A stretch of 64,000 bases of DNA, from contig NZ_JAIXCQ010000011.1 in assembly GCF_020297055.1 (NCBI RefSeq), positions 62,001 through 126,000 on the forward strand. The letters are read 5' to 3'. A model generated the notes under the pieces. That model was not told the DNA's origin, did no database searches, and saw only the letters and a list, made by a program, of their open reading frames with translations. Source of the DNA: Isoptericola luteus (GTDB taxonomy: Bacteria; Actinomycetota; Actinomycetes; Actinomycetales; Cellulomonadaceae). This document shows, piece after piece, positions 1-64,000 of this stretch; position 1 is the first letter of the stretch, and each line of letters starts with the position of its first letter. The translations under genes were made by a program, and so were the position numbers.

Positions 1-1
1 C

Positions 2-1321
2 TCGTGGATCTACATCGGCGCGCAGGGCATCCTGCAGGGCACCTACGAGACGCTCGCCGCCGTCGCGGCCAAGCGGTTCGGCGGCACCCTGGCCGGGACG
101 CTGACGCTCACCGGCGGCTGCGGCGGCATGGGCGGCGCGCAGCCCCTGGCGGTGACGCTCAACGGCGGCGTGTGCCTGGTGGTCGACGTCGACCGGTCCC
201 GCCTGGAGCGGCGGGTGCGCGAGCGCTACCTCGACGAGGTCGCGGACTCGCTCGACGACGCCGTGCGCCGGGTCTCGGCGGCGCGTGCCGCGAGGCGGGC
301 GTTGTCGGTCGGGGTCGTGGGCAACAGCGCGCACGTCGTGCCGGAGCTGCTGGAGCGCGGGGTCGAGGTGGACGTCGTCACGGACCAGACGTCCGCGCAC
401 GACCCGCTGTCGTACCTGCCCCTCGGCGTCGACCTCGACGCCTGGGCCGACTACGCCGCCGCCAAGCCGGAGGAGTTCACCGACCGGGCGCGCGAGTCGA
501 TGGCTCGGCACGTGGAGGGCATGGTCGGCTTCCTCGACGCCGGCGCCGAGGTGTTCGACTACGGCAACTCCCTGCGTGACGAGGCCCGCAGCGGCGGTTA
601 CGACCGGGCCTTCGAATTCCCCGGCTTCGTGCCCGCGTACATCCGGCCGCTGTTCGCCCAGGGCAAGGGGCCGTTCCGCTGGGCCGCCCTGTCGGGGGAC
701 CCCCGCGACATCGCCGCCACCGACCGGGCCGTGCTCGACCTCTTCCCTGACGACGACCACCTGCACCGGTGGATCCGCGCGGCCCAGGAGCGGGTCGCGT
801 TCCAGGGGCTGCCCGCGCGCATCTGCTGGCTCGGCCACGGCGAGCGCGACCGGGCGGGCCTCGCGTTCAACGACCTGGTCGCGTCGGGCGAGGTCAGCGC
901 GCCGGTCGTCATCGGCCGCGACCACCTCGACGCGGGCTCCGTCGCGTCCCCGTACCGGGAGACGGAGGGCATGGCCGACGGCTCCGACGCCATCGCGGAC
1001 TGGCCGCTGCTCAACGCTCTCACCGCCGCGTCGTCGGGCGCGACCTGGGTGTCGCTGCACCACGGCGGGGGCGTCGGGATGGGTCGCTCGATCCACGCCG
1101 GGCAGGTCTCCGTGGCGGACGGGACGCCGCTGGCCGCCGTGAAGCTGGCGCGCGTGCTGTCGAACGACCCGGGGCTCGGCGTGCTGCGGCACGTCGACGC
1201 CGGCTACGACGACGCCACGGCCGCCGCCGAGCGCGGCGGCCTGCGCGTGCCCATGCTGGAGGCGGGGGACGCCGGGGTCACCGGGGTCACAGGGGTCACC
1301 GAGCCGCAGCGGGAGGACTGA
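2..1321 (+). CDS. hutU: Urocanate hydratase, 3' portion (5' end outside window)
   Basis: Urocanase converts urocanate to 4-imidazolone-5-propionate in cytosolic histidine degradation. The frame is open from the window edge and begins [20 protein letters not shown], an internal urocanase segment, then [21 protein letters not shown]. About 439 residues remain of a usual ~550, so roughly the first fifth is missing. NAD-binding and catalytic-region features such as [14 protein letters not shown] and [15 protein letters not shown] are present. The extreme C-terminus carries three GVT repeats encoded by a 9-bp tandem repeat (about 1275-1301), which is probably dispensable. hutI follows after 2 nt, and its ribosome-binding site lies inside the end of this gene. 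Confidence 0.95.
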
Positions 1322-1323
1322 AC

Positions 1324-2610
1324 GTGCCGGAGGTCGAACATCCCGGGGATGCGACGCTGATCCTCGGGATCGGCGAGCTGACGACGAACGCGCCCGGGAC
1401 CGACGGCGCCGTCGGCCCCGACGACCCGACCGGCGTCGTCCGCGACGCCGCGCTGCTGCTCGACGGCGGCCGCGTGGCCTGGGCGGGCCCGGAGAGCGCC
1501 TGCGCGGCCGGGGTGGAGCGCGTGCTCGGGCGCGCGCCGGACCGCGTCGTCGAGGTGGACGGCCGCGCCGTCGTCCCCGGCTTCGTGGACAGCCACACGC
1601 ACCTCGTGTTCGCGGGCGACCGGTCCGCCGAGTTCGAGGCGCGCATGGCCGGGCGCCTCTACACGGCGGGCGGCATCCGCACCACGGTCGCGGCGACGCG
1701 CGCGGCGTCGGACGACGCGCTGCGAGCCAACCTGCGCCGGCACGTCGCCGAGGCGCTGGCGCAGGGCACCACGACGCTCGAGGTCAAGAGCGGCTACGGG
1801 CTGAACGTCGCCGACGAGGAGCGGTCCGTGCGGCTGGCCCGCGAGGTCACCGAGGAGGTGACGTTCCTTGGCGCGCACGTCGTGCCGACCCGGTCCGCGG
1901 GGGACGCACCCGCCGACCGCGACGCGTACGTCGACCTCGTCACCGGTGACATGCTCGCCGCCTGCGCCCCGCACGCGAGGTGGGTCGACGTCTTCTGCGA
2001 GATCGGCGCGTTCACCCCCGAGCAGGCGCGGCGGGTGCTGACGGCAGGCGCCGCCGCGGGCCTCGGCGTGCGGGTCCACGCGAACCAGCTCGGCCCGGGC
2101 CAGGGCGTGCGTCTCGCCGTCGAGCTCGGTGCGGCGTCCGTGGACCACTGCACCTACCTGTCGGACGACGACGTCGCGGCGCTCGCGGGCTCGTGGCGGG
2201 ACGGCGAGGGGACCGTCGCGACGCTGCTGCCCGGGGTCGAGTTCTCCACCCGGCACCCGTACCCCGACGCACGGCGGCTGCTCGACGCGGGGGCGGTGGT
2301 CGCCATCGCCAGCGACTGCAACCCCGGGTCGAGCTACACGTCGTCGATGCCGCTCATGGTGGCGCTCGCCGTGCGGGAGATGGGGATGACCGTGGCGGAG
2401 GCCGTCTGGGCCGCCACCGCGGGCGGCGCGCGTGCCCTGCGTCGTGACGACGTCGGGCACCTGGGCCGTGGCGCCCGCGCCGACGTCGTGGTCCTGGACG
2501 CGCCGTCGCGCACGCACCTGGCGTACCGCCCCGGCGTGCCGCTGGTGCACGCGGTCTGGAGGGACGGCCACCAGGTGGTGGGCCGGTCCGGTCGAACCGC
2601 GCCGGGATAG
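1324..2610 (+). CDS. hutI: Imidazolonepropionase
   Basis: This metal-dependent amidohydrolase hydrolyses 4-imidazolone-5-propionate to N-formimidoyl-L-glutamate, the third step of histidine degradation. The 428 residues are near the family norm. The metal-binding [15 protein letters not shown] segment sits near residue 85, [10 protein letters not shown] near 250, and [12 protein letters not shown] near 330. The GTG start at 1324 is chosen because GGGAGGA lies 7 nt upstream inside the hutU end and the protein then aligns from [13 protein letters not shown]. The gene is translationally close-coupled to hutU. Its TAG stop falls inside an inverted copy of the interspersed GATAGAGAG element, so the last codons belong to that repeat. 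Confidence 0.95.
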
Positions 2611-2690
2611 AGAGTCGTCAGGCCTCTCTATCTCGGCAGGGTGGGCTCTCTATCTCGGCGGGGTGGCCTCGCTGTCTCGGCGGAGGGCGA
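2605..2690. repeat. GATAGAGAG-type repeat cluster between hutI and hutG
   Basis: Three direct copies of a ~21-bp unit read CTCTCTATCTCGGCRGG, CTCTCTATCTCGGCGGG and a diverged CTCGCTGTCTCGGCGG. They are preceded by one inverted copy (CGCCGGGATAGAGAG, about 2601-2615), so a hairpin with arms around 2604-2616 and 2625-2637 is possible. The cluster lies between convergent genes. It overlaps the hutI stop (TAG 2608-2610) and the hutG stop (CTA at 2650-2652 on the plus strand) and encodes the hutG C-terminal residues. A bidirectional terminator role is inferred. Confidence 0.75.
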
Positions 2691-3630
2691 CGCCGGCGAG
2701 GACCTCGAGGACGCACAGCGCCGCGAGGCGCACCGTGCGGCCGTCGGGAGCGTCGGCGGTGGCGTCCACCTCGGCGACGTCGACGGACCGCACGCGCTCG
2801 TCCTGCGCGGCGGCGCGCACCAGCGCGCGCAGCTCCCACGCCGCGAGCCCGCCCGGCACGCTGGCCGGGCACCCGGGCGCCACGGACCGGTCGCAGACGT
2901 CGACGTCCACGTCCAGGTGCACGGGCCCGCCCGCAGCGCCGGCGACGTCGAGGGCCTCGCGGACGAGGTCGTCGAGCCCGCCGATGCCGTCCCGACCACC
3001 CGCGCGCCGCACGTCGTCGAGCGTCACGACCGTGATCCCCAGGTCCCGCGCCCGCCGCACGTACGCCGCCGAGTTCGCGAAGTCCGCGATCCCGACCTGC
3101 ACGACGCGGGACGGGTCCAGCCCCGCCTCGACGAGCCGGCGCACGGGCGAGCCGTTGGAGACGCCGTCGCGCAGGTCGTGGTGGGCGTCGAAGGTGACCA
3201 GCCCGGCCGTCGCCAGCGTCTCGCCCCACGCCCCGAGCGCGACGGGCACGGTGAGCGCGTTGTCGCCCCCGAGCGCCACCAACGCCCGTGCCCCGGCGAG
3301 CGCGGCGGCGACGGCGTCGCGCGCCCGCGCCTCGCCGTCGGGCCCGTCGGGCTCGTGGACGTCGCCGTGGTCGACGACGGCCAGGGCGCCCAGGTCGACG
3401 GGGTCGCCGCCCGGGCCGCGCACCAGGGCGGGGCCGTACCGCCGCAGCGCGTCCCGCACGGCGGCAGGCGTGGCGTGCGCGCCGGTCGCGGACAGAGACG
3501 TGCGCCACGTCCCGACGCCGAGCAGCGCGAGGTCGGCCGTCGGCCCGGGGGTGGCGGCGTCCGGCGACGGACCAGGCCAGCCGCCCGCACGCGGCCAGAG
3601 CGGGTCGTGGGGCAGGGGTGGGGTGCTCAC
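2650..3630 (-). CDS. hutG: Formimidoylglutamase (arginase/agmatinase family)
   Basis: This is predicted to hydrolyse N-formimidoyl-L-glutamate to glutamate and formamide, the last step of the pathway served by hutUI. The 326-residue arginase-fold protein shows the Mn-binding motifs GGDNA (near 120), DAHHDLRD (near 145) and DVDVDVCD (near 245). The start is GTG at 3630. The hexamer TACTGT lies 6 nt before it, with no Shine-Dalgarno sequence, so a leaderless transcript is likely. The gene converges on hutI. Its last codons (DSEATPPR, then TAG) are encoded by copies of the intergenic repeat, suggesting the original C-terminus was replaced or truncated there. Other ureohydrolase substrates are possible, but the context favours HutG. 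Confidence 0.9.
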   Translation of the reverse strand: MSTPPLPHDPLWPRAGGWPGPSPDAATPGPTADLALLGVGTWRTSLSATGAHATPAAVRDALRRYGPALVRGPGGDPVDLGALAVVDHGDVHEPDGPDGEARARDAVAAALAGARALVALGGDNALTVPVALGAWGETLATAGLVTFDAHHDLRDGVSNGSPVRRLVEAGLDPSRVVQVGIADFANSAAYVRRARDLGITVVTLDDVRRAGGRDGIGGLDDLVREALDVAGAAGGPVHLDVDVDVCDRSVAPGCPASVPGGLAAWELRALVRAAAQDERVRSVDVAEVDATADAPDGRTVRLAALCVLEVLAGVALRRDSEATPPR

Positions 3631-3636
3631 CCGGCG

Positions 3637-3642
3637 ACAGTA
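3637..3642 (-). promoter_or_regulatory. -10 element of a leaderless hutG promoter
   Basis: TACTGT on the minus strand is followed by 6 nt and then the GTG start of hutG. The spacing puts the transcription start on or next to the start codon. No -35 element is obvious. Confidence 0.5.
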
Positions 3643-3759
3643 CGTCGGCGTATGACGACGGTCACGTGGGGGAGCATCGGCGCCTCGACGCTGCTAGCCT
3701 CCTCGTGTCCGCGGGTCACCGGCCCGCGCCGTATCGCCCACGACTCCGTTGGAGATCCC

Positions 3760-3846
3760 GTGACCGTCAGCGTCCCCGTGAGGAACCTCCTCACCGCGCG
3801 CCTCGATGTCGACTTCCGTCGCGTCGCCAGCGCGCTGTGTCGCTGA
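3760..3846 (+). CDS. Putative cysteine-responsive leader peptide (28 aa)
   Basis: A GTG start with GGAG 5 nt upstream opens a 28-codon frame ending LTARLDVDFRRVASALCR and TGA. From memory, this closely resembles short actinobacterial leader peptides with a pattern like L-T-x-R-x-x-V-D-x-x-R-V-A-S-A-x-C-R found upstream of sulfur-metabolism and transport genes. In those, a Cys codon close to the stop lets ribosome stalling sense cysteinyl-tRNA. Here the Cys codon TGT is second to last. A perfect 8-bp hairpin follows 12 nt after the stop, and the next gene 243 nt downstream is a DAACS transporter. Regulation by cysteine availability is an inference. Confidence 0.7.
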   Translation: MTVSVPVRNLLTARLDVDFRRVASALCR

Positions 3847-4089
3847 CCCTTCGCTGACCGCCGTCGACGCCGACGGCGTAGCACCCCGGCGCCTGCCGAT
3901 CCCTGGTCCTCGGTGACCGCCGTCGTCCCCTGACGACCGCGCCGCCCCGACCGCCCCGGCCTGTGAGCGCCCGCCGCACGCGTCCGTGCGCCCGTCGTCC
4001 CCGGACGACGTCCCCTGCCCGACGGCGCCCCTACCCTTGCGCGCCGCCATCCCCGGTGCCACCCGGCACCAGAGGCGAAAGGTTCCCTC
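3847..4089 (+). promoter_or_regulatory. Leader region between the leader peptide and the DAACS gene
   Basis: These 243 nt hold no convincing gene. They contain two short hairpins (3859-3878 and 4055-4070), and the second abuts the sequence AGAGGCGAAAGG that serves the GTG start at 4090. The layout of short ORF, hairpin, C-rich spacer, hairpin over the ribosome-binding site and transporter gene fits a regulated 5' untranslated region. A C-rich, G-poor stretch (about 3880-4000) could be a Rho-loading site. Confidence 0.45.
3859..3878 (+). promoter_or_regulatory. Hairpin after the leader peptide (possible attenuator)
   Basis: CGCCGTCG-ACGC-CGACGGCG forms a perfect 8-bp stem with a 4-nt loop, 12 nt after the leader-peptide stop codon. 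A stalled or released ribosome on the leader could affect its folding. There is no U-tract, so Rho-dependent or translational control is as likely as intrinsic termination. A second hairpin (GGTGCC-ACCC-GGCACC, 4055-4070) lies directly before the ribosome-binding site of the transporter gene. Confidence 0.45.
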
Positions 4090-5538
4090 GTGTCCCGCAC
4101 CTCCACGGCGAAGATCCCCGGCACGTCTGCGCGTGCCCGCGGACTGCGTCTTCCCTCGTTCTCCGTCCAGATCCTGCTGGGCCTGGTGCTCGGCGTGCTG
4201 CTCGGCTGGGCGGCCCTGGCCCTGGGCCCGCAGGCCGACGGCGAGACGCCCAACGGCCTGACCACGACGCTCGACACCATCGGCTCGTCGTTCGTCACCC
4301 TGCTCAAGGCGATCGTGCCGCCGCTGATCTTCACGGCGATCGTCGCGTCGATCGCCAACCTGCGCACCGTCACGAACGCCGCCCGCCTGGCCGGCCAGAC
4401 CCTGCTGTGGTTCGCGATCACCGCCGCGATCTCCGTGGCCATCGGCATCGGCCTGGGCCTCGTGTTCCAGCCCGGCAACACCACGACGCTCACGACGGCG
4501 GACGCCGCCGAGCCGTCGCGCACCGGCACGTGGCTGGACTTCCTCAACGGCCTGATCCCGAGCAACGTGCTGGGCCTGGGCGCCTCGACGTCGGTCGAGG
4601 CGGGCGCCGACGGCGCGCTCAGCGCCGAGACGGGCGTGAGCTTCAACGTGCTGCAGATCCTCGTGGTCGCGCTCGTCATCGGCATCGCGGCGCTCAAGTC
4701 GGGCGCCAAGGCGGACCCGTTCCTGGCGTTCAACCGGTCCGCACTCGCCATCGTGCAGAAGGTGCTGTGGTGGATCATCCGCCTGGCACCGCTGGGCACG
4801 ATGGGCCTCATCGGCTACGCCGTCGCGACGTACGGCTGGGAGTCGCTGCGCTCGCTCGCGTCGTTCGCGGCGGCGGTCTACGTGGGCCTCGCCCTGGTGC
4901 TGTTCGTCGTCTACCCGGTGCTGCTGCGAGTCAACGGCCTGAGCGTCCTGTCCTGGTTCCGCGGCGCGTGGCCGGCGATCCAGCTCGCGTTCGTGTCCCG
5001 CTCCTCGATCGGCACCCTGCCCGTGACGGAGCGCGTCACCGAGCGCAACCTCGGCGTCCCGAGCGAGTACGCGTCGTTCGCCGTGCCGCTGGGTGCCACC
5101 ACCAAGATGGACGGCTGCGCCTCGATCTACCCCGCGATCTCGGCGATCTTCGTGGCGCAGATCTTCGGCGTCGACCTGTCGGTAACGGACTACCTGCTCA
5201 TCGCGTTCGTCTCCGTGGTGGGCTCGGCGGCGACCGCCGGCCTCACCGGCGCGATGGTCATGCTCACGCTGACGCTGTCGACGCTGGGGCTGCCGCTCGC
5301 GGGCGTCGGGCTGCTGCTCGCCGTCGACCCGATCCTCGACATGGGCCGCACCGCGGTGAACGTCGCGGGCCAGACTCTGGTGCCGACGATCGTCGCCAAG
5401 CGCGAGGGCATCCTCGACCTCGAGCGGTTCCGCGCCGCGTCGGCGGAGCACCTGTTCGCCGACGACGAGCCGGAGTCCGCGGACGCCGCCGAGGCGCCCG
5501 CCGAGCGTGAGCTGGCGGAGGCCACCGCGCGCGGCTGA
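4090..5538 (+). CDS. Dicarboxylate/amino acid:cation symporter (DAACS), possible L-cystine importer
   Basis: This 482-residue inner-membrane symporter of the DAACS (GltP/DctA/TcyP) family has about eight membrane segments and two re-entrant hairpins. Family marks are VTLLKAIVPPLIFTAIV near 75, the hairpin SRSSIGTLPV near 300 (family pattern S-S-x-x-T-L-P), TTKMDGCAS near 335 and the transport-core DMGRTAVNVAGQ near 415. The GTG start at 4090 is preceded by GAGG and GAAAGG. Family members carry dicarboxylates, glutamate, serine or cystine, and sequence alone does not decide which. The Cys-containing leader peptide upstream favours cystine or another sulfur amino acid. A 28-nt perfect palindrome follows the gene. 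Confidence 0.85.
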   Translation: MSRTSTAKIPGTSARARGLRLPSFSVQILLGLVLGVLLGWAALALGPQADGETPNGLTTTLDTIGSSFVTLLKAIVPPLIFTAIVASIANLRTVTNAARLAGQTLLWFAITAAISVAIGIGLGLVFQPGNTTTLTTADAAEPSRTGTWLDFLNGLIPSNVLGLGASTSVEAGADGALSAETGVSFNVLQILVVALVIGIAALKSGAKADPFLAFNRSALAIVQKVLWWIIRLAPLGTMGLIGYAVATYGWESLRSLASFAAAVYVGLALVLFVVYPVLLRVNGLSVLSWFRGAWPAIQLAFVSRSSIGTLPVTERVTERNLGVPSEYASFAVPLGATTKMDGCASIYPAISAIFVAQIFGVDLSVTDYLLIAFVSVVGSAATAGLTGAMVMLTLTLSTLGLPLAGVGLLLAVDPILDMGRTAVNVAGQTLVPTIVAKREGILDLERFRAASAEHLFADDEPESADAAEAPAERELAEATARG

Positions 5539-5548
5539 CCCTGAGGTC

Positions 5549-5601
5549 GTTGTGAGCGGGGGCCCTCGGGTGGACGACCTCCTCCTCGAGGAGGAGGTCG
5601 T
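5549..5601. terminator. Perfect 28-nt palindrome downstream of the DAACS gene
   Basis: Positions 5574-5601 form a self-complementary sequence of 14+14 nt centred on CTCGAG (5585-5590), with ACGACCTCCTC as the left arm start. It has no loop and no U-tract. Just before it is TTGTGAGCGGG (about 5550-5560), matching the core of the palindromes at 54102 and 57445. It probably acts as a terminator for the DAACS gene. An operator is the alternative. Confidence 0.55.
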
Positions 5602-5713
5602 GCGGCCGCCGATCTCGGCCGTGCGCAGGTGACGGCGCCGTGCGGTGCGTCCCTACCGTCGACGACGACGGGCGGCACGACACCGACGCACGCCGCCGAC
5701 ACCAGGAGGACGC

Positions 5714-6445
5714 ATGATCTCAGTGACGGCGCTCACCAAGCGCTACGGGCCCACCACGGCCGTGGACGGGCTGACGTTCACGGCACCGTCCGGGGCGGTG
5801 ACGGGGTTTCTCGGGCCGAACGGCGCGGGCAAGTCCACGACGATGCGGATGATCGTGGGCCTCGAGCGGCCCACGTCCGGCACGGCGACGGTCGACGGCC
5901 GCCCGTACGCCGAGCTCGCCGCACCGCTGCGCACCGTCGGCGTCATGCTCGACGTCCGCTCCGCGCACCCCGGGCGCACCGCGTTCCGCCACCTGCTGGC
6001 GCAGGCGCGCACCCACGGCATCCCCCGGTCCCGCGTGGACGAGGTGATCGCCCTCACCGGGCTCGAGGCCGTGGCGCACCGCCGGGCGGGCACGTTCTCG
6101 CTCGGCATGGGCCAGCGGCTCGGCATCGCCGGCGCGCTGCTCGGCGACCCGGGGACGCTGATCCTCGACGAGCCGGTCAACGGGCTCGACCCCGACGGTG
6201 TCCTGTGGGTGCGCGACCTGGTGCGCCGCCTCGCCGCCGAGGGCCGCACCGTCCTGCTCTCCTCCCACCTGATGCACGAGCTCGCCCTGTGCGCCGACCG
6301 GGTCGTCGTCATCGGCCAGGGCCGGCTGCTCGCGGACGCGACCGTGCCCGAGCTCGTCGACGGCACCGAGGGCGGATCCCTCGAGGAGGCCTACCTGCAG
6401 CTCACCGCCGGCGCGGTGCAGTACCGGGGCGGTGACGTCCGATGA
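5714..6445 (+). CDS. ABC transporter ATP-binding protein
   Basis: This 243-residue cytosolic ATPase probably powers the two permeases encoded next. Walker A is GPNGAGKST near residue 36, the signature is FSLGMGQRLGIA near 134, and Walker B with the D-loop is LILDEPVNGLDPDG near 155, followed by the switch region SSHLMHE. The ATG at 5714 is preceded by AGGAGG, and earlier in-frame codons look non-coding. The protein resembles drug, bacitracin or lantibiotic exporters of the ABC-2 type. It overlaps the next gene by ATGA, so translation is coupled. The substrate is unknown. The downstream two-component system is a plausible regulator. Confidence 0.9.
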   Translation: MISVTALTKRYGPTTAVDGLTFTAPSGAVTGFLGPNGAGKSTTMRMIVGLERPTSGTATVDGRPYAELAAPLRTVGVMLDVRSAHPGRTAFRHLLAQARTHGIPRSRVDEVIALTGLEAVAHRRAGTFSLGMGQRLGIAGALLGDPGTLILDEPVNGLDPDGVLWVRDLVRRLAAEGRTVLLSSHLMHELALCADRVVVIGQGRLLADATVPELVDGTEGGSLEEAYLQLTAGAVQYRGGDVR

Positions 6446-7269
6446 CGGTGACCCTGCGGCGCGTCGTCGCCTCCGAGTGGACCAAGCTCTCCGGCCTCCG
6501 TGGCCCCGCCGCGATCGTCGTCGCCACCGTCGTGGTGTCCGGCCTCCTGACGTACGCCGCCGCGAACGCGTCGTCCGTGGACCCGGGGTTCGACCCGATC
6601 GACTCGCTCACGGCGGGCCTCGTGCTCGCCCAGGTGGGCCCCCTGATCCTGGGCGTCCTCGTCGGGACGGGGGAGTTCGGCTCCGGCACGTACCGCGCGA
6701 CGTTCACCGCGGTCCCGCGCCGGCTCCCCGTCCTCGCGGCCCAGACCCTCGTCACGGCCGCGGTGGCGCTGGTCACCGCCCTCCTGGCCGTCGGCGCCGC
6801 CGTGGTCGCCCTCCTGCCGCCCGCCGCGTCGCGAGGGATCGCCCTCGACCTGACGTCGGACGGGACGCCGCAGGTCCTGGTGGGCATGGTGGCCTTCCTC
6901 GTGGGGCTTGCCCTGCTCGGCCTCGGGGTCGGGGCGCTGCTGCGCCGTCCGGTGCCGTCCGTCGTGGCCGTGGTCGCCGTGGCCCTCGTGCTGCCGATCG
7001 CGCTCGTGCTGGCGGCCGACGCCGGGACCGACCCGATGGCGGGCGCGGCGGGGAGCACCAGCCTCCAGGACACGGTCAACACCGTCGTCACCCTGCTGCC
7101 GAGCGGCGCGGGCGCGCTCCTGGCGACCCCGCCGGGGACAGGCGGTGTCGAGGGGGCCCCCGACCTCGGCCCGTGGGGCGGCGGGCTCGTCCTCCTCGCG
7201 TGGATCCTCGTGCCGCTGGCCGCGGCGGCGGCGCGCCTGCGCGGCCGGGACCTGACCGGGTCCCGGTGA
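6442..7269 (+). CDS. ABC-2-type permease, first paralogue
   Basis: This 275-residue membrane protein has about six hydrophobic segments. The N-terminus VTLRRVVASEWTKLSGLRGP is a characteristic cytosolic start of ABC-2 permeases, and GTGEFGSGTYRATFTAVPRRLPVLAAQ near 75 is a conserved loop. It starts with an ATGA overlap with the ATPase gene and ends with a GTGA overlap into the second permease. The two permeases share the EWTKL, GEFG/GEYG and TFTAVPRRLPVLAAQ blocks, so they arose by tandem duplication and probably form a heterodimer. Substrate unknown. Confidence 0.85.
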   Translation: MTVTLRRVVASEWTKLSGLRGPAAIVVATVVVSGLLTYAAANASSVDPGFDPIDSLTAGLVLAQVGPLILGVLVGTGEFGSGTYRATFTAVPRRLPVLAAQTLVTAAVALVTALLAVGAAVVALLPPAASRGIALDLTSDGTPQVLVGMVAFLVGLALLGLGVGALLRRPVPSVVAVVAVALVLPIALVLAADAGTDPMAGAAGSTSLQDTVNTVVTLLPSGAGALLATPPGTGGVEGAPDLGPWGGGLVLLAWILVPLAAAAARLRGRDLTGSR

Positions 7270-7317
7270 GAGTCCCGGTGAGAGCCCTGGTGAGAGTCCT
7301 GGTGAGAGTCCCGGTGA
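7266..7317 (+). repeat. 12-bp tandem repeat of coupled start codons
   Basis: About 4.3 copies of GTGAGAGYCCYG lie at the junction of the two permease genes. Every copy begins GTGA, so each can act as an in-frame GTG start for the second permease. Twelve base pairs keep the frame, so copy number can change without breaking the gene. Confidence 0.8.
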
Positions 7318-8117
7318 GGCGGACGGTCGCCGGGCACGCCGGCGTCACCGTGACCCGCGTGGTCGCCTCGGAGTGGACCAAGCTGGCCGGCCTGCGCGCG
7401 CCGGTGTGGGTCGTCGTGGCCACCGTCGCCGCAGCGGCGGCGCTCGCGGCAGTGCTCGGGATGTTCCTGCGGCCGGGGGACGGCGGCAGCGGGGCCACGC
7501 TGGTCGTCTCGGGGCACCTGCTCGTCCAGCTCGGACCGCTGGTGCTGGGCGTGCTGGTGGGTGCGGGCGAGTACGGCGCCGGCACCGCGACGACGACGTT
7601 CACCGCCGTCCCCCGGCGGCTGCCGGTGCTCGCGGCGCAGGTGGCCGTGACGGCCGTCGTCGCGCTCGGCACCGCGGCCGCCGCCGTCGCCGCGGCGGCA
7701 TGGGCGACGGCCGGCGTGCGGGCGGGCTCGGGGCTGGCGCTCGACCTCGGGGACGGCGAGACCGCCCGGGTCCTCGCCGGGTACGTGCTCTCGCTGACGG
7801 GCGTGGCCCTCCTGGGGCTCGGCCTCGGTGCCCTGCTGCGCCGTCCCGCGGCGGCGTTCGGTGCGGCCGCGCTGCTGCTCGTCGTCGTGGACCACCTGCT
7901 CGCGACGAACCCGGGTCGGGTGACCGACACGGTCCGCGCCCTCCTGCCGGGCGCCGGGTCGCGCCTGCTGCTCGACGACGCAGGGCTGGCGTCCCTGGAC
8001 GCGGCGAGCCTCGGCCCCGACCTCGGGCCGTGGGGCGGGGGCGTCGTCCTCGGACTGTGGGTGGCCGGCCTGCTCGCCGCCGCCGCGCTCCGGCTGCGCC
8101 GTGGCGACGTCGTCTGA
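7266..8117 (+). CDS. ABC-2-type permease, second paralogue
   Basis: This 283-residue hydrophobic protein is a duplicate of its upstream neighbour (VTRVVASEWTKLAGLRAP near 28, GAGEYGAGTATTTFTAVPRRLPVLAAQ near 100). The start is uncertain. The first candidate GTG (7266) overlaps the previous TGA and opens a 12-bp tandem repeat, each unit of which supplies another in-frame GTG (7278, 7290, 7302, 7314). A GTG at 7350 gives an N-terminus matching the first permease best. The repeat encodes VRVP/VRAL/VRVL units with no known function. The gene belongs to the exporter operon. Confidence 0.82.
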   Translation: MRVPVRALVRVLVRVPVRRTVAGHAGVTVTRVVASEWTKLAGLRAPVWVVVATVAAAAALAAVLGMFLRPGDGGSGATLVVSGHLLVQLGPLVLGVLVGAGEYGAGTATTTFTAVPRRLPVLAAQVAVTAVVALGTAAAAVAAAAWATAGVRAGSGLALDLGDGETARVLAGYVLSLTGVALLGLGLGALLRRPAAAFGAAALLLVVVDHLLATNPGRVTDTVRALLPGAGSRLLLDDAGLASLDAASLGPDLGPWGGGVVLGLWVAGLLAAAALRLRRGDVV

Positions 8118-8132
8118 GCGCGGGGAGCGGTC

Positions 8133-9554
8133 GTGACGGGCGGTGGGAGAGTGGGGGACGTGACGACCCACCGCGCGGCCGGCGCCCTCACCGCGGGGCA
8201 GGTGCAGCACCAGGGCCCGGTGCGGCGCCTGCTCGCGTCCCGGCCGTGGGTCGCCGACGTGGCCCTCCTCGGGCTCGTGCTGCTGCTCGGGCTGTTCGCC
8301 GCGGCGCTCGCCCTGCAGACCGTCGAGGGGTCCACCCGCATCGGCCTGTACCGGCCGGGCGACCCTGCCGGATGGCGGGTGCCGGCGGCGTCGCTGGCCG
8401 GCACGGTCGCCGGTGCGGGCCTCCTGACCCTGCGTCGCCGACGGCCGCTCGCGGTCGTCGTGGCGCTGGTGGCGCTGTCCGCCGCCTCGCTCGCGCTCGC
8501 GGGCGTGCTGGGGGTGCTGGGGGTCTGTCTCGCGGGTGCGCTGTACGCCGTGGCGGACGCCCGCAGCCCCGGGACCGCCTGGGCCGTCTGCGCGGCCGTG
8601 TTCGCCGTGCTGTCGGTGGCGATGTGGTCGTGGCAGGAGATCGGCCTCGCGGAGATCCTGCTGTGGAGCGAGCCGATCATGGATCCCGCGGGCGAACCGG
8701 CCCGGCAGCTCGACGAGCCACCCTTCTCGGCCGGCCGGCGCTCGGCCTCGGTGTCCCTCCTGCTGGCGCTCCTGGTGCTGGGTGTCGCCGCCGGTTCGGC
8801 GGTGCGGGCCCGCCGCCTGCACGCCCTGGACATCGTCGAGCGGTACGAGGCGATGGCGCGGGACCGGGACCAGAGCGCCGCGATCGCGCGCACGTCGGAG
8901 CGCGCCCGCATCTCCCGCGAGATGCACGACGTGGTCGCGCACAGCGTCTCCGTCATGGTGGCGCTCTCCGACGGGGCGGGCGCCGCGCTCGACCGTGCGC
9001 CCGAGCGCTCCCGCGAGGCGCTGCGGGAGCTGTCCCGCACCGGCCGGGAGGCGCTGTCGGACCTGCAGCGGGTGCTGGGCGCCCTCGACCCCGGTGACGA
9101 CGACGCCGCACCCGCCGACCCGGGGACGGAGCCCGTCGGGACGGACCTCGGTGCTGTCGTCGAGCGGTTCCGCGCCGCCGGGCTGCCCGTGACCGCGCGC
9201 GGCCTCGACACCCCGCTGCCGCCGGACACCTCGCTGCGCCTCGCCGTCGTGCGCATCGTGACCGAGGGCCTGACCAACGTGCTCCGGCACGCGCCCGGCA
9301 CGTCCGGCGTGCACGTCGCCGTGGAGCGCGGCACGGGCACGGTCGAGGTGGAGGTGCTCGACGACGGCGGCACGCGGCCGCCGTCCGGTGGTGGCAGCGG
9401 CCGCGGCATCCTCGGGATGCGGGAGCGGGCTGCGCTCCTCGGCGGGCGTGTCGACGCCGGCCCCCGGGCGGGCGGCGGGTGGCGGGTCCGCGTCGTGCTG
9501 CCCTGGGACGAACGGACCGACCCCCGCCCCGAGGACGACGAAGGAGACCGGTGA
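8133..9554 (+). CDS. Sensor histidine kinase (NarL-partner type, HisKA_3)
   Basis: This 473-residue membrane sensor has hydrophobic segments near 45-70, 85-105, 115-145 and 205-225. They are followed by the dimerisation/phosphoacceptor segment ERARISREMHDVVAHS (His near 264) and a HATPase domain with EGLTNVLRHAPG and GSGRGILGMRERAALLGG. The fold is the DesK/NarX type used with LuxR-class regulators, encoded immediately downstream. The GTG at 8133 has GGGGAG 5 nt upstream. An alternative GTG at 8160 follows GAGAGT by 7 nt and could be a leaderless internal start. It probably monitors the envelope and may control the adjacent ABC exporter. Confidence 0.88.
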   Translation: MTGGGRVGDVTTHRAAGALTAGQVQHQGPVRRLLASRPWVADVALLGLVLLLGLFAAALALQTVEGSTRIGLYRPGDPAGWRVPAASLAGTVAGAGLLTLRRRRPLAVVVALVALSAASLALAGVLGVLGVCLAGALYAVADARSPGTAWAVCAAVFAVLSVAMWSWQEIGLAEILLWSEPIMDPAGEPARQLDEPPFSAGRRSASVSLLLALLVLGVAAGSAVRARRLHALDIVERYEAMARDRDQSAAIARTSERARISREMHDVVAHSVSVMVALSDGAGAALDRAPERSREALRELSRTGREALSDLQRVLGALDPGDDDAAPADPGTEPVGTDLGAVVERFRAAGLPVTARGLDTPLPPDTSLRLAVVRIVTEGLTNVLRHAPGTSGVHVAVERGTGTVEVEVLDDGGTRPPSGGGSGRGILGMRERAALLGGRVDAGPRAGGGWRVRVVLPWDERTDPRPEDDEGDR

Positions 9555-10252
9555 TGACCACGGTGCTGCTCGTGGACGACCAGGCGCTGCTGCGCATGGG
9601 CTTCCGCCTCGTGATCGAGTCCACCGACGACCTCGACGTCGTCGGTGAGGCGTCGGACGGCGCGAGCGCCATCGAGCAGGTCGCCGCGCTCGCCCCGGAC
9701 GTCGTGCTCATGGACATCCGCATGCCGCGCATGGACGGCATCGAGGCCACGCGGCGCATCGTCGCGGAGCACCCGGCGGTGCGTGTGCTCGTGCTGACCA
9801 CCTTCGACGTCGACGAGTACGCGTTCGCCGCGCTGCGCGCCGGGGCGAGCGGGTTCCTCCTGAAGAACGCGCGCCCCGACGAGCTCCTCGACGCGATCAG
9901 GACGGTGGCGACGGGGAGCTCGGTCGTCGCGCCGCGCGTCGTGCGCCGCATGCTCGACCTGTTCGCGCGGCACCTGCCCTCCGGGCAGCCGGACGACGGC
10001 GACGCCGCGGGGGACGGGCTGGACCCGCGGCTGCGTGCGCTCACGCCCCGCGAGCTCGACGTGCTGCGCGGGATCGCGGACGGGCTGTCCAACGCCGAGA
10101 TCGCGGAACGTCTCGTCCTGTCGGCGACGACCGTGAAGACCCACGTCGGGAACGTCCTGGCCAAGCTCGCCGTCAGGGACCGGGTGCAGGCCGTGATCGC
10201 CGCGTACGAGTGCGGGCTCGTCGAGCCGGGCCAGGGGTTCAGGACCCGCTGA
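9554..10252 (+). CDS. Response regulator, NarL/LuxR family
   Basis: A 232-residue two-domain regulator. The receiver domain begins TTVLLVDDQALLRMG, with the phosphorylated Asp in VVLMDIRMPRMDG near residue 54 and the Lys-containing GFLLKNA near 103. The GerE-type helix-turn-helix is LTPRELDVLRGIADGLSNAE with TVKTHVGNVLAKL. The ATG at 9554 overlaps the kinase stop by one base and has AAGGAG 7 nt upstream. A GTG one codon earlier (9551) is possible. It is coupled to and doubtless phosphorylated by the preceding kinase. Confidence 0.92.
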   Translation: MTTVLLVDDQALLRMGFRLVIESTDDLDVVGEASDGASAIEQVAALAPDVVLMDIRMPRMDGIEATRRIVAEHPAVRVLVLTTFDVDEYAFAALRAGASGFLLKNARPDELLDAIRTVATGSSVVAPRVVRRMLDLFARHLPSGQPDDGDAAGDGLDPRLRALTPRELDVLRGIADGLSNAEIAERLVLSATTVKTHVGNVLAKLAVRDRVQAVIAAYECGLVEPGQGFRTR

Positions 10253-10413
10253 CCCCGCGATGACCGTTGAGTGAATTCTGCTCTGGCGGGTGGCATGGCG
10301 CGGCAGCCTGGCGCACAGTAGGAACACGATGTGGTCGCCCGCGTCATCCGTGCGCGGGCCGATGTGCAAAGATGCGAGCGCTGCCGCATCGAGGCCAAGG
10401 GAGGTTCGCGGTC
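10253..10413 (+). promoter_or_regulatory. Upstream region of the VanY-like gene
   Basis: This 161-nt gap is less GC-rich than its surroundings in places. AAAGAT (about 10367-10372) is a plausible -10 hexamer, giving a roughly 40-nt untranslated leader before AAGGGAGG and the GTG at 10414. An in-frame open stretch back to 10267 exists but lacks a ribosome-binding site and secretory features. No riboswitch consensus was recognised. Confidence 0.4.
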
Positions 10414-12330
10414 GTGACGCTTGCGCAAGGCGCTGACCAGGTGGAACGCCCTGGGTCGCGGACGTCCGGACGGCGGCTGCTGCGCCTGCTCGGCTCCGGC
10501 ATGGCGGCCGGCTTCCTCGCGGTCGGCCTCGTCGCACTCCCGGTGATCGGCTCGCCCTCCGACCAGGCGCTGCTGCACGCGGACCAGGAGCTGCCCGCGC
10601 AGGGTGCGGGCAGCCCGACGGGCGAGGGCGTGTCCGTCGGGATGATCGGGTCGGCGAACGACCGGCCGACGACCGTCGACGAGGTCCTGGACGTCCTCGA
10701 GCGCGCCGAGCTGGCCGCCCACGACGCCGGGGTCGAGATGACGCCGCAGATCGAGCAGGCGGCCGCCGAGCTGGGCATGCTCCTGAGCAGCTACCTCGGC
10801 CACCAGGAGAGCGTCGTGGAAGGGCTGCGCACGTTCGCGGCGCCGTCCGACGGGGACCAGGCCGCGTCGCTCGCGCCTCCGGTGCTGGCGCCCGAGACGG
10901 AGGCGCCGGCGCAGACGCCGGTCACGGTTCGGCCCGTCGCCCGCGTCGTGGGCCTCGGCCAGGGTGCGGAGCCGGACGACGAGGCTCCCGCCGGCGAGGT
11001 TTTCGCGGACGACGAGGCTGAGGCACGCGACCACGAGGCCGACGAGGTCACGTTCGACGACGTCGTGGTCGCCGCGACGCGTCTCGCCGGGCTGCTCGAC
11101 CCGTCGACGGCGATCGGCGTCTCGGCGATCGTCCCGGCCGGCGGCGCCGACGGGAGCGCGGCGGTCCTCACGGCGAGCCTGCGCGCCGTCGTCGCGAAGT
11201 ACGCGGGCAGCACGTCCGGGTTCGCGAACGGACGCATCCCGACATCGGCGCTGTGCCCCCTCGACTTCGCCCCCGGCCACATGCTGCGGTGCGACGCGGC
11301 CGATCAGCTCACGGCCCTGAACGAGCTGTACGAGAAGGAGTTCGGGTCCCCGATCCCGATGACCGACTCGTACCGCCCGTTCGAGGTGCAGGTCCGGCTC
11401 AAGATCACCAAGCCTCACCTTGCCGCGGTGCCCGGCACGTCGAACCACGGCTGGGGCCTCGCCGTCGACCTGTCGAACCCGATCGCGGGCGGCGCGTCCG
11501 CCGAGTACGTGTGGCTGCGCGTGCACGGACCCGACTTCGGCTGGGACAACCCCTCGTGGGCGCGTCCGAACGGCTCCAAGCCCGAGCCGTGGCACTTCGA
11601 GTTCTTCGCCGCCGGTGCCATCCCGGACCGCGCGCAGAACGCCTCCGACGTCGGCGTGCGGGTGCGGGACGCGAGTGAGGACGGTCCGACGAAGCCGGCC
11701 GGCACCCCGTCCGACGACGGCAGCAAGGACACCTCCAGGACCGGCGCGGACAAGCCCCAGGACAGCACGAAGAAGCCCGCCGGCAAGGACACCGACAAGA
11801 AGACGCCCGCGAAGCCGGCGCCCACGCCCGCCCCGACCCCCACCGAGCCGTCGACCCCGTCTCCGTCCCCGACGCCCACGGACCCGACCGAGCAGCCGAC
11901 GGAGGAGCCGACGGAGGAGCCGACCCCGACGCCCACGGACCCGACCGAGGAGCCGACCGAGCCGACTCCGACCCCGACCCCGACGCCCACGGACCCGACC
12001 GAGGAGCCGTCCGATCCGGAGCCGACCGACCCCCCGGCGGACGGCGGCGAGGGTGAAGAGGGCGACGAGGGCGACGAGGGCGACGAGGGCGACGAGGGCG
12101 ACGAGGGAGCAGAAGGCGGCGAGCAGTGCCCGACGGACGATGCGGCGGCGGAGACCGAGGACTCCGAGGCCTCGGATCCCGACGCGGAGGGCACGGACAC
12201 CGACGCGGCGGAGCCCGAGAGCGAGGAGCCGGAGAGCGACGGCGTCGACTGCGGTACGGATGACGAGAATGACTGCGCCACGGACGCCGCCCACGACCTG
12301 GCGGCCAAGCAGGACGAGGACGACGCGTGA
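10414..12330 (+). CDS. VanY-like D-alanyl-D-alanine carboxypeptidase with a long acidic tail
   Basis: Predicted exported, membrane-anchored zinc peptidase that trims the terminal D-Ala of peptidoglycan stems. It has 638 residues. One N-terminal membrane segment (about 24-46) is followed by a linker and the VanY domain (about 281-397) with MTDSYRPFEVQ, zinc ligands in SNHGWGLAVD (S-x-H-x(6)-D pattern) and EPWHFEFF. The final ~215 residues are low complexity: Lys/Thr/Pro-rich, then repeated PTPTDPTEEPT blocks, then EGD repeats and an Asp/Glu-rich end holding two Cys. AAGGGAGG lies 9 nt before the GTG. The tail is far longer than in typical family members and may span the cell wall. Confidence 0.85.
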   Translation: MTLAQGADQVERPGSRTSGRRLLRLLGSGMAAGFLAVGLVALPVIGSPSDQALLHADQELPAQGAGSPTGEGVSVGMIGSANDRPTTVDEVLDVLERAELAAHDAGVEMTPQIEQAAAELGMLLSSYLGHQESVVEGLRTFAAPSDGDQAASLAPPVLAPETEAPAQTPVTVRPVARVVGLGQGAEPDDEAPAGEVFADDEAEARDHEADEVTFDDVVVAATRLAGLLDPSTAIGVSAIVPAGGADGSAAVLTASLRAVVAKYAGSTSGFANGRIPTSALCPLDFAPGHMLRCDAADQLTALNELYEKEFGSPIPMTDSYRPFEVQVRLKITKPHLAAVPGTSNHGWGLAVDLSNPIAGGASAEYVWLRVHGPDFGWDNPSWARPNGSKPEPWHFEFFAAGAIPDRAQNASDVGVRVRDASEDGPTKPAGTPSDDGSKDTSRTGADKPQDSTKKPAGKDTDKKTPAKPAPTPAPTPTEPSTPSPSPTPTDPTEQPTEEPTEEPTPTPTDPTEEPTEPTPTPTPTPTDPTEEPSDPEPTDPPADGGEGEEGDEGDEGDEGDEGDEGAEGGEQCPTDDAAAETEDSEASDPDAEGTDTDAAEPESEEPESDGVDCGTDDENDCATDAAHDLAAKQDEDDA

Positions 12331-12355
12331 CGCCGTCGTCCCGGCGCGCCGCACG

Positions 12356-12868
12356 ATGAGCGGCCCGGCCGCTGCCGACGGGCCGCGCACCGAGACGGAC
12401 GGCGAGCGGCGGTCCCGGCAGGCGCTGGAGGCGTCGGGGATCCCGTTCGAGCTGGTGCGGCACGGCCGGGTGGCATCCCTCGAGGAGGCGGCGCGGGTCC
12501 GCGGCGTGTCGCCGGAACAGATCGTCAAGAGCATCGTGGTGCGCCGGGGCGAGGGTGATTTCCTTTTCGTCCTCGTGCCGGGCGGCCGCACGATCGCCTG
12601 GCCCCGCCTCCGGGCGCTGTTGGGCGTGACCCGGCTGTCGATGCCGGACAAGGACGTCGCGCGGGACGTCACGGGCTACGAGCGCGGCACGATCACGCCG
12701 TTCGGCTCGACGACACCGTGGCCGGTGGTCGCGGACCTGCGCGTCGCCGGCAAGGTCTCGGTCGGGGCCGGCGGGCACGGGGTGGCGGCCACGCTCGACG
12801 GCGCGGAGATGGTGCGCGTGCTCGGCGCCCAGGTCGCCGACGTCACGGACCCGGAACCCTCGGGATGA
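12356..12868 (+). CDS. YbaK/ProX-type aminoacyl-tRNA deacylase domain protein
   Basis: This 170-residue cytosolic protein has the YbaK/EbsC fold, whose members hydrolyse mischarged tRNAs such as Cys-tRNA(Pro) or Ala-tRNA(Pro). Recognisable parts are IPFELVRHGRVASLEEAARVRGV near 22, the Lys in QIVKSIVVR near 50, and GTITPFGSTTPWPVVAD near 110. The G-x-x-x-P-F-G motif is the usual conserved loop. The ATG at 12356 lies 25 nt after the VanY stop, without a strong ribosome-binding site. Substrate specificity cannot be read from the sequence. Confidence 0.85.
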   Translation: MSGPAAADGPRTETDGERRSRQALEASGIPFELVRHGRVASLEEAARVRGVSPEQIVKSIVVRRGEGDFLFVLVPGGRTIAWPRLRALLGVTRLSMPDKDVARDVTGYERGTITPFGSTTPWPVVADLRVAGKVSVGAGGHGVAATLDGAEMVRVLGAQVADVTDPEPSG

Positions 12869-13038
12869 GGTGTGCCCCTGGGGGTGAGACCATGACCGGC
12901 AGCGGACGGACGCCACCCGGTGAGGGTGGACGAATCCACACGGCGGGGGAACACTCGACGCGGGCCCGTTGTTCGGAGCCATATCCGAGGGACCCGCTCG
13001 CCGATCGGCATTCGCACGTACGGGAGCTTCACGACGAC

Positions 13039-13407
13039 ATGGACATCGACATCAGCACTGAGCCGGAGCCCAGCTCGGGCATCTCGACACGCAACTCCGA
13101 CGACGCGACCGTCCTGACCCTGTGGGGCGAGGTGGACGCGGCGCTGCGCGAGGCCGCGAGCGACGCCATGGCGGCGCTGGCGGTGCGAGGCACGGTGCGC
13201 CCGATCGTGCTCGACGTCCGCGACGTCACCTTCATCGACTCGTCGGGCATCGCCTTCATCCTGCAGGTGTACATGCTCGGTCAGGAGACCGGGACGCCGG
13301 TGCGCCTCCGCGACCCGTCCGACGCCGTGTCCGAGGTGCTGGAGATGGTCGGCATGGGCGGCCGGATCCCCGTCGACGCGTCGGAGCCGACGGGCCGCGT
13401 CGGCTGA
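13039..13407 (+). CDS. STAS-domain anti-anti-sigma-like protein
   Basis: This 122-residue protein is a single STAS domain, as in SpoIIAA/RsbV anti-sigma factor antagonists. VLTLWGEVDAALREAASDAM opens the domain. The DVRDVTFIDSSGIAFIL segment carries the conserved Asp-Ser-Ser, where the first or second Ser is the usual phosphorylation site of an anti-sigma kinase. No anti-sigma factor or sigma gene is adjacent, so the partner is encoded elsewhere. The ATG at 13039 is chosen to match domain length. GGGAG lies rather far upstream (12 nt). It would act in a partner-switching stress response if functional. Confidence 0.82.
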   Translation: MDIDISTEPEPSSGISTRNSDDATVLTLWGEVDAALREAASDAMAALAVRGTVRPIVLDVRDVTFIDSSGIAFILQVYMLGQETGTPVRLRDPSDAVSEVLEMVGMGGRIPVDASEPTGRVG

Positions 13408-13429
13408 CGCCGCCGCCCGCCGCCCTCGG

Positions 13430-14617
13430 ATGACCTTGACATTCGCCGCCGTCGACTCCGCGCGGGTGCGCGCGGCTCGCCTCGACGCGCTGCACCTGCG
13501 GCCGGACGTCGCGGGCGGCGCGCAGGACCTGACGTCGGCCGTCGCGCACCTGCTGGCCGTGCAGGGACAGGAGCTGCAGCCCGCGCTGTGGGGCCTGTCG
13601 CGCCGGGTCGCCCCGTCTCCCGGCGCGACGTCGTCTCCCGGTCGCACGGAGGCCAACGCCCTGCTCGCCGCCGGCGAGGTGCTGCGCACGCACGTGCTCC
13701 GCCCCACCTGGCACCTGCTGCGGCCCGACGACGCCCGCTGGCTGGTCCGGCTCACGGGCGAGCGCGTGGCACGGCTCGTGGCGTCCACGGAGCGGAGCTG
13801 GGGGATGGGCGACCTGGGCCCCGGCGTCGACGCCGTCGCGGCCGAGGTGGCCGACGGGCCGCGGACCCGCGCCGAGCTCAAGGAGGCGCTCGTCGCTCGC
13901 GGGCTGCTGGCCGCGGACGCGCCGGGGGTCGTGTTCACGCACGTGCTCATCCGGGCCGAGATCGGCCGCCTGGTCATCAGCGGACCGCCCACGGAGGGCC
14001 GGCCCACGCAGCACCAGACCTATGCGGCGTTCGACGACCGCGTCCCGTCGGGGTACGGGCCGCTCGGCGAGCGGTACGACGCCCAGGAGGCCGTGCTGGA
14101 GCTGTGGCGGCGCTACCTGCCGGCGCGCGCCTTCGCGACGGTGAACGACCTGCGCCTGTGGAGCGACATCACCGTCAGCGCCCTGCGCCGCGGGCTCGCG
14201 GTGCTCGAGGACGCGGGGGAGGTGGTGCGGCTGCCCGGCGCCGGCGACCTGGAGGGCCTGGAGCTGGTCGCCACGCGCGAGACCGCTGAGCGGTGGTCCG
14301 GCGCGGGGATCCCCGTCCCCTCGCGCGCCGGCCCGGTCGTGGACCTCCTCCAGGCGTACGACGAGCTCCTCCTGTCCTACCGCGAGACGCGGCACGTCGT
14401 CCTCGACCCCGCGCTGCCGCTGCCGGACCGGACGGGGTCGTTCGTCCACACGGTCCTGGTGGACGGCGTCGTCGCGGGTCGTTGGCGGTGGCCAGCGGGC
14501 CGTGCGGTCGACGCCGAGCACCCCGTCGAGGTGCAGTGGATGCGCGACCCGACGCCTGCGGAGCGCGCCGCGCTCGACGAGCAGTCGGCCGAGCTCGGCG
14601 CCTACCTGGCGCGCTGA
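13430..14617 (+). CDS. Winged-helix DNA-binding domain protein (HTH_42 superfamily)
   Basis: This 395-residue protein belongs to the HTH_42 superfamily, which contains the DNA glycosylases AlkZ and YcaQ and less characterised AlkX-like proteins. Typical segments are HLLAVQGQELQPALWGLSRR near 40, VLRPTWHLLRPDDARWLVRLTG near 88, LRAARLD-like N-terminal helices and the C-terminal DELLLSYRETR. The Q-G-Q at about 45-47 sits where AlkZ-type enzymes carry their catalytic Gln-x-Gln pair, but with Gly between. A base-excision role is therefore possible but unproven. The gene follows the STAS gene by 22 nt. A second, YcaQ-type member lies at 40558-41826. Confidence 0.8.
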   Translation: MTLTFAAVDSARVRAARLDALHLRPDVAGGAQDLTSAVAHLLAVQGQELQPALWGLSRRVAPSPGATSSPGRTEANALLAAGEVLRTHVLRPTWHLLRPDDARWLVRLTGERVARLVASTERSWGMGDLGPGVDAVAAEVADGPRTRAELKEALVARGLLAADAPGVVFTHVLIRAEIGRLVISGPPTEGRPTQHQTYAAFDDRVPSGYGPLGERYDAQEAVLELWRRYLPARAFATVNDLRLWSDITVSALRRGLAVLEDAGEVVRLPGAGDLEGLELVATRETAERWSGAGIPVPSRAGPVVDLLQAYDELLLSYRETRHVVLDPALPLPDRTGSFVHTVLVDGVVAGRWRWPAGRAVDAEHPVEVQWMRDPTPAERAALDEQSAELGAYLAR

Positions 14618-14694
14618 GGTCGGTCGGAAGGACGACCGAGGATCCCCCCGGAGGCGGATTCCGTCGTCCGCGCCCAGATGGCAGGGTGGTGATC
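14618..14694 (+). promoter_or_regulatory. Intergenic region with leaderless promoter for the alditol oxidase gene
   Basis: CAGGGT (14682-14687) is followed by 7 nt and the GTG at 14695, matching the leaderless spacing seen elsewhere in this window. A short hairpin (TCGGTC...GACCGA, about 14622-14641) just after the previous stop may terminate the upstream gene. Confidence 0.4.
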
Positions 14695-15969
14695 GTGCAT
14701 CAGAACTGGGCTCGCAACCTCACGTACTCGGCGCGGGAGCTCGTGCGCCCCACCAGCCTCGAGCAGCTCGCGGAGGTGCTCACGGGTGACGAGCCCGTGC
14801 GCGCTCTCGGCTCGCGGCACTCGTTCAACGACGTCGCGGACACGCACGGCGTGCACGTCCAGGTGGACGCGCTCGACGACGGCCGCCCGGCGGTGGACCC
14901 GCTCACGCCCGACGGCGAGTCGACCGGCGTCGTGTCGGTCAACGCCGGCCTGCGGTACGGCGAGGTGTCGCGCGGCCTGCACGCCACGGGCCGCGGCCTG
15001 GGGAACCTGGCCTCCCTGCCGCACATCTCCATCGCGGGTGCGGTCGCCACGGCGACGCACGGGTCTGGCGACGCGAACCAGAGTCTCGCGAGCTCTGTCG
15101 TCGGCCTGGAGCTCATGACGCCGAACGGCGAGCTGCGGCGCCTGACCCGCGACGAGCACCCGGACGTGTTCGGCGGCTGCGTGGTGTCCCTCGGCGCGCT
15201 CGGCGTCGTGACGCGGGTGGAGCTGCTCACCGTGCCCACCTACGCCGTGCGGCAGGACGTGGCGGCCCACGTGCCGTGGGACGCGTTCGTGAGCGACTTC
15301 GACGCGATCACCGGGTCGGCGTACTCGGTGAGCGCCTTCACGAGCTGGGACGAGCCGGACGTGCGGCACGTGTGGTTCAAGTCGCTGGCGGGGGCCGACG
15401 GCGGGAACCGCCCGGACGTGCCGGCCTCCGTCCGGTCGTGGGCCGGCGCGCCCGTGCACCCGCTGCCCGGCGTGGACCCGGCGGCGTGCACCGAGCAACT
15501 CGGCGTCGCGGGGCCGTGGAACGACCGGCTGAGCCACTTCCGGCTCGAGTTCACGCCGTCGGCGGGCGACGAGATCCAGTCGGAGTACCTGTTCCCGCGG
15601 CGGAAGCTGGGGGCCGCCGTCGAGGCGATGCGCGCGATCTCGGCCACGGTGGGCCCGCTGCTGCAGACCAGCGAGATCCGCACGATCGCGCCCGACGACC
15701 TGTGGCTGAGCCCGTTCGACGAGCCGTCCGTGGGCTTCCACTTCACCTGGCTGTCGCGGCCCGCCGAGGTGCTGGCCGTGCTGCCCGACGTCGAGCGGGC
15801 GCTGATGCCGCTGGGTGCGCGGCCGCACTGGGGCAAGGTGAGCACCGTCGACGCGCGCGACCAGGCGGAGCTGTACCCCCGGTTCGCGGACTTCCGGCAG
15901 CTCGCCGACCGGCTCGACCCGGAGGGTCGCCTGCGCGGGGGCCTCGTGGGGCGCCTGCTCGCCGACTGA
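14695..15969 (+). CDS. FAD-linked alditol oxidase (AldO/xylitol oxidase type)
   Basis: This 424-residue flavoprotein is predicted to oxidise sugar alcohols such as xylitol or sorbitol at C1 with oxygen as acceptor. Actinobacterial AldO is ~418 residues. The N-terminal motif NWARNLTYSARELVRP, the FAD-binding LGSRHSFNDVADT (His42 aligns with the covalent-FAD histidine of AldO) and ISIAGAVATATHGSGD support the family. The C-terminal part contains SEIRTIAPDDLWLSP and HWGKV, typical of the substrate domain. The GTG at 14695 is supported by the leaderless -10 and by alignment to AldO. Two upstream in-frame GTG codons are alternatives. Sugar-acid lactone oxidases are close relatives. Confidence 0.88.
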   Translation: MHQNWARNLTYSARELVRPTSLEQLAEVLTGDEPVRALGSRHSFNDVADTHGVHVQVDALDDGRPAVDPLTPDGESTGVVSVNAGLRYGEVSRGLHATGRGLGNLASLPHISIAGAVATATHGSGDANQSLASSVVGLELMTPNGELRRLTRDEHPDVFGGCVVSLGALGVVTRVELLTVPTYAVRQDVAAHVPWDAFVSDFDAITGSAYSVSAFTSWDEPDVRHVWFKSLAGADGGNRPDVPASVRSWAGAPVHPLPGVDPAACTEQLGVAGPWNDRLSHFRLEFTPSAGDEIQSEYLFPRRKLGAAVEAMRAISATVGPLLQTSEIRTIAPDDLWLSPFDEPSVGFHFTWLSRPAEVLAVLPDVERALMPLGARPHWGKVSTVDARDQAELYPRFADFRQLADRLDPEGRLRGGLVGRLLAD

Positions 15970-16126
15970 CCGGCGTCGCCCGCGGACGGCGGTACGACGA
16001 CGCCGATCCGCCGTCGGATCCGCGGCACGCCGGGCCGGCTTCGGATGCCGAGAGGGCCGGATGCGCGCATCATCGCTCGTGAGACACGTTTGACGCGGCG
16101 GTGATCACCATGGAGGTTCGTCACCT
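15970..16126 (+). promoter_or_regulatory. Upstream region of metP
   Basis: A 157-nt gap with GGATCCGCGG-type partial palindromes and GATGCGCGCATC (about 16058-16069). The SD GGAGGT (16112-16117) serves the GTG at 16127. It lies in a 6-codon ATG frame (16110-16130) whose stop overlaps the metP start, which may be fortuitous. No riboswitch was recognised. Confidence 0.3.
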
Positions 16127-17716
16127 GTGAGCGCACCAACCACATCAGGCAACCATCCCCCACGGGAGCAGTTCAGCGGGCAGGTCGGCTTCATCCTGTC
16201 CGCGATCGGCTCGGCCGTCGGGCTCGGCAACATCTGGCGTTTCCCGGGCGTCGCGTACGAGAACGGCGGTGGGGCGTTCCTCATCCCGTACGTCATCGCG
16301 CTGCTGACCGCGGGCATCCCGATCCTCTTCCTGGACTACGCGCTGGGGCACCGGTTCCGGGGCGGCCCGCCCACGGTCTTCCGCCGCGTCAAGCGGTGGC
16401 TCGAGACGCTCGGCTGGTTCCAGGTGATGATCTGCTTCGTCATCGCCATCTACTACGCCGCGATCATCGGGTGGGCGCTGAGCTACTTCGTCTACTCGTT
16501 CGACCTCTCGTGGGGCGACGACACCGCGGGCTTCTTCACGGGCGACTACCTGCAGCTCTCCGACACGGCGAACGGCGGGGCCTGGTTCACCCTCGACTTC
16601 GTGCCGGCGGTGCTGATCCCGCTGGTGCTGGTGTGGCTCGCCGCGATCGTGGTGCTCGTCGCGGGCGTCGCCAAGGGCATCCAGCGCGCGAACGTCGTCT
16701 TCCTCCCGCTGCTGGTCGTCGCGTTCGGCATCCTCGTGGTGCGCTCGCTCTTCCTGGACGGCGCGGTCGACGGCCTCAACGAGTTCTTCACGCCGAACTG
16801 GACCGCCCTCGGCGACCCGAACGTCTGGATCGCGGCCTACAGCCAGATCTTCTTCTCGCTGTCCGTGGCGTTCGGCATCATGATCACGTACGCCTCCTAC
16901 CGGAAGCGGCGGGCGAACCTCACGTCCCCCGGTCTCGTGGTGGCGTTCTCGAACTCGGGGTTCGAGCTGCTCGCCGGCATCGGCGTGTTCTCCGCGCTCG
17001 GCTTCCTGGCCCACGAGCAGGGCGTCGCCGTCGGCGACCTGGAGGGGATCTCCGGCCCGATCCTGTCGTTCGTGACGTTCCCCGCCGTCGTCTCGCAGAT
17101 GCCGGCCGGGCCTCTGTTCGGCGCGCTGTTCTTCGGCTCGCTCGCGATGGCCGGGTTCACGTCGCTGATCTCGATCCTGCAGGTGGTCTCCGCGTCCTTC
17201 CAGGAGAAGTTCGCGCTGCGCCGTCAGACGGCGGCACTGTGGATCGGCGTGGTCTGCGCCGTGCTGTCGGTGGTCGGCTTCTCGACCACGACCGGCCTGT
17301 TCGCGCTCGACACGATCGACAACTGGTCCAACAACATCGGCATCGTGGCGTCGGCCGTGCTCATGTGCGTCTTCATCGTCTGGGCGCTGCGCCGCGGACC
17401 GGAGCTGCGGTACCACGTCAACGCGATCTCCACGTTCCAGGTGGGCCGGTGGTGGTACGCGTGCGTCGGCGTCATCGTGCCGGCGGTCCTCGCCTACATG
17501 CTGGTGGAGCGGATCATCACCCTGGTCGAGGAGCCCTACGAGGGCTACGACCCGACCTATCTCCTGTACGTCGGCTGGGGCACGCTCGTGGTGCTGGTGG
17601 TGGGCGCGATCGCCCTCTCGCTGCCGCGCTGGCGCCGGGACCCGGAGGACTTCGTCGCCTGGCCCCCGTTCCCCTCGTCGTCCGCGACGACGACCTCGAA
17701 GGAGGCCGCGCGATGA
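16127..17716 (+). CDS. metP: Sodium:neurotransmitter symporter-family transporter (MetP-like)
   Basis: This 529-residue polytopic membrane protein of the NSS/LeuT family imports an amino acid with sodium. The first helix reads GFILSAIGSAVGLGNIWRFP, the diagnostic family motif with the unwound substrate/Na site. About 12 helices follow, including FSLSVAFGIMITYASYR near 240. The GTG start has GGAGGT upstream. The tiny downstream gene overlaps by ATGA and encodes a MetS-type subunit, which makes this the methionine/alanine importer MetP of the corynebacterial MetPS system. Substrate assignment rests on that pairing. Confidence 0.88.
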   Translation: MSAPTTSGNHPPREQFSGQVGFILSAIGSAVGLGNIWRFPGVAYENGGGAFLIPYVIALLTAGIPILFLDYALGHRFRGGPPTVFRRVKRWLETLGWFQVMICFVIAIYYAAIIGWALSYFVYSFDLSWGDDTAGFFTGDYLQLSDTANGGAWFTLDFVPAVLIPLVLVWLAAIVVLVAGVAKGIQRANVVFLPLLVVAFGILVVRSLFLDGAVDGLNEFFTPNWTALGDPNVWIAAYSQIFFSLSVAFGIMITYASYRKRRANLTSPGLVVAFSNSGFELLAGIGVFSALGFLAHEQGVAVGDLEGISGPILSFVTFPAVVSQMPAGPLFGALFFGSLAMAGFTSLISILQVVSASFQEKFALRRQTAALWIGVVCAVLSVVGFSTTTGLFALDTIDNWSNNIGIVASAVLMCVFIVWALRRGPELRYHVNAISTFQVGRWWYACVGVIVPAVLAYMLVERIITLVEEPYEGYDPTYLLYVGWGTLVVLVVGAIALSLPRWRRDPEDFVAWPPFPSSSATTTSKEAAR

Positions 17717-17880
17717 CCACTCCCGCGATCCTGCTCATGATCCTGGCCCTGCTCATCGTGTGGGGCGGCCTCGTCGTCAGCATCCTGGCCCTGCGGGCGC
17801 GCCCTGAGCGCGACGACCTGCCGCCCGGCGGCGAGGACGACACCCGCGACGAGGGCTCGGTCATCGTCCACGACACGTGA
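17713..17880 (+). CDS. metS: MetS-type small subunit of NSS transporter
   Basis: A 55-residue single-pass membrane protein: MTTPAILLMILALLIVWGGL forms the membrane helix, followed by a charged, Asp/Glu-rich tail ending VIVHDT. This is the size and layout of MetS, the small subunit needed by MetP-type transporters in Corynebacterium. The ATG overlaps the metP stop, so the two are translated together. Stop codon TGA at 17878. The repeat cluster begins 16 nt later. Confidence 0.88.
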   Translation: MTTPAILLMILALLIVWGGLVVSILALRARPERDDLPPGGEDDTRDEGSVIVHDT

Positions 17881-17896
17881 CGCGGACCTCACCTCG

Positions 17897-18133
17897 GCTC
17901 CCCGCCGAGATAGAGAGGGCTCCCCGCCGAGATAGAGAGGGCTCCCCGCCGAGATAGAGAGGGGGGGGCGCCCCCCGGGGGGGGCGCCCCCCCCCCCCCC
18001 CGCGGGGGGGGGGGGGGGCCCCCCCCCCCCCCCCCCCCCCGGGGGGGGGCGGGGGGGGGGGGCCCCCCCCCCCCCCGGGCGCCCCCCCCCCCCCCCCCAC
18101 CCCCCCCGGGTCCGGGCTCTCTGTCTCGGTGAG
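17897..18133. repeat. GATAGAGAG-type tandem repeats plus G/C-only tract between metS and the aldo/keto reductase gene
   Basis: Three perfect tandem copies of a 22-bp unit ending CCCCGCCGAGATAGAGAGG occupy 17897-17918, 17919-17940 and 17941-17962. From about 17963 to 18098 the sequence is only G and C, in runs up to ~20. One degenerate inverted copy (GGGCTCTCTGTCTCGGTGAGA) closes the region at about 18113-18133. The element lies between convergent genes. The homopolymer tract is unlikely to be true sequence. It more likely marks a hairpin that the sequencing or assembly failed to resolve. Confidence 0.8.
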
Positions 18134-18145
18134 ACCCTTCTCCGG

Positions 18146-19141
18146 CTACCAGCGGTCGTGGACGTGCTCGCGGATCATCTCGTCGTAGATCTCGCGGACG
18201 CCGGAGGTGAACAGCGGTCCGAGCACCTCGACCGACCCGGCGGCGGCGTTCAGCCGTGCCTGCTCGGGCGAGCGGGCACCGGGGATCACCGTGGAGACGC
18301 CGGGGCGCTGCCACGCCCAGGCGATGGCCGCCTGCGCAGGGGTGAGGTCCTGCGCCGTCGCCGAGGAGGCGAGCTCGGTGAACCGCACCGCCGCGTCCAC
18401 GCCGGTCTCGAAGGGGACGCCGGAGAACGTCTCGCCGACGTCGAACGCCTTGCCCTCCCGGTTGAACGTGCGGTGGTCGTTCTCGCCGAACACCGTGTCC
18501 TTCGTGTACCGGCCGGAGAGCAGGCCCGAGGCCAGGGGGACGCGGGCGATGATGCCGACGCCTGCCGCGGACGCCGCCGGCAGCACCTCCTCGAGCGGCT
18601 TGAGCCGGAACGCGTTGAGGATGATCTGCACGCTCGCGACGCCGGGGCGCGCGATCGCGGTGAGCGCCTCCTCGACCGTCTCGACGGACACGCCGTACGC
18701 CGCCGTCACCCCGTCGGCGACGAGGGTGTCGAGCGCGTCGTACACCTCGTCGTCGGAGTAGACCGCCGTGGGCGGGCAGTGGAGCTGCACCAGGTCGAGC
18801 CGCTCGACGCCGAGGTTGCGGCGCGACCGGTCCGTCCACTCGCGGAAGTTCGACAGCACGTAGTTCTCGGGGACCTGGTCCATGCGGCGGCCCATCTTGG
18901 TCGCCACGGTGATGCCGGCGTCCTGGTGGTCCGCCAGGAAGGCGCCGATCGCCTGCTCGCTCCGTCCGTCGCCGTAGACGTCGGCGGTGTCGTAGAACGT
19001 GACGCCGGACTCCAGCGCAGCCTCGAGCACCCCGCGGGCGGCCTCGTCGCTGACGTCCCCCCAGTCCGCCCCCAGCTGCCACGTCCCCAGGCCGACGACC
19101 GACACCATCCGGCCGGTACGGCCCAGCACCTGCTTCTCCAT
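18146..19141 (-). CDS. Aldo/keto reductase
   Basis: A 331-residue NADPH-dependent oxidoreductase of the AKR superfamily with a TIM barrel. The N-terminus EKQVLGRTGRMVSVVGLGTWQLG is typical. The catalytic tetrad is visible as Asp in TFYDTADVYGDGRSE with its Tyr near 57, Lys in VATKMG near 86 and His in QLHCPP near 126. NADPH-binding residues lie in VIPGARSPEQARLN near 290. ATG at 19141 is chosen over upstream in-frame codons because GGAGGA precedes it. Substrate unknown. Members near this sequence act on aldehydes or sugar derivatives. Confidence 0.88.
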   Translation of the reverse strand: MEKQVLGRTGRMVSVVGLGTWQLGADWGDVSDEAARGVLEAALESGVTFYDTADVYGDGRSEQAIGAFLADHQDAGITVATKMGRRMDQVPENYVLSNFREWTDRSRRNLGVERLDLVQLHCPPTAVYSDDEVYDALDTLVADGVTAAYGVSVETVEEALTAIARPGVASVQIILNAFRLKPLEEVLPAASAAGVGIIARVPLASGLLSGRYTKDTVFGENDHRTFNREGKAFDVGETFSGVPFETGVDAAVRFTELASSATAQDLTPAQAAIAWAWQRPGVSTVIPGARSPEQARLNAAAGSVEVLGPLFTSGVREIYDEMIREHVHDRW

Positions 19142-19259
19142 CGTTCCTCCGTTCGTGGGCACCCCCGGCACCCTGGGATGCGCGCCCGCTCCGGACCGCT
19201 GGTGCCCGGGAAGCGCGCCCCCCTACGCTACGTCGGCCGCGCACATCCGGCGTGCCGAC

Positions 19260-19265
19260 TACGGT
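19260..19265 (+). promoter_or_regulatory. -10 element of a leaderless aldose-epimerase promoter
   Basis: TACGGT is followed by 6 nt and the GTG at 19272. This favours 19272 over the GTG at 19266 as the start. Confidence 0.45.
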
Positions 19266-19271
19266 GTGAGC

Positions 19272-20216
19272 GTGAACACCGCAACAACTCCAGTCGCCGG
19301 GGGCGACGACGCCACGCCCGCACCGTCGGGCGCCCAGTACCGGATCGTCTCCGGCGAGCACGCCGCCACGGTCACCGAGGTGGGTGCCATGGTGCGCGAG
19401 TACTCCGTGGGCGGCCGCGATGTCTTCGTCCCGTTCGCCGTGGACGAGACCGCACCCGTCTTCAACGCCGCCGTCCTGCTCCCCTGGCCCAACCGGCTGC
19501 GCGACGGCGCCTACGCCGTGGACGGCGAGAGCTACCAGCTCCCCGTGAGCGAGCCCGCCCGCGGCACGGCCCTGCACGGGCTGGCCTGCTGGTACCGCTG
19601 GACGCCGGTCGAGGTCGCCTCCGACGCGGTGATTCTCGAGCTCGCCCTGCCCGCGCAGAAGGGCTGGCCGTTCCAGCTCGTCTCCCGCGTCACCTACCGC
19701 GTCTCGGACGCGGGCCTCGAGGTCGTGGTGAGCACGCGCAACGCCGGCACCGGGACCGCGCCCTACGGCGTCGGCTTCCACCCGTGGCTGTCGGCCGGGG
19801 GCGCCGACCTCGACGACTGCACCGTACGGCTCGACGCCGGCACCCACGTCACGGTCGACGACCGCCTGCTGCCGACGGGGACCGAGCCCGTGTCGGGGCC
19901 TTACGACCTGCGCGAGACCCGCAGCCTCGCGGGCCTCGGCCTCGACGACGCCTGGGTCGACCCCGTGCGCGACGCGGACGGCCTCGCCTGGGCGCGGCTC
20001 GGGGCCCCGGACGGCCGGACGGCGGCCGTGTGGATGGACGGCAGCATGGACTGCTGGCAGGTCTGCACGGCGGACCACATCGCCGGCCACGAGCGGTACG
20101 GTCTGGCGGCGGAGCCGATGAGCTGCGTCGCGGACGCCTTCAACACCGGTGAGCGGCTCGTCCGCCTCGCTCCCGGGGACGAGCACACCGTCCGCTGGGG
20201 CGCGACCCTGCTGTGA
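19272..20216 (+). CDS. Aldose 1-epimerase family protein (galactose mutarotase-like)
   Basis: This 314-residue protein of the mutarotase beta-sandwich fold interconverts alpha and beta anomers of hexoses. Conserved segments are LLPWPNRLRDGAYAVDGE near 75, TALHGLACWYRW near 100 (His in the catalytic region), YGVGFHPWLS near 170 with the second histidine, and AEPMSCVADAFN near 285, the usual family signature with Glu as catalytic base. The GTG at 19272 is chosen for its leaderless -10 spacing. It is divergent from the aldo/keto reductase. A role in sugar utilisation is likely but the substrate is unproven. Confidence 0.88.
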   Translation: MNTATTPVAGGDDATPAPSGAQYRIVSGEHAATVTEVGAMVREYSVGGRDVFVPFAVDETAPVFNAAVLLPWPNRLRDGAYAVDGESYQLPVSEPARGTALHGLACWYRWTPVEVASDAVILELALPAQKGWPFQLVSRVTYRVSDAGLEVVVSTRNAGTGTAPYGVGFHPWLSAGGADLDDCTVRLDAGTHVTVDDRLLPTGTEPVSGPYDLRETRSLAGLGLDDAWVDPVRDADGLAWARLGAPDGRTAAVWMDGSMDCWQVCTADHIAGHERYGLAAEPMSCVADAFNTGERLVRLAPGDEHTVRWGATLL

Positions 20217-20303
20217 CGCTCGGCGTGGGATCCTGCCGCACGGTGCCGGGGTGCCCCAGAATGGCCGCGCAAGGGCGACACAGGACAGGACGGTGAAGGA
20301 TCG

Positions 20304-20906
20304 GTGACCCAGGCCGAGGTACGCATCTGCGTCGTGGGTGACGAGCTCAGCGTGGGCGTGGGTGACGCCCGCGCGCTGGGCTGGACCGGTCGCGTCATGG
20401 CGCGCACGAGGTTCGGACGACCGGCGATGGCCTTCACCCTCGCGGTGCCCGGCGAGACGAGCTCGGCGCTCGGCGCGCGCTGGCAGGCGGAGACCGAGTC
20501 CCGCTTCGGTCCGGAGGCGACCTGCGAGAACCGGCTCGTCGTCGCCCTCGGGCGTCACGACGTCGGCTCCGGCCTGTCCGTCGCACGGTCCCGGCTGAAC
20601 CTGGCGAACATCCTCGACGTCGCCGAGTCCAGCCGGGTGCCGACGTTCGTCGTCGGCCCGCCGCCCGGGCGGGAGGAGGACGGCGAGCGGATCGCGGAGC
20701 TCTCCGCCGCGTTCTCCGACGTCGCCGCCCGGCGACGGGTGCCGTACGTCGACACGTACGCGCCGCTCGCCCAGCACGAGCAGTGGCTGGCCGACCTCGC
20801 CACCCACGGCACCACGTATCCCGGGCAGGCCGGCTACGGGCTCATGGCGTGGCTGGTGCTGCACACGGGCTGGCACGCCTGGCTCGGCCTGCCCGCCGAG
20901 GACTGA
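20304..20906 (+). CDS. SGNH/GDSL-like hydrolase with altered nucleophile position
   Basis: This 200-residue protein resembles actinobacterial GDSL-type esterase/lipase-family proteins in length and segment order: ICVVGDELSVGVGDARALGWTGRVMART at the start, then a central LGRHDVGSGLSVARSRLNLANIL and a C-terminal HGTTYPGQAGYGLMAW. The usual G-D-S-L block I here reads G-D-E-L, so the catalytic serine is replaced by glutamate, and the block III G-x-N-D is L-G-R-H-D. The protein may be non-catalytic or use another residue. GTG start at 20304; CAGAAT (about 20257-20262) is a possible -10. No signal peptide is apparent. Confidence 0.7.
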   Translation: MTQAEVRICVVGDELSVGVGDARALGWTGRVMARTRFGRPAMAFTLAVPGETSSALGARWQAETESRFGPEATCENRLVVALGRHDVGSGLSVARSRLNLANILDVAESSRVPTFVVGPPPGREEDGERIAELSAAFSDVAARRRVPYVDTYAPLAQHEQWLADLATHGTTYPGQAGYGLMAWLVLHTGWHAWLGLPAED

Positions 20907-20942
20907 TCCCGGAGGACCGAGCCAGAGCGCAGGGGACGGTGG

Positions 20943-21746
20943 TCAGCGCCGGTCGATGGTGACGTGCGCGCTGGTCACCGTCGCGGACAGGTACGCGGCG
21001 TTGCTGCCCTCTGCGGGGTGCTCGGAGTGGTCCACGACGAGGGTCGTGCCGCTGCTGGGCAGCACAGACCCGTCGAGGACCACCTGGCCGGACGCACCGC
21101 GCACCTTGACGTTCACCGCGGTCCCCGCGGGCAGCTTCACGTCGAGGGCGCCGGAGACCGTCTTGCCGTTGATCATCGGGCTGGCGCCGGCGTCGGCGGT
21201 GACGGTGCTGCGACCGGAGACGGTGCTCAGGGAGACGCGCGCCAGCGCACCGGACAGCGCCGTGGCGCCGGAGACGGTCGTGACGGCCACGTCGCCGGTG
21301 TGCCGGCTGACCGCGACGTCGCCGGAGACGGACCTCAGCGTCGCCGGGCCCGCCGCGCCGGTGACGCGCACGGTGCCGCTGACGGTCTTGACGGACAGCT
21401 GCCGCCCGCCGGTGACGTCGGTGTGCGCCTCCACGGTGCCGACGTCGACGCCGGTGCCCACGGGGACGGTGACCCGCACGACGGCGCGCTCGGTCGTGGT
21501 GAGGCTTCGCAGCCGGGCGAAGGCCGAGTCGTACCAGGTGCTCTCGTAGCCGATCCGGAGCCGGGTGTCGTCCCGGACCACCTGCAGAGGCTTGGCACCG
21601 ATCTCGAGCACCTCGACCCGCACGCCGGTGGCCTCGGGGGCGGTGACCACCTCGGCCCGCCCGTCCTGCAGCCGCAGGGTCACGCCCGCGACGCCCTCGA
21701 TGTCGATCGTCTGAGGGGCGGCGACCGCCCAGGACTCCGTGCTCAT
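20943..21746 (-). CDS. DUF4097-type beta-helix repeat protein
   Basis: A 267-residue protein of the DUF4097 (putative adhesin-like) family. It is built from short repeated strands such as TVSGTVRVTGAAGPATLRSVSGDVAVS and TVSGATALSGALARVSLSTVSGR, giving a periodic V/T/S-G pattern from about 120 to 235. It has no signal peptide or membrane segment, so it is probably cytosolic, unlike the family name suggests. ATG at 21746 with GAGGAG upstream. It converges on the SGNH-like gene with only 36 nt between stops. Function unknown. Confidence 0.8.
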   Translation of the reverse strand: MSTESWAVAAPQTIDIEGVAGVTLRLQDGRAEVVTAPEATGVRVEVLEIGAKPLQVVRDDTRLRIGYESTWYDSAFARLRSLTTTERAVVRVTVPVGTGVDVGTVEAHTDVTGGRQLSVKTVSGTVRVTGAAGPATLRSVSGDVAVSRHTGDVAVTTVSGATALSGALARVSLSTVSGRSTVTADAGASPMINGKTVSGALDVKLPAGTAVNVKVRGASGQVVLDGSVLPSSGTTLVVDHSEHPAEGSNAAYLSATVTSAHVTIDRR

Positions 21747-21913
21747 GCCACTCCTCGTTCACCGGCGACGTCTCTGATGCTCCCACCCTGCCAGACCCGC
21801 GGGGCGCCCGGATCGGGGACACCCCTGATCCGGGCCCTGGCCGCGATTCCGGTCCAGGCACGCGGATGTGGGATCATGGGGCGACCCCGTCCACCATTCG
21901 TGAGGAGACCACC

Positions 21914-21988
21914 GTGAGCAAGCGCGGTCGCAAGCGTCGTAGCCGCAAGGGCAACGGCGCCAACCACGGCAAGCGTCCCAACGCCTGA
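21914..21988 (+). CDS. 50S ribosomal protein bL37 (24 aa)
   Basis: The 24-residue, strongly basic peptide has N-terminal KRGRKRRSRKG followed by the ANHGKRPNA tail, which matches actinobacterial bL37, a small protein of the large ribosomal subunit. The GTG start is preceded by GAGGAG with 6-nt spacing, and GATCAT (about 21874-21879) is a plausible -10. It is monocistronic, with a very strong hairpin terminator 38 nt after the stop. It is below the size cut-off of most automatic gene finders. Confidence 0.9.
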   Translation: MSKRGRKRRSRKGNGANHGKRPNA

Positions 21989-22025
21989 GCCTTCTGTCTC
22001 GCCGAGAAGCATCTGGGCCAGACAG

Positions 22026-22066
22026 GACAGAGGGCGGACCGCACCTGGTGCGGTCCGCCCTCTGTC
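22026..22066. terminator. Strong terminator hairpin after bL37
   Basis: A perfect 19-bp stem (22026-22044 with 22048-22066) and 3-nt loop CTG. The arm begins GACAGAGGGCGGACC. TTCT follows but no long U-tract. It lies between bL37 and the 3' end of rsrA, so it can serve both strands. Confidence 0.85.
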
Positions 22067-22133
22067 GTTCTCGGGCGTGCCTCGGTGTTCTCGGAGGAGG
22101 TCGTCCGGGCGAGCCCGGAGTGCAGGCTCGGCG

Positions 22134-22409
22134 TCAGGTCGTCATGATCGTGAGCTGCTGACGGATCCGGATCCGCAGCGTCTCCGGCGCCCGCTCGGCG
22201 CAGGAGCGACGCACGAGCTGCTTGACGAGCTCCTCCACGCTCAGCTCCGCCAGGCAGGGCGCGCAGTGCGCCACGTGGGCGCGCATCCGCACCTCGTCCT
22301 GCGGCGTCATCTCGGAGTCGAGATACTCGTTCAGGTGGACGAGGGCGTGCTCGCACTCGGTCTCCCCCGCCGCAGGCTCGTGCGGGATGGGGACGATGGG
22401 TTCGGTCAT
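22134..22409 (-). CDS. rsrA: Zinc anti-sigma factor RsrA
   Basis: This 91-residue redox-sensing anti-sigma factor binds SigR when reduced and releases it on disulfide stress. The ZAS motif is H45-x3-C49-x2-C52 (in HVAHCAPC) with an upstream C19. The 26-residue C19-H45 spacing equals C11-H37 of Streptomyces RsrA, so all zinc ligands are present. The ATG overlaps the sigR stop (ATGA), so the two are co-translated, as expected for stoichiometric control. The C-terminal part ([16 protein letters not shown]) is the usual sigma-binding helix region. Confidence 0.93.
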
Positions 22410-23110
22410 GACGTTCCTCCACGGGCGCCCGCCAGGCCTCGCTGCGCCGCGTAGTCGGCGAGCAGCTCTCGCAGCTGCCGGCGTCCGCGGTGCAGCCGGG
22501 ACATCACCGTCCCGATCGGCGTACCCATGATCTCCGCGATCTCCTTGTAGGGGAAGCCCTCGACGTCGGCGTAGTACACGACCATGCGTCGGTCGTCGGG
22601 CAGCTCTTGCAGTGCACGCTTCACGTCCGAGTCCGGCAGCCGGTCGAGCGCCTCGGCCTCGGCGGACCGCAGCCCGCGCGACGTGTGCGACGCGGCCCGC
22701 GCGATCTGCCAGTCCTCGATGTCCTCGGCCTGCGACTGCTGCGGCTCGCGCTGCTTCTTGCGGTACGTGTTGATGAACGTGTTCGTGAGGATCCGGTAGA
22801 GCCAGGCCTTGAGGTTCGTGCCCGGCTTGTACTGGTGAAAGGCGGCGAACGCCTTGGCGAACGTCTCCTGCACGAGGTCCTCGGCGTCGGCAGGGTTGCG
22901 CGTCATGCGCAGCGCCGCGGAGTAGAGCTGGTCCAGGTACTGCAACGCGTCGCGCTCGAAGCGAGCGGCGCGGGCCGCCGGGCTCTCCCCCTCGGGCGCG
23001 CGCTCGGTGTCCTCGGGGATCTCCACCTCGGAGCTCCCCGGGGTGTCCTGCGCGGTCCCGCGGGGCCCGTCCGGTGCGTCGCCGCCCGTCGGGTCCAGGT
23101 TCTGGGTCAT
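22406..23110 (-). CDS. sigR: RNA polymerase sigma factor SigR (ECF family)
   Basis: This ECF sigma factor directs the thiol-oxidative stress response. Region 2 contains [27 protein letters not shown] near 65-95 and region 4 contains [27 protein letters not shown] with [17 protein letters not shown] at 23110 gives 234 residues. TAGGCT 8 nt upstream suggests a leaderless transcript. A second ATG two codons earlier (23116) and a longer open frame up to 23326 exist; Streptomyces makes a longer unstable SigR isoform, so an upstream start is possible. rsrA follows with ATGA overlap. Confidence 0.92.
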
Positions 23111-23118
23111 TACCATCG

Positions 23119-23124
23119 AGCCTA
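23119..23124 (-). promoter_or_regulatory. -10 element of a leaderless sigR promoter
   Basis: TAGGCT on the minus strand, 8 nt before the ATG at 23110. No GGAAT-N18-GTT SigR-dependent promoter was recognised immediately upstream. Confidence 0.45.
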
Positions 23125-23344
23125 GTCGAGCCACCGAGGCTGGTCCTCCGATCAAGGGGGTGGACGTGCCGTGCGCACTGCCGTCCCGGTCGGTGCCGGG
23201 GGCGTCGAACGCTCCGCGCGGCACGTCGAACAGGCGCACGGGTGCCGTGCGCTGCGCGGCGGGTGCCGTGAGGGTGTCGGGGGTTCGTGTCACGTCCGGT
23301 TGCAACCGCACCGGCGGCCCGCGCATTCCCGCGGCCCACGCCCG

Positions 23345-24328
23345 TCAGGCGGGGACGCTCTCGTCGCAGGCGAAGCGGCGCCGGTAGGCCACGGGACTCG
23401 TGCCGAGGCTGCGGGCGAAGTGGTGGCGCAGCACGGCGGCGCCGCCGAACCCGACGAGCCGCGCGATCTCGTCCACCGGGGCGTCGGACGACTCCAGCAG
23501 CTCCTGCGCCCGCGCGACGCGTTGCCGGGCGAGCCAGGCGCCCGGCGTCGTCCCGGTCTCCTGCCGGAACCGGCGCGCGAAGGTGCGTTCCGACATCGCG
23601 GCCCGTCGCGCCAGCCGGGGTACGGGGTGCTCGTCGGCGAGGTGCTCGCGCATCCATGCGAGCAGCCCTGCGAGCGACTCCCCCTGGCGGGGCAGCGGGT
23701 CGACGACGAACTGCGCCTGTCCGCCCTCGCGCTGCGGCGGCACGACCATGCGCCGCGCGATGCTGCGGGCCGCGTCGCCCCCGAGCTCGGCGCGCACCAG
23801 GTGCAGCGCGGCGTCGATCCCGGCCGCGGTGCCCGCGCTGGTGAGGATCCGGCCGTCGGTGACGTAGAGCGCGTCCGGGTCGACGACGGCGGAGGGCACC
23901 TTGGCCGCGAGCCGCTCGGTGTACATCCAGTGGGTGGTGCAGCGGCGGCCGTCCAGCAGCCCGGCGTCGGCCAGGGCGAACGCTCCGGAGCAGATGGCGA
24001 ACAGCCACGCCCCTCGGTCGTGGGCACGACGCAGCGCCGCCAGCATCTCGGGGGGCGCGCCGCCGCCGTCCACCTCCACGCCGTCCACCTCCACGCCGTA
24101 CGCGACGACGACGACGAGGTCGGCGTCCTCGACCGCCTCGAGGCCCGCGTCCACCACCACGGGGAAGCCGCCCTTGGTCGTCACCGGCCCGGGCACGGGC
24201 GTGCACAGCGTGAACTCGAACGCGGGGCCGCCGGTGTCGGTCCGGTCGATGCCGAACACCTCGTAGGCGACGCCCAGCTCGAACGGTGCCGCGCCGGGCA
24301 CGACGACGGCCGCAACCTTGTGGATCAT
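23345..24328 (-). CDS. GlxA-family transcriptional regulator (DJ-1/PfpI plus AraC helix-turn-helix)
   Basis: A 327-residue regulator. The N-terminal DJ-1/PfpI-like amidotransferase fold (about 1-185) includes VAAVVVPGAAPFELG and the nucleophile-elbow-like FAICSGAFALADAGLLDGRR. The C-terminal AraC-type DNA-binding domain (about 215-320) includes MSERTFARRFRQETGTTPGAW and LLESSDAPVDEIARLVGFGG. The Cys in AICSG is retained, but such regulators are generally not enzymes. No adjacent metabolic operon indicates its target. ATG at 24328 gives a standard N-terminus MIHKVAAVVVPG. Confidence 0.88.
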   Translation of the reverse strand: MIHKVAAVVVPGAAPFELGVAYEVFGIDRTDTGGPAFEFTLCTPVPGPVTTKGGFPVVVDAGLEAVEDADLVVVVAYGVEVDGVEVDGGGAPPEMLAALRRAHDRGAWLFAICSGAFALADAGLLDGRRCTTHWMYTERLAAKVPSAVVDPDALYVTDGRILTSAGTAAGIDAALHLVRAELGGDAARSIARRMVVPPQREGGQAQFVVDPLPRQGESLAGLLAWMREHLADEHPVPRLARRAAMSERTFARRFRQETGTTPGAWLARQRVARAQELLESSDAPVDEIARLVGFGGAAVLRHHFARSLGTSPVAYRRRFACDESVPA

Positions 24329-24476
24329 CCTGACAGCGTCGCACGGCGCTGGCAGGATGTCGACGCGAGGTGTTCATCGCGCCAATCCCGTCGGTCGCGC
24401 CGCGTTCCGTCCCGTCGCGTCCGGTGGCGTCCCGTCGCGGCGGGCGCTGGTGCTCCGTCGCGACACGGGCGTGCGG

Positions 24477-25343
24477 TCAGGACACCGCCCCGCCCCGGAG
24501 GCCGTCCGCCGCGACGGCCAGGACGACCGCGACCAGGAAACCCCACACCGCCAGGCCGACGCCTCCGCGCAGCCGTCCTCCGCGGCGGCCGACCCGCACC
24601 CCGAGGAGGATCACGACGACGCTCGCCACGACGGCGACCGCCGCGCCGGTCCAGAGGTACGTCGCGGCCTGCACGTGGTCGCTCGCCGTCGGCGGCTCGC
24701 CGAAGAACGACGCCAGCGTGACGACCGCGCCGAACCCGGAGACCAACGGCCAGGCCAGCATGCCGACCGTGGCCACGAACCAGGCCAGCGGGGACTCCCA
24801 GCGATACCCCTGCTCGACGCCGGAGCCCGCCACCGCACCGCCCGCCACCGCACCGCCCGCCGCCGCGACCTGACCGGCGTCCGCGGTCGACGGGTCCGCC
24901 TGGGGCACCCCGCCCGGCTCCTGCGCCGCAGCCCGCCGCGCGTCCCGCCACGCCACGATCGCGCGCCCCGCCGCCGCCGCGAGCGCCGCGTCCAGCCAGA
25001 GCTCGCCGCTTCCGGGCAGGCCGACCCAGCCGTCGCTCAGCCGGCCGAGCACGGCGCCCGCGGCGGCGAACGCGACCACCTGGACGATCACCGGGCGTCG
25101 GGCGAGCAGCGCGGTCAGCAGCGCGGCAGCGGGCACGCACAGGGCGACCGTCAGGAGCGCACGCGCCCCGAGGACGCCGATCAGGTGCCATGCCGCCTGC
25201 GTGCCGGGGGCCCCGCCCTGCGCGAGGGTGACGAGGACGGACAGCGTCGCCGAGAGCACGAACGCACAGCCGCAGGAGCGCCATCCGACGGACCATGCCC
25301 GCGCCGACGTCCCTGCGTGTCGCGAGGTCTGCGTCAGGGTCAT
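24477..25343 (-). CDS. Hypothetical multi-pass membrane protein
   Basis: 288 residues, not recognised as a named family. About seven hydrophobic segments: near 25-45, 55-75, 85-105, 120-130, 195-215, 230-250 and 262-282. A polar linker (about 138-180) holds a GGAVAGGAVAG repeat encoded by imperfect 15-bp repeats. The ATG start at 25343 precedes MTLTQTSRHAGTSARAWSVGW, a positively charged cytosolic N-terminus. It is divergent from the small peptide gene at 25467. Function unknown. Confidence 0.7.
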   Translation of the reverse strand: MTLTQTSRHAGTSARAWSVGWRSCGCAFVLSATLSVLVTLAQGGAPGTQAAWHLIGVLGARALLTVALCVPAAALLTALLARRPVIVQVVAFAAAGAVLGRLSDGWVGLPGSGELWLDAALAAAAGRAIVAWRDARRAAAQEPGGVPQADPSTADAGQVAAAGGAVAGGAVAGSGVEQGYRWESPLAWFVATVGMLAWPLVSGFGAVVTLASFFGEPPTASDHVQAATYLWTGAAVAVVASVVVILLGVRVGRRGGRLRGGVGLAVWGFLVAVVLAVAADGLRGGAVS

Positions 25344-25466
25344 GCGCCTTGATGCAACAGGCGATGGCCGGCCGCGTCAACCGACGACGAGCATTGGCAG
25401 GATCGCGATGGACGATGGCACTTCCGCCACTGGTGGCGGGATCTAGATGTGCGAATCATTACTGCC

Positions 25467-25607
25467 ATGGCCCTCCTCATCCTCCTCACCCTGGTCATGA
25501 CGGCGACACTGATCGGGCTCGCGCGCGTCGTCCGGCGCGACGGGCTCGGTGCGCGACGACCCCCGCGCTCCCACCTCGACTGGTGGGAGAGCACCTCGTC
25601 GCCGTGA
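25467..25607 (+). CDS. Small single-pass membrane protein (46 aa)
   Basis: An ATG opens 46 codons: a hydrophobic segment ALLILLTLVMTATLIGLA, then VVRRDGLGARRPPRSHLDWW and a short polar end. The arrangement of one N-terminal helix followed by a basic R-D-G-x-G-x-R-x-P-P-R-S-H stretch recurs, as far as I recall, in small hypothetical proteins of related actinobacteria. A real but unassigned gene is therefore likely. There is no clear Shine-Dalgarno sequence. A palindromic repeat array starts just before its stop. Confidence 0.55.
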   Translation: MALLILLTLVMTATLIGLARVVRRDGLGARRPPRSHLDWWESTSSP

Positions 25608-25656
25608 CCGGCCGTGACGGGCCGTGACGGGCCGTCACGGGCCGTCACGGTCACGG
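25601..25656. repeat. 10-bp tandem and inverted repeat array, probable terminator
   Basis: Units GCCGTGACGG (three, the first with one change) are followed by two GCCGTCACGG units and TCACGG. Because CCGTGACGG and CCGTCACGG are reverse complements, the array is a near-perfect palindrome of ~39 nt. It begins over the last codons of the 46-residue gene and probably terminates it. Confidence 0.65.
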
Positions 25657-25703
25657 CTGCGTCGCACGCCTGCGGTCGACGCGCAAGCCTGTGCAGGCTC
25701 TGC

Positions 25704-25709
25704 CACAGT
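25704..25709 (+). promoter_or_regulatory. -10-like element before the DoxX-like gene
   Basis: CACAGT, then GGGGCC, then ATG (25716). The same arrangement, CACACT-GGGGCC-ATG, occurs on the minus strand before the gene starting at 30235. Confidence 0.35.
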
Positions 25710-25715
25710 GGGGCC

Positions 25716-26249
25716 ATGCTGCTGCGTCGTATCGCCCGCCCCCTCCTGGCCGCCCCGTTCGTCTACGACGGGATCCAGGCGGCGCTCCATCCGGCCGAGC
25801 ACGTGGACACCGCCCGCGAAGCTTCCATGCTCGTCACCAGGACCGTCGGCACACCGTCGCTGAGCGACCGGCAGCTCGGCCTGCTGGTCCGCGCGCACGG
25901 CGCCGCGACCGCCGTCGCCGGGCTGCTGCTCGCCCTCGGGCGGACGCCACGCACCGCCGCCCTCGCGCTGGCCGCGCTCACCGCCCCGCTCGCCGTCGCG
26001 CACCAGCCGTTCACCAGCAAGGGCGCCGAGCGCAACGAGCGCACCGCCGCCTTCGTCAAGGACCTCGGCAAGGTCGGCGCCGCGGTGATCGCCGGCATCG
26101 ACCTCGAGGGGCGGCCGGGCGTCACCTACCGCGTCCAGCAGGCCCGCGACCACGCCGCCGACCTGGCGGAGGCCAAGGCCAAGACCATCAAGGCCACGAC
26201 CAAGGCGGAAGCCGCCGCGGTGCGTGCGAAGGTCGCCAAGATCGTCTGA
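25716..26249 (+). CDS. DoxX-like family membrane protein
   Basis: 177 residues. The N-terminus LLRRIARPLLAAPFVYDGIQAALHPAEHV and the helix GLLVRAHGAATAVAGLLLALGR fit the DoxX/DoxD-like family of four-helix membrane proteins. The second half, after HQPFTSKGAERNERTAAFVKDLGKVGAAVIAGID, is followed by an Ala/Lys-rich, probably coiled C-terminal tail (about 135-177). The ATG at 25716 is chosen for its -10 spacing, since the upstream in-frame sequence is repeat DNA. Role unknown; some relatives act in oxidative stress complexes. Confidence 0.78.
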   Translation: MLLRRIARPLLAAPFVYDGIQAALHPAEHVDTAREASMLVTRTVGTPSLSDRQLGLLVRAHGAATAVAGLLLALGRTPRTAALALAALTAPLAVAHQPFTSKGAERNERTAAFVKDLGKVGAAVIAGIDLEGRPGVTYRVQQARDHAADLAEAKAKTIKATTKAEAAAVRAKVAKIV

Positions 26250-26271
26250 CGCCGCCGGGAGACCGGCGGCG
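26250..26271 (+). terminator. Hairpin after the DoxX-like gene
   Basis: CGCCGCCGG-GAGA-CCGGCGGCG, a perfect 9-bp stem closed by a GNRA tetraloop, directly after the TGA stop. It separates the gene from the aroA promoter. Confidence 0.7.
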
Positions 26272-26302
26272 AGACGCGCGACCCCGACGACCGCGCGTGA
26301 AC

Positions 26303-26308
26303 TAGCCT
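26303..26308 (+). promoter_or_regulatory. -10 element of a leaderless aroA promoter
   Basis: TAGCCT followed by 7 nt and the aroA ATG at 26316. No Shine-Dalgarno sequence is present. Confidence 0.55.
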
Positions 26309-26315
26309 CGGTGCC

Positions 26316-27683
26316 ATGACTGCTGCCGTCCCGCCGCCCTCCGCCACGACCGATCCCGACGTCGCCGACGCCTGGGCCGCGCCGGTCGCAGAAGGCCCCC
26401 TGGACGCGACGGTCGACATCCCCGGCAGCAAGTCGCTGACCAACCGCCTGCTCGTGCTCGCGGCGCTCGCCGACGGGCCGGGCACCCTGCACGGCGCGCT
26501 GCGCTCGCGCGACGCGGACCTCATGATCGAGGCCCTGCGCACCCTCGGGGTCGAGATCTCCGAGGGCGCCTCGCCCAGCACCCTGCACGTGCGGCCCGCA
26601 CCGCTGCGCGGCGGGGTCGAGGTCGACACCGGGCTGGCCGGGACCGTCATGCGGTTCCTGCCGCCCGTCGCCGCCCTCGCCGACGGCCCCGTGCGCTTCG
26701 ACGGCGACCCGGCCGCCCGCGTGCGCCCGATGCTTCCCGTGCTCGCCGGGCTGCACGGCCTCGGCGTGCGGATCACCGGCGACGGGCCCGAGCTGCCCAC
26801 CCACCTGCCGTTCACCGTGCACGGCACCGGCCGCGTCGTGGGCGGCGCCGTCGACGTCGACGCCTCGGCGTCGTCCCAGTTCGTCTCGGGCCTGCTGCTC
26901 GCCGCCGCGCGGTTCGAGCGAGGGCTGGCGCTGCGTCACATCGGGACGACGCTGCCGAGCCTCCCGCACATCGACATGACGGTGGCCACCCTGCGCGACG
27001 TCGGCGTGCGCGTCGACAACTCGCGCGACGGCATCTGGGAGGTCGCCCCCGGCCCGATCCGCGCCCGCGACGTGCGTGTCGAGCCCGACCTGTCCAACGC
27101 GGCCCCGTTCCTGGCCGCGGCGCTCGTGGCCGGCGGCACCGTGCGGGTCCCCGGCTGGCCGGCGGCCACCACCCAGCCGGGGGCCCTGGTGCCCGGCCTG
27201 CTCGAGCGCATGGGTGCCACCACCGCCGTCGTGCCCGGCGCGGACGGCGACGTCCTCGAGGTCACCGGCACCGGCGAGATCCACGGCCTCGACGTGGACC
27301 TGCACGCCGCGGGCGAGCTCGCGCCGACGTTCGCCGCCCTCGCCGCGCTCGCCGGCTCCCCCACCCGGCTGCGCGGCATCGCGCACCTGCGAGGCCACGA
27401 GACCGACCGCCTGGCCGCGCTCGCGGCCGAGATCACCCGGCTCGGCGGGCAGTGCGAGGAGACCCGCGACGGTCTGGTCATCACCCCGCGGCCCCTGCAC
27501 GGCGGCGTCTTCCGCACCTACGCCGACCATCGGATGGCGACCTCCGGCGCCCTGCTGGGGCTGCGCGTGCCCGGGATCCGGGTCGAGGACGTCGCCACGA
27601 CGGCCAAGACCCTGCCCGGCTTCGACGGGATGTGGGAGCGCATGCTCGGCGGCGCCCCGGCCGGGCCGGGGGCCGTCGCCTGA
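26316..27683 (+). CDS. aroA: 3-Phosphoshikimate 1-carboxyvinyltransferase (EPSP synthase)
   Basis: Joins shikimate-3-phosphate and phosphoenolpyruvate in the sixth step of the shikimate pathway, in the cytosol. 455 residues with the paired inside-out barrels. Conserved segments: [19 protein letters not shown] near 35 (active-site Lys/Ser), [15 protein letters not shown] near 108, [16 protein letters not shown] near 188, [16 protein letters not shown] near 355, and the terminal [13 protein letters not shown] near 400. The stop overlaps the rsgA start (TGATG). In actinobacteria aroA and rsgA are commonly adjacent. Confidence 0.97.
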
Positions 27684-28762
27684 TGGCGCGGTCCCGCGAC
27701 GAGCACGCGCGCTACGACCGGCCCTCGAAGAAGGGGTCGCGGCCCCGCACCAAGCAGCGTCCCGAGCACGCCGACGCCGTCACCGGGCTGGTCACCGGGG
27801 TGGACCGCGGGCGGTACACGCTCGTCGTCGACGACGGCACGCCCGACGAGCACGGCGTCCTGGCCATGAAGGCCCGGGAGCTGACCCGCACACGCGTCGT
27901 CGTCGGGGACCGCGTCGACGTCGTCGGCGACACCACCGGGGACGAGGGCACGCTCGCCCGGATCGTGCGCATCGGCGACCGCACCTCCGTGCTGCGGCGC
28001 ACCGCGGACGACACCGACCCGTACGAGCGCATCGTCGTCGCGAACGCCGACCAGCTCGTCATCGTCACCGCCCTCGCCCAGCCCGAGCCCCGCACCGGCA
28101 TGATCGACCGGTGCGTCGTCGCCGCCTACGAGGCCCGCATGGACGTGCTGCTGTGCCTGACGAAGGCCGACCTCGCCTCCCCCGACGCGCTGCGGACGCT
28201 GTACGAGCCGCTCGGGGTCGAGGTCGTGGTCACGCGGGCCGACGACGACGCCACCGTCGAGACGGTCCGCGAGCGCCTGGTCGGGCGCACGTCGGTGTTC
28301 GTCGGGCACTCGGGCGTGGGCAAGTCGACGCTCATCAACGCCCTCGTCCCGGACGCCCGGCGCTCCACCGGGGTGGTCAACGACGTGACCGGACGCGGTC
28401 GGCACACGTCGACGTCCGCGGTCGCGCTGCGGCTGCCCACCGGGCCGGCAGCCGAGCCGGACCCTTCGCCCGCCCTGGGCTCCGGGCACGGCGTGACCCA
28501 CGACGGCTGGGTCATCGACACCCCCGGTGTGCGGTCGTTCGGGCTCGCGCACGTCGAGACGGCGAACCTGCTGGCCGCGTTCGAGGACCTGGACGCCGTC
28601 GCCGCCGAGTGCCCCCGTGGCTGCACCCACCTGGCCGACTCCCCCGACTGCGCGCTGGACGCCTGGGTCGAGAGCTCGGCCGACGACGAGGTCCGCGCGG
28701 TCCGCACCGCCCGGCTCGCGTCGTTCCGGCGGCTGCTCACCGCCCGGTCCGCGGCGGAGTGA
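27683..28762 (+). CDS. rsgA: Ribosome small-subunit-dependent GTPase A
   Basis: This 359-residue circularly permuted GTPase helps mature the 30S subunit. An N-terminal OB-like domain (VTGLVTGVDRGRYTLVVDDG) precedes the permuted G domain: G4 TKAD near 158, G1 GHSGVGKSTLINAL near 208, G3 DTPGVRSFGL near 280. The zinc knuckle C-x4-C with H and C (ECPRGCTHLADSPDCAL near 310) completes the family layout. The start codon overlaps the aroA stop by one base. Confidence 0.95.
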   Translation: MARSRDEHARYDRPSKKGSRPRTKQRPEHADAVTGLVTGVDRGRYTLVVDDGTPDEHGVLAMKARELTRTRVVVGDRVDVVGDTTGDEGTLARIVRIGDRTSVLRRTADDTDPYERIVVANADQLVIVTALAQPEPRTGMIDRCVVAAYEARMDVLLCLTKADLASPDALRTLYEPLGVEVVVTRADDDATVETVRERLVGRTSVFVGHSGVGKSTLINALVPDARRSTGVVNDVTGRGRHTSTSAVALRLPTGPAAEPDPSPALGSGHGVTHDGWVIDTPGVRSFGLAHVETANLLAAFEDLDAVAAECPRGCTHLADSPDCALDAWVESSADDEVRAVRTARLASFRRLLTARSAAE

Positions 28763-28799
28763 CCGCGGCCCGGCTGCCCGCTCGGGTCTCGGTCCGCGC

Positions 28800-28822
28800 G
28801 CCTGCCCGCCGCACGGGCGGGC
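28800..28822 (+). terminator. Hairpin after rsgA
   Basis: GCCTGCCCG and CGGGCGGGC pair with one G-T wobble around a 5-nt loop. It lies 37 nt after the rsgA stop and just before the hisN promoter. Confidence 0.5.
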
Positions 28823-28829
28823 GGACCGC

Positions 28830-28835
28830 TAGCGT
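28830..28835 (+). promoter_or_regulatory. -10 element of a leaderless hisN promoter
   Basis: TAGCGT, 7 nt before the GTG at 28843; no Shine-Dalgarno sequence. Confidence 0.55.
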
Positions 28836-28842
28836 GTGAGAC

Positions 28843-29664
28843 GTGCCGTACACCCAGCAGCCTCCCAGCCCCACCAGCGGGCCAGCGCGCACGTACGAGG
28901 ACGACCTGCGCCTGGCCCACGTCATCGCCGACCAGGTGGACGCCATCACCATGTCCCGGTTCAAGGCGCTCGACCTGCACGTGGAGCGCAAGCCCGACGA
29001 CACGCCGGTCTCGGACGCCGACCGCTCGGCCGAGGAGTTCATCCGCGCCCAGCTCCACCGCGCCCGCACCCGCGACGCCGTCGTCGGCGAGGAGTACGGC
29101 GCGGCCGGCAGCGGGGCACGCCGGTGGATCGTCGACCCCATCGACGGCACCAAGAACTTCGTGCGCGGCGTGCCCGTGTGGGCCACGCTGATCGCACTGG
29201 CCGACGGCGAGCAGGTCGTCATGGGCCTCGTCTCCGCGCCCGCGCTCGGCCGGCGTTGGTGGGCGGCGAAGGGGTCGGGCGCCTGGACCGGCAAGTCCCT
29301 CGCGGCGGCGACCCGGATGTCCGTGTCGGCCGTGGGCTCGTTGTCGGACGCCTCGTTCGCCTACTCGTCGCTGTCCGGCTGGGAGGAGCGCGACAAGCTC
29401 GACGGCTTCCTCGACCTCACCCGGGCGTGCTGGCGCACCCGGGGGTACGGCGACTTCTGGTCGTACATGCTCGTGGCCGAGGGGGCGGCGGACATCGCCG
29501 CGGAGCCCGAGCTCGAGGTCTACGACATGGCCGCCCTCGTGCCGATCGTCACCGAGGCCGGCGGACGTTTCACCTCCCTCGACGGCACTCCGGGCCCCTG
29601 GGGCGGCAACGCCGTGGCCACCAACGGCCACCTGCACGACGCCGCCATGGTCTACCTCGGCTGA
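28843..29664 (+). CDS. hisN: Histidinol-phosphatase, inositol-monophosphatase family
   Basis: This 273-residue Mg-dependent phosphatase converts histidinol phosphate to histidinol in histidine synthesis; actinobacteria use this IMPase-type enzyme. Metal-binding motifs: GEEYG near 84 (Glu ligand), WIVDPIDGTKNFVRGVPVW near 97 (D-x-x-D-G-T), and the late YDMAALVPIVTEAGG near 226 (Asp ligand). The N-terminal DTPVSDADRSAEE fits. The GTG start matches a leaderless promoter. Other IMPase substrates cannot be excluded, but the DPIDGTKNFVRG variant favours HisN. Confidence 0.9.
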   Translation: MPYTQQPPSPTSGPARTYEDDLRLAHVIADQVDAITMSRFKALDLHVERKPDDTPVSDADRSAEEFIRAQLHRARTRDAVVGEEYGAAGSGARRWIVDPIDGTKNFVRGVPVWATLIALADGEQVVMGLVSAPALGRRWWAAKGSGAWTGKSLAAATRMSVSAVGSLSDASFAYSSLSGWEERDKLDGFLDLTRACWRTRGYGDFWSYMLVAEGAADIAAEPELEVYDMAALVPIVTEAGGRFTSLDGTPGPWGGNAVATNGHLHDAAMVYLG

Positions 29665-29693
29665 CCGCCCCCGCCCCCGTGCCCCCTGGGTAC

Positions 29694-29724
29694 CCCCGCG
29701 AGAAGACCTCTCTATCTCGCGGGG
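29694..29724. repeat. GATAGAGAG-type element between hisN and the DUF6912-like gene
   Basis: CCCCGCGAGA (29694-29703) pairs with TCTCGCGGGG (29715-29724) around an 11-nt loop containing CCTCTCTA. The right half is the standard repeat unit CCTCTCTATCTCGCGGG. The element separates convergent genes and ends 4 nt before the stop of the minus-strand gene. Probable bidirectional terminator. Confidence 0.75.
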
Positions 29725-29728
29725 ACGC

Positions 29729-30235
29729 TCAAGGGCGGGGGATGGCGCGGATCTCCGTCGGGTCGTACCAGAGCAGGTCCCGGTCGGTGACGCGCTGCAA
29801 CGCAGCGTCCAGCTCCGCGTCGTCGTCCGCGTCCACGGCGGCGAGCATCGCTCGCACGTCGGCGGCGGCCTCCGGCTCGTCGACGTGCACGGCCACGAGC
29901 GCGACGTCCGGCACGGCGGGCACGGCGACGGTGCTCTCGGCGACGTCGTCGACACCACCCTCGACGGCGGAGACCAGCTGCTCGCCCACCTCCACCGAGA
30001 CGACGACCCGCAGCGGGACCACCCCGGGGCGCGCTGCCACGAGCGCGAGCGCGTCGTCGGCCGCGGCGAGGAACGCCGCGTACTCGTGCCCCTCGGCGTC
30101 GTCGTCCGGCAGCGAGGCCTCCAGCGCCGGGGTCACCGCGTGCACGTGGCGGGCGGGGAGGTCCCAGCGCACCCGGCCCGCGGCACCGGTGGCAGGGTCG
30201 AGCTCGTCGAGCGTGGCCGGGACGTAGATGCGCAT
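29729..30235 (-). CDS. Conserved actinobacterial protein (DUF6912-like)
   Basis: 168 residues beginning MRIYVPATLDEL, which I associate with a conserved actinobacterial family of unknown function (DUF6912-type). It has no signal peptide or membrane segment. A central VALVAVHVDEPEAAADVRAMLAA and a terminal ALQRVTDRDLLWYDPTEI segment look conserved. The start ATG at 30235 is preceded by CACACT and 6 nt, a leaderless arrangement. The much longer open frame upstream is a shadow of the CpaE-like gene. Confidence 0.75.
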   Translation of the reverse strand: MRIYVPATLDELDPATGAAGRVRWDLPARHVHAVTPALEASLPDDDAEGHEYAAFLAAADDALALVAARPGVVPLRVVVSVEVGEQLVSAVEGGVDDVAESTVAVPAVPDVALVAVHVDEPEAAADVRAMLAAVDADDDAELDAALQRVTDRDLLWYDPTEIRAIPRP

Positions 30236-30271
30236 GGCCCCAGTGTGCCGTCTACGCTCGGTTCCGGGGGC

Positions 30272-30406
30272 CGGACGCACCGCCGCGACCGCGCCGCGGC
30301 GGCCGGAGCCACCCTGCTGTCCGAGGTCGAGACCAACCCGTACGGCAGGTCCTACCGGGTCGAGGACCTCGAGGGCCACCGCTGGATGTTCATGCAGCCG
30401 TCCTGA
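30272..30406 (+). pseudogene. C-terminal remnant of a VOC (glyoxalase/bleomycin-resistance) family gene
   Basis: The frame reads RAAAAGATLLSEVETNPYG and then RSYRVEDLEGHRWMFMQPS, followed by TGA. This is the typical last ~40 residues of a VOC-fold protein (…AGA…YG-R-x-Y-x-x-x-D-x-E-G-H-x-W-x-F). No start codon or N-terminal half is present, since the region directly upstream is the promoter and start of the DUF6912-like gene on the other strand. Its last codons overlap the 3' end of the CpaE-like gene. It is a relic of a larger gene removed by deletion. Confidence 0.7.
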
Positions 30407-31784
30407 CCGACTCCCGCACGCCGTTCGCCAGAGACGCGACGGCGCGCGCCACGGGCGACGTCGGCGCGTGCTCCGCGAGCGTGCGCCCCGCGAGGACGGC
30501 GCCGTCCAACGCCGTGGCGTCCTGCGGCACCAGGTGCACCTCCTCCAGCCCGGCGTAGCGGGCGAGCGCGTCGCGCACCGACTCCTCGGGGTGCGGCCCG
30601 ACGGCGGACGCCCGGACCCGGTTGGCCACCACCAGCCGCGGCGCCGCGACGGGCACCGGCACCTCGGACAGCTCCTCCAGGCCACGCACCAGACGCTGGA
30701 TGCCGATCGGGTCCGCGGAACCGACGACCACCACGACGTCCGCCGCCTGCAGCGCGGCGAGGGTGGTCGCGTTGCGCTGAGGCGCGCGGGTGTCGTACAT
30801 GAGCATCTCGTCCGACTCGAGCACGGCGCCGCAGTCGACAACCGTCCAGTGGGCCAGCTCGCGCGCCCGCTCGAGCACCACCTCGACGGCGCTGGCGGGC
30901 AGCTCCGGCCAGCGCGCCGCCCGCGTGATCCCCGTCAGCACGCGCAGCCGACCGTTCACCACGGGGCTGTTGCGGGCGAGGGTGGCCAGGTCGAGCGTGC
31001 CCTGACCCGCGGCACGGGCGACCGCGGCCAGGCCCGGAGCGTCGTCGAGCATGCCGAGCCGCGCCGCGACCGACGCACCGTAGGTGTCCGCGTCCACGAG
31101 CAGCGAGGTCAGCGCCTCGGGCCGGGTGCCGTCACCGTCGTTCCTGGTCGCCGAGCGACCGCGCCGCCGACGCCGACCGGCCCGGGTCACCAGCCCGGCG
31201 AGCTCGGCCGCGAGCTCCACGGCGACGGTGGTGCGCCCCGGCGCCCCGACGGGCCCCCAGACGGCCACGACATGCCCTCGGCGCGGGAGGTCGCGCGGGT
31301 CCGGCACGGCCGTCCGCACGGTGTCGTCGTCATCCCACGCGTCACCGTGCACGGCGGCGGGCGGCGCGGCCTGCGGACCGGGGCCGGGGCCCGCCAGGAC
31401 GCTGCGGGGCGCCGGACCCGTCGGGGTCACCACCGCGGCGGCCTCCCGCACAGCGGCCAGCACCGCCCAGTCCTCGTACTGCTCGACGACGGCGTCGACG
31501 CCCAGCGCACGCAGCCGCTCGGCGGGCGCCCCGTCGTCGCCCAGCGCGGCGACCCGCACCCCCGCGTCGTGCAGGCGGCCGACGACGTCGCGGTCCAGGC
31601 CCGGGAGGTCGCCCGAGACCAGGGCCACCATGCCGGCACCGGCGGCGGCCGCCGCCAGCAGCTCGGCGACGTCGCCGCAGCGGCGGGTGACCGTGAGCCC
31701 CGCACCCGGCGTGCCGAGCGCGAGCACGACGTCGGTCTCGGCCGGGCCACGGACCGCGCACAGGACGGTGAGGCTCGCGGCCAT
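30390..31784 (-). CDS. CpaE/ParA-like P-loop ATPase
   Basis: 464 residues. An N-terminal receiver-like or atypical domain (about 1-110) is followed by a variable linker and a C-terminal MinD/ParA-type ATPase. The deviant Walker A is WGPVGAPGRTTVAVELAAEL near 172, LLVDADTYGASVAARLG near 228 holds the switch Asp, and TVVDCGAVLESDE follows near 310. The layout resembles CpaE/TadZ, which places type IV (Tad) pilus machines, or related actinobacterial septum-site proteins. The gene overlaps the SAF gene by one base (TGATG). No other tad genes are in the window, so its partner system is not visible. Confidence 0.78.
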   Translation of the reverse strand: MAASLTVLCAVRGPAETDVVLALGTPGAGLTVTRRCGDVAELLAAAAAGAGMVALVSGDLPGLDRDVVGRLHDAGVRVAALGDDGAPAERLRALGVDAVVEQYEDWAVLAAVREAAAVVTPTGPAPRSVLAGPGPGPQAAPPAAVHGDAWDDDDTVRTAVPDPRDLPRRGHVVAVWGPVGAPGRTTVAVELAAELAGLVTRAGRRRRRGRSATRNDGDGTRPEALTSLLVDADTYGASVAARLGMLDDAPGLAAVARAAGQGTLDLATLARNSPVVNGRLRVLTGITRAARWPELPASAVEVVLERARELAHWTVVDCGAVLESDEMLMYDTRAPQRNATTLAALQAADVVVVVGSADPIGIQRLVRGLEELSEVPVPVAAPRLVVANRVRASAVGPHPEESVRDALARYAGLEEVHLVPQDATALDGAVLAGRTLAEHAPTSPVARAVASLANGVRESVRTAA

Positions 31785-32440
31785 CACACGCCCGTCCCGG
31801 CCTGCGGCACGACCGTGACCGCGCCGGGCGACGCCAGCGCCTTGAGCACGGCGGGCAGGTCGTCCGTGCCGACGAGCACGTGCAGCGTCGCGCCGTCGGA
31901 GACCACCAGACCGCTGCCGGCCGAGTCCACCTGCTCGACGACGACGCCGGTCACCAGCGGCGCCGGGTCGCTCACCGGGGCGGTACCCCCCGCCGAGGTC
32001 TCGGGGACGGACCACAGGTCGACGACGGCGCCCGCCGCGATCCGCTCGGAGACCCCCTGGTCCACGGGCACAGCCACCGAGCGGACGTCGACGTCGGCCG
32101 CCGCACCGAGCGACGCGCGCGACACGAGCTCGCCCTCGTCGACGACCCGCAGCGCCACGAGGTCCTCCGGGAACGGGCGGTCGGCGCGCAGATAGAGGTC
32201 CGTCCCGGAACCCAGCCGGACGTCGACGGTGCGCAGGCCCTCGACCGCGACGGGCTCGCCGGGCGTCAGGGTGCTGTCGGCGGCGTAGACCGGCACCGTC
32301 TGCGAGGCGCTGGACACCGCCCAGGACCCCAGGGCCACGGAGGCGGCGACGATGACGATGCCGACGACGAGGCGGGGGTCGCGCCAGCCGGGGCGACGCA
32401 GCCGCGGCGCGGTCGGGGCGGGCAGATGGTCGGTGCTCAC
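31784..32440 (-). CDS. SAF-domain protein (CpaB/RcpC-like)
   Basis: 218 residues. A cytosolic N-terminus (RRPGWRDPRL) precedes one membrane helix (VVGIVIVAASVALGSWAVSS, about 24-43). The SAF-type domain follows: VPVYAADSTLTPGEPVAVEGLRTVDVRLG, then FPEDLVALRVVDEGELVSRASLG and AVPVDQGVSERIAAGAVVDLW. This matches the Flp pilus assembly protein CpaB/RcpC, which lies in the periplasm or wall zone. It is translationally coupled to the CpaE-like ATPase. In related actinobacteria this two-gene set occurs alone, and its job is not established. Confidence 0.8.
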   Translation of the reverse strand: MSTDHLPAPTAPRLRRPGWRDPRLVVGIVIVAASVALGSWAVSSASQTVPVYAADSTLTPGEPVAVEGLRTVDVRLGSGTDLYLRADRPFPEDLVALRVVDEGELVSRASLGAAADVDVRSVAVPVDQGVSERIAAGAVVDLWSVPETSAGGTAPVSDPAPLVTGVVVEQVDSAGSGLVVSDGATLHVLVGTDDLPAVLKALASPGAVTVVPQAGTGV

Positions 32441-32576
32441 GGACGTCCTCCGGAGGTCGGGGCTGCGGGCGCGTCGTCGCGCCGGTCACCTATCATCCGT
32501 GATCCACGGACGCCTTTCGATCATCCCTGTGGACAAGCAGCACCAACCGTGGTGTCCACTGTGCGAGACTGCCGCT

Positions 32577-32786
32577 ATGACCAGCCGATTCCTGTCGCTC
32601 GCGGACGTGCAGGAGATGCTCAACATCTCGAGCACGCAGGCGTACTCGCTGGTGCGTTCGGGCGAGCTGCCTGCGATCCAGGTCGGGCCCAAGAAGGTGT
32701 GGCGGGTCGAGGCGAGCAAGCTCGAGGAGTACATCGAGCACCAGTACGCCCGCACCCGCGACCGCATCGCGTCCGGCGAGCTCTAG
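32577..32786 (+). CDS. Excisionase/MerR-like helix-turn-helix protein
   Basis: 69 residues forming one winged-helix DNA-binding domain of the excisionase (HTH_17) type: FLSLADVQEMLNISSTQAYSLVRSGELPAIQVGPKKVWRVEASKLEEYIEHQYARTR. The domain is found in excisionases but also in chromosomal regulators such as BldC-like proteins. With no integrase or phage gene nearby, a chromosomal regulator is likelier. GAGACT 6 nt before the ATG suggests a leaderless start. It is divergent from the SAF/CpaE pair and may regulate it. Confidence 0.82.
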   Translation: MTSRFLSLADVQEMLNISSTQAYSLVRSGELPAIQVGPKKVWRVEASKLEEYIEHQYARTRDRIASGEL

Positions 32787-32844
32787 GCGCCCTCGGCTCC
32801 TCGCGTCGTCGCCGGTCCTCGGCCGGGCGCGCCCGTCTGCCGCC

Positions 32845-33393
32845 CTACGCCTCGCTGACGCGCAGCACGGCCGCGAACGGCACCGTGCTGACCACCGGCC
32901 GCGCGCGGTCGGTCTCCTCGACATCGAGGTGGTCGGCGCCGACCCGCCCGATCCGGCCGACCACGGCACCGCCGCGCGTGCGCACCAGCACCCGTGAGCG
33001 GTCCCGTTGCAGTCCGCGCAGCACGTGCCCGAGCCCGAGCCGGTCGGTCCGCGCACCCGAGGGGACGGCCATCCGGCCGAGGCCCACCACCGCGCTCACC
33101 GACGCGCGCGGCACCAGGTGCTGCACCCGGCCCCGCACGCCCTGGCCGTCCAGGAGCAGCCAGGAGTCCGCCACCCGCACGACGCGGCCGTCGACGCCCT
33201 CGCCGTCGGCCAGCTCGCACCGCACCGCGGTGCCGATCGCGGCCCGCAGGCGGTCGGTGAGCGGTATCGACGCCTGCTCGGCACGGGTCAGCTCGGCGAC
33301 GACGCCCTCGCGCTCGGCGGCCTCCTCGGCCGCGAACCGCGCCTCGAGGTCGTCGAAGAGCAGCGCCCAGCGCAGCGGTCCAGGCCCGGTCAT
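32845..33393 (-). CDS. Conserved hypothetical protein
   Basis: 182 residues, not assigned to a named family. MTGPGPLRWALLFDDLEARFAAEEAAEREGVVAELTRAEQASIPLTDRL is a predicted helical N-terminal half. It is followed by a beta-rich part with two similar blocks (VDGRVVRVADSWLLLDG and VVGRIGRVGADHLDVEE) that suggest small barrel-like repeats. Soluble. The ATG at 33393 has AGGGAG upstream. A second ATG five codons earlier (33408) is possible. The gene is convergent with the excisionase-like gene. Confidence 0.7.
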   Translation of the reverse strand: MTGPGPLRWALLFDDLEARFAAEEAAEREGVVAELTRAEQASIPLTDRLRAAIGTAVRCELADGEGVDGRVVRVADSWLLLDGQGVRGRVQHLVPRASVSAVVGLGRMAVPSGARTDRLGLGHVLRGLQRDRSRVLVRTRGGAVVGRIGRVGADHLDVEETDRARPVVSTVPFAAVLRVSEA

Positions 33394-33563
33394 GGAGCTC
33401 CCTGTCATTCGTGCGACGGACAGCCCCAGCATGCCGGGGTGGACAAGGTGGCACCAGTCCGCTTCAATAACTGCCATCAGATGATGCCAAACGCTATCAA
33501 CAGGCATCATCGGCACCGATCGAGGATCGATCGATCCGCGGTCCCAGGGACGAAGGAGATCCG

Positions 33564-34523
33564 ATGGCCGGCAAGACCACCCCGCCGTCCGGCCGTGGCA
33601 CGGGCCGGCTCGCGCTCGTCGCGGCCGGCGCGCTCGCCGCGGCGTGGCTGCTGGCACGGCGGGCATGGGCGCTGCTCCCGGAAGCCGGGGCCGCGGGCGA
33701 GACCATGGCCGGGCTCTCCGTCGACCACGTGGTCGAGCTCGTCGTGGTGACGGCGGGCGCGCTCGCGGGTGCGTGGCTCGGCCTCAGCGCCCTCGTCGCG
33801 CTCACCTGCGTCGCGTCCGGCCGACTCGGCCGCCACTGGCGGGCGGGCTGGGCGGTGCTCGACCGCGTGGCCCCCGGGGCCGTCCGTCGTCTCGCTCGCT
33901 CCGCGGTCGGCGTCGGCGTGGGAACGGGTCTGGCCCTCGCGCCGACGGCGGCACTGGCTGCCGACAGCTCCAGCGACATTCCGGGCGGTCAGGGCACCCC
34001 CTCGGTCGCCGAGGTGATCGACCTCGGCTGGCAGTCGACGCCGGCCCAGGCACCGTCCGAGGCGACGGATGCGAGCACATCCTCCGAGGACTCTTTGGAG
34101 ACCACCGCTGTCGACGCCGCGGCACAGGTGCCCGCCGACGCCGTCACCACGGTGCCCCCGCCGCCGGACGGGAGCGACGCGACCCCGACCACGGAGACGC
34201 CGGCCGCGGCCGAGGATACGGCAGCGTCCGAGACCACCGAGAGCACCGACACCACCGAGACCACCGCCGAGGACGACTCCCCTGGTCCGGGAGCCGCGAC
34301 CACGGTGGCGAGGACGATCCGCCCCGCGGGACCGGACGACGGCACCCATGTCGTCCTACGGGGCGACACCCTGTGGGACCTCGCCGCCGAGCGGCTCGAC
34401 GGCTCACCGTCCGACGCCGACGTCCTGCGCGAGGTGGTCCGGTGGCACGACGCGAACCGTGACGTCATCGGGTCCGACCCGGACGTCATCCTCCCGGGGC
34501 AGGTGCTCCAGGTGCCGAAGTGA
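33564..34523 (+). CDS. LysM-domain membrane/cell-wall protein
   Basis: 319 residues. Membrane segments lie near 14-36, 55-80 and 112-130, the last ending in an AxA-type signal-like stretch. A Ser/Thr/Pro/Glu-rich linker (about 130-245) follows, then a C-terminal LysM peptidoglycan-binding domain (VVLRGDTLWDLAAERLDG … ANRDVIGSDPDVILPGQVLQVP). GAAGGAG precedes the ATG. It likely tethers the membrane to peptidoglycan. In related genomes a LysM protein commonly sits between the CpaB/CpaE-like genes and the Rv3235-family gene upstream of secA. Confidence 0.83.
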   Translation: MAGKTTPPSGRGTGRLALVAAGALAAAWLLARRAWALLPEAGAAGETMAGLSVDHVVELVVVTAGALAGAWLGLSALVALTCVASGRLGRHWRAGWAVLDRVAPGAVRRLARSAVGVGVGTGLALAPTAALAADSSSDIPGGQGTPSVAEVIDLGWQSTPAQAPSEATDASTSSEDSLETTAVDAAAQVPADAVTTVPPPPDGSDATPTTETPAAAEDTAASETTESTDTTETTAEDDSPGPGAATTVARTIRPAGPDDGTHVVLRGDTLWDLAAERLDGSPSDADVLREVVRWHDANRDVIGSDPDVILPGQVLQVPK

Positions 34524-34602
34524 CCGGCGTCGCCCTCAGCACCGCCCGTCCCTGACCCAGAGCGACCCGCGCCCGCCAGGCGCCCAGGACCCGGAGGCCC
34601 GC

Positions 34603-35220
34603 ATGACCACGACCAGCGCCCCTCGCAGCGCGAGCCCGGCCGCGACCACGACACCTGCTCCGGCGGGCACTGAGGCACCGGGGACGTCCGCCCCGGCCCC
34701 GCGACCGCGCATCGTCGCCGGACCTCGGCGGCCAGGCCCGGCCTCATATCCCGAGGCAGCCCGCCGGCCGGGTGTGCGCAGGGTCCGGGTCGGAGGCCCG
34801 ACACGGCGGCCGGCCGCCGAGCTCGACGACGAGGCCGCCGCCCGGCCGATCCGCCCCCGCACGCCGGCGCCGCTGCCCGACCCGACCGCGCAGTGCTGTT
34901 CCGTGGTGCGTGCCGCCGTCGAGGTGCTGCGCGACGAGCGCCCCGCCGCCCAGCTCGCGCGATGGGTCACCCCGCAGGTGCGGGACCAGCTCGCCGAGCG
35001 TGCTCGCCTCCTGCGGTCCCGGGCCGGCAGCAGGCCGGTCTCCGACGGTGCCCCGGCCAGCAGGCCGGTGCTGGTCCGCCGGGTGCGGCTCGTGCGCCTG
35101 GGTGACGACGTCGCCGAGGCCACGGTGGTGCTCGACGACGACGGCCGGGTGCGTGCGGCGGCGGTACGGCTCGAGGCCCGGCGCGGGACGTGGCGCGTGG
35201 CCGTCCTGGAGATCGGCTGA
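34603..35220 (+). CDS. Rv3235-family protein
   Basis: 205 residues. A disordered Ala/Pro/Thr/Arg-rich N-terminal half (1-95) precedes the conserved domain: CCSVVRAAVEVLRDERPAAQLARWVTPQVRDQL, then VLVRRVRLVRLGDDVAEATVVLDDDGRVRAAAVRLEARRGTWRVAVLEIG. This is the pattern of the mycobacterial Rv3235 family, which has an SH3-like end and is encoded near secA in many actinobacteria. Function unknown; a link to protein export or wall assembly is suggested only by position. ATG at 34603 with GGAGG upstream. Confidence 0.82.
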   Translation: MTTTSAPRSASPAATTTPAPAGTEAPGTSAPAPRPRIVAGPRRPGPASYPEAARRPGVRRVRVGGPTRRPAAELDDEAAARPIRPRTPAPLPDPTAQCCSVVRAAVEVLRDERPAAQLARWVTPQVRDQLAERARLLRSRAGSRPVSDGAPASRPVLVRRVRLVRLGDDVAEATVVLDDDGRVRAAAVRLEARRGTWRVAVLEIG

Positions 35221-35228
35221 CCCCTGCG

Positions 35229-35333
35229 CCCGCGAGATAGAGAGGTCTTCTCGCGAGATAGAGAGGGGGCGGCCCGCACCACGTGCGGGCCGCCCCCTCT
35301 CTATCTCGCGAGAAGACCTCTCTATCTCGCGGG
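35229..35333. repeat. Perfect 51-bp inverted repeat of the GATAGAGAG family between Rv3235-family gene and secA
   Basis: Left arm 35229-35279, 3-nt loop CAC, right arm 35283-35333; by eye the arms are fully complementary over 51 bp. Each arm contains two copies of CGCGAGATAGAGAGG separated by TCTT, then a G/C-rich inner stem (GGGGGCGGCCCGCAC). It begins 8 nt after the Rv3235-family stop and ends 8 nt before the secA stop, filling almost the whole gap between convergent genes. This is the cleanest example of the element and strongly suggests bidirectional termination or a mobile palindrome. Confidence 0.9.
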
Positions 35334-35341
35334 GTGGTGCG

Positions 35342-38383
<3,042 letters not shown>

Positions 38384-38494
38384 GCAGTACTCCTGGGTCG
38401 GTGACGCCCCGGGATGTCCGGGACCGTACGGTTGCGGCGCCGACGCCGGCCGATGGCTCGAGCGCGTCGTCACCTGGGTCACACCAGGACCATC
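38384..38494. other. secA upstream region
   Basis: 111 nt between the secA start and the tnpB remnant. It holds the secA ribosome-binding site (CAGGAG next to the GTG) and CTAGGATGG-like sequence (rc of about 38490-38498) that could be a -10. Nothing else recognised. Confidence 0.3.
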
Positions 38495-38758
38495 CTAGAG
38501 CCTGTCGAGCAACCTCCGTGAGGCTGTCAGCAGCATCCTTCTCGGACGTCCCTGTGCCGCCGAAGCGGTGAGGGTTCCCACGTCATCCCGGCCGGTCTCG
38601 CTCACGCGGGTGCGTGAGCCAGAGCCGTCCGCTCGGCAGGCGTTGTTGACCTGGCCTCGTGCTTCGGGGGCCAAGTCCTGGGAGCGGTGGTGCTTCTCGC
38701 CCCAGGTGGCGAGGTTGACCGCGGCGTTCAGGCCGCGGTCGATCGTGTGCCCGCAGTC
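38495..38758 (-). pseudogene. 3' remnant of an IS200/IS605-type tnpB (OrfB) gene
   Basis: The frame reads DCGHTIDRGLNAAVNLATWG, then EKHHRSQDLAPEARGQVNNACR and a polar tail to a TAG-type stop at 38495. The C-G-H-x-x-D-R-x-x-N-A-A-x-N-L stretch is the C-terminal zinc-finger/RuvC-III region of TnpB nucleases (usual D-R-D; here D-R-G). The preceding zinc-finger Cys pair and the whole RuvC core are absent. Going upstream, the frame runs into unrelated sequence and then the antiporter gene. This is an old, inactive IS fragment. No matching left or right end was identified. Confidence 0.7.
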
Positions 38759-38886
38759 TCGTGCTACGCCGCCTCGACGGACACGGACAGTTCTTCGCCG
38801 GGCTTGAAGCCGATCCTCGGCCCGCCACGCCCGGGTTCGCAGCGGACGAACGGCGGCCCCTACGTCGCCGATGCCGGGTGGCCCGC
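38759..38886. other. Probable IS-derived debris between tnpB remnant and the antiporter gene
   Basis: 128 nt without a convincing gene. In another minus-strand frame the segment ends GFKPGEELSVSVEAA and a TAG stop, perhaps the tail of a second degraded reading frame. No inverted repeats were recognised. Confidence 0.35.
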
Positions 38887-40476
38887 TCAGCGCTCGCCCC
38901 CGGGCGGCGTCGGGCTGGCGGCCTGGTCCGCCAGCTCGGCACCCGCCGCCCCGTAGAGGTGGAAGACGGCGTCGGCGCCGTGGCGCCGCAGCTCCGCGGC
39001 ATCGGCGTCGTACCGGGCGATCGCCGCCACCCGGCCGTCGAACCCGGTGGCCCGCAGCCGCGCGAGCGCGATGAGGTTCGCCTTGTGGAACGGCATCGCC
39101 AGGACGGCGAGCCGCACGTGCCCGGCCCGCTTGACGCGCGTCCAGAACTCGGTGTCCGTGGCGTCGGCGGGCACGACGTCGATCCCCTGGGCGCGCAGCG
39201 CCGCCACGCGTGTGCGGTCGTGCTCGACGCCGATGACGGCGAAGCCGTACGTGTCCCGCAGCCGCGTGTACGTCGCCGCGCCGACGCGGCCGAGCCCCAG
39301 CACGACGGCGTCGGCGTCCCCGACGTCCACGGGCCGGTCGTCCGGGTGCAGCCTCGCGGCGTCGCGGCGCGGCAGCAGGCGGGTGAGCCAGGTCGCGAGC
39401 TCCACCCCGCGCCGGTTGACGATCGCCGAGACGACGAAGCTGGCGGCCACCGCGAGCGAGACGACCACCGCCCACTCCTCGTCGAGGAGCCCGTGGGTGG
39501 CCCCGACGGCGACCACGATGATGCCGAACTCGGAGAAGTTGCCGAGCGTCAGCGCGGCCAGGAACGCCGTGCGCCGTCGCAGGTGCATGAGCCACAGGAG
39601 GACGGCGTAGGCCGCCGCTTGGAGCGGCACGAGGAGCAGCAGGAGGAGCGCGAGGCCGACGTCGGCGGCCGTGGGGGTGCCGTGGAGACCGATCTGCAGG
39701 AAGAACGCGACGAGCGCGAGGTCCTTGACGGTCAGGAGCGAGCGCGACAGCTCGGTCGCGTGCGGGTGGCCTGCGAGCAGCGCGCCCATGACCAGTGCGC
39801 CGAGATCACCGGACAGCCCGACCGTCTCGAACAGCCAGAACCCGGGGACGAGGGCGACGAAGGCCCCGAACAGCGCCTGCATCTCGCCGTGCCCGGTACG
39901 GTCCCAGAGGCGGTGCAGCAGGAGCCGGCCCGGCAGCAGCCCCAGCAGCGTCACGGCCCAGGGACTGGGCGGCTCCCCCGTCGACAGCGCGAGGAACACC
40001 ACGGCGACGATGTCCTGGACCACGAGCACACCGACGGCGATCCGGCCGTAGAGCGCCGTCGTGTCGGACCGGTCCTCCAGCACCTTGACGACGAACACCG
40101 TGGAGGAGAACGACAGCGCCAGGCCGACCAGTGCCAGCGACCCGAAGGGCTCGTCGGCGAGCAGCGGCAGGCCGACGACGGCGAGGAACCCCAGGAACCC
40201 GACGCCGAGCGCGACGCTCACCGCGAGGTGCGCCATGGTCGTGAACCAGATCTCCCTGCGCAGCAGGGAGCGGACGTCGAGCTTCAGCCCGATCGCGAAC
40301 AGCAGGAAGGCGACGCCGAGCTCCGCGACCAGCTCGAGCTCGGGCAGCTCCGGTGCGCCCGCCACCCCGAGCGCGAAGCCCGCGGCGAGGAACCCCACCA
40401 GCGGCGGCAGGCGCGCCAGCATCGCCAGGAATCCGCCGAGCAGCGCGGCGGCGAGGTACAGCACTGCGGTGGCCAT
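38887..40476 (-). CDS. Cation:proton antiporter, CPA2/KefB type with NAD-binding domain
   Basis: 529 residues. An N-terminal Na+/H+ exchanger domain with about 12 helices (1-365) contains VAELGVAFLLFAIGLKLD near 50, LSFSSTVFVVKVL near 115 and VGVLVVQDIVAVVFLAL near 143 (Q-D pair of the ion site). The C-terminal Rossmann/TrkA-N domain begins DAVVLGLGRVGAATYTRLRDTYG near 385. This matches KefB/KefC-like potassium:proton antiporters. No separate KefG-type partner gene is seen. Ion specificity is inferred from the family. Confidence 0.88.
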   Translation of the reverse strand: MATAVLYLAAALLGGFLAMLARLPPLVGFLAAGFALGVAGAPELPELELVAELGVAFLLFAIGLKLDVRSLLRREIWFTTMAHLAVSVALGVGFLGFLAVVGLPLLADEPFGSLALVGLALSFSSTVFVVKVLEDRSDTTALYGRIAVGVLVVQDIVAVVFLALSTGEPPSPWAVTLLGLLPGRLLLHRLWDRTGHGEMQALFGAFVALVPGFWLFETVGLSGDLGALVMGALLAGHPHATELSRSLLTVKDLALVAFFLQIGLHGTPTAADVGLALLLLLLVPLQAAAYAVLLWLMHLRRRTAFLAALTLGNFSEFGIIVVAVGATHGLLDEEWAVVVSLAVAASFVVSAIVNRRGVELATWLTRLLPRRDAARLHPDDRPVDVGDADAVVLGLGRVGAATYTRLRDTYGFAVIGVEHDRTRVAALRAQGIDVVPADATDTEFWTRVKRAGHVRLAVLAMPFHKANLIALARLRATGFDGRVAAIARYDADAAELRRHGADAVFHLYGAAGAELADQAASPTPPGGER

Positions 40477-40557
40477 GGCGCTCCTCGCGTGGACTGCCGC
40501 GAGGATCCCAGACGTCGCGGCCGCGCACCACCGCGGCGGCAGATGTCTCGAGGCGCC

Positions 40558-41826
40558 TCAGGCCCCCGCGGCCGCCGCCATGACGCTTCCCGCGCCGCCG
40601 CCCGGGACCGCCGTGGCGCGGGACAGCCGGGGGGCGAGGTCGCCCCGCGGTCCCACGACCGTCTCGTCCAGGCCCAGCCAGCCGGCGAGGAGCTCAAGCT
40701 CCGCCCCGAGCGCTGCCGCGGTGCCGTCGGTCGCGTGCGCGGTGGCGTGCGCCGCCTGCACCCGGAGGACGCCGGCCTGCCGGTCGGCCTTGAGGTCGAC
40801 CATCGCGGTGATCGCGTCCCCCTCGAGGAAGGGCAGCACGTAGTAGCCGAGGGTGCGGAGCGGTGCGGGCACGTAGATCTCGATGCGGTAGTAGACGTCG
40901 AACAGCGCCTCCAGCCGGCGCCGCTCCCACACGAGCGGGTCGAACGGGCTGAGCAGGGCCCTCCCCTCGGCCCGGCGCGGCAGCCGCGCGTCCCGGTGCC
41001 GGAACGTCGGCTGGTCCCAGCCGTCGACCCGCACCCGCGCGAGCACACCGTCCTCGACGAGCTCCGCGAGCGCCCGACGTACCACGGGGCCCTTGAGCCG
41101 GAAGTAGTCGGCGAAGCAGCGCGCCGTCCCCACCCCGTGCGCCCGCGCGCCGAGCGCGAGCAGCTCGCGCACCGCGTCCGCGTGCGGCACGGGCTCGACG
41201 GTGCGCACCGCGGGCGGCAGCACCCGCTCCGGCAGGTCGTAGCAGCGCTCGAACGCGCTGTTGCGCCGCGCCGACATCACCTCGCCGGTGAAGAAGAGGA
41301 ACTCGAGGCACCGCTTGGCGACCGTCCAGTTCCACCCCCATTCCTCCCGGGTGCGCGGCGTGGTGCGGCCCGCGGCCTCCAGCTCGTCGTGGATCTCGCG
41401 CGCCGTGACCGGCCCGCGCTCGGCGACCATCTGCCGCACCAGGTCGACCTCGTGCGCGTGGGCGAGCGCGGTGCCGGAGATCTCGCCCCACGCCTCGTCC
41501 AAGTAGTTGCGGCGCCGCCACTCGAGCAGCGGGTACGTCGTCGCGGGCACGAAGGACGCGACGTGCGCCCAGGTCTCGACGATCCGGCGCGGCGAGCGGC
41601 CCGACGCCCGGTCGAGCAGGCCGACGTCGTACGGCCCGAGCCGCGAGAACAACGGCATCAGGTGCGCCCGGGCCAGGACGTTCACCGAGTCGATCTGCAG
41701 CAGGTTCAGGCGGTCCACCCCCGCCATCGCGCGCCGCATCGACACCTCTCCCTCGGGGCGCGGGCGGTGCAGTCCTTGCGCGGCGAGCGCGATGCGCCGC
41801 GCCTGGGCGAGCGAGAGGGTGTCCAC
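40558..41826 (-). CDS. ycaQ: YcaQ/AlkZ-family winged-helix DNA glycosylase
   Basis: 422 residues of the HTH_42 superfamily. RLNLLQIDSVNVLARAHLMPLFSRLGPYD near 45 contains the Q-I-D catalytic triplet in the place used by E. coli YcaQ (Q-x-D), an enzyme that unhooks interstrand DNA crosslinks and excises N7-alkylpurines. Other family blocks: VETWAHVASFVPATTYPLLEWRR near 80, LFDPLVWERRRLEALFDVYYRIEIYVP-type sequence near 300, and YYVLPFLEGDAITAMVDLKADR near 335. The GTG at 41826 follows CAGGAT by 6 nt. A glycosylase for bulky or crosslinked adducts is predicted. Confidence 0.85.
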   Translation of the reverse strand: MDTLSLAQARRIALAAQGLHRPRPEGEVSMRRAMAGVDRLNLLQIDSVNVLARAHLMPLFSRLGPYDVGLLDRASGRSPRRIVETWAHVASFVPATTYPLLEWRRRNYLDEAWGEISGTALAHAHEVDLVRQMVAERGPVTAREIHDELEAAGRTTPRTREEWGWNWTVAKRCLEFLFFTGEVMSARRNSAFERCYDLPERVLPPAVRTVEPVPHADAVRELLALGARAHGVGTARCFADYFRLKGPVVRRALAELVEDGVLARVRVDGWDQPTFRHRDARLPRRAEGRALLSPFDPLVWERRRLEALFDVYYRIEIYVPAPLRTLGYYVLPFLEGDAITAMVDLKADRQAGVLRVQAAHATAHATDGTAAALGAELELLAGWLGLDETVVGPRGDLAPRLSRATAVPGGGAGSVMAAAAGA

Positions 41827-41850
41827 CCCGGCATCCTGCCCGCGCCCACC

Positions 41851-42036
41851 GACACCCGCCGAGACGGAGAGGGGCCCGCCGAGATAGAGAGGGGGGCCCG
41901 CACTATAAAGGCGGGGCCCCCCACCCTCGCGGGGGGGGTCCCCCCCCCCCCCCCCCCCCCGGCCGGGGCCCCGCGGGCTAGCGTGGGGGCCCCCCACTCT
42001 ATCTCGGCGGGACCCCTCTCCGTCTCGGCGGGTGTC
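41851..42036. repeat. Inverted GATAGAGAG-type repeats with low-complexity centre, between hpf and ycaQ
   Basis: Left arm begins GACACCCGCCGAGACGGAG (41851) and continues with CCCGCCGAGATAGAGAGG. The right arm mirrors both units and ends CGGCGGGTGTC at 42036, with only a few differences over about 50 bp. The centre (about 41890-41990) is mostly G or C runs with a few other bases. The element follows the 3' end of hpf and precedes ycaQ on the same strand, so it probably terminates hpf. The centre may be mis-sequenced. Confidence 0.75.
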
Positions 42037-42046
42037 TGCCCTGGCG

Positions 42047-42703
42047 TCAGGTGAGCTCGGTGACCGGCTCGGCGCCGTCGACCTGGGTGTCGAGCTGGAT
42101 CACGCCGTACGTCCAGCCGCGGCGCCGGTAGACGGCCGCCGGGCGGGCGGACTCCTTGTCGATGAAGAGGAAGAAGTCGTGCCCCACCATCTCCATCTGG
42201 TAGACGGCGTCGTCGACGGTCATCGGCTCGGCGCGGTGCAGCTTCTCCCGGATCAGCACCGGCGAGTCGCCGAGCTGGTGCTCGACCGCGTCGCCGGGCT
42301 CGGCGAGCGTCGCGGGGGCGGCCTCCGTCTCGCGCTCGGCGGCCACCTCGTCGTACGGGCGGACGTCGACGGCGGGGATGACGTCGTTGGAGCGGCGGCG
42401 GTGGTCCTTGCGGCGGTCGCGCGCACGGCGCAGGCGCTCGGTCAGCTTGTCCAGGGCCAGGTCCAGCGCACCGAAGCGGTCGTCCGCCGCGGCCTCCGCG
42501 CGGATCACGGGCCCCTTGTCCCGGACGGTGAGCTCCACCCGCTCGCGCAGCTCGGACAACCTCGGGTTGTTCTCACGCGTGACCTCGACGTCCACGCGAC
42601 GGGCGTAGGGGGCGAGCTGGGTGACCTTGGCGAGCTTGTCCTCCGCGTGACGGCGGAAACGCTCCGCCACCTCGGTGTGCCTGCCGACGACGACGATCTC
42701 CAT
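42047..42703 (-). CDS. hpf: Long-form ribosome hibernation promoting factor
   Basis: 218 residues. The N-terminal S30AE domain (1-105; MEIVVVGRHTEVAERFRRHAEDKLAKV, RVDVEVTRENNPRLSE) binds the decoding and P-site region of the 30S subunit. The C-terminal domain (about 160-215; EKLHRAEPMTVDDAVYQMEMVGHDFFLFIDKES) mediates 70S dimerisation to 100S. Length and both domains match the long HPF of Gram-positive bacteria, which silences ribosomes in stationary phase or hypoxia. Good SD (TGGAG) before the ATG. Confidence 0.95.
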   Translation of the reverse strand: MEIVVVGRHTEVAERFRRHAEDKLAKVTQLAPYARRVDVEVTRENNPRLSELRERVELTVRDKGPVIRAEAAADDRFGALDLALDKLTERLRRARDRRKDHRRRSNDVIPAVDVRPYDEVAAERETEAAPATLAEPGDAVEHQLGDSPVLIREKLHRAEPMTVDDAVYQMEMVGHDFFLFIDKESARPAAVYRRRGWTYGVIQLDTQVDGAEPVTELT

Positions 42704-42879
42704 CGTGTTGCTCCACTTCGTCGTGGGTCTGCCCGACTCGAGCGACCCGGTTGTGCTGTCTGGGCACCTCGAGGGGTGCCGGTATCGGCACCACCTCCCG
42801 GTCGCCGGGCACTCGGCCCGGCCGCGGTCGCGGGTCGGTCAGACGGTCCGCTCGTCGCGTTCCACCTGCCGTCGGATAC
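42704..42879. promoter_or_regulatory. hpf upstream region
   Basis: 176 nt between hpf and comF, both on the minus strand. It contains the hpf SD and, further up, CTTCGTC and CACCTCGAGGGGTGC-type short palindromes (CACC..GGTG near 42765-42780) that could terminate comF or bind a regulator. TAGGTA at about 42877-42882 on the minus strand may be part of a promoter. Confidence 0.35.
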
Positions 42880-43701
42880 CTAGGCTAACCCCTCCCGGTG
42901 GCCCGGGTACACCGAGGGCGTCGCCGCCTCGACGGGCGTCGCCGGACGGCCCGGCGGGGGTGTCGCCGCGACCACCAGCGCGGCGACGACCTCGGCCTGT
43001 GCCGCCTCCAGCGCCCGTTCGGCGGAGGCCAGCGTGGCCCCGGTGGTGACGACGTCGTCCACTAGCAGGCAGACCGCCCCGGACGCGACCTCGGCCGAGG
43101 CCCTGCGGTGCACGACGACGCCGGTCGCGAGGTTGCGGCCCCGCGCCCGGGCCCCGAGTCCTACCTGGTCCCGGCTGTGACCGCGCCGCCCCAGCGCCCG
43201 TACGACGTGTGCCGGGACGCCCGCGTCACGCAGGCCCTGCGCCACCGCGCCGGCGAGCACCACGACGTGCTCGCGGCCCCGCGCCCGACGCGCGGCCGCC
43301 GTCGACGGTGCGGGGACGACGAGGACCGGCGCACCCCGTGCCGCGGCGGCGACCGGCCCCGCCACCGCCCCCGCGGCCCTGCGCACCGCGGGCACGAGCA
43401 GCCGGTCGAGGTCGACCCGGCCCCGGTCCTTCCAGCCGACGACCAGCTCCCGGACCTCGCCCGCATACGGCGCGAGCGCCCACACGGGCAGCGGCTCCAC
43501 GCCGTCGAGCCGGTCGAGCCGGGGCGCCGCGTCCTCGACCCGCCGCGGGACGCCTGCCAGCGGGGCGGCGCAGGCCGGGCAGCAGCGCACGTCGGGCAGC
43601 CCGCAGCCTGCGCACGCCACGGGCACGACGAGGCGTGCGAGCTCGCGGGCCCAGCCGGCTGCCCGGCCCAGCGGTCGTGCATCCCCTCGTCGTCGGACCA
43701 T
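42880..43701 (-). CDS. comF: ComF-family phosphoribosyltransferase-like protein
   Basis: 273 residues. An N-terminal four-Cys zinc site (CAGCGLPDVRCCPAC near 31) and double-helix region precede the type-I PRTase fold: VPAPSTAAARRARGREHVVVLAGA near 125, RRGHSRDQVGLGARARGRNL near 165 and the PRPP loop VCLLVDDVVTTGATLASAERAL near 210. ComF supports DNA uptake in competent bacteria and replication restart in others. A competence role is not testable here. The C-terminal extension is Pro/Thr-rich. Confidence 0.9.
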   Translation of the reverse strand: MVRRRGDARPLGRAAGWARELARLVVPVACAGCGLPDVRCCPACAAPLAGVPRRVEDAAPRLDRLDGVEPLPVWALAPYAGEVRELVVGWKDRGRVDLDRLLVPAVRRAAGAVAGPVAAAARGAPVLVVPAPSTAAARRARGREHVVVLAGAVAQGLRDAGVPAHVVRALGRRGHSRDQVGLGARARGRNLATGVVVHRRASAEVASGAVCLLVDDVVTTGATLASAERALEAAQAEVVAALVVAATPPPGRPATPVEAATPSVYPGHREGLA

Positions 43702-43801
43702 CCCCGGAGTCTTGCCGAGAGTGCCGGCGTCCCGACCCGACGGACACGCCCCTGGGGACCACGACGGCGCGCGGGCCCCTGGGGACGACGTCCGGCACCC
43801 G

Positions 43802-45553
43802 TCAGCCCGGGTAGGCGACCGCCGTCACGCCCTCGGACACCACCGGCCACAGCGACGACGTCTGACGCGAGTACAGGGTCCCGTCGCCGTCGAGCACGAG
43901 CATCGCGCCCGTGCCGACCGACGACGTGACCCACCTCGGGCCGGTGACCCCCGTCACCGTGCGGGTCTGCCCACCGGTGCCGGCCTGGCCACCGACCCCG
44001 GCCAGCGACAGGATGCGGTCACCGTCGTTGTTCATGCCGAGGATCGCCAGCACCGCGCCCTCCTGCCACGACGCCAGCGCGGCCTGGCTGACCGGCGCGC
44101 CCACCTGGACCGGGTCGGACAACCCCGTGGGGACCCCGTCGGCGTCCCGCTGGATGCCCGCGACGTGGACGCTGCGGCCACCGGTGCCCGAGCTGACCAC
44201 CGCGATCCGCGCACCCTCCGGCGACACCCGGACCGAGAGCACCGCCCGGTCCGCGAGCCAGCTCACGTCGACCGGCTGCACCTGGCCCGAGGCCAGGGCC
44301 ACGAGCAGCTCGTCGCCCTGGGCGCTCCACACCGCGTCGAAACGGTCGACCGACGGCGCGACGAGGTTGGTCCCGGACATGAGGACCGTCTGCCCCTGGT
44401 CCCCGGACACCCGGACGATCCGCTCCTTGCCGTCGCGCACGACCACCGGGCTGTCGCCGCTGCCCACCGCGAGCGCCGTCGGGTCCAGCCCCTCGAGGCT
44501 CACCGCGAGGTCCGCGTCCTCCAGGGAGTGGCCCACCACCTCCTGGAGGCCGTCGGCGGTCAGCGCGCGGGCGGCCCCCAGGGTCCGCGGCCGCGGCAGC
44601 TCGACCACGGCCGACTCCGGCACGACCAGCGGCGACGTCCGGTCCGACAGCACGACGTCGCGCCCCTCGCCGCCCTCGACCAGGGTGGCCTCGAGCTGCG
44701 CCAGGGCGAGCGCCCGCTCCTGGCTCGTGGCCTGGGTGATCGTCGAGGTGAGGCTGACGTCGATGGTCCCGTCGTCGCCCACGGTCACCGCGTCGATCGC
44801 GAGCGTGGTGCCCTCCGGGATCACCGTCACCGTGGAGTCCGCCAACCACTCGGGCGGGCCGGCGAGGATCTGGCTGGTCGCGTCCGTGCGCCAGGTCTGG
44901 CGCGGGAACCACCGCACGTCGGGCACCCACCAGCTCAGGTCGGGCGTGGGGAAGTACAGGCTCGTGAGGTGGAACGCCTGGCCGAAGAACGCCGTCGACA
45001 GCATGAGGCCGTCCTCGAGCTGGGAGATGCGCCACTCGCCGTCGGCCTGCCGCGTGAGCTCGAAGGTGACGGCCTCCGGGCTCGGCCGCGCCTCCTCCGT
45101 GTACACCCCGTTCTCGTCGAGGGTGGCGACGACGTTCGCCCGCGCCGTCACGACGGCGGTCGTGACCTCGGCGTCGGTGGCCTCCTCGTCCGCCGGTTCC
45201 TCGGCGAGGGAGCTGTCCAGCAGCGCCTCGCCGTCGAGCACCAGGACGCGGGCGTAGCGGTCCCACCCCGTCCACGCGCTGCGCGTGACGAACTCCTGCG
45301 CCGCCGCGAACGAGCCGGCGGACGTGGGGCCCGCCGCCGCCTGCGTGAGGAAGCCCCGGACGATCTCGTCGGGACTCGCCCCCGGGGTCGGGCCGGCGGG
45401 GATGAACCCGATCTCGCTCGCCTGCTCCAGCTCGGCGGCGCCGTCGCGCACCGCGCCGTCGGTGGGGATGCGGGCGCACCCGGCCACCACCGCGAGGGCT
45501 GCCACCGTCGCCGCGAGCAGCGCCGTCGTCCGCGGTCGCCGTGGGGTTCTCAT
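43802..45553 (-). CDS. lpqB: Lipoprotein LpqB (GerMN plus beta-propeller)
   Basis: 583 residues, exported. The lipobox is AVVAGC with acylated C26. A GerMN domain lies around 165-300 and a beta-propeller-like half follows. LpqB acts with the MtrAB system in mycobacteria, influencing MtrA phosphorylation and cell-wall turnover. The ATG overlaps the mtrB stop (ATGA) and gene order mtrA-mtrB-lpqB is the actinobacterial standard. Confidence 0.93.
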   Translation of the reverse strand: MRTPRRPRTTALLAATVAALAVVAGCARIPTDGAVRDGAAELEQASEIGFIPAGPTPGASPDEIVRGFLTQAAAGPTSAGSFAAAQEFVTRSAWTGWDRYARVLVLDGEALLDSSLAEEPADEEATDAEVTTAVVTARANVVATLDENGVYTEEARPSPEAVTFELTRQADGEWRISQLEDGLMLSTAFFGQAFHLTSLYFPTPDLSWWVPDVRWFPRQTWRTDATSQILAGPPEWLADSTVTVIPEGTTLAIDAVTVGDDGTIDVSLTSTITQATSQERALALAQLEATLVEGGEGRDVVLSDRTSPLVVPESAVVELPRPRTLGAARALTADGLQEVVGHSLEDADLAVSLEGLDPTALAVGSGDSPVVVRDGKERIVRVSGDQGQTVLMSGTNLVAPSVDRFDAVWSAQGDELLVALASGQVQPVDVSWLADRAVLSVRVSPEGARIAVVSSGTGGRSVHVAGIQRDADGVPTGLSDPVQVGAPVSQAALASWQEGAVLAILGMNNDGDRILSLAGVGGQAGTGGQTRTVTGVTGPRWVTSSVGTGAMLVLDGDGTLYSRQTSSLWPVVSEGVTAVAYPG

Positions 45554-47355
45554 CGCTCCTCCTCGGTCCGTGCCCCGCCACCGGACGGGCCGGGGGTCGG
45601 TGCGCCCTTCGGGTCGACGGCGGTCGTGTCGTCCAGCGCCCCCACGCCCGGCTGCTCCAGGTCGGGGATCTCGGTCGGTGTCGGCCCCGTCGGCGGGTAG
45701 ACCACGGGAATCTGCCCGGTCGGGAGGTTCGTGACGCCCTGGTCGGCCTCGAGCGGCAGCGGCGAGCGCTCAAGCCGGATACCGGCGCGCCGCGGCAGGG
45801 TCAGCCGGAACGTGGACCCCTCGCCGATCTTCCCGGTCACCTCGAGCCAGCCGGCGTGCAGGCGCGCGTCCTCCAGCGAGATCGCGAGCCCCAGGCCCGT
45901 GCCGCCGGTGGTGCGTGCCCGCGCCGGGTCGGCGCGCCAGAACCGGTCGAAGACCCGCTGGAGCTGGTCCGGCGTCAGGCCGACACCGTGGTCGCGCACC
46001 ACGACCGCGACGGCGCGCGCGTCCGCCGCGACCTCCACCTCCACGGGCCGCCCCTCGGCGTGCTCGACGGCGTTGACCACCAGGTTCCGCACGATCCGCT
46101 CGACCCGGCGCGGGTCGACGTCGGCCGTCGCCGGCTCCTCGGGCAGAGTCACGGACAGGAACACGGACTTGGACTCCGCCAGCGGGGCGGCACCCTCCAC
46201 GACCCGGTTCACCAGCTCGCGCAGGTCGCGGAGCTCGACGTCGAGCACCGCCGCGCCGGCGTCGAAGCGGCTGATCTCCAGCAGCTCCGTGAGCAGCAGC
46301 TCGAACCGGTCGAGCTGGGTCTGCAGGAGCTCCGCGGATCGCCGCGCCGCCGGGTCGAGGTCGTCGCGCGAGCCGTGGATGACGTCGCCCGCCATCCGGA
46401 TCGTCGTCAGCGGGGTGCGCAGCTCGTGCGACACGTCCGACACGAACCGCCGCTGCGCGGTCGACAGCTCCTCCATCCGGGCGATCTGGTCCTCGAGGTT
46501 CGCCGCCATCTCGTTGAAGGTGCGTGCGAGCGTCGCCATCTCGTCGTGACCACGGCTGCCCGACATCCGCTCGTCCAGGTGACCGTCGGCCAGGCGCGAC
46601 GCGACCGTGGCCGCCCGGCGGACCGGTGCGACGGTCTGCCGCGTCACGAACCAGGTCAGGACGCCGATCAGCACGAGGATCGCGGTCGCGCCGATCGCGA
46701 GGATGCGCTGGACGAAGGACAGCGTCTCCTGCTCCGCCTGGAGCGAGTAGACCGCGTAGAGCTCGTACGTGCCGATCGTCGGCACCTCGACCGTCGAGCC
46801 CACCACCACGCCGGGCTCGGACGCGTCCGAGTCCGTGAACTCGGCCGGGATCCGGACGGACTGCAGCACCTGGCCGTCGGACGCGAGCGTCGCGACCCGC
46901 AGCTCCGGGCTCACGATCTCCTCCAGGCCCACCTCGGTGGCGGGCTCGACCAGCCGCACGCTCACGTCCGGCCCGCTGAGCAGCAGGAAGTCCTGCGCGC
47001 TCGAGGCCCCGACCGCGAGGGTCTGGACCATGGTGGTCAGCAGCGTCGTCAGGTCCGACGTCGTGGTCGCGGGCGAGGAGCTGAACGACGTGCGCACCTG
47101 CTCCGCCATCGCCGCGTTCTCGAGCTCGATCCGGTCCACCCGTTGCTCGAACAGCCCGTCACGGATCGAGAAGGACAGGTACACGCCGAGCAGCGAGGCC
47201 GCCAGGAAGCCGACGGCCAGCGCCGACGCGACCACGCGCAGCTGCAGGGACGACCGCCACCGGTGCGCCACCGCGCGGCCCCGCCGGGCCACCCAGCGGC
47301 GCGACCGCCGCCACGTCTCGGAGACGCGGCGCGCGGCGTCCTCAGCGCGGGGCAC
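45550..47355 (-). CDS. mtrB: Sensor histidine kinase MtrB
   Basis: 601 residues. Two membrane helices (about 38-60 and 218-240) flank an extracytoplasmic sensor. A HAMP domain (TVAPVRRAATVASRLADGHLDERM), HisKA with FVSDVSHELRTPLTTIRMAG (His near 310), and HATPase with NLVVNAVEHAEG, DHGVGLTPDQLQRVFDRFWR and GTGLGLAISLEDARLH follow. A Pro-rich C-terminal tail is present. It phosphorylates MtrA and responds to septum and osmotic state. GTG start lies 14 nt inside mtrA. Confidence 0.95.
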   Translation of the reverse strand: MPRAEDAARRVSETWRRSRRWVARRGRAVAHRWRSSLQLRVVASALAVGFLAASLLGVYLSFSIRDGLFEQRVDRIELENAAMAEQVRTSFSSSPATTTSDLTTLLTTMVQTLAVGASSAQDFLLLSGPDVSVRLVEPATEVGLEEIVSPELRVATLASDGQVLQSVRIPAEFTDSDASEPGVVVGSTVEVPTIGTYELYAVYSLQAEQETLSFVQRILAIGATAILVLIGVLTWFVTRQTVAPVRRAATVASRLADGHLDERMSGSRGHDEMATLARTFNEMAANLEDQIARMEELSTAQRRFVSDVSHELRTPLTTIRMAGDVIHGSRDDLDPAARRSAELLQTQLDRFELLLTELLEISRFDAGAAVLDVELRDLRELVNRVVEGAAPLAESKSVFLSVTLPEEPATADVDPRRVERIVRNLVVNAVEHAEGRPVEVEVAADARAVAVVVRDHGVGLTPDQLQRVFDRFWRADPARARTTGGTGLGLAISLEDARLHAGWLEVTGKIGEGSTFRLTLPRRAGIRLERSPLPLEADQGVTNLPTGQIPVVYPPTGPTPTEIPDLEQPGVGALDDTTAVDPKGAPTPGPSGGGARTEEER

Positions 47356-48022
47356 CGGCCTTGTACCCCACCCCTCGCACGGTCAGGACGACGGTCGGGT
47401 TCTCCGGGTCGCGCTCGACCTTGGACCGCAGCCGCTGCACGTGCACGTTGACCAGGCGGGTGTCGGCGCTGTGCCGGTAGCCCCACACCTTCTCCAGCAG
47501 CACCTCGCGGGTGAAGACCTGCCAGGGCTTGCGCGCCAGCGCGACCAGCAGGTCGAACTCCAAGGGCGTGAGGCTGATGCGCTCGCCCTCGCGGGTGACG
47601 CTGTGGCCCGTGACGTCGATCTCGACGTCGCCCACGCGCAGCCGCTCCGGGCCGGGCTCGTCCGTGCGTCGCATGCGGGCGCGCATCCGCGCGACGAGCT
47701 CCTTCGGCTTGAACGGCTTGGTCACGTAGTCGTCGGCACCGGACTCCAGGCCGAGGACGACGTCCACCGTGTCCGTCTTGGCGGTGAGCATGATGATCGG
47801 GGTCCCGGACTCCGCCCGGATCTCCCTGGCCACCTCGATGCCGTCCTTGCCGGGCAGCATCAGGTCGAGCAGGACGAGGTCGGGCTGCTCGTCGCGGAAG
47901 GCGGCGAGCGCACTGTCCCCGTCCGTGCAGAAGGCCGGCTCGAACCCCTCGGAGCGCAGGACGATGCCGATCATCTCGGAGAGGGCGGTGTCGTCGTCTA
48001 CCACCAGCACGCGGGACTTCAT
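47342..48022 (-). CDS. mtrA: Response regulator MtrA (OmpR family)
   Basis: 226 residues. The receiver begins KSRVLVVDDDTALSEMIGIVL, with the phospho-Asp in LVLLDLMLPGKDG (near 53) and Lys in TKPFKPKELVARM. The winged helix contains LTPLEFDLLVALARKPWQVF and WGYRHSADTRLVNVHVQRLRSKV. MtrA controls cell division, wall and, in streptomycetes, nitrogen and development genes. It is the essential regulator of the mtrA-mtrB-lpqB operon here. Divergent from the membrane-protein cluster at 48308. Confidence 0.96.
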   Translation of the reverse strand: MKSRVLVVDDDTALSEMIGIVLRSEGFEPAFCTDGDSALAAFRDEQPDLVLLDLMLPGKDGIEVAREIRAESGTPIIMLTAKTDTVDVVLGLESGADDYVTKPFKPKELVARMRARMRRTDEPGPERLRVGDVEIDVTGHSVTREGERISLTPLEFDLLVALARKPWQVFTREVLLEKVWGYRHSADTRLVNVHVQRLRSKVERDPENPTVVLTVRGVGYKAGAPR

Positions 48023-48307
48023 GGGCCTCAGTCTGCCAGGCTGTGGACTGCTGCGTGGGGCACCTCGCCCCGGGGTACTAGGGTCGTGCCGTCCAGCGGC
48101 ACCGGTTCTCCGCCTCCGCGGTCGCGGACGCCCCTGCTCGACCCCCAGAGTTTCACCCGCACGCCCGACCACCGGCCGACCCCGCCGCCTGTAATCTCCC
48201 GACCCGACCGCTGCAGTTCCCCGACCCGACCGCCCAGAGATCCCCCGACCCGACCGCCCAGAGATCCCCCGACCCGACCGCCCAGAAAAGCCGCCCGGGA
48301 GGCCGCG
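48023..48307. promoter_or_regulatory. Divergent intergenic region between mtrA and the membrane-protein cluster
   Basis: 285 nt without a gene. TAGGGT (about 48079-48084) is a plausible plus-strand -10. A 24-bp tandem repeat occupies 48197-48288, between that promoter and the ATG at 48308, so it would lie in the 5' untranslated leader. AGGAGG-like GGGAGG precedes the start. Confidence 0.45.
48197..48288 (+). repeat. 24-bp tandem repeat in the leader of the membrane-protein gene
   Basis: About 3.8 units around the core CCCGACCCGACCGCCCAG followed by AGATC. The last two full copies differ at one position. The copies keep a reading frame but have no start codon, so they are read as untranslated. 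Confidence 0.7.
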
Positions 48308-49498
48308 ATGTCCACGCCCGATCAGCCCGCACCGCCGTCCGGCTGGGGTGACACCCCCGAGCCACCGCGGTACGGCCAGCGCGCCCCCGACGCGCCGGCC
48401 CCGCCCGCGGGGTCGCCGGGCCAGCAGTACGGGCAGGGGCAGTACGGGGAGAGCCGGTACGGCGGTGGCCAGCCCGGCCAGACCCCGTACGGGCAGGGCA
48501 CGCCGGGCGCGCCGCCGTACGGCCCGCAGGACTCCAAGCCCGGGATCGTGCCGCTGCGGCCGCTGTCGCTGGGCGAGATCTACGACGGCGCGTTCAGCGC
48601 GATCCGCCACAACCCGGCGGTCATGCTCGGGATGTCCATCCTGGTGCTCCTCGTCGCGACCGTGCTCGGCCTGCTGGTCGGCCAGCTCGCCGTGCCCCCG
48701 CTGACGGCGTTGTTCGGCGCCGGCGCGACGGCCGACCCCATGCTCGCCGGCTTCGAGAGCCTGTACGCCCAGATCTTCGCGACCGGCCTCGGCAGCGGGG
48801 TGACCGTCATGCTCGCCACCCCGGTGGTCGAGGGCATCCTCACGGTGTCGCTGAGCCAGTCCGTCATCGGACGCAAGGCACCCGTGGCCGAGGTGTGGGG
48901 CAAGGTACGTCGCCGGGTCCCCGTCCTCGTCGGGTGGGCGCTGCTGCGCTCGATCGGCGTGGGCATCGTCATCGGCGGCTGGCTCACGCTGATGATCATC
49001 GGCATCGCGTTCACCGCGGAACAGTCCACGTGGCTGGCCGTGACGCTCGGCTTCGTGGCGGTCATCGGCTTCCTGGTCGGTGCGGTGTGGCTCGGGGTGC
49101 GGCTCGGACTGGTGGCGCCCGCGCTCGCCCTCGAGGGCAAGGGCCTGGGCACCACCCTCGCCCGCGCATGGCGCCTGACGCGCGGCTCGTTCTGGCGCCT
49201 GTTCGGCATCTACCTGCTCGCGTACGTCATCGTGTACTTCGCGGCGAGCATCATCACCACGCCCATCCAGTTCATGGTCGGATACTTCGGCGCCACCGAC
49301 ACGAGCACGCTCACGCTGGCCACGATCATCGGGATGGTCCTGGCGACCCTGATCTCCACGGCCGTGACCACGATCTTCATGTCCTCCGTGGTGTCGCTGC
49401 TCTACATCGACGTGCGGATGCGGCGCGAAGGGCTCGACGTCCAGCTCGCGACGGCGGCGGCCTCCCAGGACGGCGACGCCCGGCCCGGCACGCGGTGA
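48308..49498 (+). CDS. Multi-pass membrane protein with glycerophosphodiester-phosphodiesterase-type membrane domain
   Basis: 396 residues. A cytosolic Gly/Pro/Tyr/Gln-rich N-terminal tail (about 1-75; repeated YGQG/YGES and P-Y-G motifs) precedes the conserved GIVPLRPLSLGEIYDGAFSAIRHNPAVMLG segment, which opens the membrane domain. Six to seven helices follow. The protein lacks the catalytic GDPD barrel. It is the first gene of a coupled cluster (GTGA overlap downstream), and such clusters beside mtrAB are conserved in actinobacteria. Function unknown. Confidence 0.82.
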   Translation: MSTPDQPAPPSGWGDTPEPPRYGQRAPDAPAPPAGSPGQQYGQGQYGESRYGGGQPGQTPYGQGTPGAPPYGPQDSKPGIVPLRPLSLGEIYDGAFSAIRHNPAVMLGMSILVLLVATVLGLLVGQLAVPPLTALFGAGATADPMLAGFESLYAQIFATGLGSGVTVMLATPVVEGILTVSLSQSVIGRKAPVAEVWGKVRRRVPVLVGWALLRSIGVGIVIGGWLTLMIIGIAFTAEQSTWLAVTLGFVAVIGFLVGAVWLGVRLGLVAPALALEGKGLGTTLARAWRLTRGSFWRLFGIYLLAYVIVYFAASIITTPIQFMVGYFGATDTSTLTLATIIGMVLATLISTAVTTIFMSSVVSLLYIDVRMRREGLDVQLATAAASQDGDARPGTR

Positions 49499-50196
49499 CC
49501 CTCACGTCCGGGCTGCCGGCGACCGCGCTCGCGGCCGCCGGCGGTCTGCTGCCCGCGGCCGTCCCCGTCGACCCGGACCGTGCGACCGCACGCCGCTGGC
49601 TCCTCGAGGAGCTGTCCAAGCCCGAGTACCAGGAGGATCCGTCCCTCCTGATGCGGTTCCTCGAGTGGTTCGCCGGTCTCTTCGACGACCTGCCCGCCCT
49701 CGACAGCGGTCGGGTGTGGCTGGCCGTCGTGCTGGTCGTCGTGGTGCTGGTGATCGTGCTGATCGCCTGGCGCGTGGCCGGCCCGATCCGGCTCTCGCGC
49801 CGCGCCCGCCCGTCGGTCGCCGTGCTCGAGGACGACTCCCGCACAGCCGCCGAGCTCCGGGCGTCTGCCGACGCCGCCGCCGCACGCGGCGACTGGTCGA
49901 CGGCCATGCTCGACAGGTTCCGTGCGCTGGTGCGGTCGCTCGAGGAGCGCGTGGTGCTCGACGAGCGACCCGGCCGTACCGCCCAGGAGGCAGCGGCCGC
50001 CGCCGCGGACCGCCTCCCCGACGTCGCCGCGCAGCTGCACCGCGCCGCCGCCCTGTTCGACGACGTCTGCTACGGCACGCTGCCCGCCCGAGCGGAGGAC
50101 GACACCACCATGCGAGAGCTCGACACCCGGGTCGCCGCCCTGCGCCCGCAGCTCCCGGCCACGGTGGCCGCACCCGGGCCGGGTGATCCGGCATGA
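49495..50196 (+). CDS. DUF4129-domain membrane protein
   Basis: 233 residues. One central membrane helix (VWLAVVLVVVVLVIVLIAWRV, about 75-95) precedes a cytosolic domain with AAELRASADAAAARGDWSTAMLDRFRALVRSLEERVVL, the DUF4129 hallmark also found next to transglutaminase-like proteins. The N-terminal part (DRATARRWLLEELSKPEYQ) is extracytoplasmic. Overlaps both neighbours by 4 nt (GTGA, ATGA). It probably works with the DUF4350 and MoxR/DUF58 proteins. Confidence 0.85.
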   Translation: MTLTSGLPATALAAAGGLLPAAVPVDPDRATARRWLLEELSKPEYQEDPSLLMRFLEWFAGLFDDLPALDSGRVWLAVVLVVVVLVIVLIAWRVAGPIRLSRRARPSVAVLEDDSRTAAELRASADAAAARGDWSTAMLDRFRALVRSLEERVVLDERPGRTAQEAAAAAADRLPDVAAQLHRAAALFDDVCYGTLPARAEDDTTMRELDTRVAALRPQLPATVAAPGPGDPA

Positions 50197-51458
50197 GCGC
50201 CACTACCGCGGAGCCCGCGCTCGCCACCGGCGCGGGGTCGACCTCCTCGACCGGCGGTGCCCTTCCCGACGGCACCGTCGTCGGGGACGGCACCACGGGC
50301 CGCAGCCGGGCCGCGCGCCGGTGGCGGCGCGCCCGCTGGACCCTTCTCGTGCTCGCGCTGTTCGCGCTTGTGGTGCTCGTCCTGGCGGTCTCCCGCCCGA
50401 CGACGTCGACCGTGCCGTACGCACCGGACAACGTGGGCGGCTCCGGAGCCAGGGCCGTCGCGGAGGTGCTCGCCGACCACGGCGTCGAGGTCCGCCACGA
50501 GACGCGGGTCGCCGACGCCGTCGCGGCCGCGGGGCCGGGCACCACCCTGCTGGTCACGCCGTCGCCGCTCCTGCTGCCCGAGCAGGCGGAGGCCATCGCC
50601 GCGTCGGCCGCCGACGTCGTCGTGCTCGAGGCCGACAGGTACACCGCCGAGGTCGTCTCGGACGGCGCGGTGACGCGCGTCCCTGCCGGCGGCACCCCCG
50701 GGGCACCGGTCGCCCCGCGGTGCGACCTGCCGGCCGCCGTCGCGGCCGGCGACCTGCTCCTCGCCGAGGGCGGCCTGGAGGCCATGCCCGGGCACGGCGA
50801 CGACGTGACGCTGTGCTGGCCGGGCGAGGCGGGCGCCACGCTGGCGCACCTGACCCGCGACGACGGCGCAGGCGACGTGACCCTCGTCGACGACGCGACC
50901 TTCCTGATCAACGACGCCGTGCTCGACGACGGGAACGCCGCGCTGGCGCTGCACCTCCTCGGCGCGCACGAGCGCCTCGTGTGGCTCGTCCAGGACCCTC
51001 TGGACACCAGCTCGACCAGCGACGAGGCCTCCACCCCGACCGGCGCCCTGCTGCCGTCCTGGGCAGGCCCGGTCGGCCTGTGGGCCCTCGTCGTGGCCCT
51101 CGTGACCGCGATCTGGCGCGGACGACGGCTCGGCCCGCTGGTGCCGGAGTCCCTGCCGGTCGTGGTCCGTGCCTCCGAGACCACCCGTGGCCGCGGCCGC
51201 CTCTACCGGAGATCCCGCTCGCGCGGGCACGCCGCCGCCGGTCTGCGAGCCGGGACGGCCGAACGCGTCGGGCAGCGTCTCGGCGTCCCCCGGTCCGCCG
51301 ACGCGACCGCCCTGACCGATGCCGTCGCCCGCGCCACCCGGCGCGCACCGCAGCAGGTCGCCGACCTGCTGTACGGCCCCCCACCCACCGACGACGACGC
51401 GCTGACCGAGCTCGCGCGTCGGCTCGACACCCTGGAGAGCGAGGTCCACCGATCGTGA
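50193..51458 (+). CDS. DUF4350-domain protein
   Basis: 421 residues. A membrane helix near 50-68 (WTLLVLALFALVVLVLAVS) is followed by the DUF4350 domain (VPYAPDNVGGSGARAVAEVLADHGVEVRHETRVADAV … TTLLVTPSPLLLPEQAEAIAA), which resembles a GldG-like extracytoplasmic domain. A second helix lies near 280-300 (GPVGLWALVVALVTAIW), then a cytosolic tail with ASETTRGRGRLYRRSRSRGHAA. ATGA overlap upstream and GTGA overlap downstream. Function unknown; always seen with MoxR and DUF58 partners. Confidence 0.85.
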   Translation: MSATTAEPALATGAGSTSSTGGALPDGTVVGDGTTGRSRAARRWRRARWTLLVLALFALVVLVLAVSRPTTSTVPYAPDNVGGSGARAVAEVLADHGVEVRHETRVADAVAAAGPGTTLLVTPSPLLLPEQAEAIAASAADVVVLEADRYTAEVVSDGAVTRVPAGGTPGAPVAPRCDLPAAVAAGDLLLAEGGLEAMPGHGDDVTLCWPGEAGATLAHLTRDDGAGDVTLVDDATFLINDAVLDDGNAALALHLLGAHERLVWLVQDPLDTSSTSDEASTPTGALLPSWAGPVGLWALVVALVTAIWRGRRLGPLVPESLPVVVRASETTRGRGRLYRRSRSRGHAAAGLRAGTAERVGQRLGVPRSADATALTDAVARATRRAPQQVADLLYGPPPTDDDALTELARRLDTLESEVHRS

Positions 51459-52612
51459 CGACCCCCGAGGACAGCCCGACCACCGAGCCCACACCGCCGG
51501 CCGTGCCCGTCGAGACCGCACCGCCGGTCGAGGCGGCCGCGCCCGCCGAGGGCGCACCTGTCGAGGCAGAGGCCGTCGAGGCAGCGCCCGTCGAGGCAGC
51601 GCCCGTCGAGGCAGCGGCCGTCGAGGCAGCGGCCGCGCCGTCGGCCGGCCCCACCGTCCCGTCGCGCGAGCTGCGTGCCGCGCTCGCGGGCGTGCGCACC
51701 GAGGTCGGCAAGGCCGTCGTCGGCCAGGACTCCGCCGTGACGAGCCTGCTCATCGCGCTGCTGTGCTCCGGGCACGTGCTGCTCGAGGGCGTGCCGGGCG
51801 TCGCCAAGACGCTGCTCGTGCGCGCCCTGGCGGCATCGCTCGACCTGGGGACCACGCGCGTGCAGTTCACGCCCGACCTGATGCCCGGCGACGTCACGGG
51901 CTCGCTCGTGTACGACGCGCGGACGGCCGAGTTCTCGTTCCGGGAGGGGCCGGTCTTCACGAACCTGCTGCTCGCCGACGAGATCAACCGCACGCCTCCG
52001 AAGACGCAGGCCTCCCTGCTCGAGGCGATGGAGGAGCGGCAGGTGTCGGTCGACGGCCGGCCCCGCCCGCTGCCGGAGCCGTTCGTCGTCGTCGCCACCC
52101 AGAACCCGGTGGAGCACGAGGGCACGTACCCCCTCCCCGAGGCACAGCTCGACCGCTTCCTGCTCAAGGTCGTGCTGCCCGTCCCGGACCGCGAGCACGA
52201 GATCGAGGTGCTGGCCCGCCACGCGGCCGGCTTCGACCCGCGTGACCTCGCGGCCGCCGGCGTCACGGCCGTCGCGGGTGCCGAGACGCTCGCCGCCGCC
52301 CGCGCCGAGGTGCGCCAGGTGCAGATCGCGCCGGAGGTCCTCGGCTACGCCGTCGACGTGTGCCGCGCCACCCGCCGCTCCCCGTCGCTGTCGCTCGGCG
52401 TCTCCCCCCGCGGGGCGACGGCGCTGCTGGCCACATCGCGCGCGTGGGCCTGGCTCTCGGGGCGTGCGTACGTGACCCCCGACGACATCAAGGCGCTCGT
52501 CCACCCGACGCTGCGCCACCGGGTTCAGCTGCGCCCGGAGGCGGAGCTGGAGGGTGTCACGGCCGAGAGCGTCCTCTCGACCGTGCTCGCCGCCGTCCCG
52601 GTCCCTCGATGA
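51455..52612 (+). CDS. MoxR-family AAA+ ATPase
   Basis: 385 residues. The N-terminal ~65 residues are a low-complexity Val-Glu-Ala-Ala/Pro repeat (PVEAAPVEAAAVEAA, from a 15-bp repeat). The AAA+ core has Walker A EGVPGVAKT near 110, Walker B LLLADEINRTPPKTQAS near 170, sensor 1 VATQNPVEHEGTYPLPEAQLDRF near 210 and a C-terminal lid with SLGVSPRGATALL. MoxR ATPases are chaperone-like and act with vWA or DUF58 proteins, as here. GTGA overlap with the DUF4350 gene. Confidence 0.92.
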   Translation: MTTPEDSPTTEPTPPAVPVETAPPVEAAAPAEGAPVEAEAVEAAPVEAAPVEAAAVEAAAAPSAGPTVPSRELRAALAGVRTEVGKAVVGQDSAVTSLLIALLCSGHVLLEGVPGVAKTLLVRALAASLDLGTTRVQFTPDLMPGDVTGSLVYDARTAEFSFREGPVFTNLLLADEINRTPPKTQASLLEAMEERQVSVDGRPRPLPEPFVVVATQNPVEHEGTYPLPEAQLDRFLLKVVLPVPDREHEIEVLARHAAGFDPRDLAAAGVTAVAGAETLAAARAEVRQVQIAPEVLGYAVDVCRATRRSPSLSLGVSPRGATALLATSRAWAWLSGRAYVTPDDIKALVHPTLRHRVQLRPEAELEGVTAESVLSTVLAAVPVPR

Positions 52613-52724
52613 GGGTCGGTCGTCCGGCCCGGCCCCGGCCCTCGTCGAGCCCCCGTCCCTCGCCGGGGCGGGGGCGCCCGACGGCGCGTGCGGGCGTCGG
52701 AGCTCGCTCTCGGCTGGGGGTGCG

Positions 52725-54092
52725 ATGGCGCTGACGTGGCGCGCCGCCGCACTGGCGGCGCTCGGCATCGTGCCCCTCGCCCTGCTCCCTGCCCGGGCGA
52801 CGGTGCTCCTGTGGCTGCTCGTGGTGATCGCCGTGGTCGCGCTCGACCTCGCTCTCGCGGCGTCGCCCCGGCAGGTCGCCGTGCGCCGTACCGTGCCGCG
52901 CGCGGTGCGGCTGGGCGTGCAGGCCGGCTCGGAGCTGGTGCTCACCCACACCGGGCGACGCCGCCTGCGTGCGCTCGTGCGCGACGCCTGGCCGCCGTCC
53001 CTGGTCCCCGACGTCCCGTCGACGACCGCGGGCGGTCCGGTGCTGGCGCGCTCCGCCCGGCACACGGTCGACCTGGGGCCCGGCGAGTCCGCGCGGGTGC
53101 GCACCCCGCTGCGGCCGACACGCCGCGGCGACCGCGCTGCCGGCCCGGTCGTGATCAGGTCGTTCGGGCCGTTGCGCGTCGCCGCCCGGCAGGTGTCCCT
53201 CCCCGTGCCCGGGCGTATCCGCGTGCTGCCCGAGTTCTCGAGCCGCCGGCACCTGCCCTCGCGCCTCGCGCGCCTGCGCGAGATGGACGGGCGCGCCGCT
53301 GTCCAGGTGCGTGGCGAGGGGACGGAGTTCGACTCGCTCCGCGAGTACGTCGTCGGGGACGACGTGCGCTCGATCGACTGGCGCGCCACCGCGCGCCGCA
53401 GCGAGGTCGTGGTGCGCACCTGGCGTCCCGAACGGGACCGTCGCGTCGTCATCGTGCTCGACACCGGGCGGACGTCGGCCGCCCGGATCGGCGAGTCGGC
53501 CGAGGGCGACGAAGGGTCGAGCGTCGTCGGCGGCACCCGGCTGGAGGCGAGCGTGGAGGCTTCGCTGCTCCTGGCCGCGCTCGCGGACCGGGCGGGCGAC
53601 CGCGTGCAGGTCCTCGCCTACGACCGTGCCCTGCGCGCTCGCGTCGCCGGGGCGTCCGGGCCCCGGCTGCTGCCCGCGCTCGCCGAAGCACTGGCCGTCG
53701 TCGAGCCCGCGCTCCTGGAGACGGACTGGCCGGGCCTGGTCACCCAGGTGCGGGCGCGGGTGTCCCAGCGGGCGCTCGTCGTGCTGCTGACGACCCTCGA
53801 CCCGGCAGCCGTCGAGACCGGGCTGCTCCCGGTGGTGGCCCAGCTCTCGGGGACCCACCAGGTGGTGGTCGCCTCGGTGGCCGACGCCGACGTCGCACGG
53901 CTGCGCGCCGGGCGGGGATCGTCGACGGAGGTCTACGACGCCGCCGCGGCCGCCCGCGCCGGGCTGGAGCGCTCCGCCGTGTCCGCGGTGCTCCGCCAGG
54001 GCGGCGTCGAGGTCGTCGAGGCGCTGCCGGAAGAGCTCGCCCCGCAGCTCGCGGACACCTACCTGGCGCTCAAGGCGGCCGGGCGGCTCTGA
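52725..54092 (+). CDS. DUF58-domain protein (vWA-like)
   Basis: 455 residues. Two N-terminal membrane helices (about 5-45) are followed by the DUF58 core: GEGTEFDSLREYVVGDDVRSIDWRATARRSEVVVRTW near 200, then RRVVIVLDTGRTSAARIG near 240, a MIDAS-like D-x-G-x-T-S pattern of von Willebrand A type. The ATG at 52725 lies 112 nt after moxR, with GGGGG near it. Within the cluster it is the likely client-binding partner of MoxR. Convergent with the SpoIIM-like gene, with a large palindrome between. Confidence 0.87.
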   Translation: MALTWRAAALAALGIVPLALLPARATVLLWLLVVIAVVALDLALAASPRQVAVRRTVPRAVRLGVQAGSELVLTHTGRRRLRALVRDAWPPSLVPDVPSTTAGGPVLARSARHTVDLGPGESARVRTPLRPTRRGDRAAGPVVIRSFGPLRVAARQVSLPVPGRIRVLPEFSSRRHLPSRLARLREMDGRAAVQVRGEGTEFDSLREYVVGDDVRSIDWRATARRSEVVVRTWRPERDRRVVIVLDTGRTSAARIGESAEGDEGSSVVGGTRLEASVEASLLLAALADRAGDRVQVLAYDRALRARVAGASGPRLLPALAEALAVVEPALLETDWPGLVTQVRARVSQRALVVLLTTLDPAAVETGLLPVVAQLSGTHQVVVASVADADVARLRAGRGSSTEVYDAAAAARAGLERSAVSAVLRQGGVEVVEALPEELAPQLADTYLALKAAGRL

Positions 54093-54101
54093 CGGCTCGC
54101 C

Positions 54102-54175
54102 CCCTGCGTTGTGAGCGGGCAATTGGCCCGCCGGCGACCGCTCGACCGGGCCAGTTGCCCGCTCACAACGCAGGG
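54102..54175. repeat. GTTGTGAGCGGGC-type palindrome between DUF58 and SpoIIM-like genes
   Basis: Arms 54102-54130 (CCCTGCGTTGTGAGCGGGC then AATTGGCCCG) and 54147-54175 are complementary over 29 bp with one mismatch, around a 16-nt loop. It lies between convergent stops (54092 and 54204). A related palindrome is at 57445-57500 and a partial copy at about 5550. Likely a bidirectional terminator. Confidence 0.85.
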
Positions 54176-54203
54176 ACGGGACCGGACGGGGTGGGGCCCG
54201 GGC

Positions 54204-55193
54204 TCAGCCGGCCGTCGGGAGCACCTCGCCCGCACGGTCCGGGTCGAGGTCGCCCGTCATGCCGGCGTCGGTCGCTCGCCGGCCCAGCACGAGCACATAG
54301 GCCCAGAACACCGCGAGCGCCACCGCACCGATGACGATCTTGAGCCACCACGGCAGCGTGGAGCCGGTGACGAAGCCCTCGACGAGACCCGAGAGCGCCA
54401 GCGCCCCCGCGAGGCCGATCGCGACCGTGACGAGCGCGCGCCCCTCCTGCGCCACGGCGACCGTCCGACGGCGCGGCCCGGGGTCGATGACGGTCCAGAA
54501 GATCTTGAGACCAGCCGCACCCGCGACGAACACCGCGGTCAGCTCGAGCAGACCGTGCGGCGCGATGAGCTGCAGGAACAGGTCGAGCTCGCCGTGCGCC
54601 GCCATCATCCCGCCCGTCGCGCCGACCGACACGGCGTTCTGCACCAGCACGAACACCGGCCAGAACCCCGTGATGCCGAGCCCCACGCACTGGGCGGCGA
54701 TCCACGCGTTGTTCGTCCAGACCATGGCGGCGAAGGAGACGCCCGGGTCGTAGTACGACGCGAACGCGTCCTCGACGTAGGCCTTCTGCTCGGCCGGGGT
54801 GCCCATCGAGGCGAGCGCGGCGGGGTCCGTGGCGACGTGCACCCCGGCCACCACGGAGATCGCGAGGCACGCGACGATCACGGCGACGCTCCACCACCGG
54901 ATCCGGTAGAGGGCCGCAGGGATCGTCACGACGACGAAGCTCGCGACGTCGGACCACGAGGGCTCGTGGGCGCCGCCGATCCGCACGCGCGCCCGCGACA
55001 GGAGGTCCGACAGGCGGGTGACCAGCACCGGGTCGGGGGCCGCCGAGCGCACGGTGGACAGGTGCGTCGCGACCTCTCGGTAGAGGCGGACCAGCTCGTC
55101 GGCCTCCGCTCCGTCGAGCCGGCGGCGTCGGCTGAGGCGGTCCAGCCGCTCCCACTGCTGGTTGTGCACGGCGGTGAAGGCATCGAGGTCCAC
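54204..55193 (-). CDS. SpoIIM-like (stage II sporulation protein M family) membrane protein
   Basis: 329 residues. A soluble N-terminus (DLDAFTAVHNQQWERLDRLSRRRRLDGAEADELVRLYREVATHLS) is followed by 5-6 helices, including TNNAWIAAQCVGLGITGFWPVFVLVQNAVSVG and LDLFLQLIAPHGLLELTAVFVAGAAGLKI, the SpoIIM pattern. Non-sporulating actinobacteria also encode this family beside RDD and DUF58/MoxR genes. The start is GTG at 55193. AAGGCT then 7 nt precede it (leaderless arrangement). Divergent from the RDD gene. Function outside sporulation is not known. Confidence 0.85.
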   Translation of the reverse strand: MDLDAFTAVHNQQWERLDRLSRRRRLDGAEADELVRLYREVATHLSTVRSAAPDPVLVTRLSDLLSRARVRIGGAHEPSWSDVASFVVVTIPAALYRIRWWSVAVIVACLAISVVAGVHVATDPAALASMGTPAEQKAYVEDAFASYYDPGVSFAAMVWTNNAWIAAQCVGLGITGFWPVFVLVQNAVSVGATGGMMAAHGELDLFLQLIAPHGLLELTAVFVAGAAGLKIFWTVIDPGPRRRTVAVAQEGRALVTVAIGLAGALALSGLVEGFVTGSTLPWWLKIVIGAVALAVFWAYVLVLGRRATDAGMTGDLDPDRAGEVLPTAG

Positions 55194-55241
55194 GCCCGAT
55201 AGCCTTCCACACGAAACTGGTCGCACGGGCGGGAGATGCAC

Positions 55242-56060
55242 ATGCACGACGGGATCCTCATCGGCGAGGGCGTGGTCCTCGACGCACGCCCTGCGTCCTT
55301 TGTGACGCGCTCGCTGGCGGCGCTGCTCGACCTGGCCGTGGTGGGGGTCGTGGTGATCGTGCTGGCCGTGGTGGCGGTCGAGCAGCTCGGCAGCCTCGAC
55401 GGCCAGTGGCTGCGGGTCGTCTCGGTGGTGCTGTCGGTGCTGGTGATGGTGGTGGTCCCCGTGACGGTCGAGACGCTCACGCGCGGCCGCTCGCTGGGCA
55501 AGCTCGCGGCCGGGCTGCGCGTGGTGCGCGACGACGGCGGCCCCGTGCGGTTCCGCCACGCGTTCTCCCGGGCGCTGGTCGGGGTGGGCGAGCTGTGGCT
55601 CACCCTCGGCAGCGTCGCGCTGATCACCTCGTTGTCGAACCCCCGCGGCAAGCGGCTCGGCGACATGCTCGCCGGGACGTACGTGATCCGGGTGCGCGGC
55701 GGGCGCGGGTGGACGGCGCCGCTCGGCATGCCGCCGGAGCTCGCCGGCTGGGCCCGGGCCGCCGACATCCGCCGGTTGCCCGACGGCCTCGCGCTGGCCG
55801 CGCGGCAGTTCTTGGACCGCGCGGCCCGTCTCGCCCCGGCTTCGCGCGCGAGCCTCGCGAACGAGCTCGCCGGCCGGGTGGAGCCGTTCGTCGCCCCCTC
55901 GCCTCCCCCGGGCACCCCCGCGGAGGCGTTCCTGCACGCCGTCCTGTTCGAGCGCCGCGACCGGGAGCTCGCGCGGGGCAAGCAGGAGCACGAGCGCGCC
56001 CAGGCGCGCGCCGCCACCCTGCACCGGCTCCCCTACGCCGTGCCCGACCCCCGTACCTGA
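55242..56060 (+). CDS. RDD-family membrane protein
   Basis: 272 residues. The membrane half (1-150) carries ARPASFVTRSLAALLDLAVVGVVVIVLAVVAVEQLG near 15 (the R-D-D-like first helix), ETLTRGRSLGKLAAGLRVVRDDGGPVRFRHAFSRALVG near 80 and NPRGKRLGDMLAGTYVIRVR near 130, all typical of the RDD family. The cytosolic C-terminal half is helical and rich in Arg/Ala. ATG at 55242 is preferred over 55236 because GGGAG lies at the right distance. The 3' end overlaps the convergent acyltransferase gene by 28 nt. Confidence 0.85.
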   Translation: MHDGILIGEGVVLDARPASFVTRSLAALLDLAVVGVVVIVLAVVAVEQLGSLDGQWLRVVSVVLSVLVMVVVPVTVETLTRGRSLGKLAAGLRVVRDDGGPVRFRHAFSRALVGVGELWLTLGSVALITSLSNPRGKRLGDMLAGTYVIRVRGGRGWTAPLGMPPELAGWARAADIRRLPDGLALAARQFLDRAARLAPASRASLANELAGRVEPFVAPSPPPGTPAEAFLHAVLFERRDRELARGKQEHERAQARAATLHRLPYAVPDPRT

Positions 56061-57367
56061 GCCGTCGTCCGCTCGCGGCGCGGCCGGTCCTCGAACCGGC
56101 CGAAGAGCCGCACGAGCACCAGCAGCACCACGAGGTACCCGGCGAACCAGACGGGACGTGACGCCCACCAGTCCGCGCTCCACGCCACGGGAAGACGCTG
56201 CCCCAGGCCCAGCAGGACGACGCCCACCACGGCGAACATCGCGGTGAGGTGCCACAGGTAGACGGTCATCGAGCGTCGCGACAGCACCTGCAGCACCCGC
56301 GCGCCGGCCGGCGTCGCCACGCTGCGCACCAGCGACTCGCGCGCCAGCAGCACGAGGCACACCTGCGCCACGCCGAGGGCCACGACGGGCGCCGTGGGCG
56401 GCCCCAGGTTGGAGATCGCGTCACCCGGCATGCCGATCATGCTCGGCGGGTAGGGACCGGCGACGACGAGGACCGCGAGCGCGACGACGGCGACCACGGC
56501 TCCCGCGCCGAGCAGGGCCCGATAGCCGCCGACCGACCCCGCTGCCCGGCCGCTCGACGGCCCCGCAGCGCTCGCGCGCCGGGACCAGGCGGATCGAAGA
56601 TCGGCGTAGGCGACGCCCGCGAGGAACGGCACGGCCCACGCCAGCAGGATGTTCACCGACGCCAGCGCCGTGGTGAGGTCCCCCGGCAGCCCGAACCGCA
56701 GCCCGTCCACCAGGAGCGGCAGCGCCACCGCGACACCGAGCGCGCCCCAGCGCCAGCGTCGCCACGCGGCGTGCAGCACCGGCACCAGCGCGACGAGCAC
56801 CACCCACACCGCCAGGAACCACAGGAGCTGCGGCGCCATCCGCGCGAGCCGCCACACCGCGGCGTCGGGCACCCCGAGCGTGAGCAGCACGCCGACGCCC
56901 ACGGCCCAGGCTCCGGCGAATGCTCCGACCGGTCGCGCGGTGGCCCGCAGCCGGCCCACGACGACATGGGTCCAGGGCGCCGGACCACCGGGAGCCGCGG
57001 CGCTCGCGAGCCGGCCGTAGGCCGCGGACGCGCCTGCGGCGAAGAACAGCAGCGCCAGCGGCTGTCCCCAGGTGAGGAGCCACCCGGCCCCGTGCCCGAG
57101 CGCGTTGCCCACGTGCAGCGCCCGGCCGTCCCAGGTGGCCTCGGCCATGAGCCAGTGCAGCATCACGACGCCGAGGGTGCCGACCGCGCGCACGACGTCG
57201 ACGAACGGGTCCCGCGGCCTGCGCGGCGCGCGGACGGGGGTCGGCGGCGGCGCAGCGGGCAGGACCGGCGGGGCCGGCAGGGCGGGAGGTCGGGGTACGG
57301 CGAGTGCCATGACGGGCTCCGAGGACTCGAGGGTTTGTCCCTCCAGCCTCGTGACCTGCACGTTCAC
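56033..57367 (-). CDS. Acyltransferase-3 (OafA/YrhL-type) membrane protein
   Basis: 444 residues with about ten helices. A Pro/Ala-rich N-terminus (to ~50) precedes PRDPFVDVVRAVGTLGVVMLHWLMAEA (family start R-x-x-D-x-x-R-x-x-x…H, with a variant D-x-x-R), LALLFFAAGASAAYGRL near 105 and SRRSMTVYLWHLTAMFAVVGVVLLG near 380. The family acylates sugars, wall polymers or lipids. The histidine in MLHW is the usual catalytic candidate. Substrate not deducible. Overlaps the RDD gene 3' end by 28 nt. Confidence 0.82.
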   Translation of the reverse strand: MNVQVTRLEGQTLESSEPVMALAVPRPPALPAPPVLPAAPPPTPVRAPRRPRDPFVDVVRAVGTLGVVMLHWLMAEATWDGRALHVGNALGHGAGWLLTWGQPLALLFFAAGASAAYGRLASAAAPGGPAPWTHVVVGRLRATARPVGAFAGAWAVGVGVLLTLGVPDAAVWRLARMAPQLLWFLAVWVVLVALVPVLHAAWRRWRWGALGVAVALPLLVDGLRFGLPGDLTTALASVNILLAWAVPFLAGVAYADLRSAWSRRASAAGPSSGRAAGSVGGYRALLGAGAVVAVVALAVLVVAGPYPPSMIGMPGDAISNLGPPTAPVVALGVAQVCLVLLARESLVRSVATPAGARVLQVLSRRSMTVYLWHLTAMFAVVGVVLLGLGQRLPVAWSADWWASRPVWFAGYLVVLLVLVRLFGRFEDRPRRERTTAQVRGSGTA

Positions 57368-57444
57368 CCGGAATCCGGCTGGCCTCCGCTCCCGCGGCGG
57401 CTCTTCCCCCGGTCCGCCCGGGGGAATTCCCTACCCGTCACCGT

Positions 57445-57500
57445 GTGAGCGGGCGAATGGCCCCCTGAAGTGCGCTTCAGGGGGCCATTCGCCCGCTCAC
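57445..57500. repeat. GTGAGCGGGC-type perfect 26-bp inverted repeat downstream of the response-regulator gene
   Basis: Left arm 57445-57470 (GTGAGCGGGCGAATGG then CCCCCTGAAG), loop TGCG, right arm 57475-57500, fully complementary by eye. The outer GTGAGCGGGC and inner TGGCC match the 54102 palindrome. It lies 19 nt downstream of the response-regulator stop on the minus strand. Probable terminator. Confidence 0.85.
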
Positions 57501-57519
57501 AACATCTCTGGCAGGGTCG

Positions 57520-58224
57520 TCAGTCGTCCACGCCGAGGTAGTGCAGGACGGCGAGCACGCGGCGGTGGTCGGCGGCGTCCTGCGGCAGGTCGAGCTTGGT
57601 GAAGATGGCGGCGACGTTCTTCTCCACCGCGCCGTAGGACAGGAAGAGCGCGTTGGCGATGGCACCGTTCGAGCGGCCCTGCGCCATGAGCTCCAGCACC
57701 TCCCGCTCGCGCGGGGTGAGCAGCTCGACGCCCGTGGTCCGCGAGCGCGACGCGCCCATGAGCTGGCGCACCACCTCCGGGTCCAGCACGGTCTCCCCCG
57801 CGGCGACCCGACGCAGCGCACCGACGAACTCGGCCACGTCGGCGACGCGGTCCTTGAGGAGGTACCCGACGCCGCGCGCGTCTCCCTCGAGCAGCCGTGC
57901 CGCGTACTGCGTCTCCACCCACTGGGAGAAGAGGAGCACGGGCAGCCCGGGGTGCGCGGCACGCAGGGCCAGCGCAGCGCGCAGGCCTTCGTCCGTGTGC
58001 GACGGCGGCATCCGGATGTCGGCGACGACGACGTCGGGCAGGGCGTCCTGCGCGGCCAGCTCGGCGACCCGGGCCACCAGCGCCTCGCCGTCCGGGACGG
58101 CGGCCACGACGTCGTTCCCGCGGCGGGTGAGCAGGGCGACGAGCCCGTCGCGCAGGATGGCGGAGTCCTCGGCGATGACGACGCGGACCTCCGGCGCCGC
58201 GTCGTCCGCCCGTGCTTCGGTCAT
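57520..58224 (-). CDS. Response regulator, NarL/LuxR family
   Basis: 234 residues. The receiver domain has VRVVIAEDSAILRDGLVALL, the phospho-Asp in VVVADIRMPPSHTDEG near 64 and GYLLKDRVADV near 115. The LuxR helix-turn-helix is LTPREREVLELMAQGRSNGAIANALFLSYGAVEKNVAAIFTKLDL. The unusual IRMPPSHTDEGLRAALAL run is typical of one actinobacterial NarL subgroup. Co-translated with the kinase via ATGA overlap. Targets unknown. Confidence 0.9.
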   Translation of the reverse strand: MTEARADDAAPEVRVVIAEDSAILRDGLVALLTRRGNDVVAAVPDGEALVARVAELAAQDALPDVVVADIRMPPSHTDEGLRAALALRAAHPGLPVLLFSQWVETQYAARLLEGDARGVGYLLKDRVADVAEFVGALRRVAAGETVLDPEVVRQLMGASRSRTTGVELLTPREREVLELMAQGRSNGAIANALFLSYGAVEKNVAAIFTKLDLPQDAADHRRVLAVLHYLGVDD

Positions 58225-59621
58225 CGGCGGCCGGGCGCTCCGGCGCCCGTGGACGACGTACCTGGTCGGGGGGTACCTGTGAGAGGGATGATCACGGTGA
58301 CCACCGTAGGCCCGCCGGCGGGGCTGACCACGCGCAGCAGGCCGTCCACCCCAGAGAGCCGGTCCATGAGCCCGGCGAGCCCGCTCCCCCGCCCGTCGGG
58401 CCCGGGCTCGCGCACGACGGCGCCGCCCCGGCCGTCGTCGTGCACGCGCACGACCAGGGCGGGCCGGGTCGAGCCGGTGGCCGGGTCCGCGGCGGGCTCG
58501 ATGCCGGCGACGACGTCGACGCCGGTGGCCTCCGCGTGGCGGGTCGCGTTGGAGACGAGCTCGGCGACGGCGAAGTAGGTGATGGAGGCGACGCTCGGCG
58601 AGAGGTCGGCGTCGCCCAGGCCTGCGGCGTGCGCCCGCACCGGGACGGCGGCGCGTGCCGCGAGCGTCTCGAGGGCGACGGCGAGGCCCGCGTCGAGAGC
58701 GGGTGGCCGGATGCCGCGGGCGAGCTCGCGCAGCTCGGCGAGGGTGTCCTTGGTGCTGTCGTGCGCGGTCTCGAGCACGGCGGCGAGGTCGGCGGGGTCC
58801 GCGCCGTCGCGCAGCATCTCGCGCGCCTCGCCGATCTGCATCGCGACGGCGACCAGGTGGGCCTGGGTGCCGTCGTGCAGGTTGCGCTCGATGCGGCGCA
58901 GCCTGGCGTCGGCGTCGTCCACCGTGACGGCGCGCGCCCGCTCGACGTCGGCGACGCGGAGGCTGGCCTGCGTGGGGCCGAGGAGGCTGGTGGCAAGGAG
59001 GGCGAAGAGCGCCACGAACATGCGCTGCACCTGCGGCCACAGGTACAGCAGGATGACGCCGGCACCGAAGAGCATGAGCTGGCGCGCCGGGGTGTCGACG
59101 AACCAGTCCGTGCCGAACGACGCGCCCCGGTGCCAGCGGCCGTCGCTCGCCTGCTGCAAGGGCAGGAACTGCGACCAGGCCCAGTGCGTCGTCGCCCCGG
59201 TGGCGACCGCGAGGAAGACGGTGCTCACGACGAACGCGACGATCGCCAGCGGGAACGTCACCGCCATGTACAGCAGGGCGCGCCAGGCGGTCGCGTCGCC
59301 GAGCATCGCGCCGACCCGGCGCCAGAACCCCCGGCGAGGGAGCCTCGGCGTCGGCTCGGCGATCTCGACGTCCAGGAACCGGATCGCCATCCGCCGGTAC
59401 ATCGCGCCCCAGCCGCGCATGCCCAGCAGCACGGCGCCCGCCACGAACAGCCCGATCACGGTGACGGAGACCGCCGCGATGAACCCGATGGTGAACAGCA
59501 CGTACGTGAGGGCGAACGGCGCCAGCAGCAGGGAGAGCCACAGGAACCCGTAGGCGCGCCACGTGCGGCGGTCGAACGGGGCGAGCAGGAACGTCGGACG
59601 TTCGGACACCATGCTCGTCAT
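58221..59621 (-). CDS. Sensor histidine kinase (HisKA_3, sensor-domain type)
   Basis: 466 residues. The N-terminal membrane sensor region (about 1-210) holds helices near 20-65, 115-140 and 185-210. The phosphoacceptor segment is LRRIERNLHDGTQAHLVAVAMQIG (His near 242, HDGTQ variant) followed by HATPase motifs SNATRHAEATGV, HDDGRGGAV and GRGSGLAGLMDRLSGVDG. This type pairs with NarL regulators and the partner is coupled directly downstream. Start ATG at 59621 (GGGAG upstream); 59612 is an alternative. Confidence 0.87.
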   Translation of the reverse strand: MTSMVSERPTFLLAPFDRRTWRAYGFLWLSLLLAPFALTYVLFTIGFIAAVSVTVIGLFVAGAVLLGMRGWGAMYRRMAIRFLDVEIAEPTPRLPRRGFWRRVGAMLGDATAWRALLYMAVTFPLAIVAFVVSTVFLAVATGATTHWAWSQFLPLQQASDGRWHRGASFGTDWFVDTPARQLMLFGAGVILLYLWPQVQRMFVALFALLATSLLGPTQASLRVADVERARAVTVDDADARLRRIERNLHDGTQAHLVAVAMQIGEAREMLRDGADPADLAAVLETAHDSTKDTLAELRELARGIRPPALDAGLAVALETLAARAAVPVRAHAAGLGDADLSPSVASITYFAVAELVSNATRHAEATGVDVVAGIEPAADPATGSTRPALVVRVHDDGRGGAVVREPGPDGRGSGLAGLMDRLSGVDGLLRVVSPAGGPTVVTVIIPLTGTPRPGTSSTGAGAPGRR

Positions 59622-59640
59622 GCTCCCAGGCTGGCCGTCC

Positions 59641-59692
59641 GGGTGCCGCACCGGCACCCGGACAGCCTCCGTGACCGAGGGGGACGTCCCCC
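59641..59692. terminator. Paired hairpins between ahcY and the histidine kinase gene
   Basis: GGGTGCCG-CAC-CGGCACCC (59641-59659) is a perfect 8-bp stem, and GGGGGACGTCCCCC (59679-59692) is a 14-nt perfect palindrome. Both lie downstream of ahcY and just upstream of the kinase start on the minus strand, consistent with ahcY termination. Confidence 0.6.
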
Positions 59693-59715
59693 GCAGGGCG
59701 ACGTCCCCGGCGGTC

Positions 59716-61269
<1,554 letters not shown>

Positions 61270-61785
61270 GGTGACCCTCCTGGGAGTCTGTCGGAGTCAT
61301 GTCGTGTGCGCTGGGGGCTCCCGTGTGCGCGGCGGGCGCGCCGACGGCGCGGACCCGCACCCAGGGTAGTCCGGGGCGCCTGGGCCGTGCAGCGAGAACC
61401 TTCCCGGCCTGCCGCGTCCTTCGGGCGATCTCGCGACGTTCGCTTGACCCGATCCACATCGACGACGGCGCCCCACAGAGCCCGAACCCGGGGGGACAAA
61501 CGCCCAGGTCGTGAGGCAGATCACGTCTTATATCACATTCGAGTAACGATCCCGGGTGAGTTATCGGGGCCCGAATTCTGTCAAATCCCCAGGACACCAC
61601 GGGTAAAAGCCGCAGAACGGCCGCCAAGTCGTGTTGGCCATCCCCCCGTCAACCAGGGCATGGTGAAACACGCCCTTGCACGGCACGGTTCCCCAGAGCA
61701 CGGAATCTCGTGACCGACGCTCGACGTCGGCTCGGCGAATCGTGGGTGCTTCAGAACGTGATGGAAGGTGGCGAGTCCTGCCCGC
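61270..61785. promoter_or_regulatory. Divergent intergenic region between ahcY and the betaine ABC transporter
   Basis: 516 nt, no gene recognised on either strand. On the minus strand it holds the ahcY leader, with TACCCT about 95 nt before the GTG as a possible -10. On the plus strand the 61500-61680 part is AT-richer than the window average, with a CRP-like palindrome at 61510-61525 and TTATAT just after it. Short open frames on both strands lack homology and ribosome-binding sites. Confidence 0.5.
61510..61525. promoter_or_regulatory. CRP/GlxR-type binding-site candidate
   Basis: C-GTGA-GGCAGA-TCAC-G matches the GTGA-N6-TCAC core of actinobacterial cAMP-receptor (GlxR/Crp) operators. It lies next to CTTATAT (about 61527-61533), a possible -10 for the plus-strand transporter operon, about 250 nt before its start codon. 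Confidence 0.5.
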
Positions 61786-63108
61786 ATGACGGCAGACACC
61801 AGTACCACCCCCACGCCCGACCAGCCCGCCGGGGTCGCCCCCGCGGTCTCGGTGCGCGGCGTCTACAAGGTCTTCGGCCCGAAGCCTGCCGAGGCGGTCC
61901 GCCGCCTGCGGGCCGGCGCGAGCCGCGACGAGGTCAAGAACCTCGGCACCGCGGCAGTGATCGACGCGAGCTTCGACGTCGCGCCCGGCGAGATCTTCGT
62001 CGTCATGGGCCTGTCCGGCTCCGGCAAGTCGACCCTCATCCGCATGCTCAACGGGCTGTGGACGCCGTCGGCCGGCGACGTCGTCCTCGGGGACGCGAAC
62101 CTCGCCACCGTGGACGGCAAGCGCCTGCGCGAGCTGCGTCGTACCCGCGTGTCCATGGTGTTCCAGCACTTCGCGCTGCTGCCGCACCGTTCGGTGCTCG
62201 ACAACGCCGCCTACCCCCTGGAGATCCAGGGCATCGGCAAGGCGGAACGGCAGCGCAGGGCGTCCGAGGCCCTCGACATGGTCGGTCTCGGCGGCTGGGC
62301 CGAGTCGCTCCCGTCGCAGCTGTCGGGCGGGATGCGCCAGCGTGTCGGCCTGGCCCGCGCGCTCGCCGCCGACACCGACGTCCTGCTGATGGACGAGGCG
62401 TTCAGCGCGCTCGACCCGCTGATCCGCTCGGAGATGCAGGAGCAGCTCCTGGAGCTGCAGGCCAAGCTCGGCAAGACGATCATCTTCATCACGCACGACC
62501 TCAACGAGGCCATGCACCTCGGCGATCGCATCGCCGTCATGCGCGACGGGCGGATCGTACAGATCGGCACCGCCGAGCAGATCCTGTCCGACCCCGCCAA
62601 CGACTACGTCGAGAAGTTCGTCGCGGACGTGGACCGGTCCCGCGTGCTCACGGCGGCGTCCGTGATGCAGCGCCCGCGTGTCACCCTGTCGATCGGCAGC
62701 GGGCCCCGGCTCGCCGCCCGCGAGATGCGCGACGCCGACGTGACCTCCGCCTACGTGGTGGACCGCACCCGGGTGCTCAAGGGCCTGGTCCACGCGGAGG
62801 CCGCCGTGCCCGCCGTGCGGGAGGGCGTCGAGAAGCTCGAGGGCCTCGTCGACCCCGACGTCGTCGCCGTGCACCAGGACACCCCGCTGGCGGAGCTGTT
62901 CGCCCCGGCCGCCGGCACGTCCGTGCCGCTCGCGGTGGTGGACGACGGCGGCCGCCTCGTCGGCATCGTCCCCCGCGTGACGCTGCTGGAGGCCATGGCC
63001 CCCGCCGACAACGGGGACGGCTCCGACGACGCCGAGGTTGCCGACGGCACCGCTCCCGACGGGGCCGCCGTCGAAACCACCGCGCCGACGGAAGGAGCCC
63101 CGGCATGA
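61786..63108 (+). CDS. Glycine betaine/proline ABC transporter ATP-binding protein (ProV/OpuAA type)
   Basis: 440 residues from ATG 61786 (446 from GTG 61768). The N-terminal region AVSVRGVYKVFGPKPAEAVRRLRAGASRDEVKNLGTAAVID is the typical ProV extension. Walker A is GLSGSGKSTLIRMLNG near 70, with Q-loop FQHFALLPHRSV, signature LSGGMRQRVGLARAL near 185, and Walker B VLLMDEAFSALDP. Two C-terminal CBS-like segments (from ~280) may sense ionic strength. The end is disordered and acidic. ATGA-coupled to the permease. Osmoprotectant import is predicted. Confidence 0.92.
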   Translation: MTADTSTTPTPDQPAGVAPAVSVRGVYKVFGPKPAEAVRRLRAGASRDEVKNLGTAAVIDASFDVAPGEIFVVMGLSGSGKSTLIRMLNGLWTPSAGDVVLGDANLATVDGKRLRELRRTRVSMVFQHFALLPHRSVLDNAAYPLEIQGIGKAERQRRASEALDMVGLGGWAESLPSQLSGGMRQRVGLARALAADTDVLLMDEAFSALDPLIRSEMQEQLLELQAKLGKTIIFITHDLNEAMHLGDRIAVMRDGRIVQIGTAEQILSDPANDYVEKFVADVDRSRVLTAASVMQRPRVTLSIGSGPRLAAREMRDADVTSAYVVDRTRVLKGLVHAEAAVPAVREGVEKLEGLVDPDVVAVHQDTPLAELFAPAAGTSVPLAVVDDGGRLVGIVPRVTLLEAMAPADNGDGSDDAEVADGTAPDGAAVETTAPTEGAPA

Positions 63109-63989
63109 TCGCCACCGCCTCCGACACGGGGACGTTCGTCCCCCGCGTCGAGCTCGGAGCCTGGGTCGAGTCCGCCATCGACTGGATGACCGACACCTTC
63201 GACCCGGTGTTCGACGCCGTCAAGACGTTCTTCGAGTCGATCTACGACGGGCTCGAGTGGGTGCTCAGCACCCCGCCGTTCTTCGTCGTCGCGCTGGTGC
63301 TCGCCGCGCTCGCGTTCTGGGTCAAGGGCTGGAAGCTCGGCGTCGGCACGCTCCTGGGCTTCTGCCTGGTGGCGGGCATGAACCAGTGGGACAACGCCAT
63401 GGAGTCCCTGGCGCTGGTGATCCTGGCCTCGGCGGTCGCGCTCCTGCTCGGCATCCCGCTCGGGATCTGGGCGGCGCGCAACGCTCACGTGTCCCGCGTC
63501 GTGCGGCCCGTCCTCGACTTCATGCAGACGATGCCGGCCTTCGTGTACCTCATCCCGACGGTCGTCATCTTCCTCACCGGCCCGGTGCCCGGCATCATCG
63601 CGACGGTCATCTTCGCGATCGCCCCCGGCGTCCGCTTCACCGAGCTCGGCATCCGCCAGGTCGACGCGGAGGTGGTCGAGGCCGGCCGCGCGTTCGGGTC
63701 GACCGACCGCCGCATCCTGCGCCAGATCCAGATCCCGCTGGCGATGCCCACCATCATGGCTGGCATCAACCAGGTGATCATGCTCGCGCTGTCCATGGTC
63801 GTCATCTCCGGAATGGTCGGGGCCGGCGGCCTCGGGAACGACGTCGTCGCCGCCCTGCAGCGCGTGGACGTCGCCCTCGGTTTCGAAGCCGGTCTGGCCG
63901 TGGTGATCCTCGCGATCTTCCTCGACCGCGTGACCGCCGCGCTGGCCGACCGCGCCCCCGTCGCCAAGGCCCTCCGGGCCACCCGCTGA
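63105..63989 (+). CDS. Glycine betaine/proline ABC transporter permease (ProW/OpuAB type)
   Basis: 294 residues. A cytosolic or amphipathic N-terminus (WVESAIDWMTDTFDPVFDAVKTFFESIYDGLEWVLS) is followed by about six helices. The binding-protein-dependent permease EAA-type loop is GIRQVDAEVVEAGRAFGSTDRRILRQIQIPLAMPTIMAGINQ. The end APVAKALRATR stops 11 nt before the window edge, so a substrate-binding protein gene (proX-type) is expected next. GGAG lies 8 nt before the ATG. Confidence 0.92.
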   Translation: MIATASDTGTFVPRVELGAWVESAIDWMTDTFDPVFDAVKTFFESIYDGLEWVLSTPPFFVVALVLAALAFWVKGWKLGVGTLLGFCLVAGMNQWDNAMESLALVILASAVALLLGIPLGIWAARNAHVSRVVRPVLDFMQTMPAFVYLIPTVVIFLTGPVPGIIATVIFAIAPGVRFTELGIRQVDAEVVEAGRAFGSTDRRILRQIQIPLAMPTIMAGINQVIMLALSMVVISGMVGAGGLGNDVVAALQRVDVALGFEAGLAVVILAIFLDRVTAALADRAPVAKALRATR

Positions 63990-64000
63990 TCCTGCCTCAC

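Follow-up and report, generated by a model that had tools for sequence, protein, structure and literature searches.

The open reading frame at positions 3760–3846 of the forward strand of the window, the 64,000-nucleotide stretch of Isoptericola luteus DNA that was analysed, probably encodes a cis-acting leader peptide that senses cysteine and controls the transporter gene behind it. The transporter would then most likely take up cystine or some other sulfur amino acid. The peptide is conserved and precedes orthologous transporters, leaders of its family keep company with sulfur genes, the codon for its cysteine is strongly biased, and the spacer that follows is rich in cytosine. We infer from these observations a response to cysteine, ribosome stalling at the UGU codon, a Rho-dependent step, and the substrate of the transporter.

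Structure of the leader locus

The leader peptide, VTVSVPVRNLLTARLDVDFRRVASALCR, is encoded by 28 codons beginning with GTG and followed by a TGA stop. Its C-terminal end, VDFRRVASALCR, contains the only cysteine codon of the frame, a TGT at positions 3838–3840 (forward strand), which lies nine residues past Asp-18. A Shine-Dalgarno sequence, GGAG, is located at positions 3751–3754 of the same strand, five nucleotides upstream of the start codon. The initial annotation, which described a 28-codon frame that ends with cysteine and has a Shine-Dalgarno sequence, is thus confirmed in this respect. The ribosome-binding site is retained in all six of the loci from the same genus, which share the form TGGAG..CC.GTG across the Shine-Dalgarno sequence and start codon.

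The conserved Shine-Dalgarno sequence argues for a transcript with a 5′ untranslated region, as compared with the leaderless start of the polycysteine open reading frames of mycobacteria, which Canestrari et al. reportedly described in 2020 as responsive to cysteine. The mycobacterial attenuators also carry cysteine codons in a short upstream frame ahead of cysteine genes. By contrast, the frame in the window has a single cysteine codon instead of a run, is led by a Shine-Dalgarno sequence, and is separated from the transporter by a spacer of 243 nucleotides between its stop and the GTG start codon. The hexamer TAGCCT at positions 3695–3700 (forward strand) is a possible −10 element of the leader transcript, and inspection by eye showed a TAnnnT hexamer ahead of the leader in each of the six regions from the genus. 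The region from 3500 to 4200 contains no sigma-70 consensus sites around the leader. Searches of Pfam with the peptide and of Rfam with positions 3400–4300 gave no matches.

The locus is part of a repeated segment. Positions 27445–67560 of contig C3, which include positions 1–5560 of the window and extend to 22 nucleotides past the stop codon of the transporter, are identical to positions 1–40116 of contig C1 wherever the two were compared, with 2,000 bases lying outside the comparison. One border of the duplicate coincides with the first base of contig C1, so that the repeat is due either to misassembly or to a duplication of approximately 40 kb that happened very recently.

Conservation of the peptide upstream of transporter orthologs

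Six of the 18 genomes sampled from the genus contain a close ortholog of the transporter, and a seventh contains a distant paralog only. The peptide is present upstream of all six close orthologs, with its stop codon located 163–243 nucleotides before the start codon of the transporter and its Shine-Dalgarno sequence retained. The same six genomes are the only ones of the 18 in which a match to the NCBIfam model NF042934, among those listed, reaches the sensor codon; two partial matches in genome G017 end short of the sensor position. Two distant paralogs of the transporter (L014 and L016) have no such peptide within 450 nucleotides upstream.

The search of orthologous upstream regions that was proposed with the initial annotation was extended beyond the genus to 80 named loci and 24 further loci from the family, which gave 109 testable loci in all, because no upstream sequence was available for L090. 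A profile of the peptide was run on stop-to-stop frames in the 600 nucleotides upstream of each gene with a cut-off of 9 bits. The profile recognized a leader in 71 of the 109 orthologs, which belong to several orders: 41 of the 80 named loci and all 30 of the loci from the genus and family. None of 302 control strands (105 antisense, 98 downstream, and 99 downstream-reverse) reached the cut-off, and the best of them scored 6.1 bits. When the four key positions of the profile were masked, 57 loci still scored at least 9 bits, and again none of the controls did. The genera with leaders include Cellulosimicrobium, Cellulomonas, Paraoerskovia, Sediminihabitans, Luteimicrobium, Actinotalea, Georgenia, Nocardioides, Jiangella, Blastococcus, and Geodermatophilus. 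The remaining 38 testable orthologs scored below the cut-off, including the Nocardiopsis locus L070, in which a sequence with a score of 8.5 bits resembles a leader by eye. Within 600 nucleotides upstream, the peptide is absent from the examined orthologs of Arthrobacter-type bacteria, Microbacterium, Cryobacterium, Leucobacter, Devosia, and rhizobia, and also from the closer loci L025, L028, L029, L030, L033, L035, L039, L042, and L050.

The model NF042934 provides a test that is independent of our profile, as there is no sign that it was built on this gene. It gave at least 64 matches with E ≤ 5e-4 in 200 genomes of the family, and 52 of the 64 listed matches are on the same strand as this transporter and 62–360 nucleotides upstream of it, a distance counted from the last position of the leader match to the first position of the transporter match. 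The transporter is encoded in 78 of the family genomes, at least 52 of which have the leader at E ≤ 5e-4; six genomes of the genus match at a looser cut-off. The expectation that a conserved cysteine leader peptide precedes orthologous transporters is therefore strongly borne out by both searches.

It is highly improbable that the open reading frame arose by chance, or that the conserved entity is a DNA or RNA element rather than a translated peptide. The codons GTC, GCC, AGC, and TGT are nearly fixed, which hints that the nucleotides are constrained as well. Nevertheless, the controls are empty, the Shine-Dalgarno sequence and the frame are retained, and the amino acids at the key positions stay the same while their codons vary. 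On these grounds, a chance frame was rejected.

Relationship to the actinobacterial cysteine leaders

NF042934 describes a putative leader peptide (type cis_reg_atten) and belongs together with the cysteine-rich leaders NF042936 (Ms4527A) and NF042933 (Ms5788A). The common motif, R..VDL.RVASALC, places the cysteine near the end of a small frame. The window leader has the corresponding core, R..VD[LF].RVASALC, as the terminal part of a small open reading frame with a ribosome-binding site. It matches NF042934 with an E-value of 8.9e-5 and a score of 22.0 bits, which does not reach the curated cut-off of 27 bits, and it differs from the family in having one cysteine and in preceding a transporter of the DAACS type. 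Eight of ten orthologous leaders that were scanned pass the cut-off; one scores 26.9 bits, and one is not listed for that model. The assignment of the window leader to the family is thus based on the scores of its orthologs and not on its own. Because the peptide is conserved before the transporters, and leaders in the class mostly precede sulfur genes, the sequence comparisons add the window leader, as a new member, to the family of cysteine leaders already known from actinobacteria.

The sulfur company of the family was determined in a sample of 148 genomes from the class, at least 109 of which have a match to NF042934 at E ≤ 0.001. The longest frame behind each of 29 of the best 30 matches (L139 was left out), which is not always the next gene, was compared with Pfam and NCBIfam. 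Sixteen of the 29 frames encode rhodanese-type sulfurtransferases and four encode nitrite/sulfite reductases. A sulfate-type binding protein, a sulfonate-type binding protein, a sulfatase, CbiX, a luciferase-like monooxygenase, and a DUF4395 protein occur once each. Three frames without any Pfam match were judged to be in the wrong frame, a count that holds if each match represents a separate protein. None of the 29 scanned frames matched the SDF transporter family, which makes the transporter a new customer of this sulfur-linked family of leaders.

Twelve matches to NF042934 in the family genomes lie before other genes. Eight precede 2OG-Fe(II) dioxygenases, two precede nitrite/sulfite reductases, and one precedes a sulfonate-type binding protein, whose own match is below its cut-off. 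The last of them, L233, precedes a small unscanned open reading frame, with an FMN reductase 1 kb further on. The eight leaders before dioxygenase frames are from genus g9 (L231, L235, L236, L237, L238, L240, L241, and L242), and the dioxygenase frames start 5–59 nucleotides, in one case 144 nucleotides, past the sensor codon. The dioxygenase may be a sulfur-scavenging enzyme.

Leader peptides have been described before cys operons in Mycobacterium and P. acnes and before cbs in B. longum (PMC1262725). In the accessible part of that study, they are short open reading frames with cysteine codons near the stop and without a conserved terminator, for which the involvement of Rho was suggested. 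They contain runs of cysteine codons, as compared with the one codon of the window leader, and the accessible text does not use the term transporter.

A UGU codon at the sensor position

The sensor position, nine residues past the aspartate of the VD motif, is occupied by TGT in 52 of the 55 distinct leaders of transporters, that is, in all 52 that have a cysteine there. The three exceptions, all from Geodermatophilaceae, have TGA (L041 and L048) or TGG (L043) in its place and retain most of the other residues of the peptide. The same codon is found at the sensor position of all 56 distinct leaders of a class sample (60 fetched, four of them duplicates), which were selected by their place among the matches listed with their codons unseen. 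A second class sample, from the best 30 loci with L139 included, has TGT in 29 of 29 distinct leaders; two stretches of 30 bases recur between the two class sets. Ten of the 12 other leaders from the family genomes have TGT and two have TGC. The two with TGC, L232 and L239, have additional cysteine codons downstream, and both are located before genes for sulfite/nitrite reductases.

The bias towards TGT differs from the codon usage around it. Cysteine codons away from the sensor position in the 56 class leaders are TGC in 38 cases and TGT in three, and seven open reading frames of the window contain 27 TGC and three TGT codons. The coding sequences of the transporters from 71 loci contain 71 TGC codons and no TGT; however, this is a weak background, because there is approximately one cysteine per gene and the codons represent mostly one homologous site. 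In the last 14 residues of 29 leaders, sensor position included, 48 TGC and 43 TGT codons were counted, so that TGT also occurs away from the sensor site as a minority, above all in poly-cysteine leaders. Leaders L125, L127, and L128 are of this poly-cysteine kind and share a VDLCR core. The base after the sensor TGT of the 56 class leaders is C in 45, T in nine, A in two, and G in none. A protein profile is blind to the third base of a codon, and the excess of TGT is therefore not a product of the detection of the leaders. The leader sequences are related to each other, so the codon counts are not to be read as probabilities.

The UGU rule, the fixed register of the cysteine, and this transporter in the company of a leader were each absent from the literature that was searched, a search that did not extend to Canestrari et al. 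2020. The cysS leader of Rhodobacterales uses mostly UGC, according to the accessible part of its description (PMC8632094). Among our results, it is the codon rule and the fixed register that may surprise specialists.

Conserved residues of the leader peptide

The residues upstream of the sensor cysteine are found at a constant distance from it, whereas the stop codon follows the cysteine at distances between 0 and 12 codons, and two leaders of transporters extend beyond the range that was read. A fixed register is not expected of an attenuator that responds purely to codon starvation, and together with the variable position of the stop it hints at stalling assisted by the nascent peptide. Arginine and aspartate residues at positions −13, −9, and −6 relative to the cysteine would act inside the exit tunnel and make the ribosome prone to pause while it reads UGU, so that a single codon suffices. 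The leader would then combine the features of an attenuator with those of an arrest peptide. The spacing of the residues is, we assume, comparable to that in TnaC.

Arg(−13) is present in 54 and Arg(−6) in 50 of the 55 distinct leaders of transporters, even though several codons are used for them, and pN/pS is 0.11 and 0.18 at the two positions, compared with 0.57 over positions −16 to −1. Asp(−9) is the anchor of the 55-row table, and its presence in 55 of 55 rows and pN/pS of 0 are therefore uninformative by construction. A profile in which Arg(−13), Asp(−9), Arg(−6), and the cysteine were hidden nevertheless recovered these residues in 36, 37, 32, and 37, respectively, of 37 distinct ungapped matches, with gapped matches outside the count. 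Positions −11, −10, −5, and −3 have pN/pS above 1, which reflects either low synonymous change or varying amino acids, and low synonymous change at some positions means that the nucleotides are constrained too. The residues of the class sample were selected by the profile itself. Altogether, an arrest function of the nascent peptide is conceivable, with the balance of probability somewhat against it. A broader proposal extends this function to the whole actinobacterial family, whose members would be cysteine-sensing arrest peptides that stall at one UGU, specifically as a wobble-read codon, by means of the Arg −13, Asp −9, and Arg −6 motif, and whose genes would include a previously unrecognized DAACS importer of sulfur amino acids. 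This proposal is speculative and is more probably wrong than right.

The spacer between the leader and the transporter

The spacer RNA contains the two hairpins that were noted in the initial annotation. The first, of 8 base pairs, is formed by positions 3859–3878, 12 nucleotides past the stop codon of the leader, and the second, of 6 base pairs, by positions 4055–4070, both on the forward strand. They are retained in most of the six same-genus loci, in which 93% and 89% of the cells of the alignment, respectively, are paired, with one two-sided change in each hairpin. Depending on the measure, between 23 and 469 of 500 shuffles attained the observed values, which makes the covariation support for the hairpins weak. 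The second hairpin ends seven nucleotides upstream of the Shine-Dalgarno sequence of the transporter, AAAGG (positions 4078–4082, forward strand), which is itself not covered; the sequence GGCGAAAGG is invariant in the six same-genus loci. Folding of the region before the Shine-Dalgarno sequence has a z-score of −3.19 in the window and a mean of −0.61 over 25 loci, with values below −2 in three of the 25. The 25 loci come from a set of 41 distinct regions, from which 16 without a Shine-Dalgarno sequence by our rule were excluded; at least three of the 25 that were kept (L019, L103, and L108) are placed past the true start. The regulatory role that had been attributed to the hairpins is not supported, since folding before the Shine-Dalgarno sequence is not generally below that of shuffled sequences, and masking of the leader leaves the openness of the Shine-Dalgarno sequence in the window unchanged.

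These calculations also bear on translational attenuation, in which the leader RNA would sequester the ribosome-binding site of the transporter and a stalled ribosome would free it. Occlusion of a Shine-Dalgarno sequence by pairing with an upstream open reading frame is described in the accessible part of PMC13236596, which also cites work on M. smegmatis in which cysteine genes are subject to translation attenuation. When a shorter region of the six same-genus sequences is folded to a consensus, the leader codons for F-R-R-V-A pair with CGAGGCGAAAGG, the Shine-Dalgarno sequence included; however, the pairs hardly vary among the six sequences and thus provide no covariation. When the full leader is included, the pairing probability in the window is 0.00, and the openness of the Shine-Dalgarno sequence is 0.83 with the leader free and 0.82 with it masked. 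The modelling of openness started from the 71 loci, 13 of which were dropped because they had no start codon with a Shine-Dalgarno sequence by our rule, and 51 loci were left after the removal of duplicates. In 11 of the 51 loci, the predicted openness gained more than 0.1 when the leader was masked; in one it fell, and the mean change was +0.04. The folds depend on the position of the 3′ end; with less of the coding sequence included, the Shine-Dalgarno sequence in the window is 0.70 paired. The short spacers of some taxa would suit such a mechanism, which we consider rather unlikely overall.

The composition of the spacer favors control of the Rho type. Positions 3847–4070 of the forward strand are rich in C and poor in G and constitute a possible Rho loading region. 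The 37 distinct spacers, many of them from two genera, contain 50% C and 29% G, a C/G ratio of 1.72, compared with ratios of 0.96 in the sequence that precedes the leader, 1.22 within the coding sequence of the transporter, and 1.13 before 20 GC-rich orthologs that have no leader. A C-rich spacer fits Rho loading, as was suggested for the cys leaders of mycobacteria in the accessible part of PMC1262725. No intrinsic terminator, consisting of a GC-rich hairpin and a run of U, is present between the leader and the gene within positions 3500–4200. In Geodermatophilaceae and at two Cellulomonas loci, the transporter starts just 54–61 nucleotides past the sensor codon, which is short for a Rho site.

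Under the proposed cysteine control, a ribosome supplied with plentiful charged tRNA-Cys would read the UGU codon and leave the leader. The long untranslated C-rich spacer would then allow expression to end ahead of the transporter, with Rho-dependent termination as the most likely means. Under a shortage of cysteine, the ribosome would wait at UGU and shield the beginning of the spacer, and synthesis of the transporter would proceed.

Identity and probable substrate of the transporter

The gene behind the leader (positions 4090–5538, forward strand) starts with GTG and encodes a 482-residue-long amino-acid transporter of the SDF/DAACS type, which matches PF00375 with an E-value of 2.3e-101 and a score of 340.1 bits, compared with the gathering threshold of 27.9. 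The best NCBIfam matches are the DctA and GltP models, all far below their cut-offs. Comparison with the proteins of E. coli by BLAST gave 171 bits for GltP, 159 for TcyP, and 139 for DctA, and the similar scores of GltP and TcyP mean that the overall score does not decide the substrate class.

In an alignment and tree of 36 sequences, the transporter belongs to its own clade (support 100/100) outside that of TcyP, and joins the TcyP group as its sister, a placement that has weak support (87/26) and carries a warning of long branches. Like TcyP, the transporter clade has SRSS in HP1 and an insertion of one residue in TM7, GCA..YPA. The insertion is missing from GltP, DctA, and SstT of E. coli; GltP and DctA also lack the SRSS motif, and SstT has TRSS. 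The TcyP (YdjN) cystine symporters further share the TM8 motif DMGRTA with the window transporter, but the two are only 31% identical, TM7 contains KMDGC in the window clade instead of GQNGC, and HP2 differs. YdjN of E. coli is an L-cystine symporter according to the accessible part of PMC4383340. The symporter cg2810 of C. glutamicum, which is regulated by McbR and CysR, was proposed to transport cysteine or cystine (PMC2580772, accessible part). Like the window transporter, cg2810 is a member of the broad family with a link to sulfur, a likeness at that level only; it is controlled by DNA-binding regulators. Because of its presumed regulon membership and its TcyP-like motifs, our best guess is that the window transporter imports cyst(e)ine or another sulfur amino acid.

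The leader could sense cysteine and the transporter nevertheless import glutamate, aspartate, or another dicarboxylate, for example for the synthesis of thiols or in connection with the use of histidine. The DctA and GltP models are the closest in NCBIfam, and the arginine and aspartate of TM8 that align with those of GltPh-type carriers, in which they presumably have a role, are retained. The TM8 arginine is, however, also present in E. coli TcyP, which is annotated as a cystine symporter, and the TM7 and HP1 motifs side with TcyP. The locus in the window adjoins genes that were named hutU, hutI, and hutG from their open reading frames, but a match to hutG occurs in the flanks (mostly 1.5–4 kb) of only six of 110 loci, all from this genus. 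Import of glutamate or a dicarboxylate is accordingly an unlikely function. Uptake of glutamate linked to hut genes was rejected as the cause of the conservation, because, in the flanks compared, hutG is near the transporter solely in this genus.

Positions 128–3630 of the window contain the frames read as hutU and hutI on the forward strand and hutG on the reverse strand. Neighbors across the 80 named loci are shared within parts of the tree, and the most widespread neighbor family is found at 15 loci. Seven representatives of the neighbors were scanned (DUF885, carboxyl transferase, biotin carboxylase, Maf, methylmalonyl-CoA mutase, 3-hydroxyacyl-CoA dehydrogenase, and MMPL), and there were no sulfur genes among them. 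Several neighbor families adjoin leader-bearing and leaderless transporter loci alike.

Transporters of the clade are also encoded in Devosia, rhizobia and their relatives, and Novosphingobium (L056, L063–L065, L078–L080, L085, L086, L088, L092–L094, and L165). The four of these included in the tree (L056, L078, L094, and L165) fall within the actinobacterial clade, a position that suggests gene transfer. The leader is absent from the scanned loci of this set, which are all but L165.

Implications for the proposed cysteine sensing in Actinobacteria

The leader suggests a role in the transport of sulfur amino acids for a DAACS clade of many Actinobacteria whose best models are carriers of dicarboxylates and glutamate; the same clade occurs without the leader in some Alphaproteobacteria. 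The family of cysteine leaders, in turn, gains a transporter. The nearly fixed UGU codon, held in a fixed register with conserved upstream residues, would offer a cheap and direct probe of whether a leader that senses an amino acid with a single codon depends on the nascent chain and on the choice of codon.
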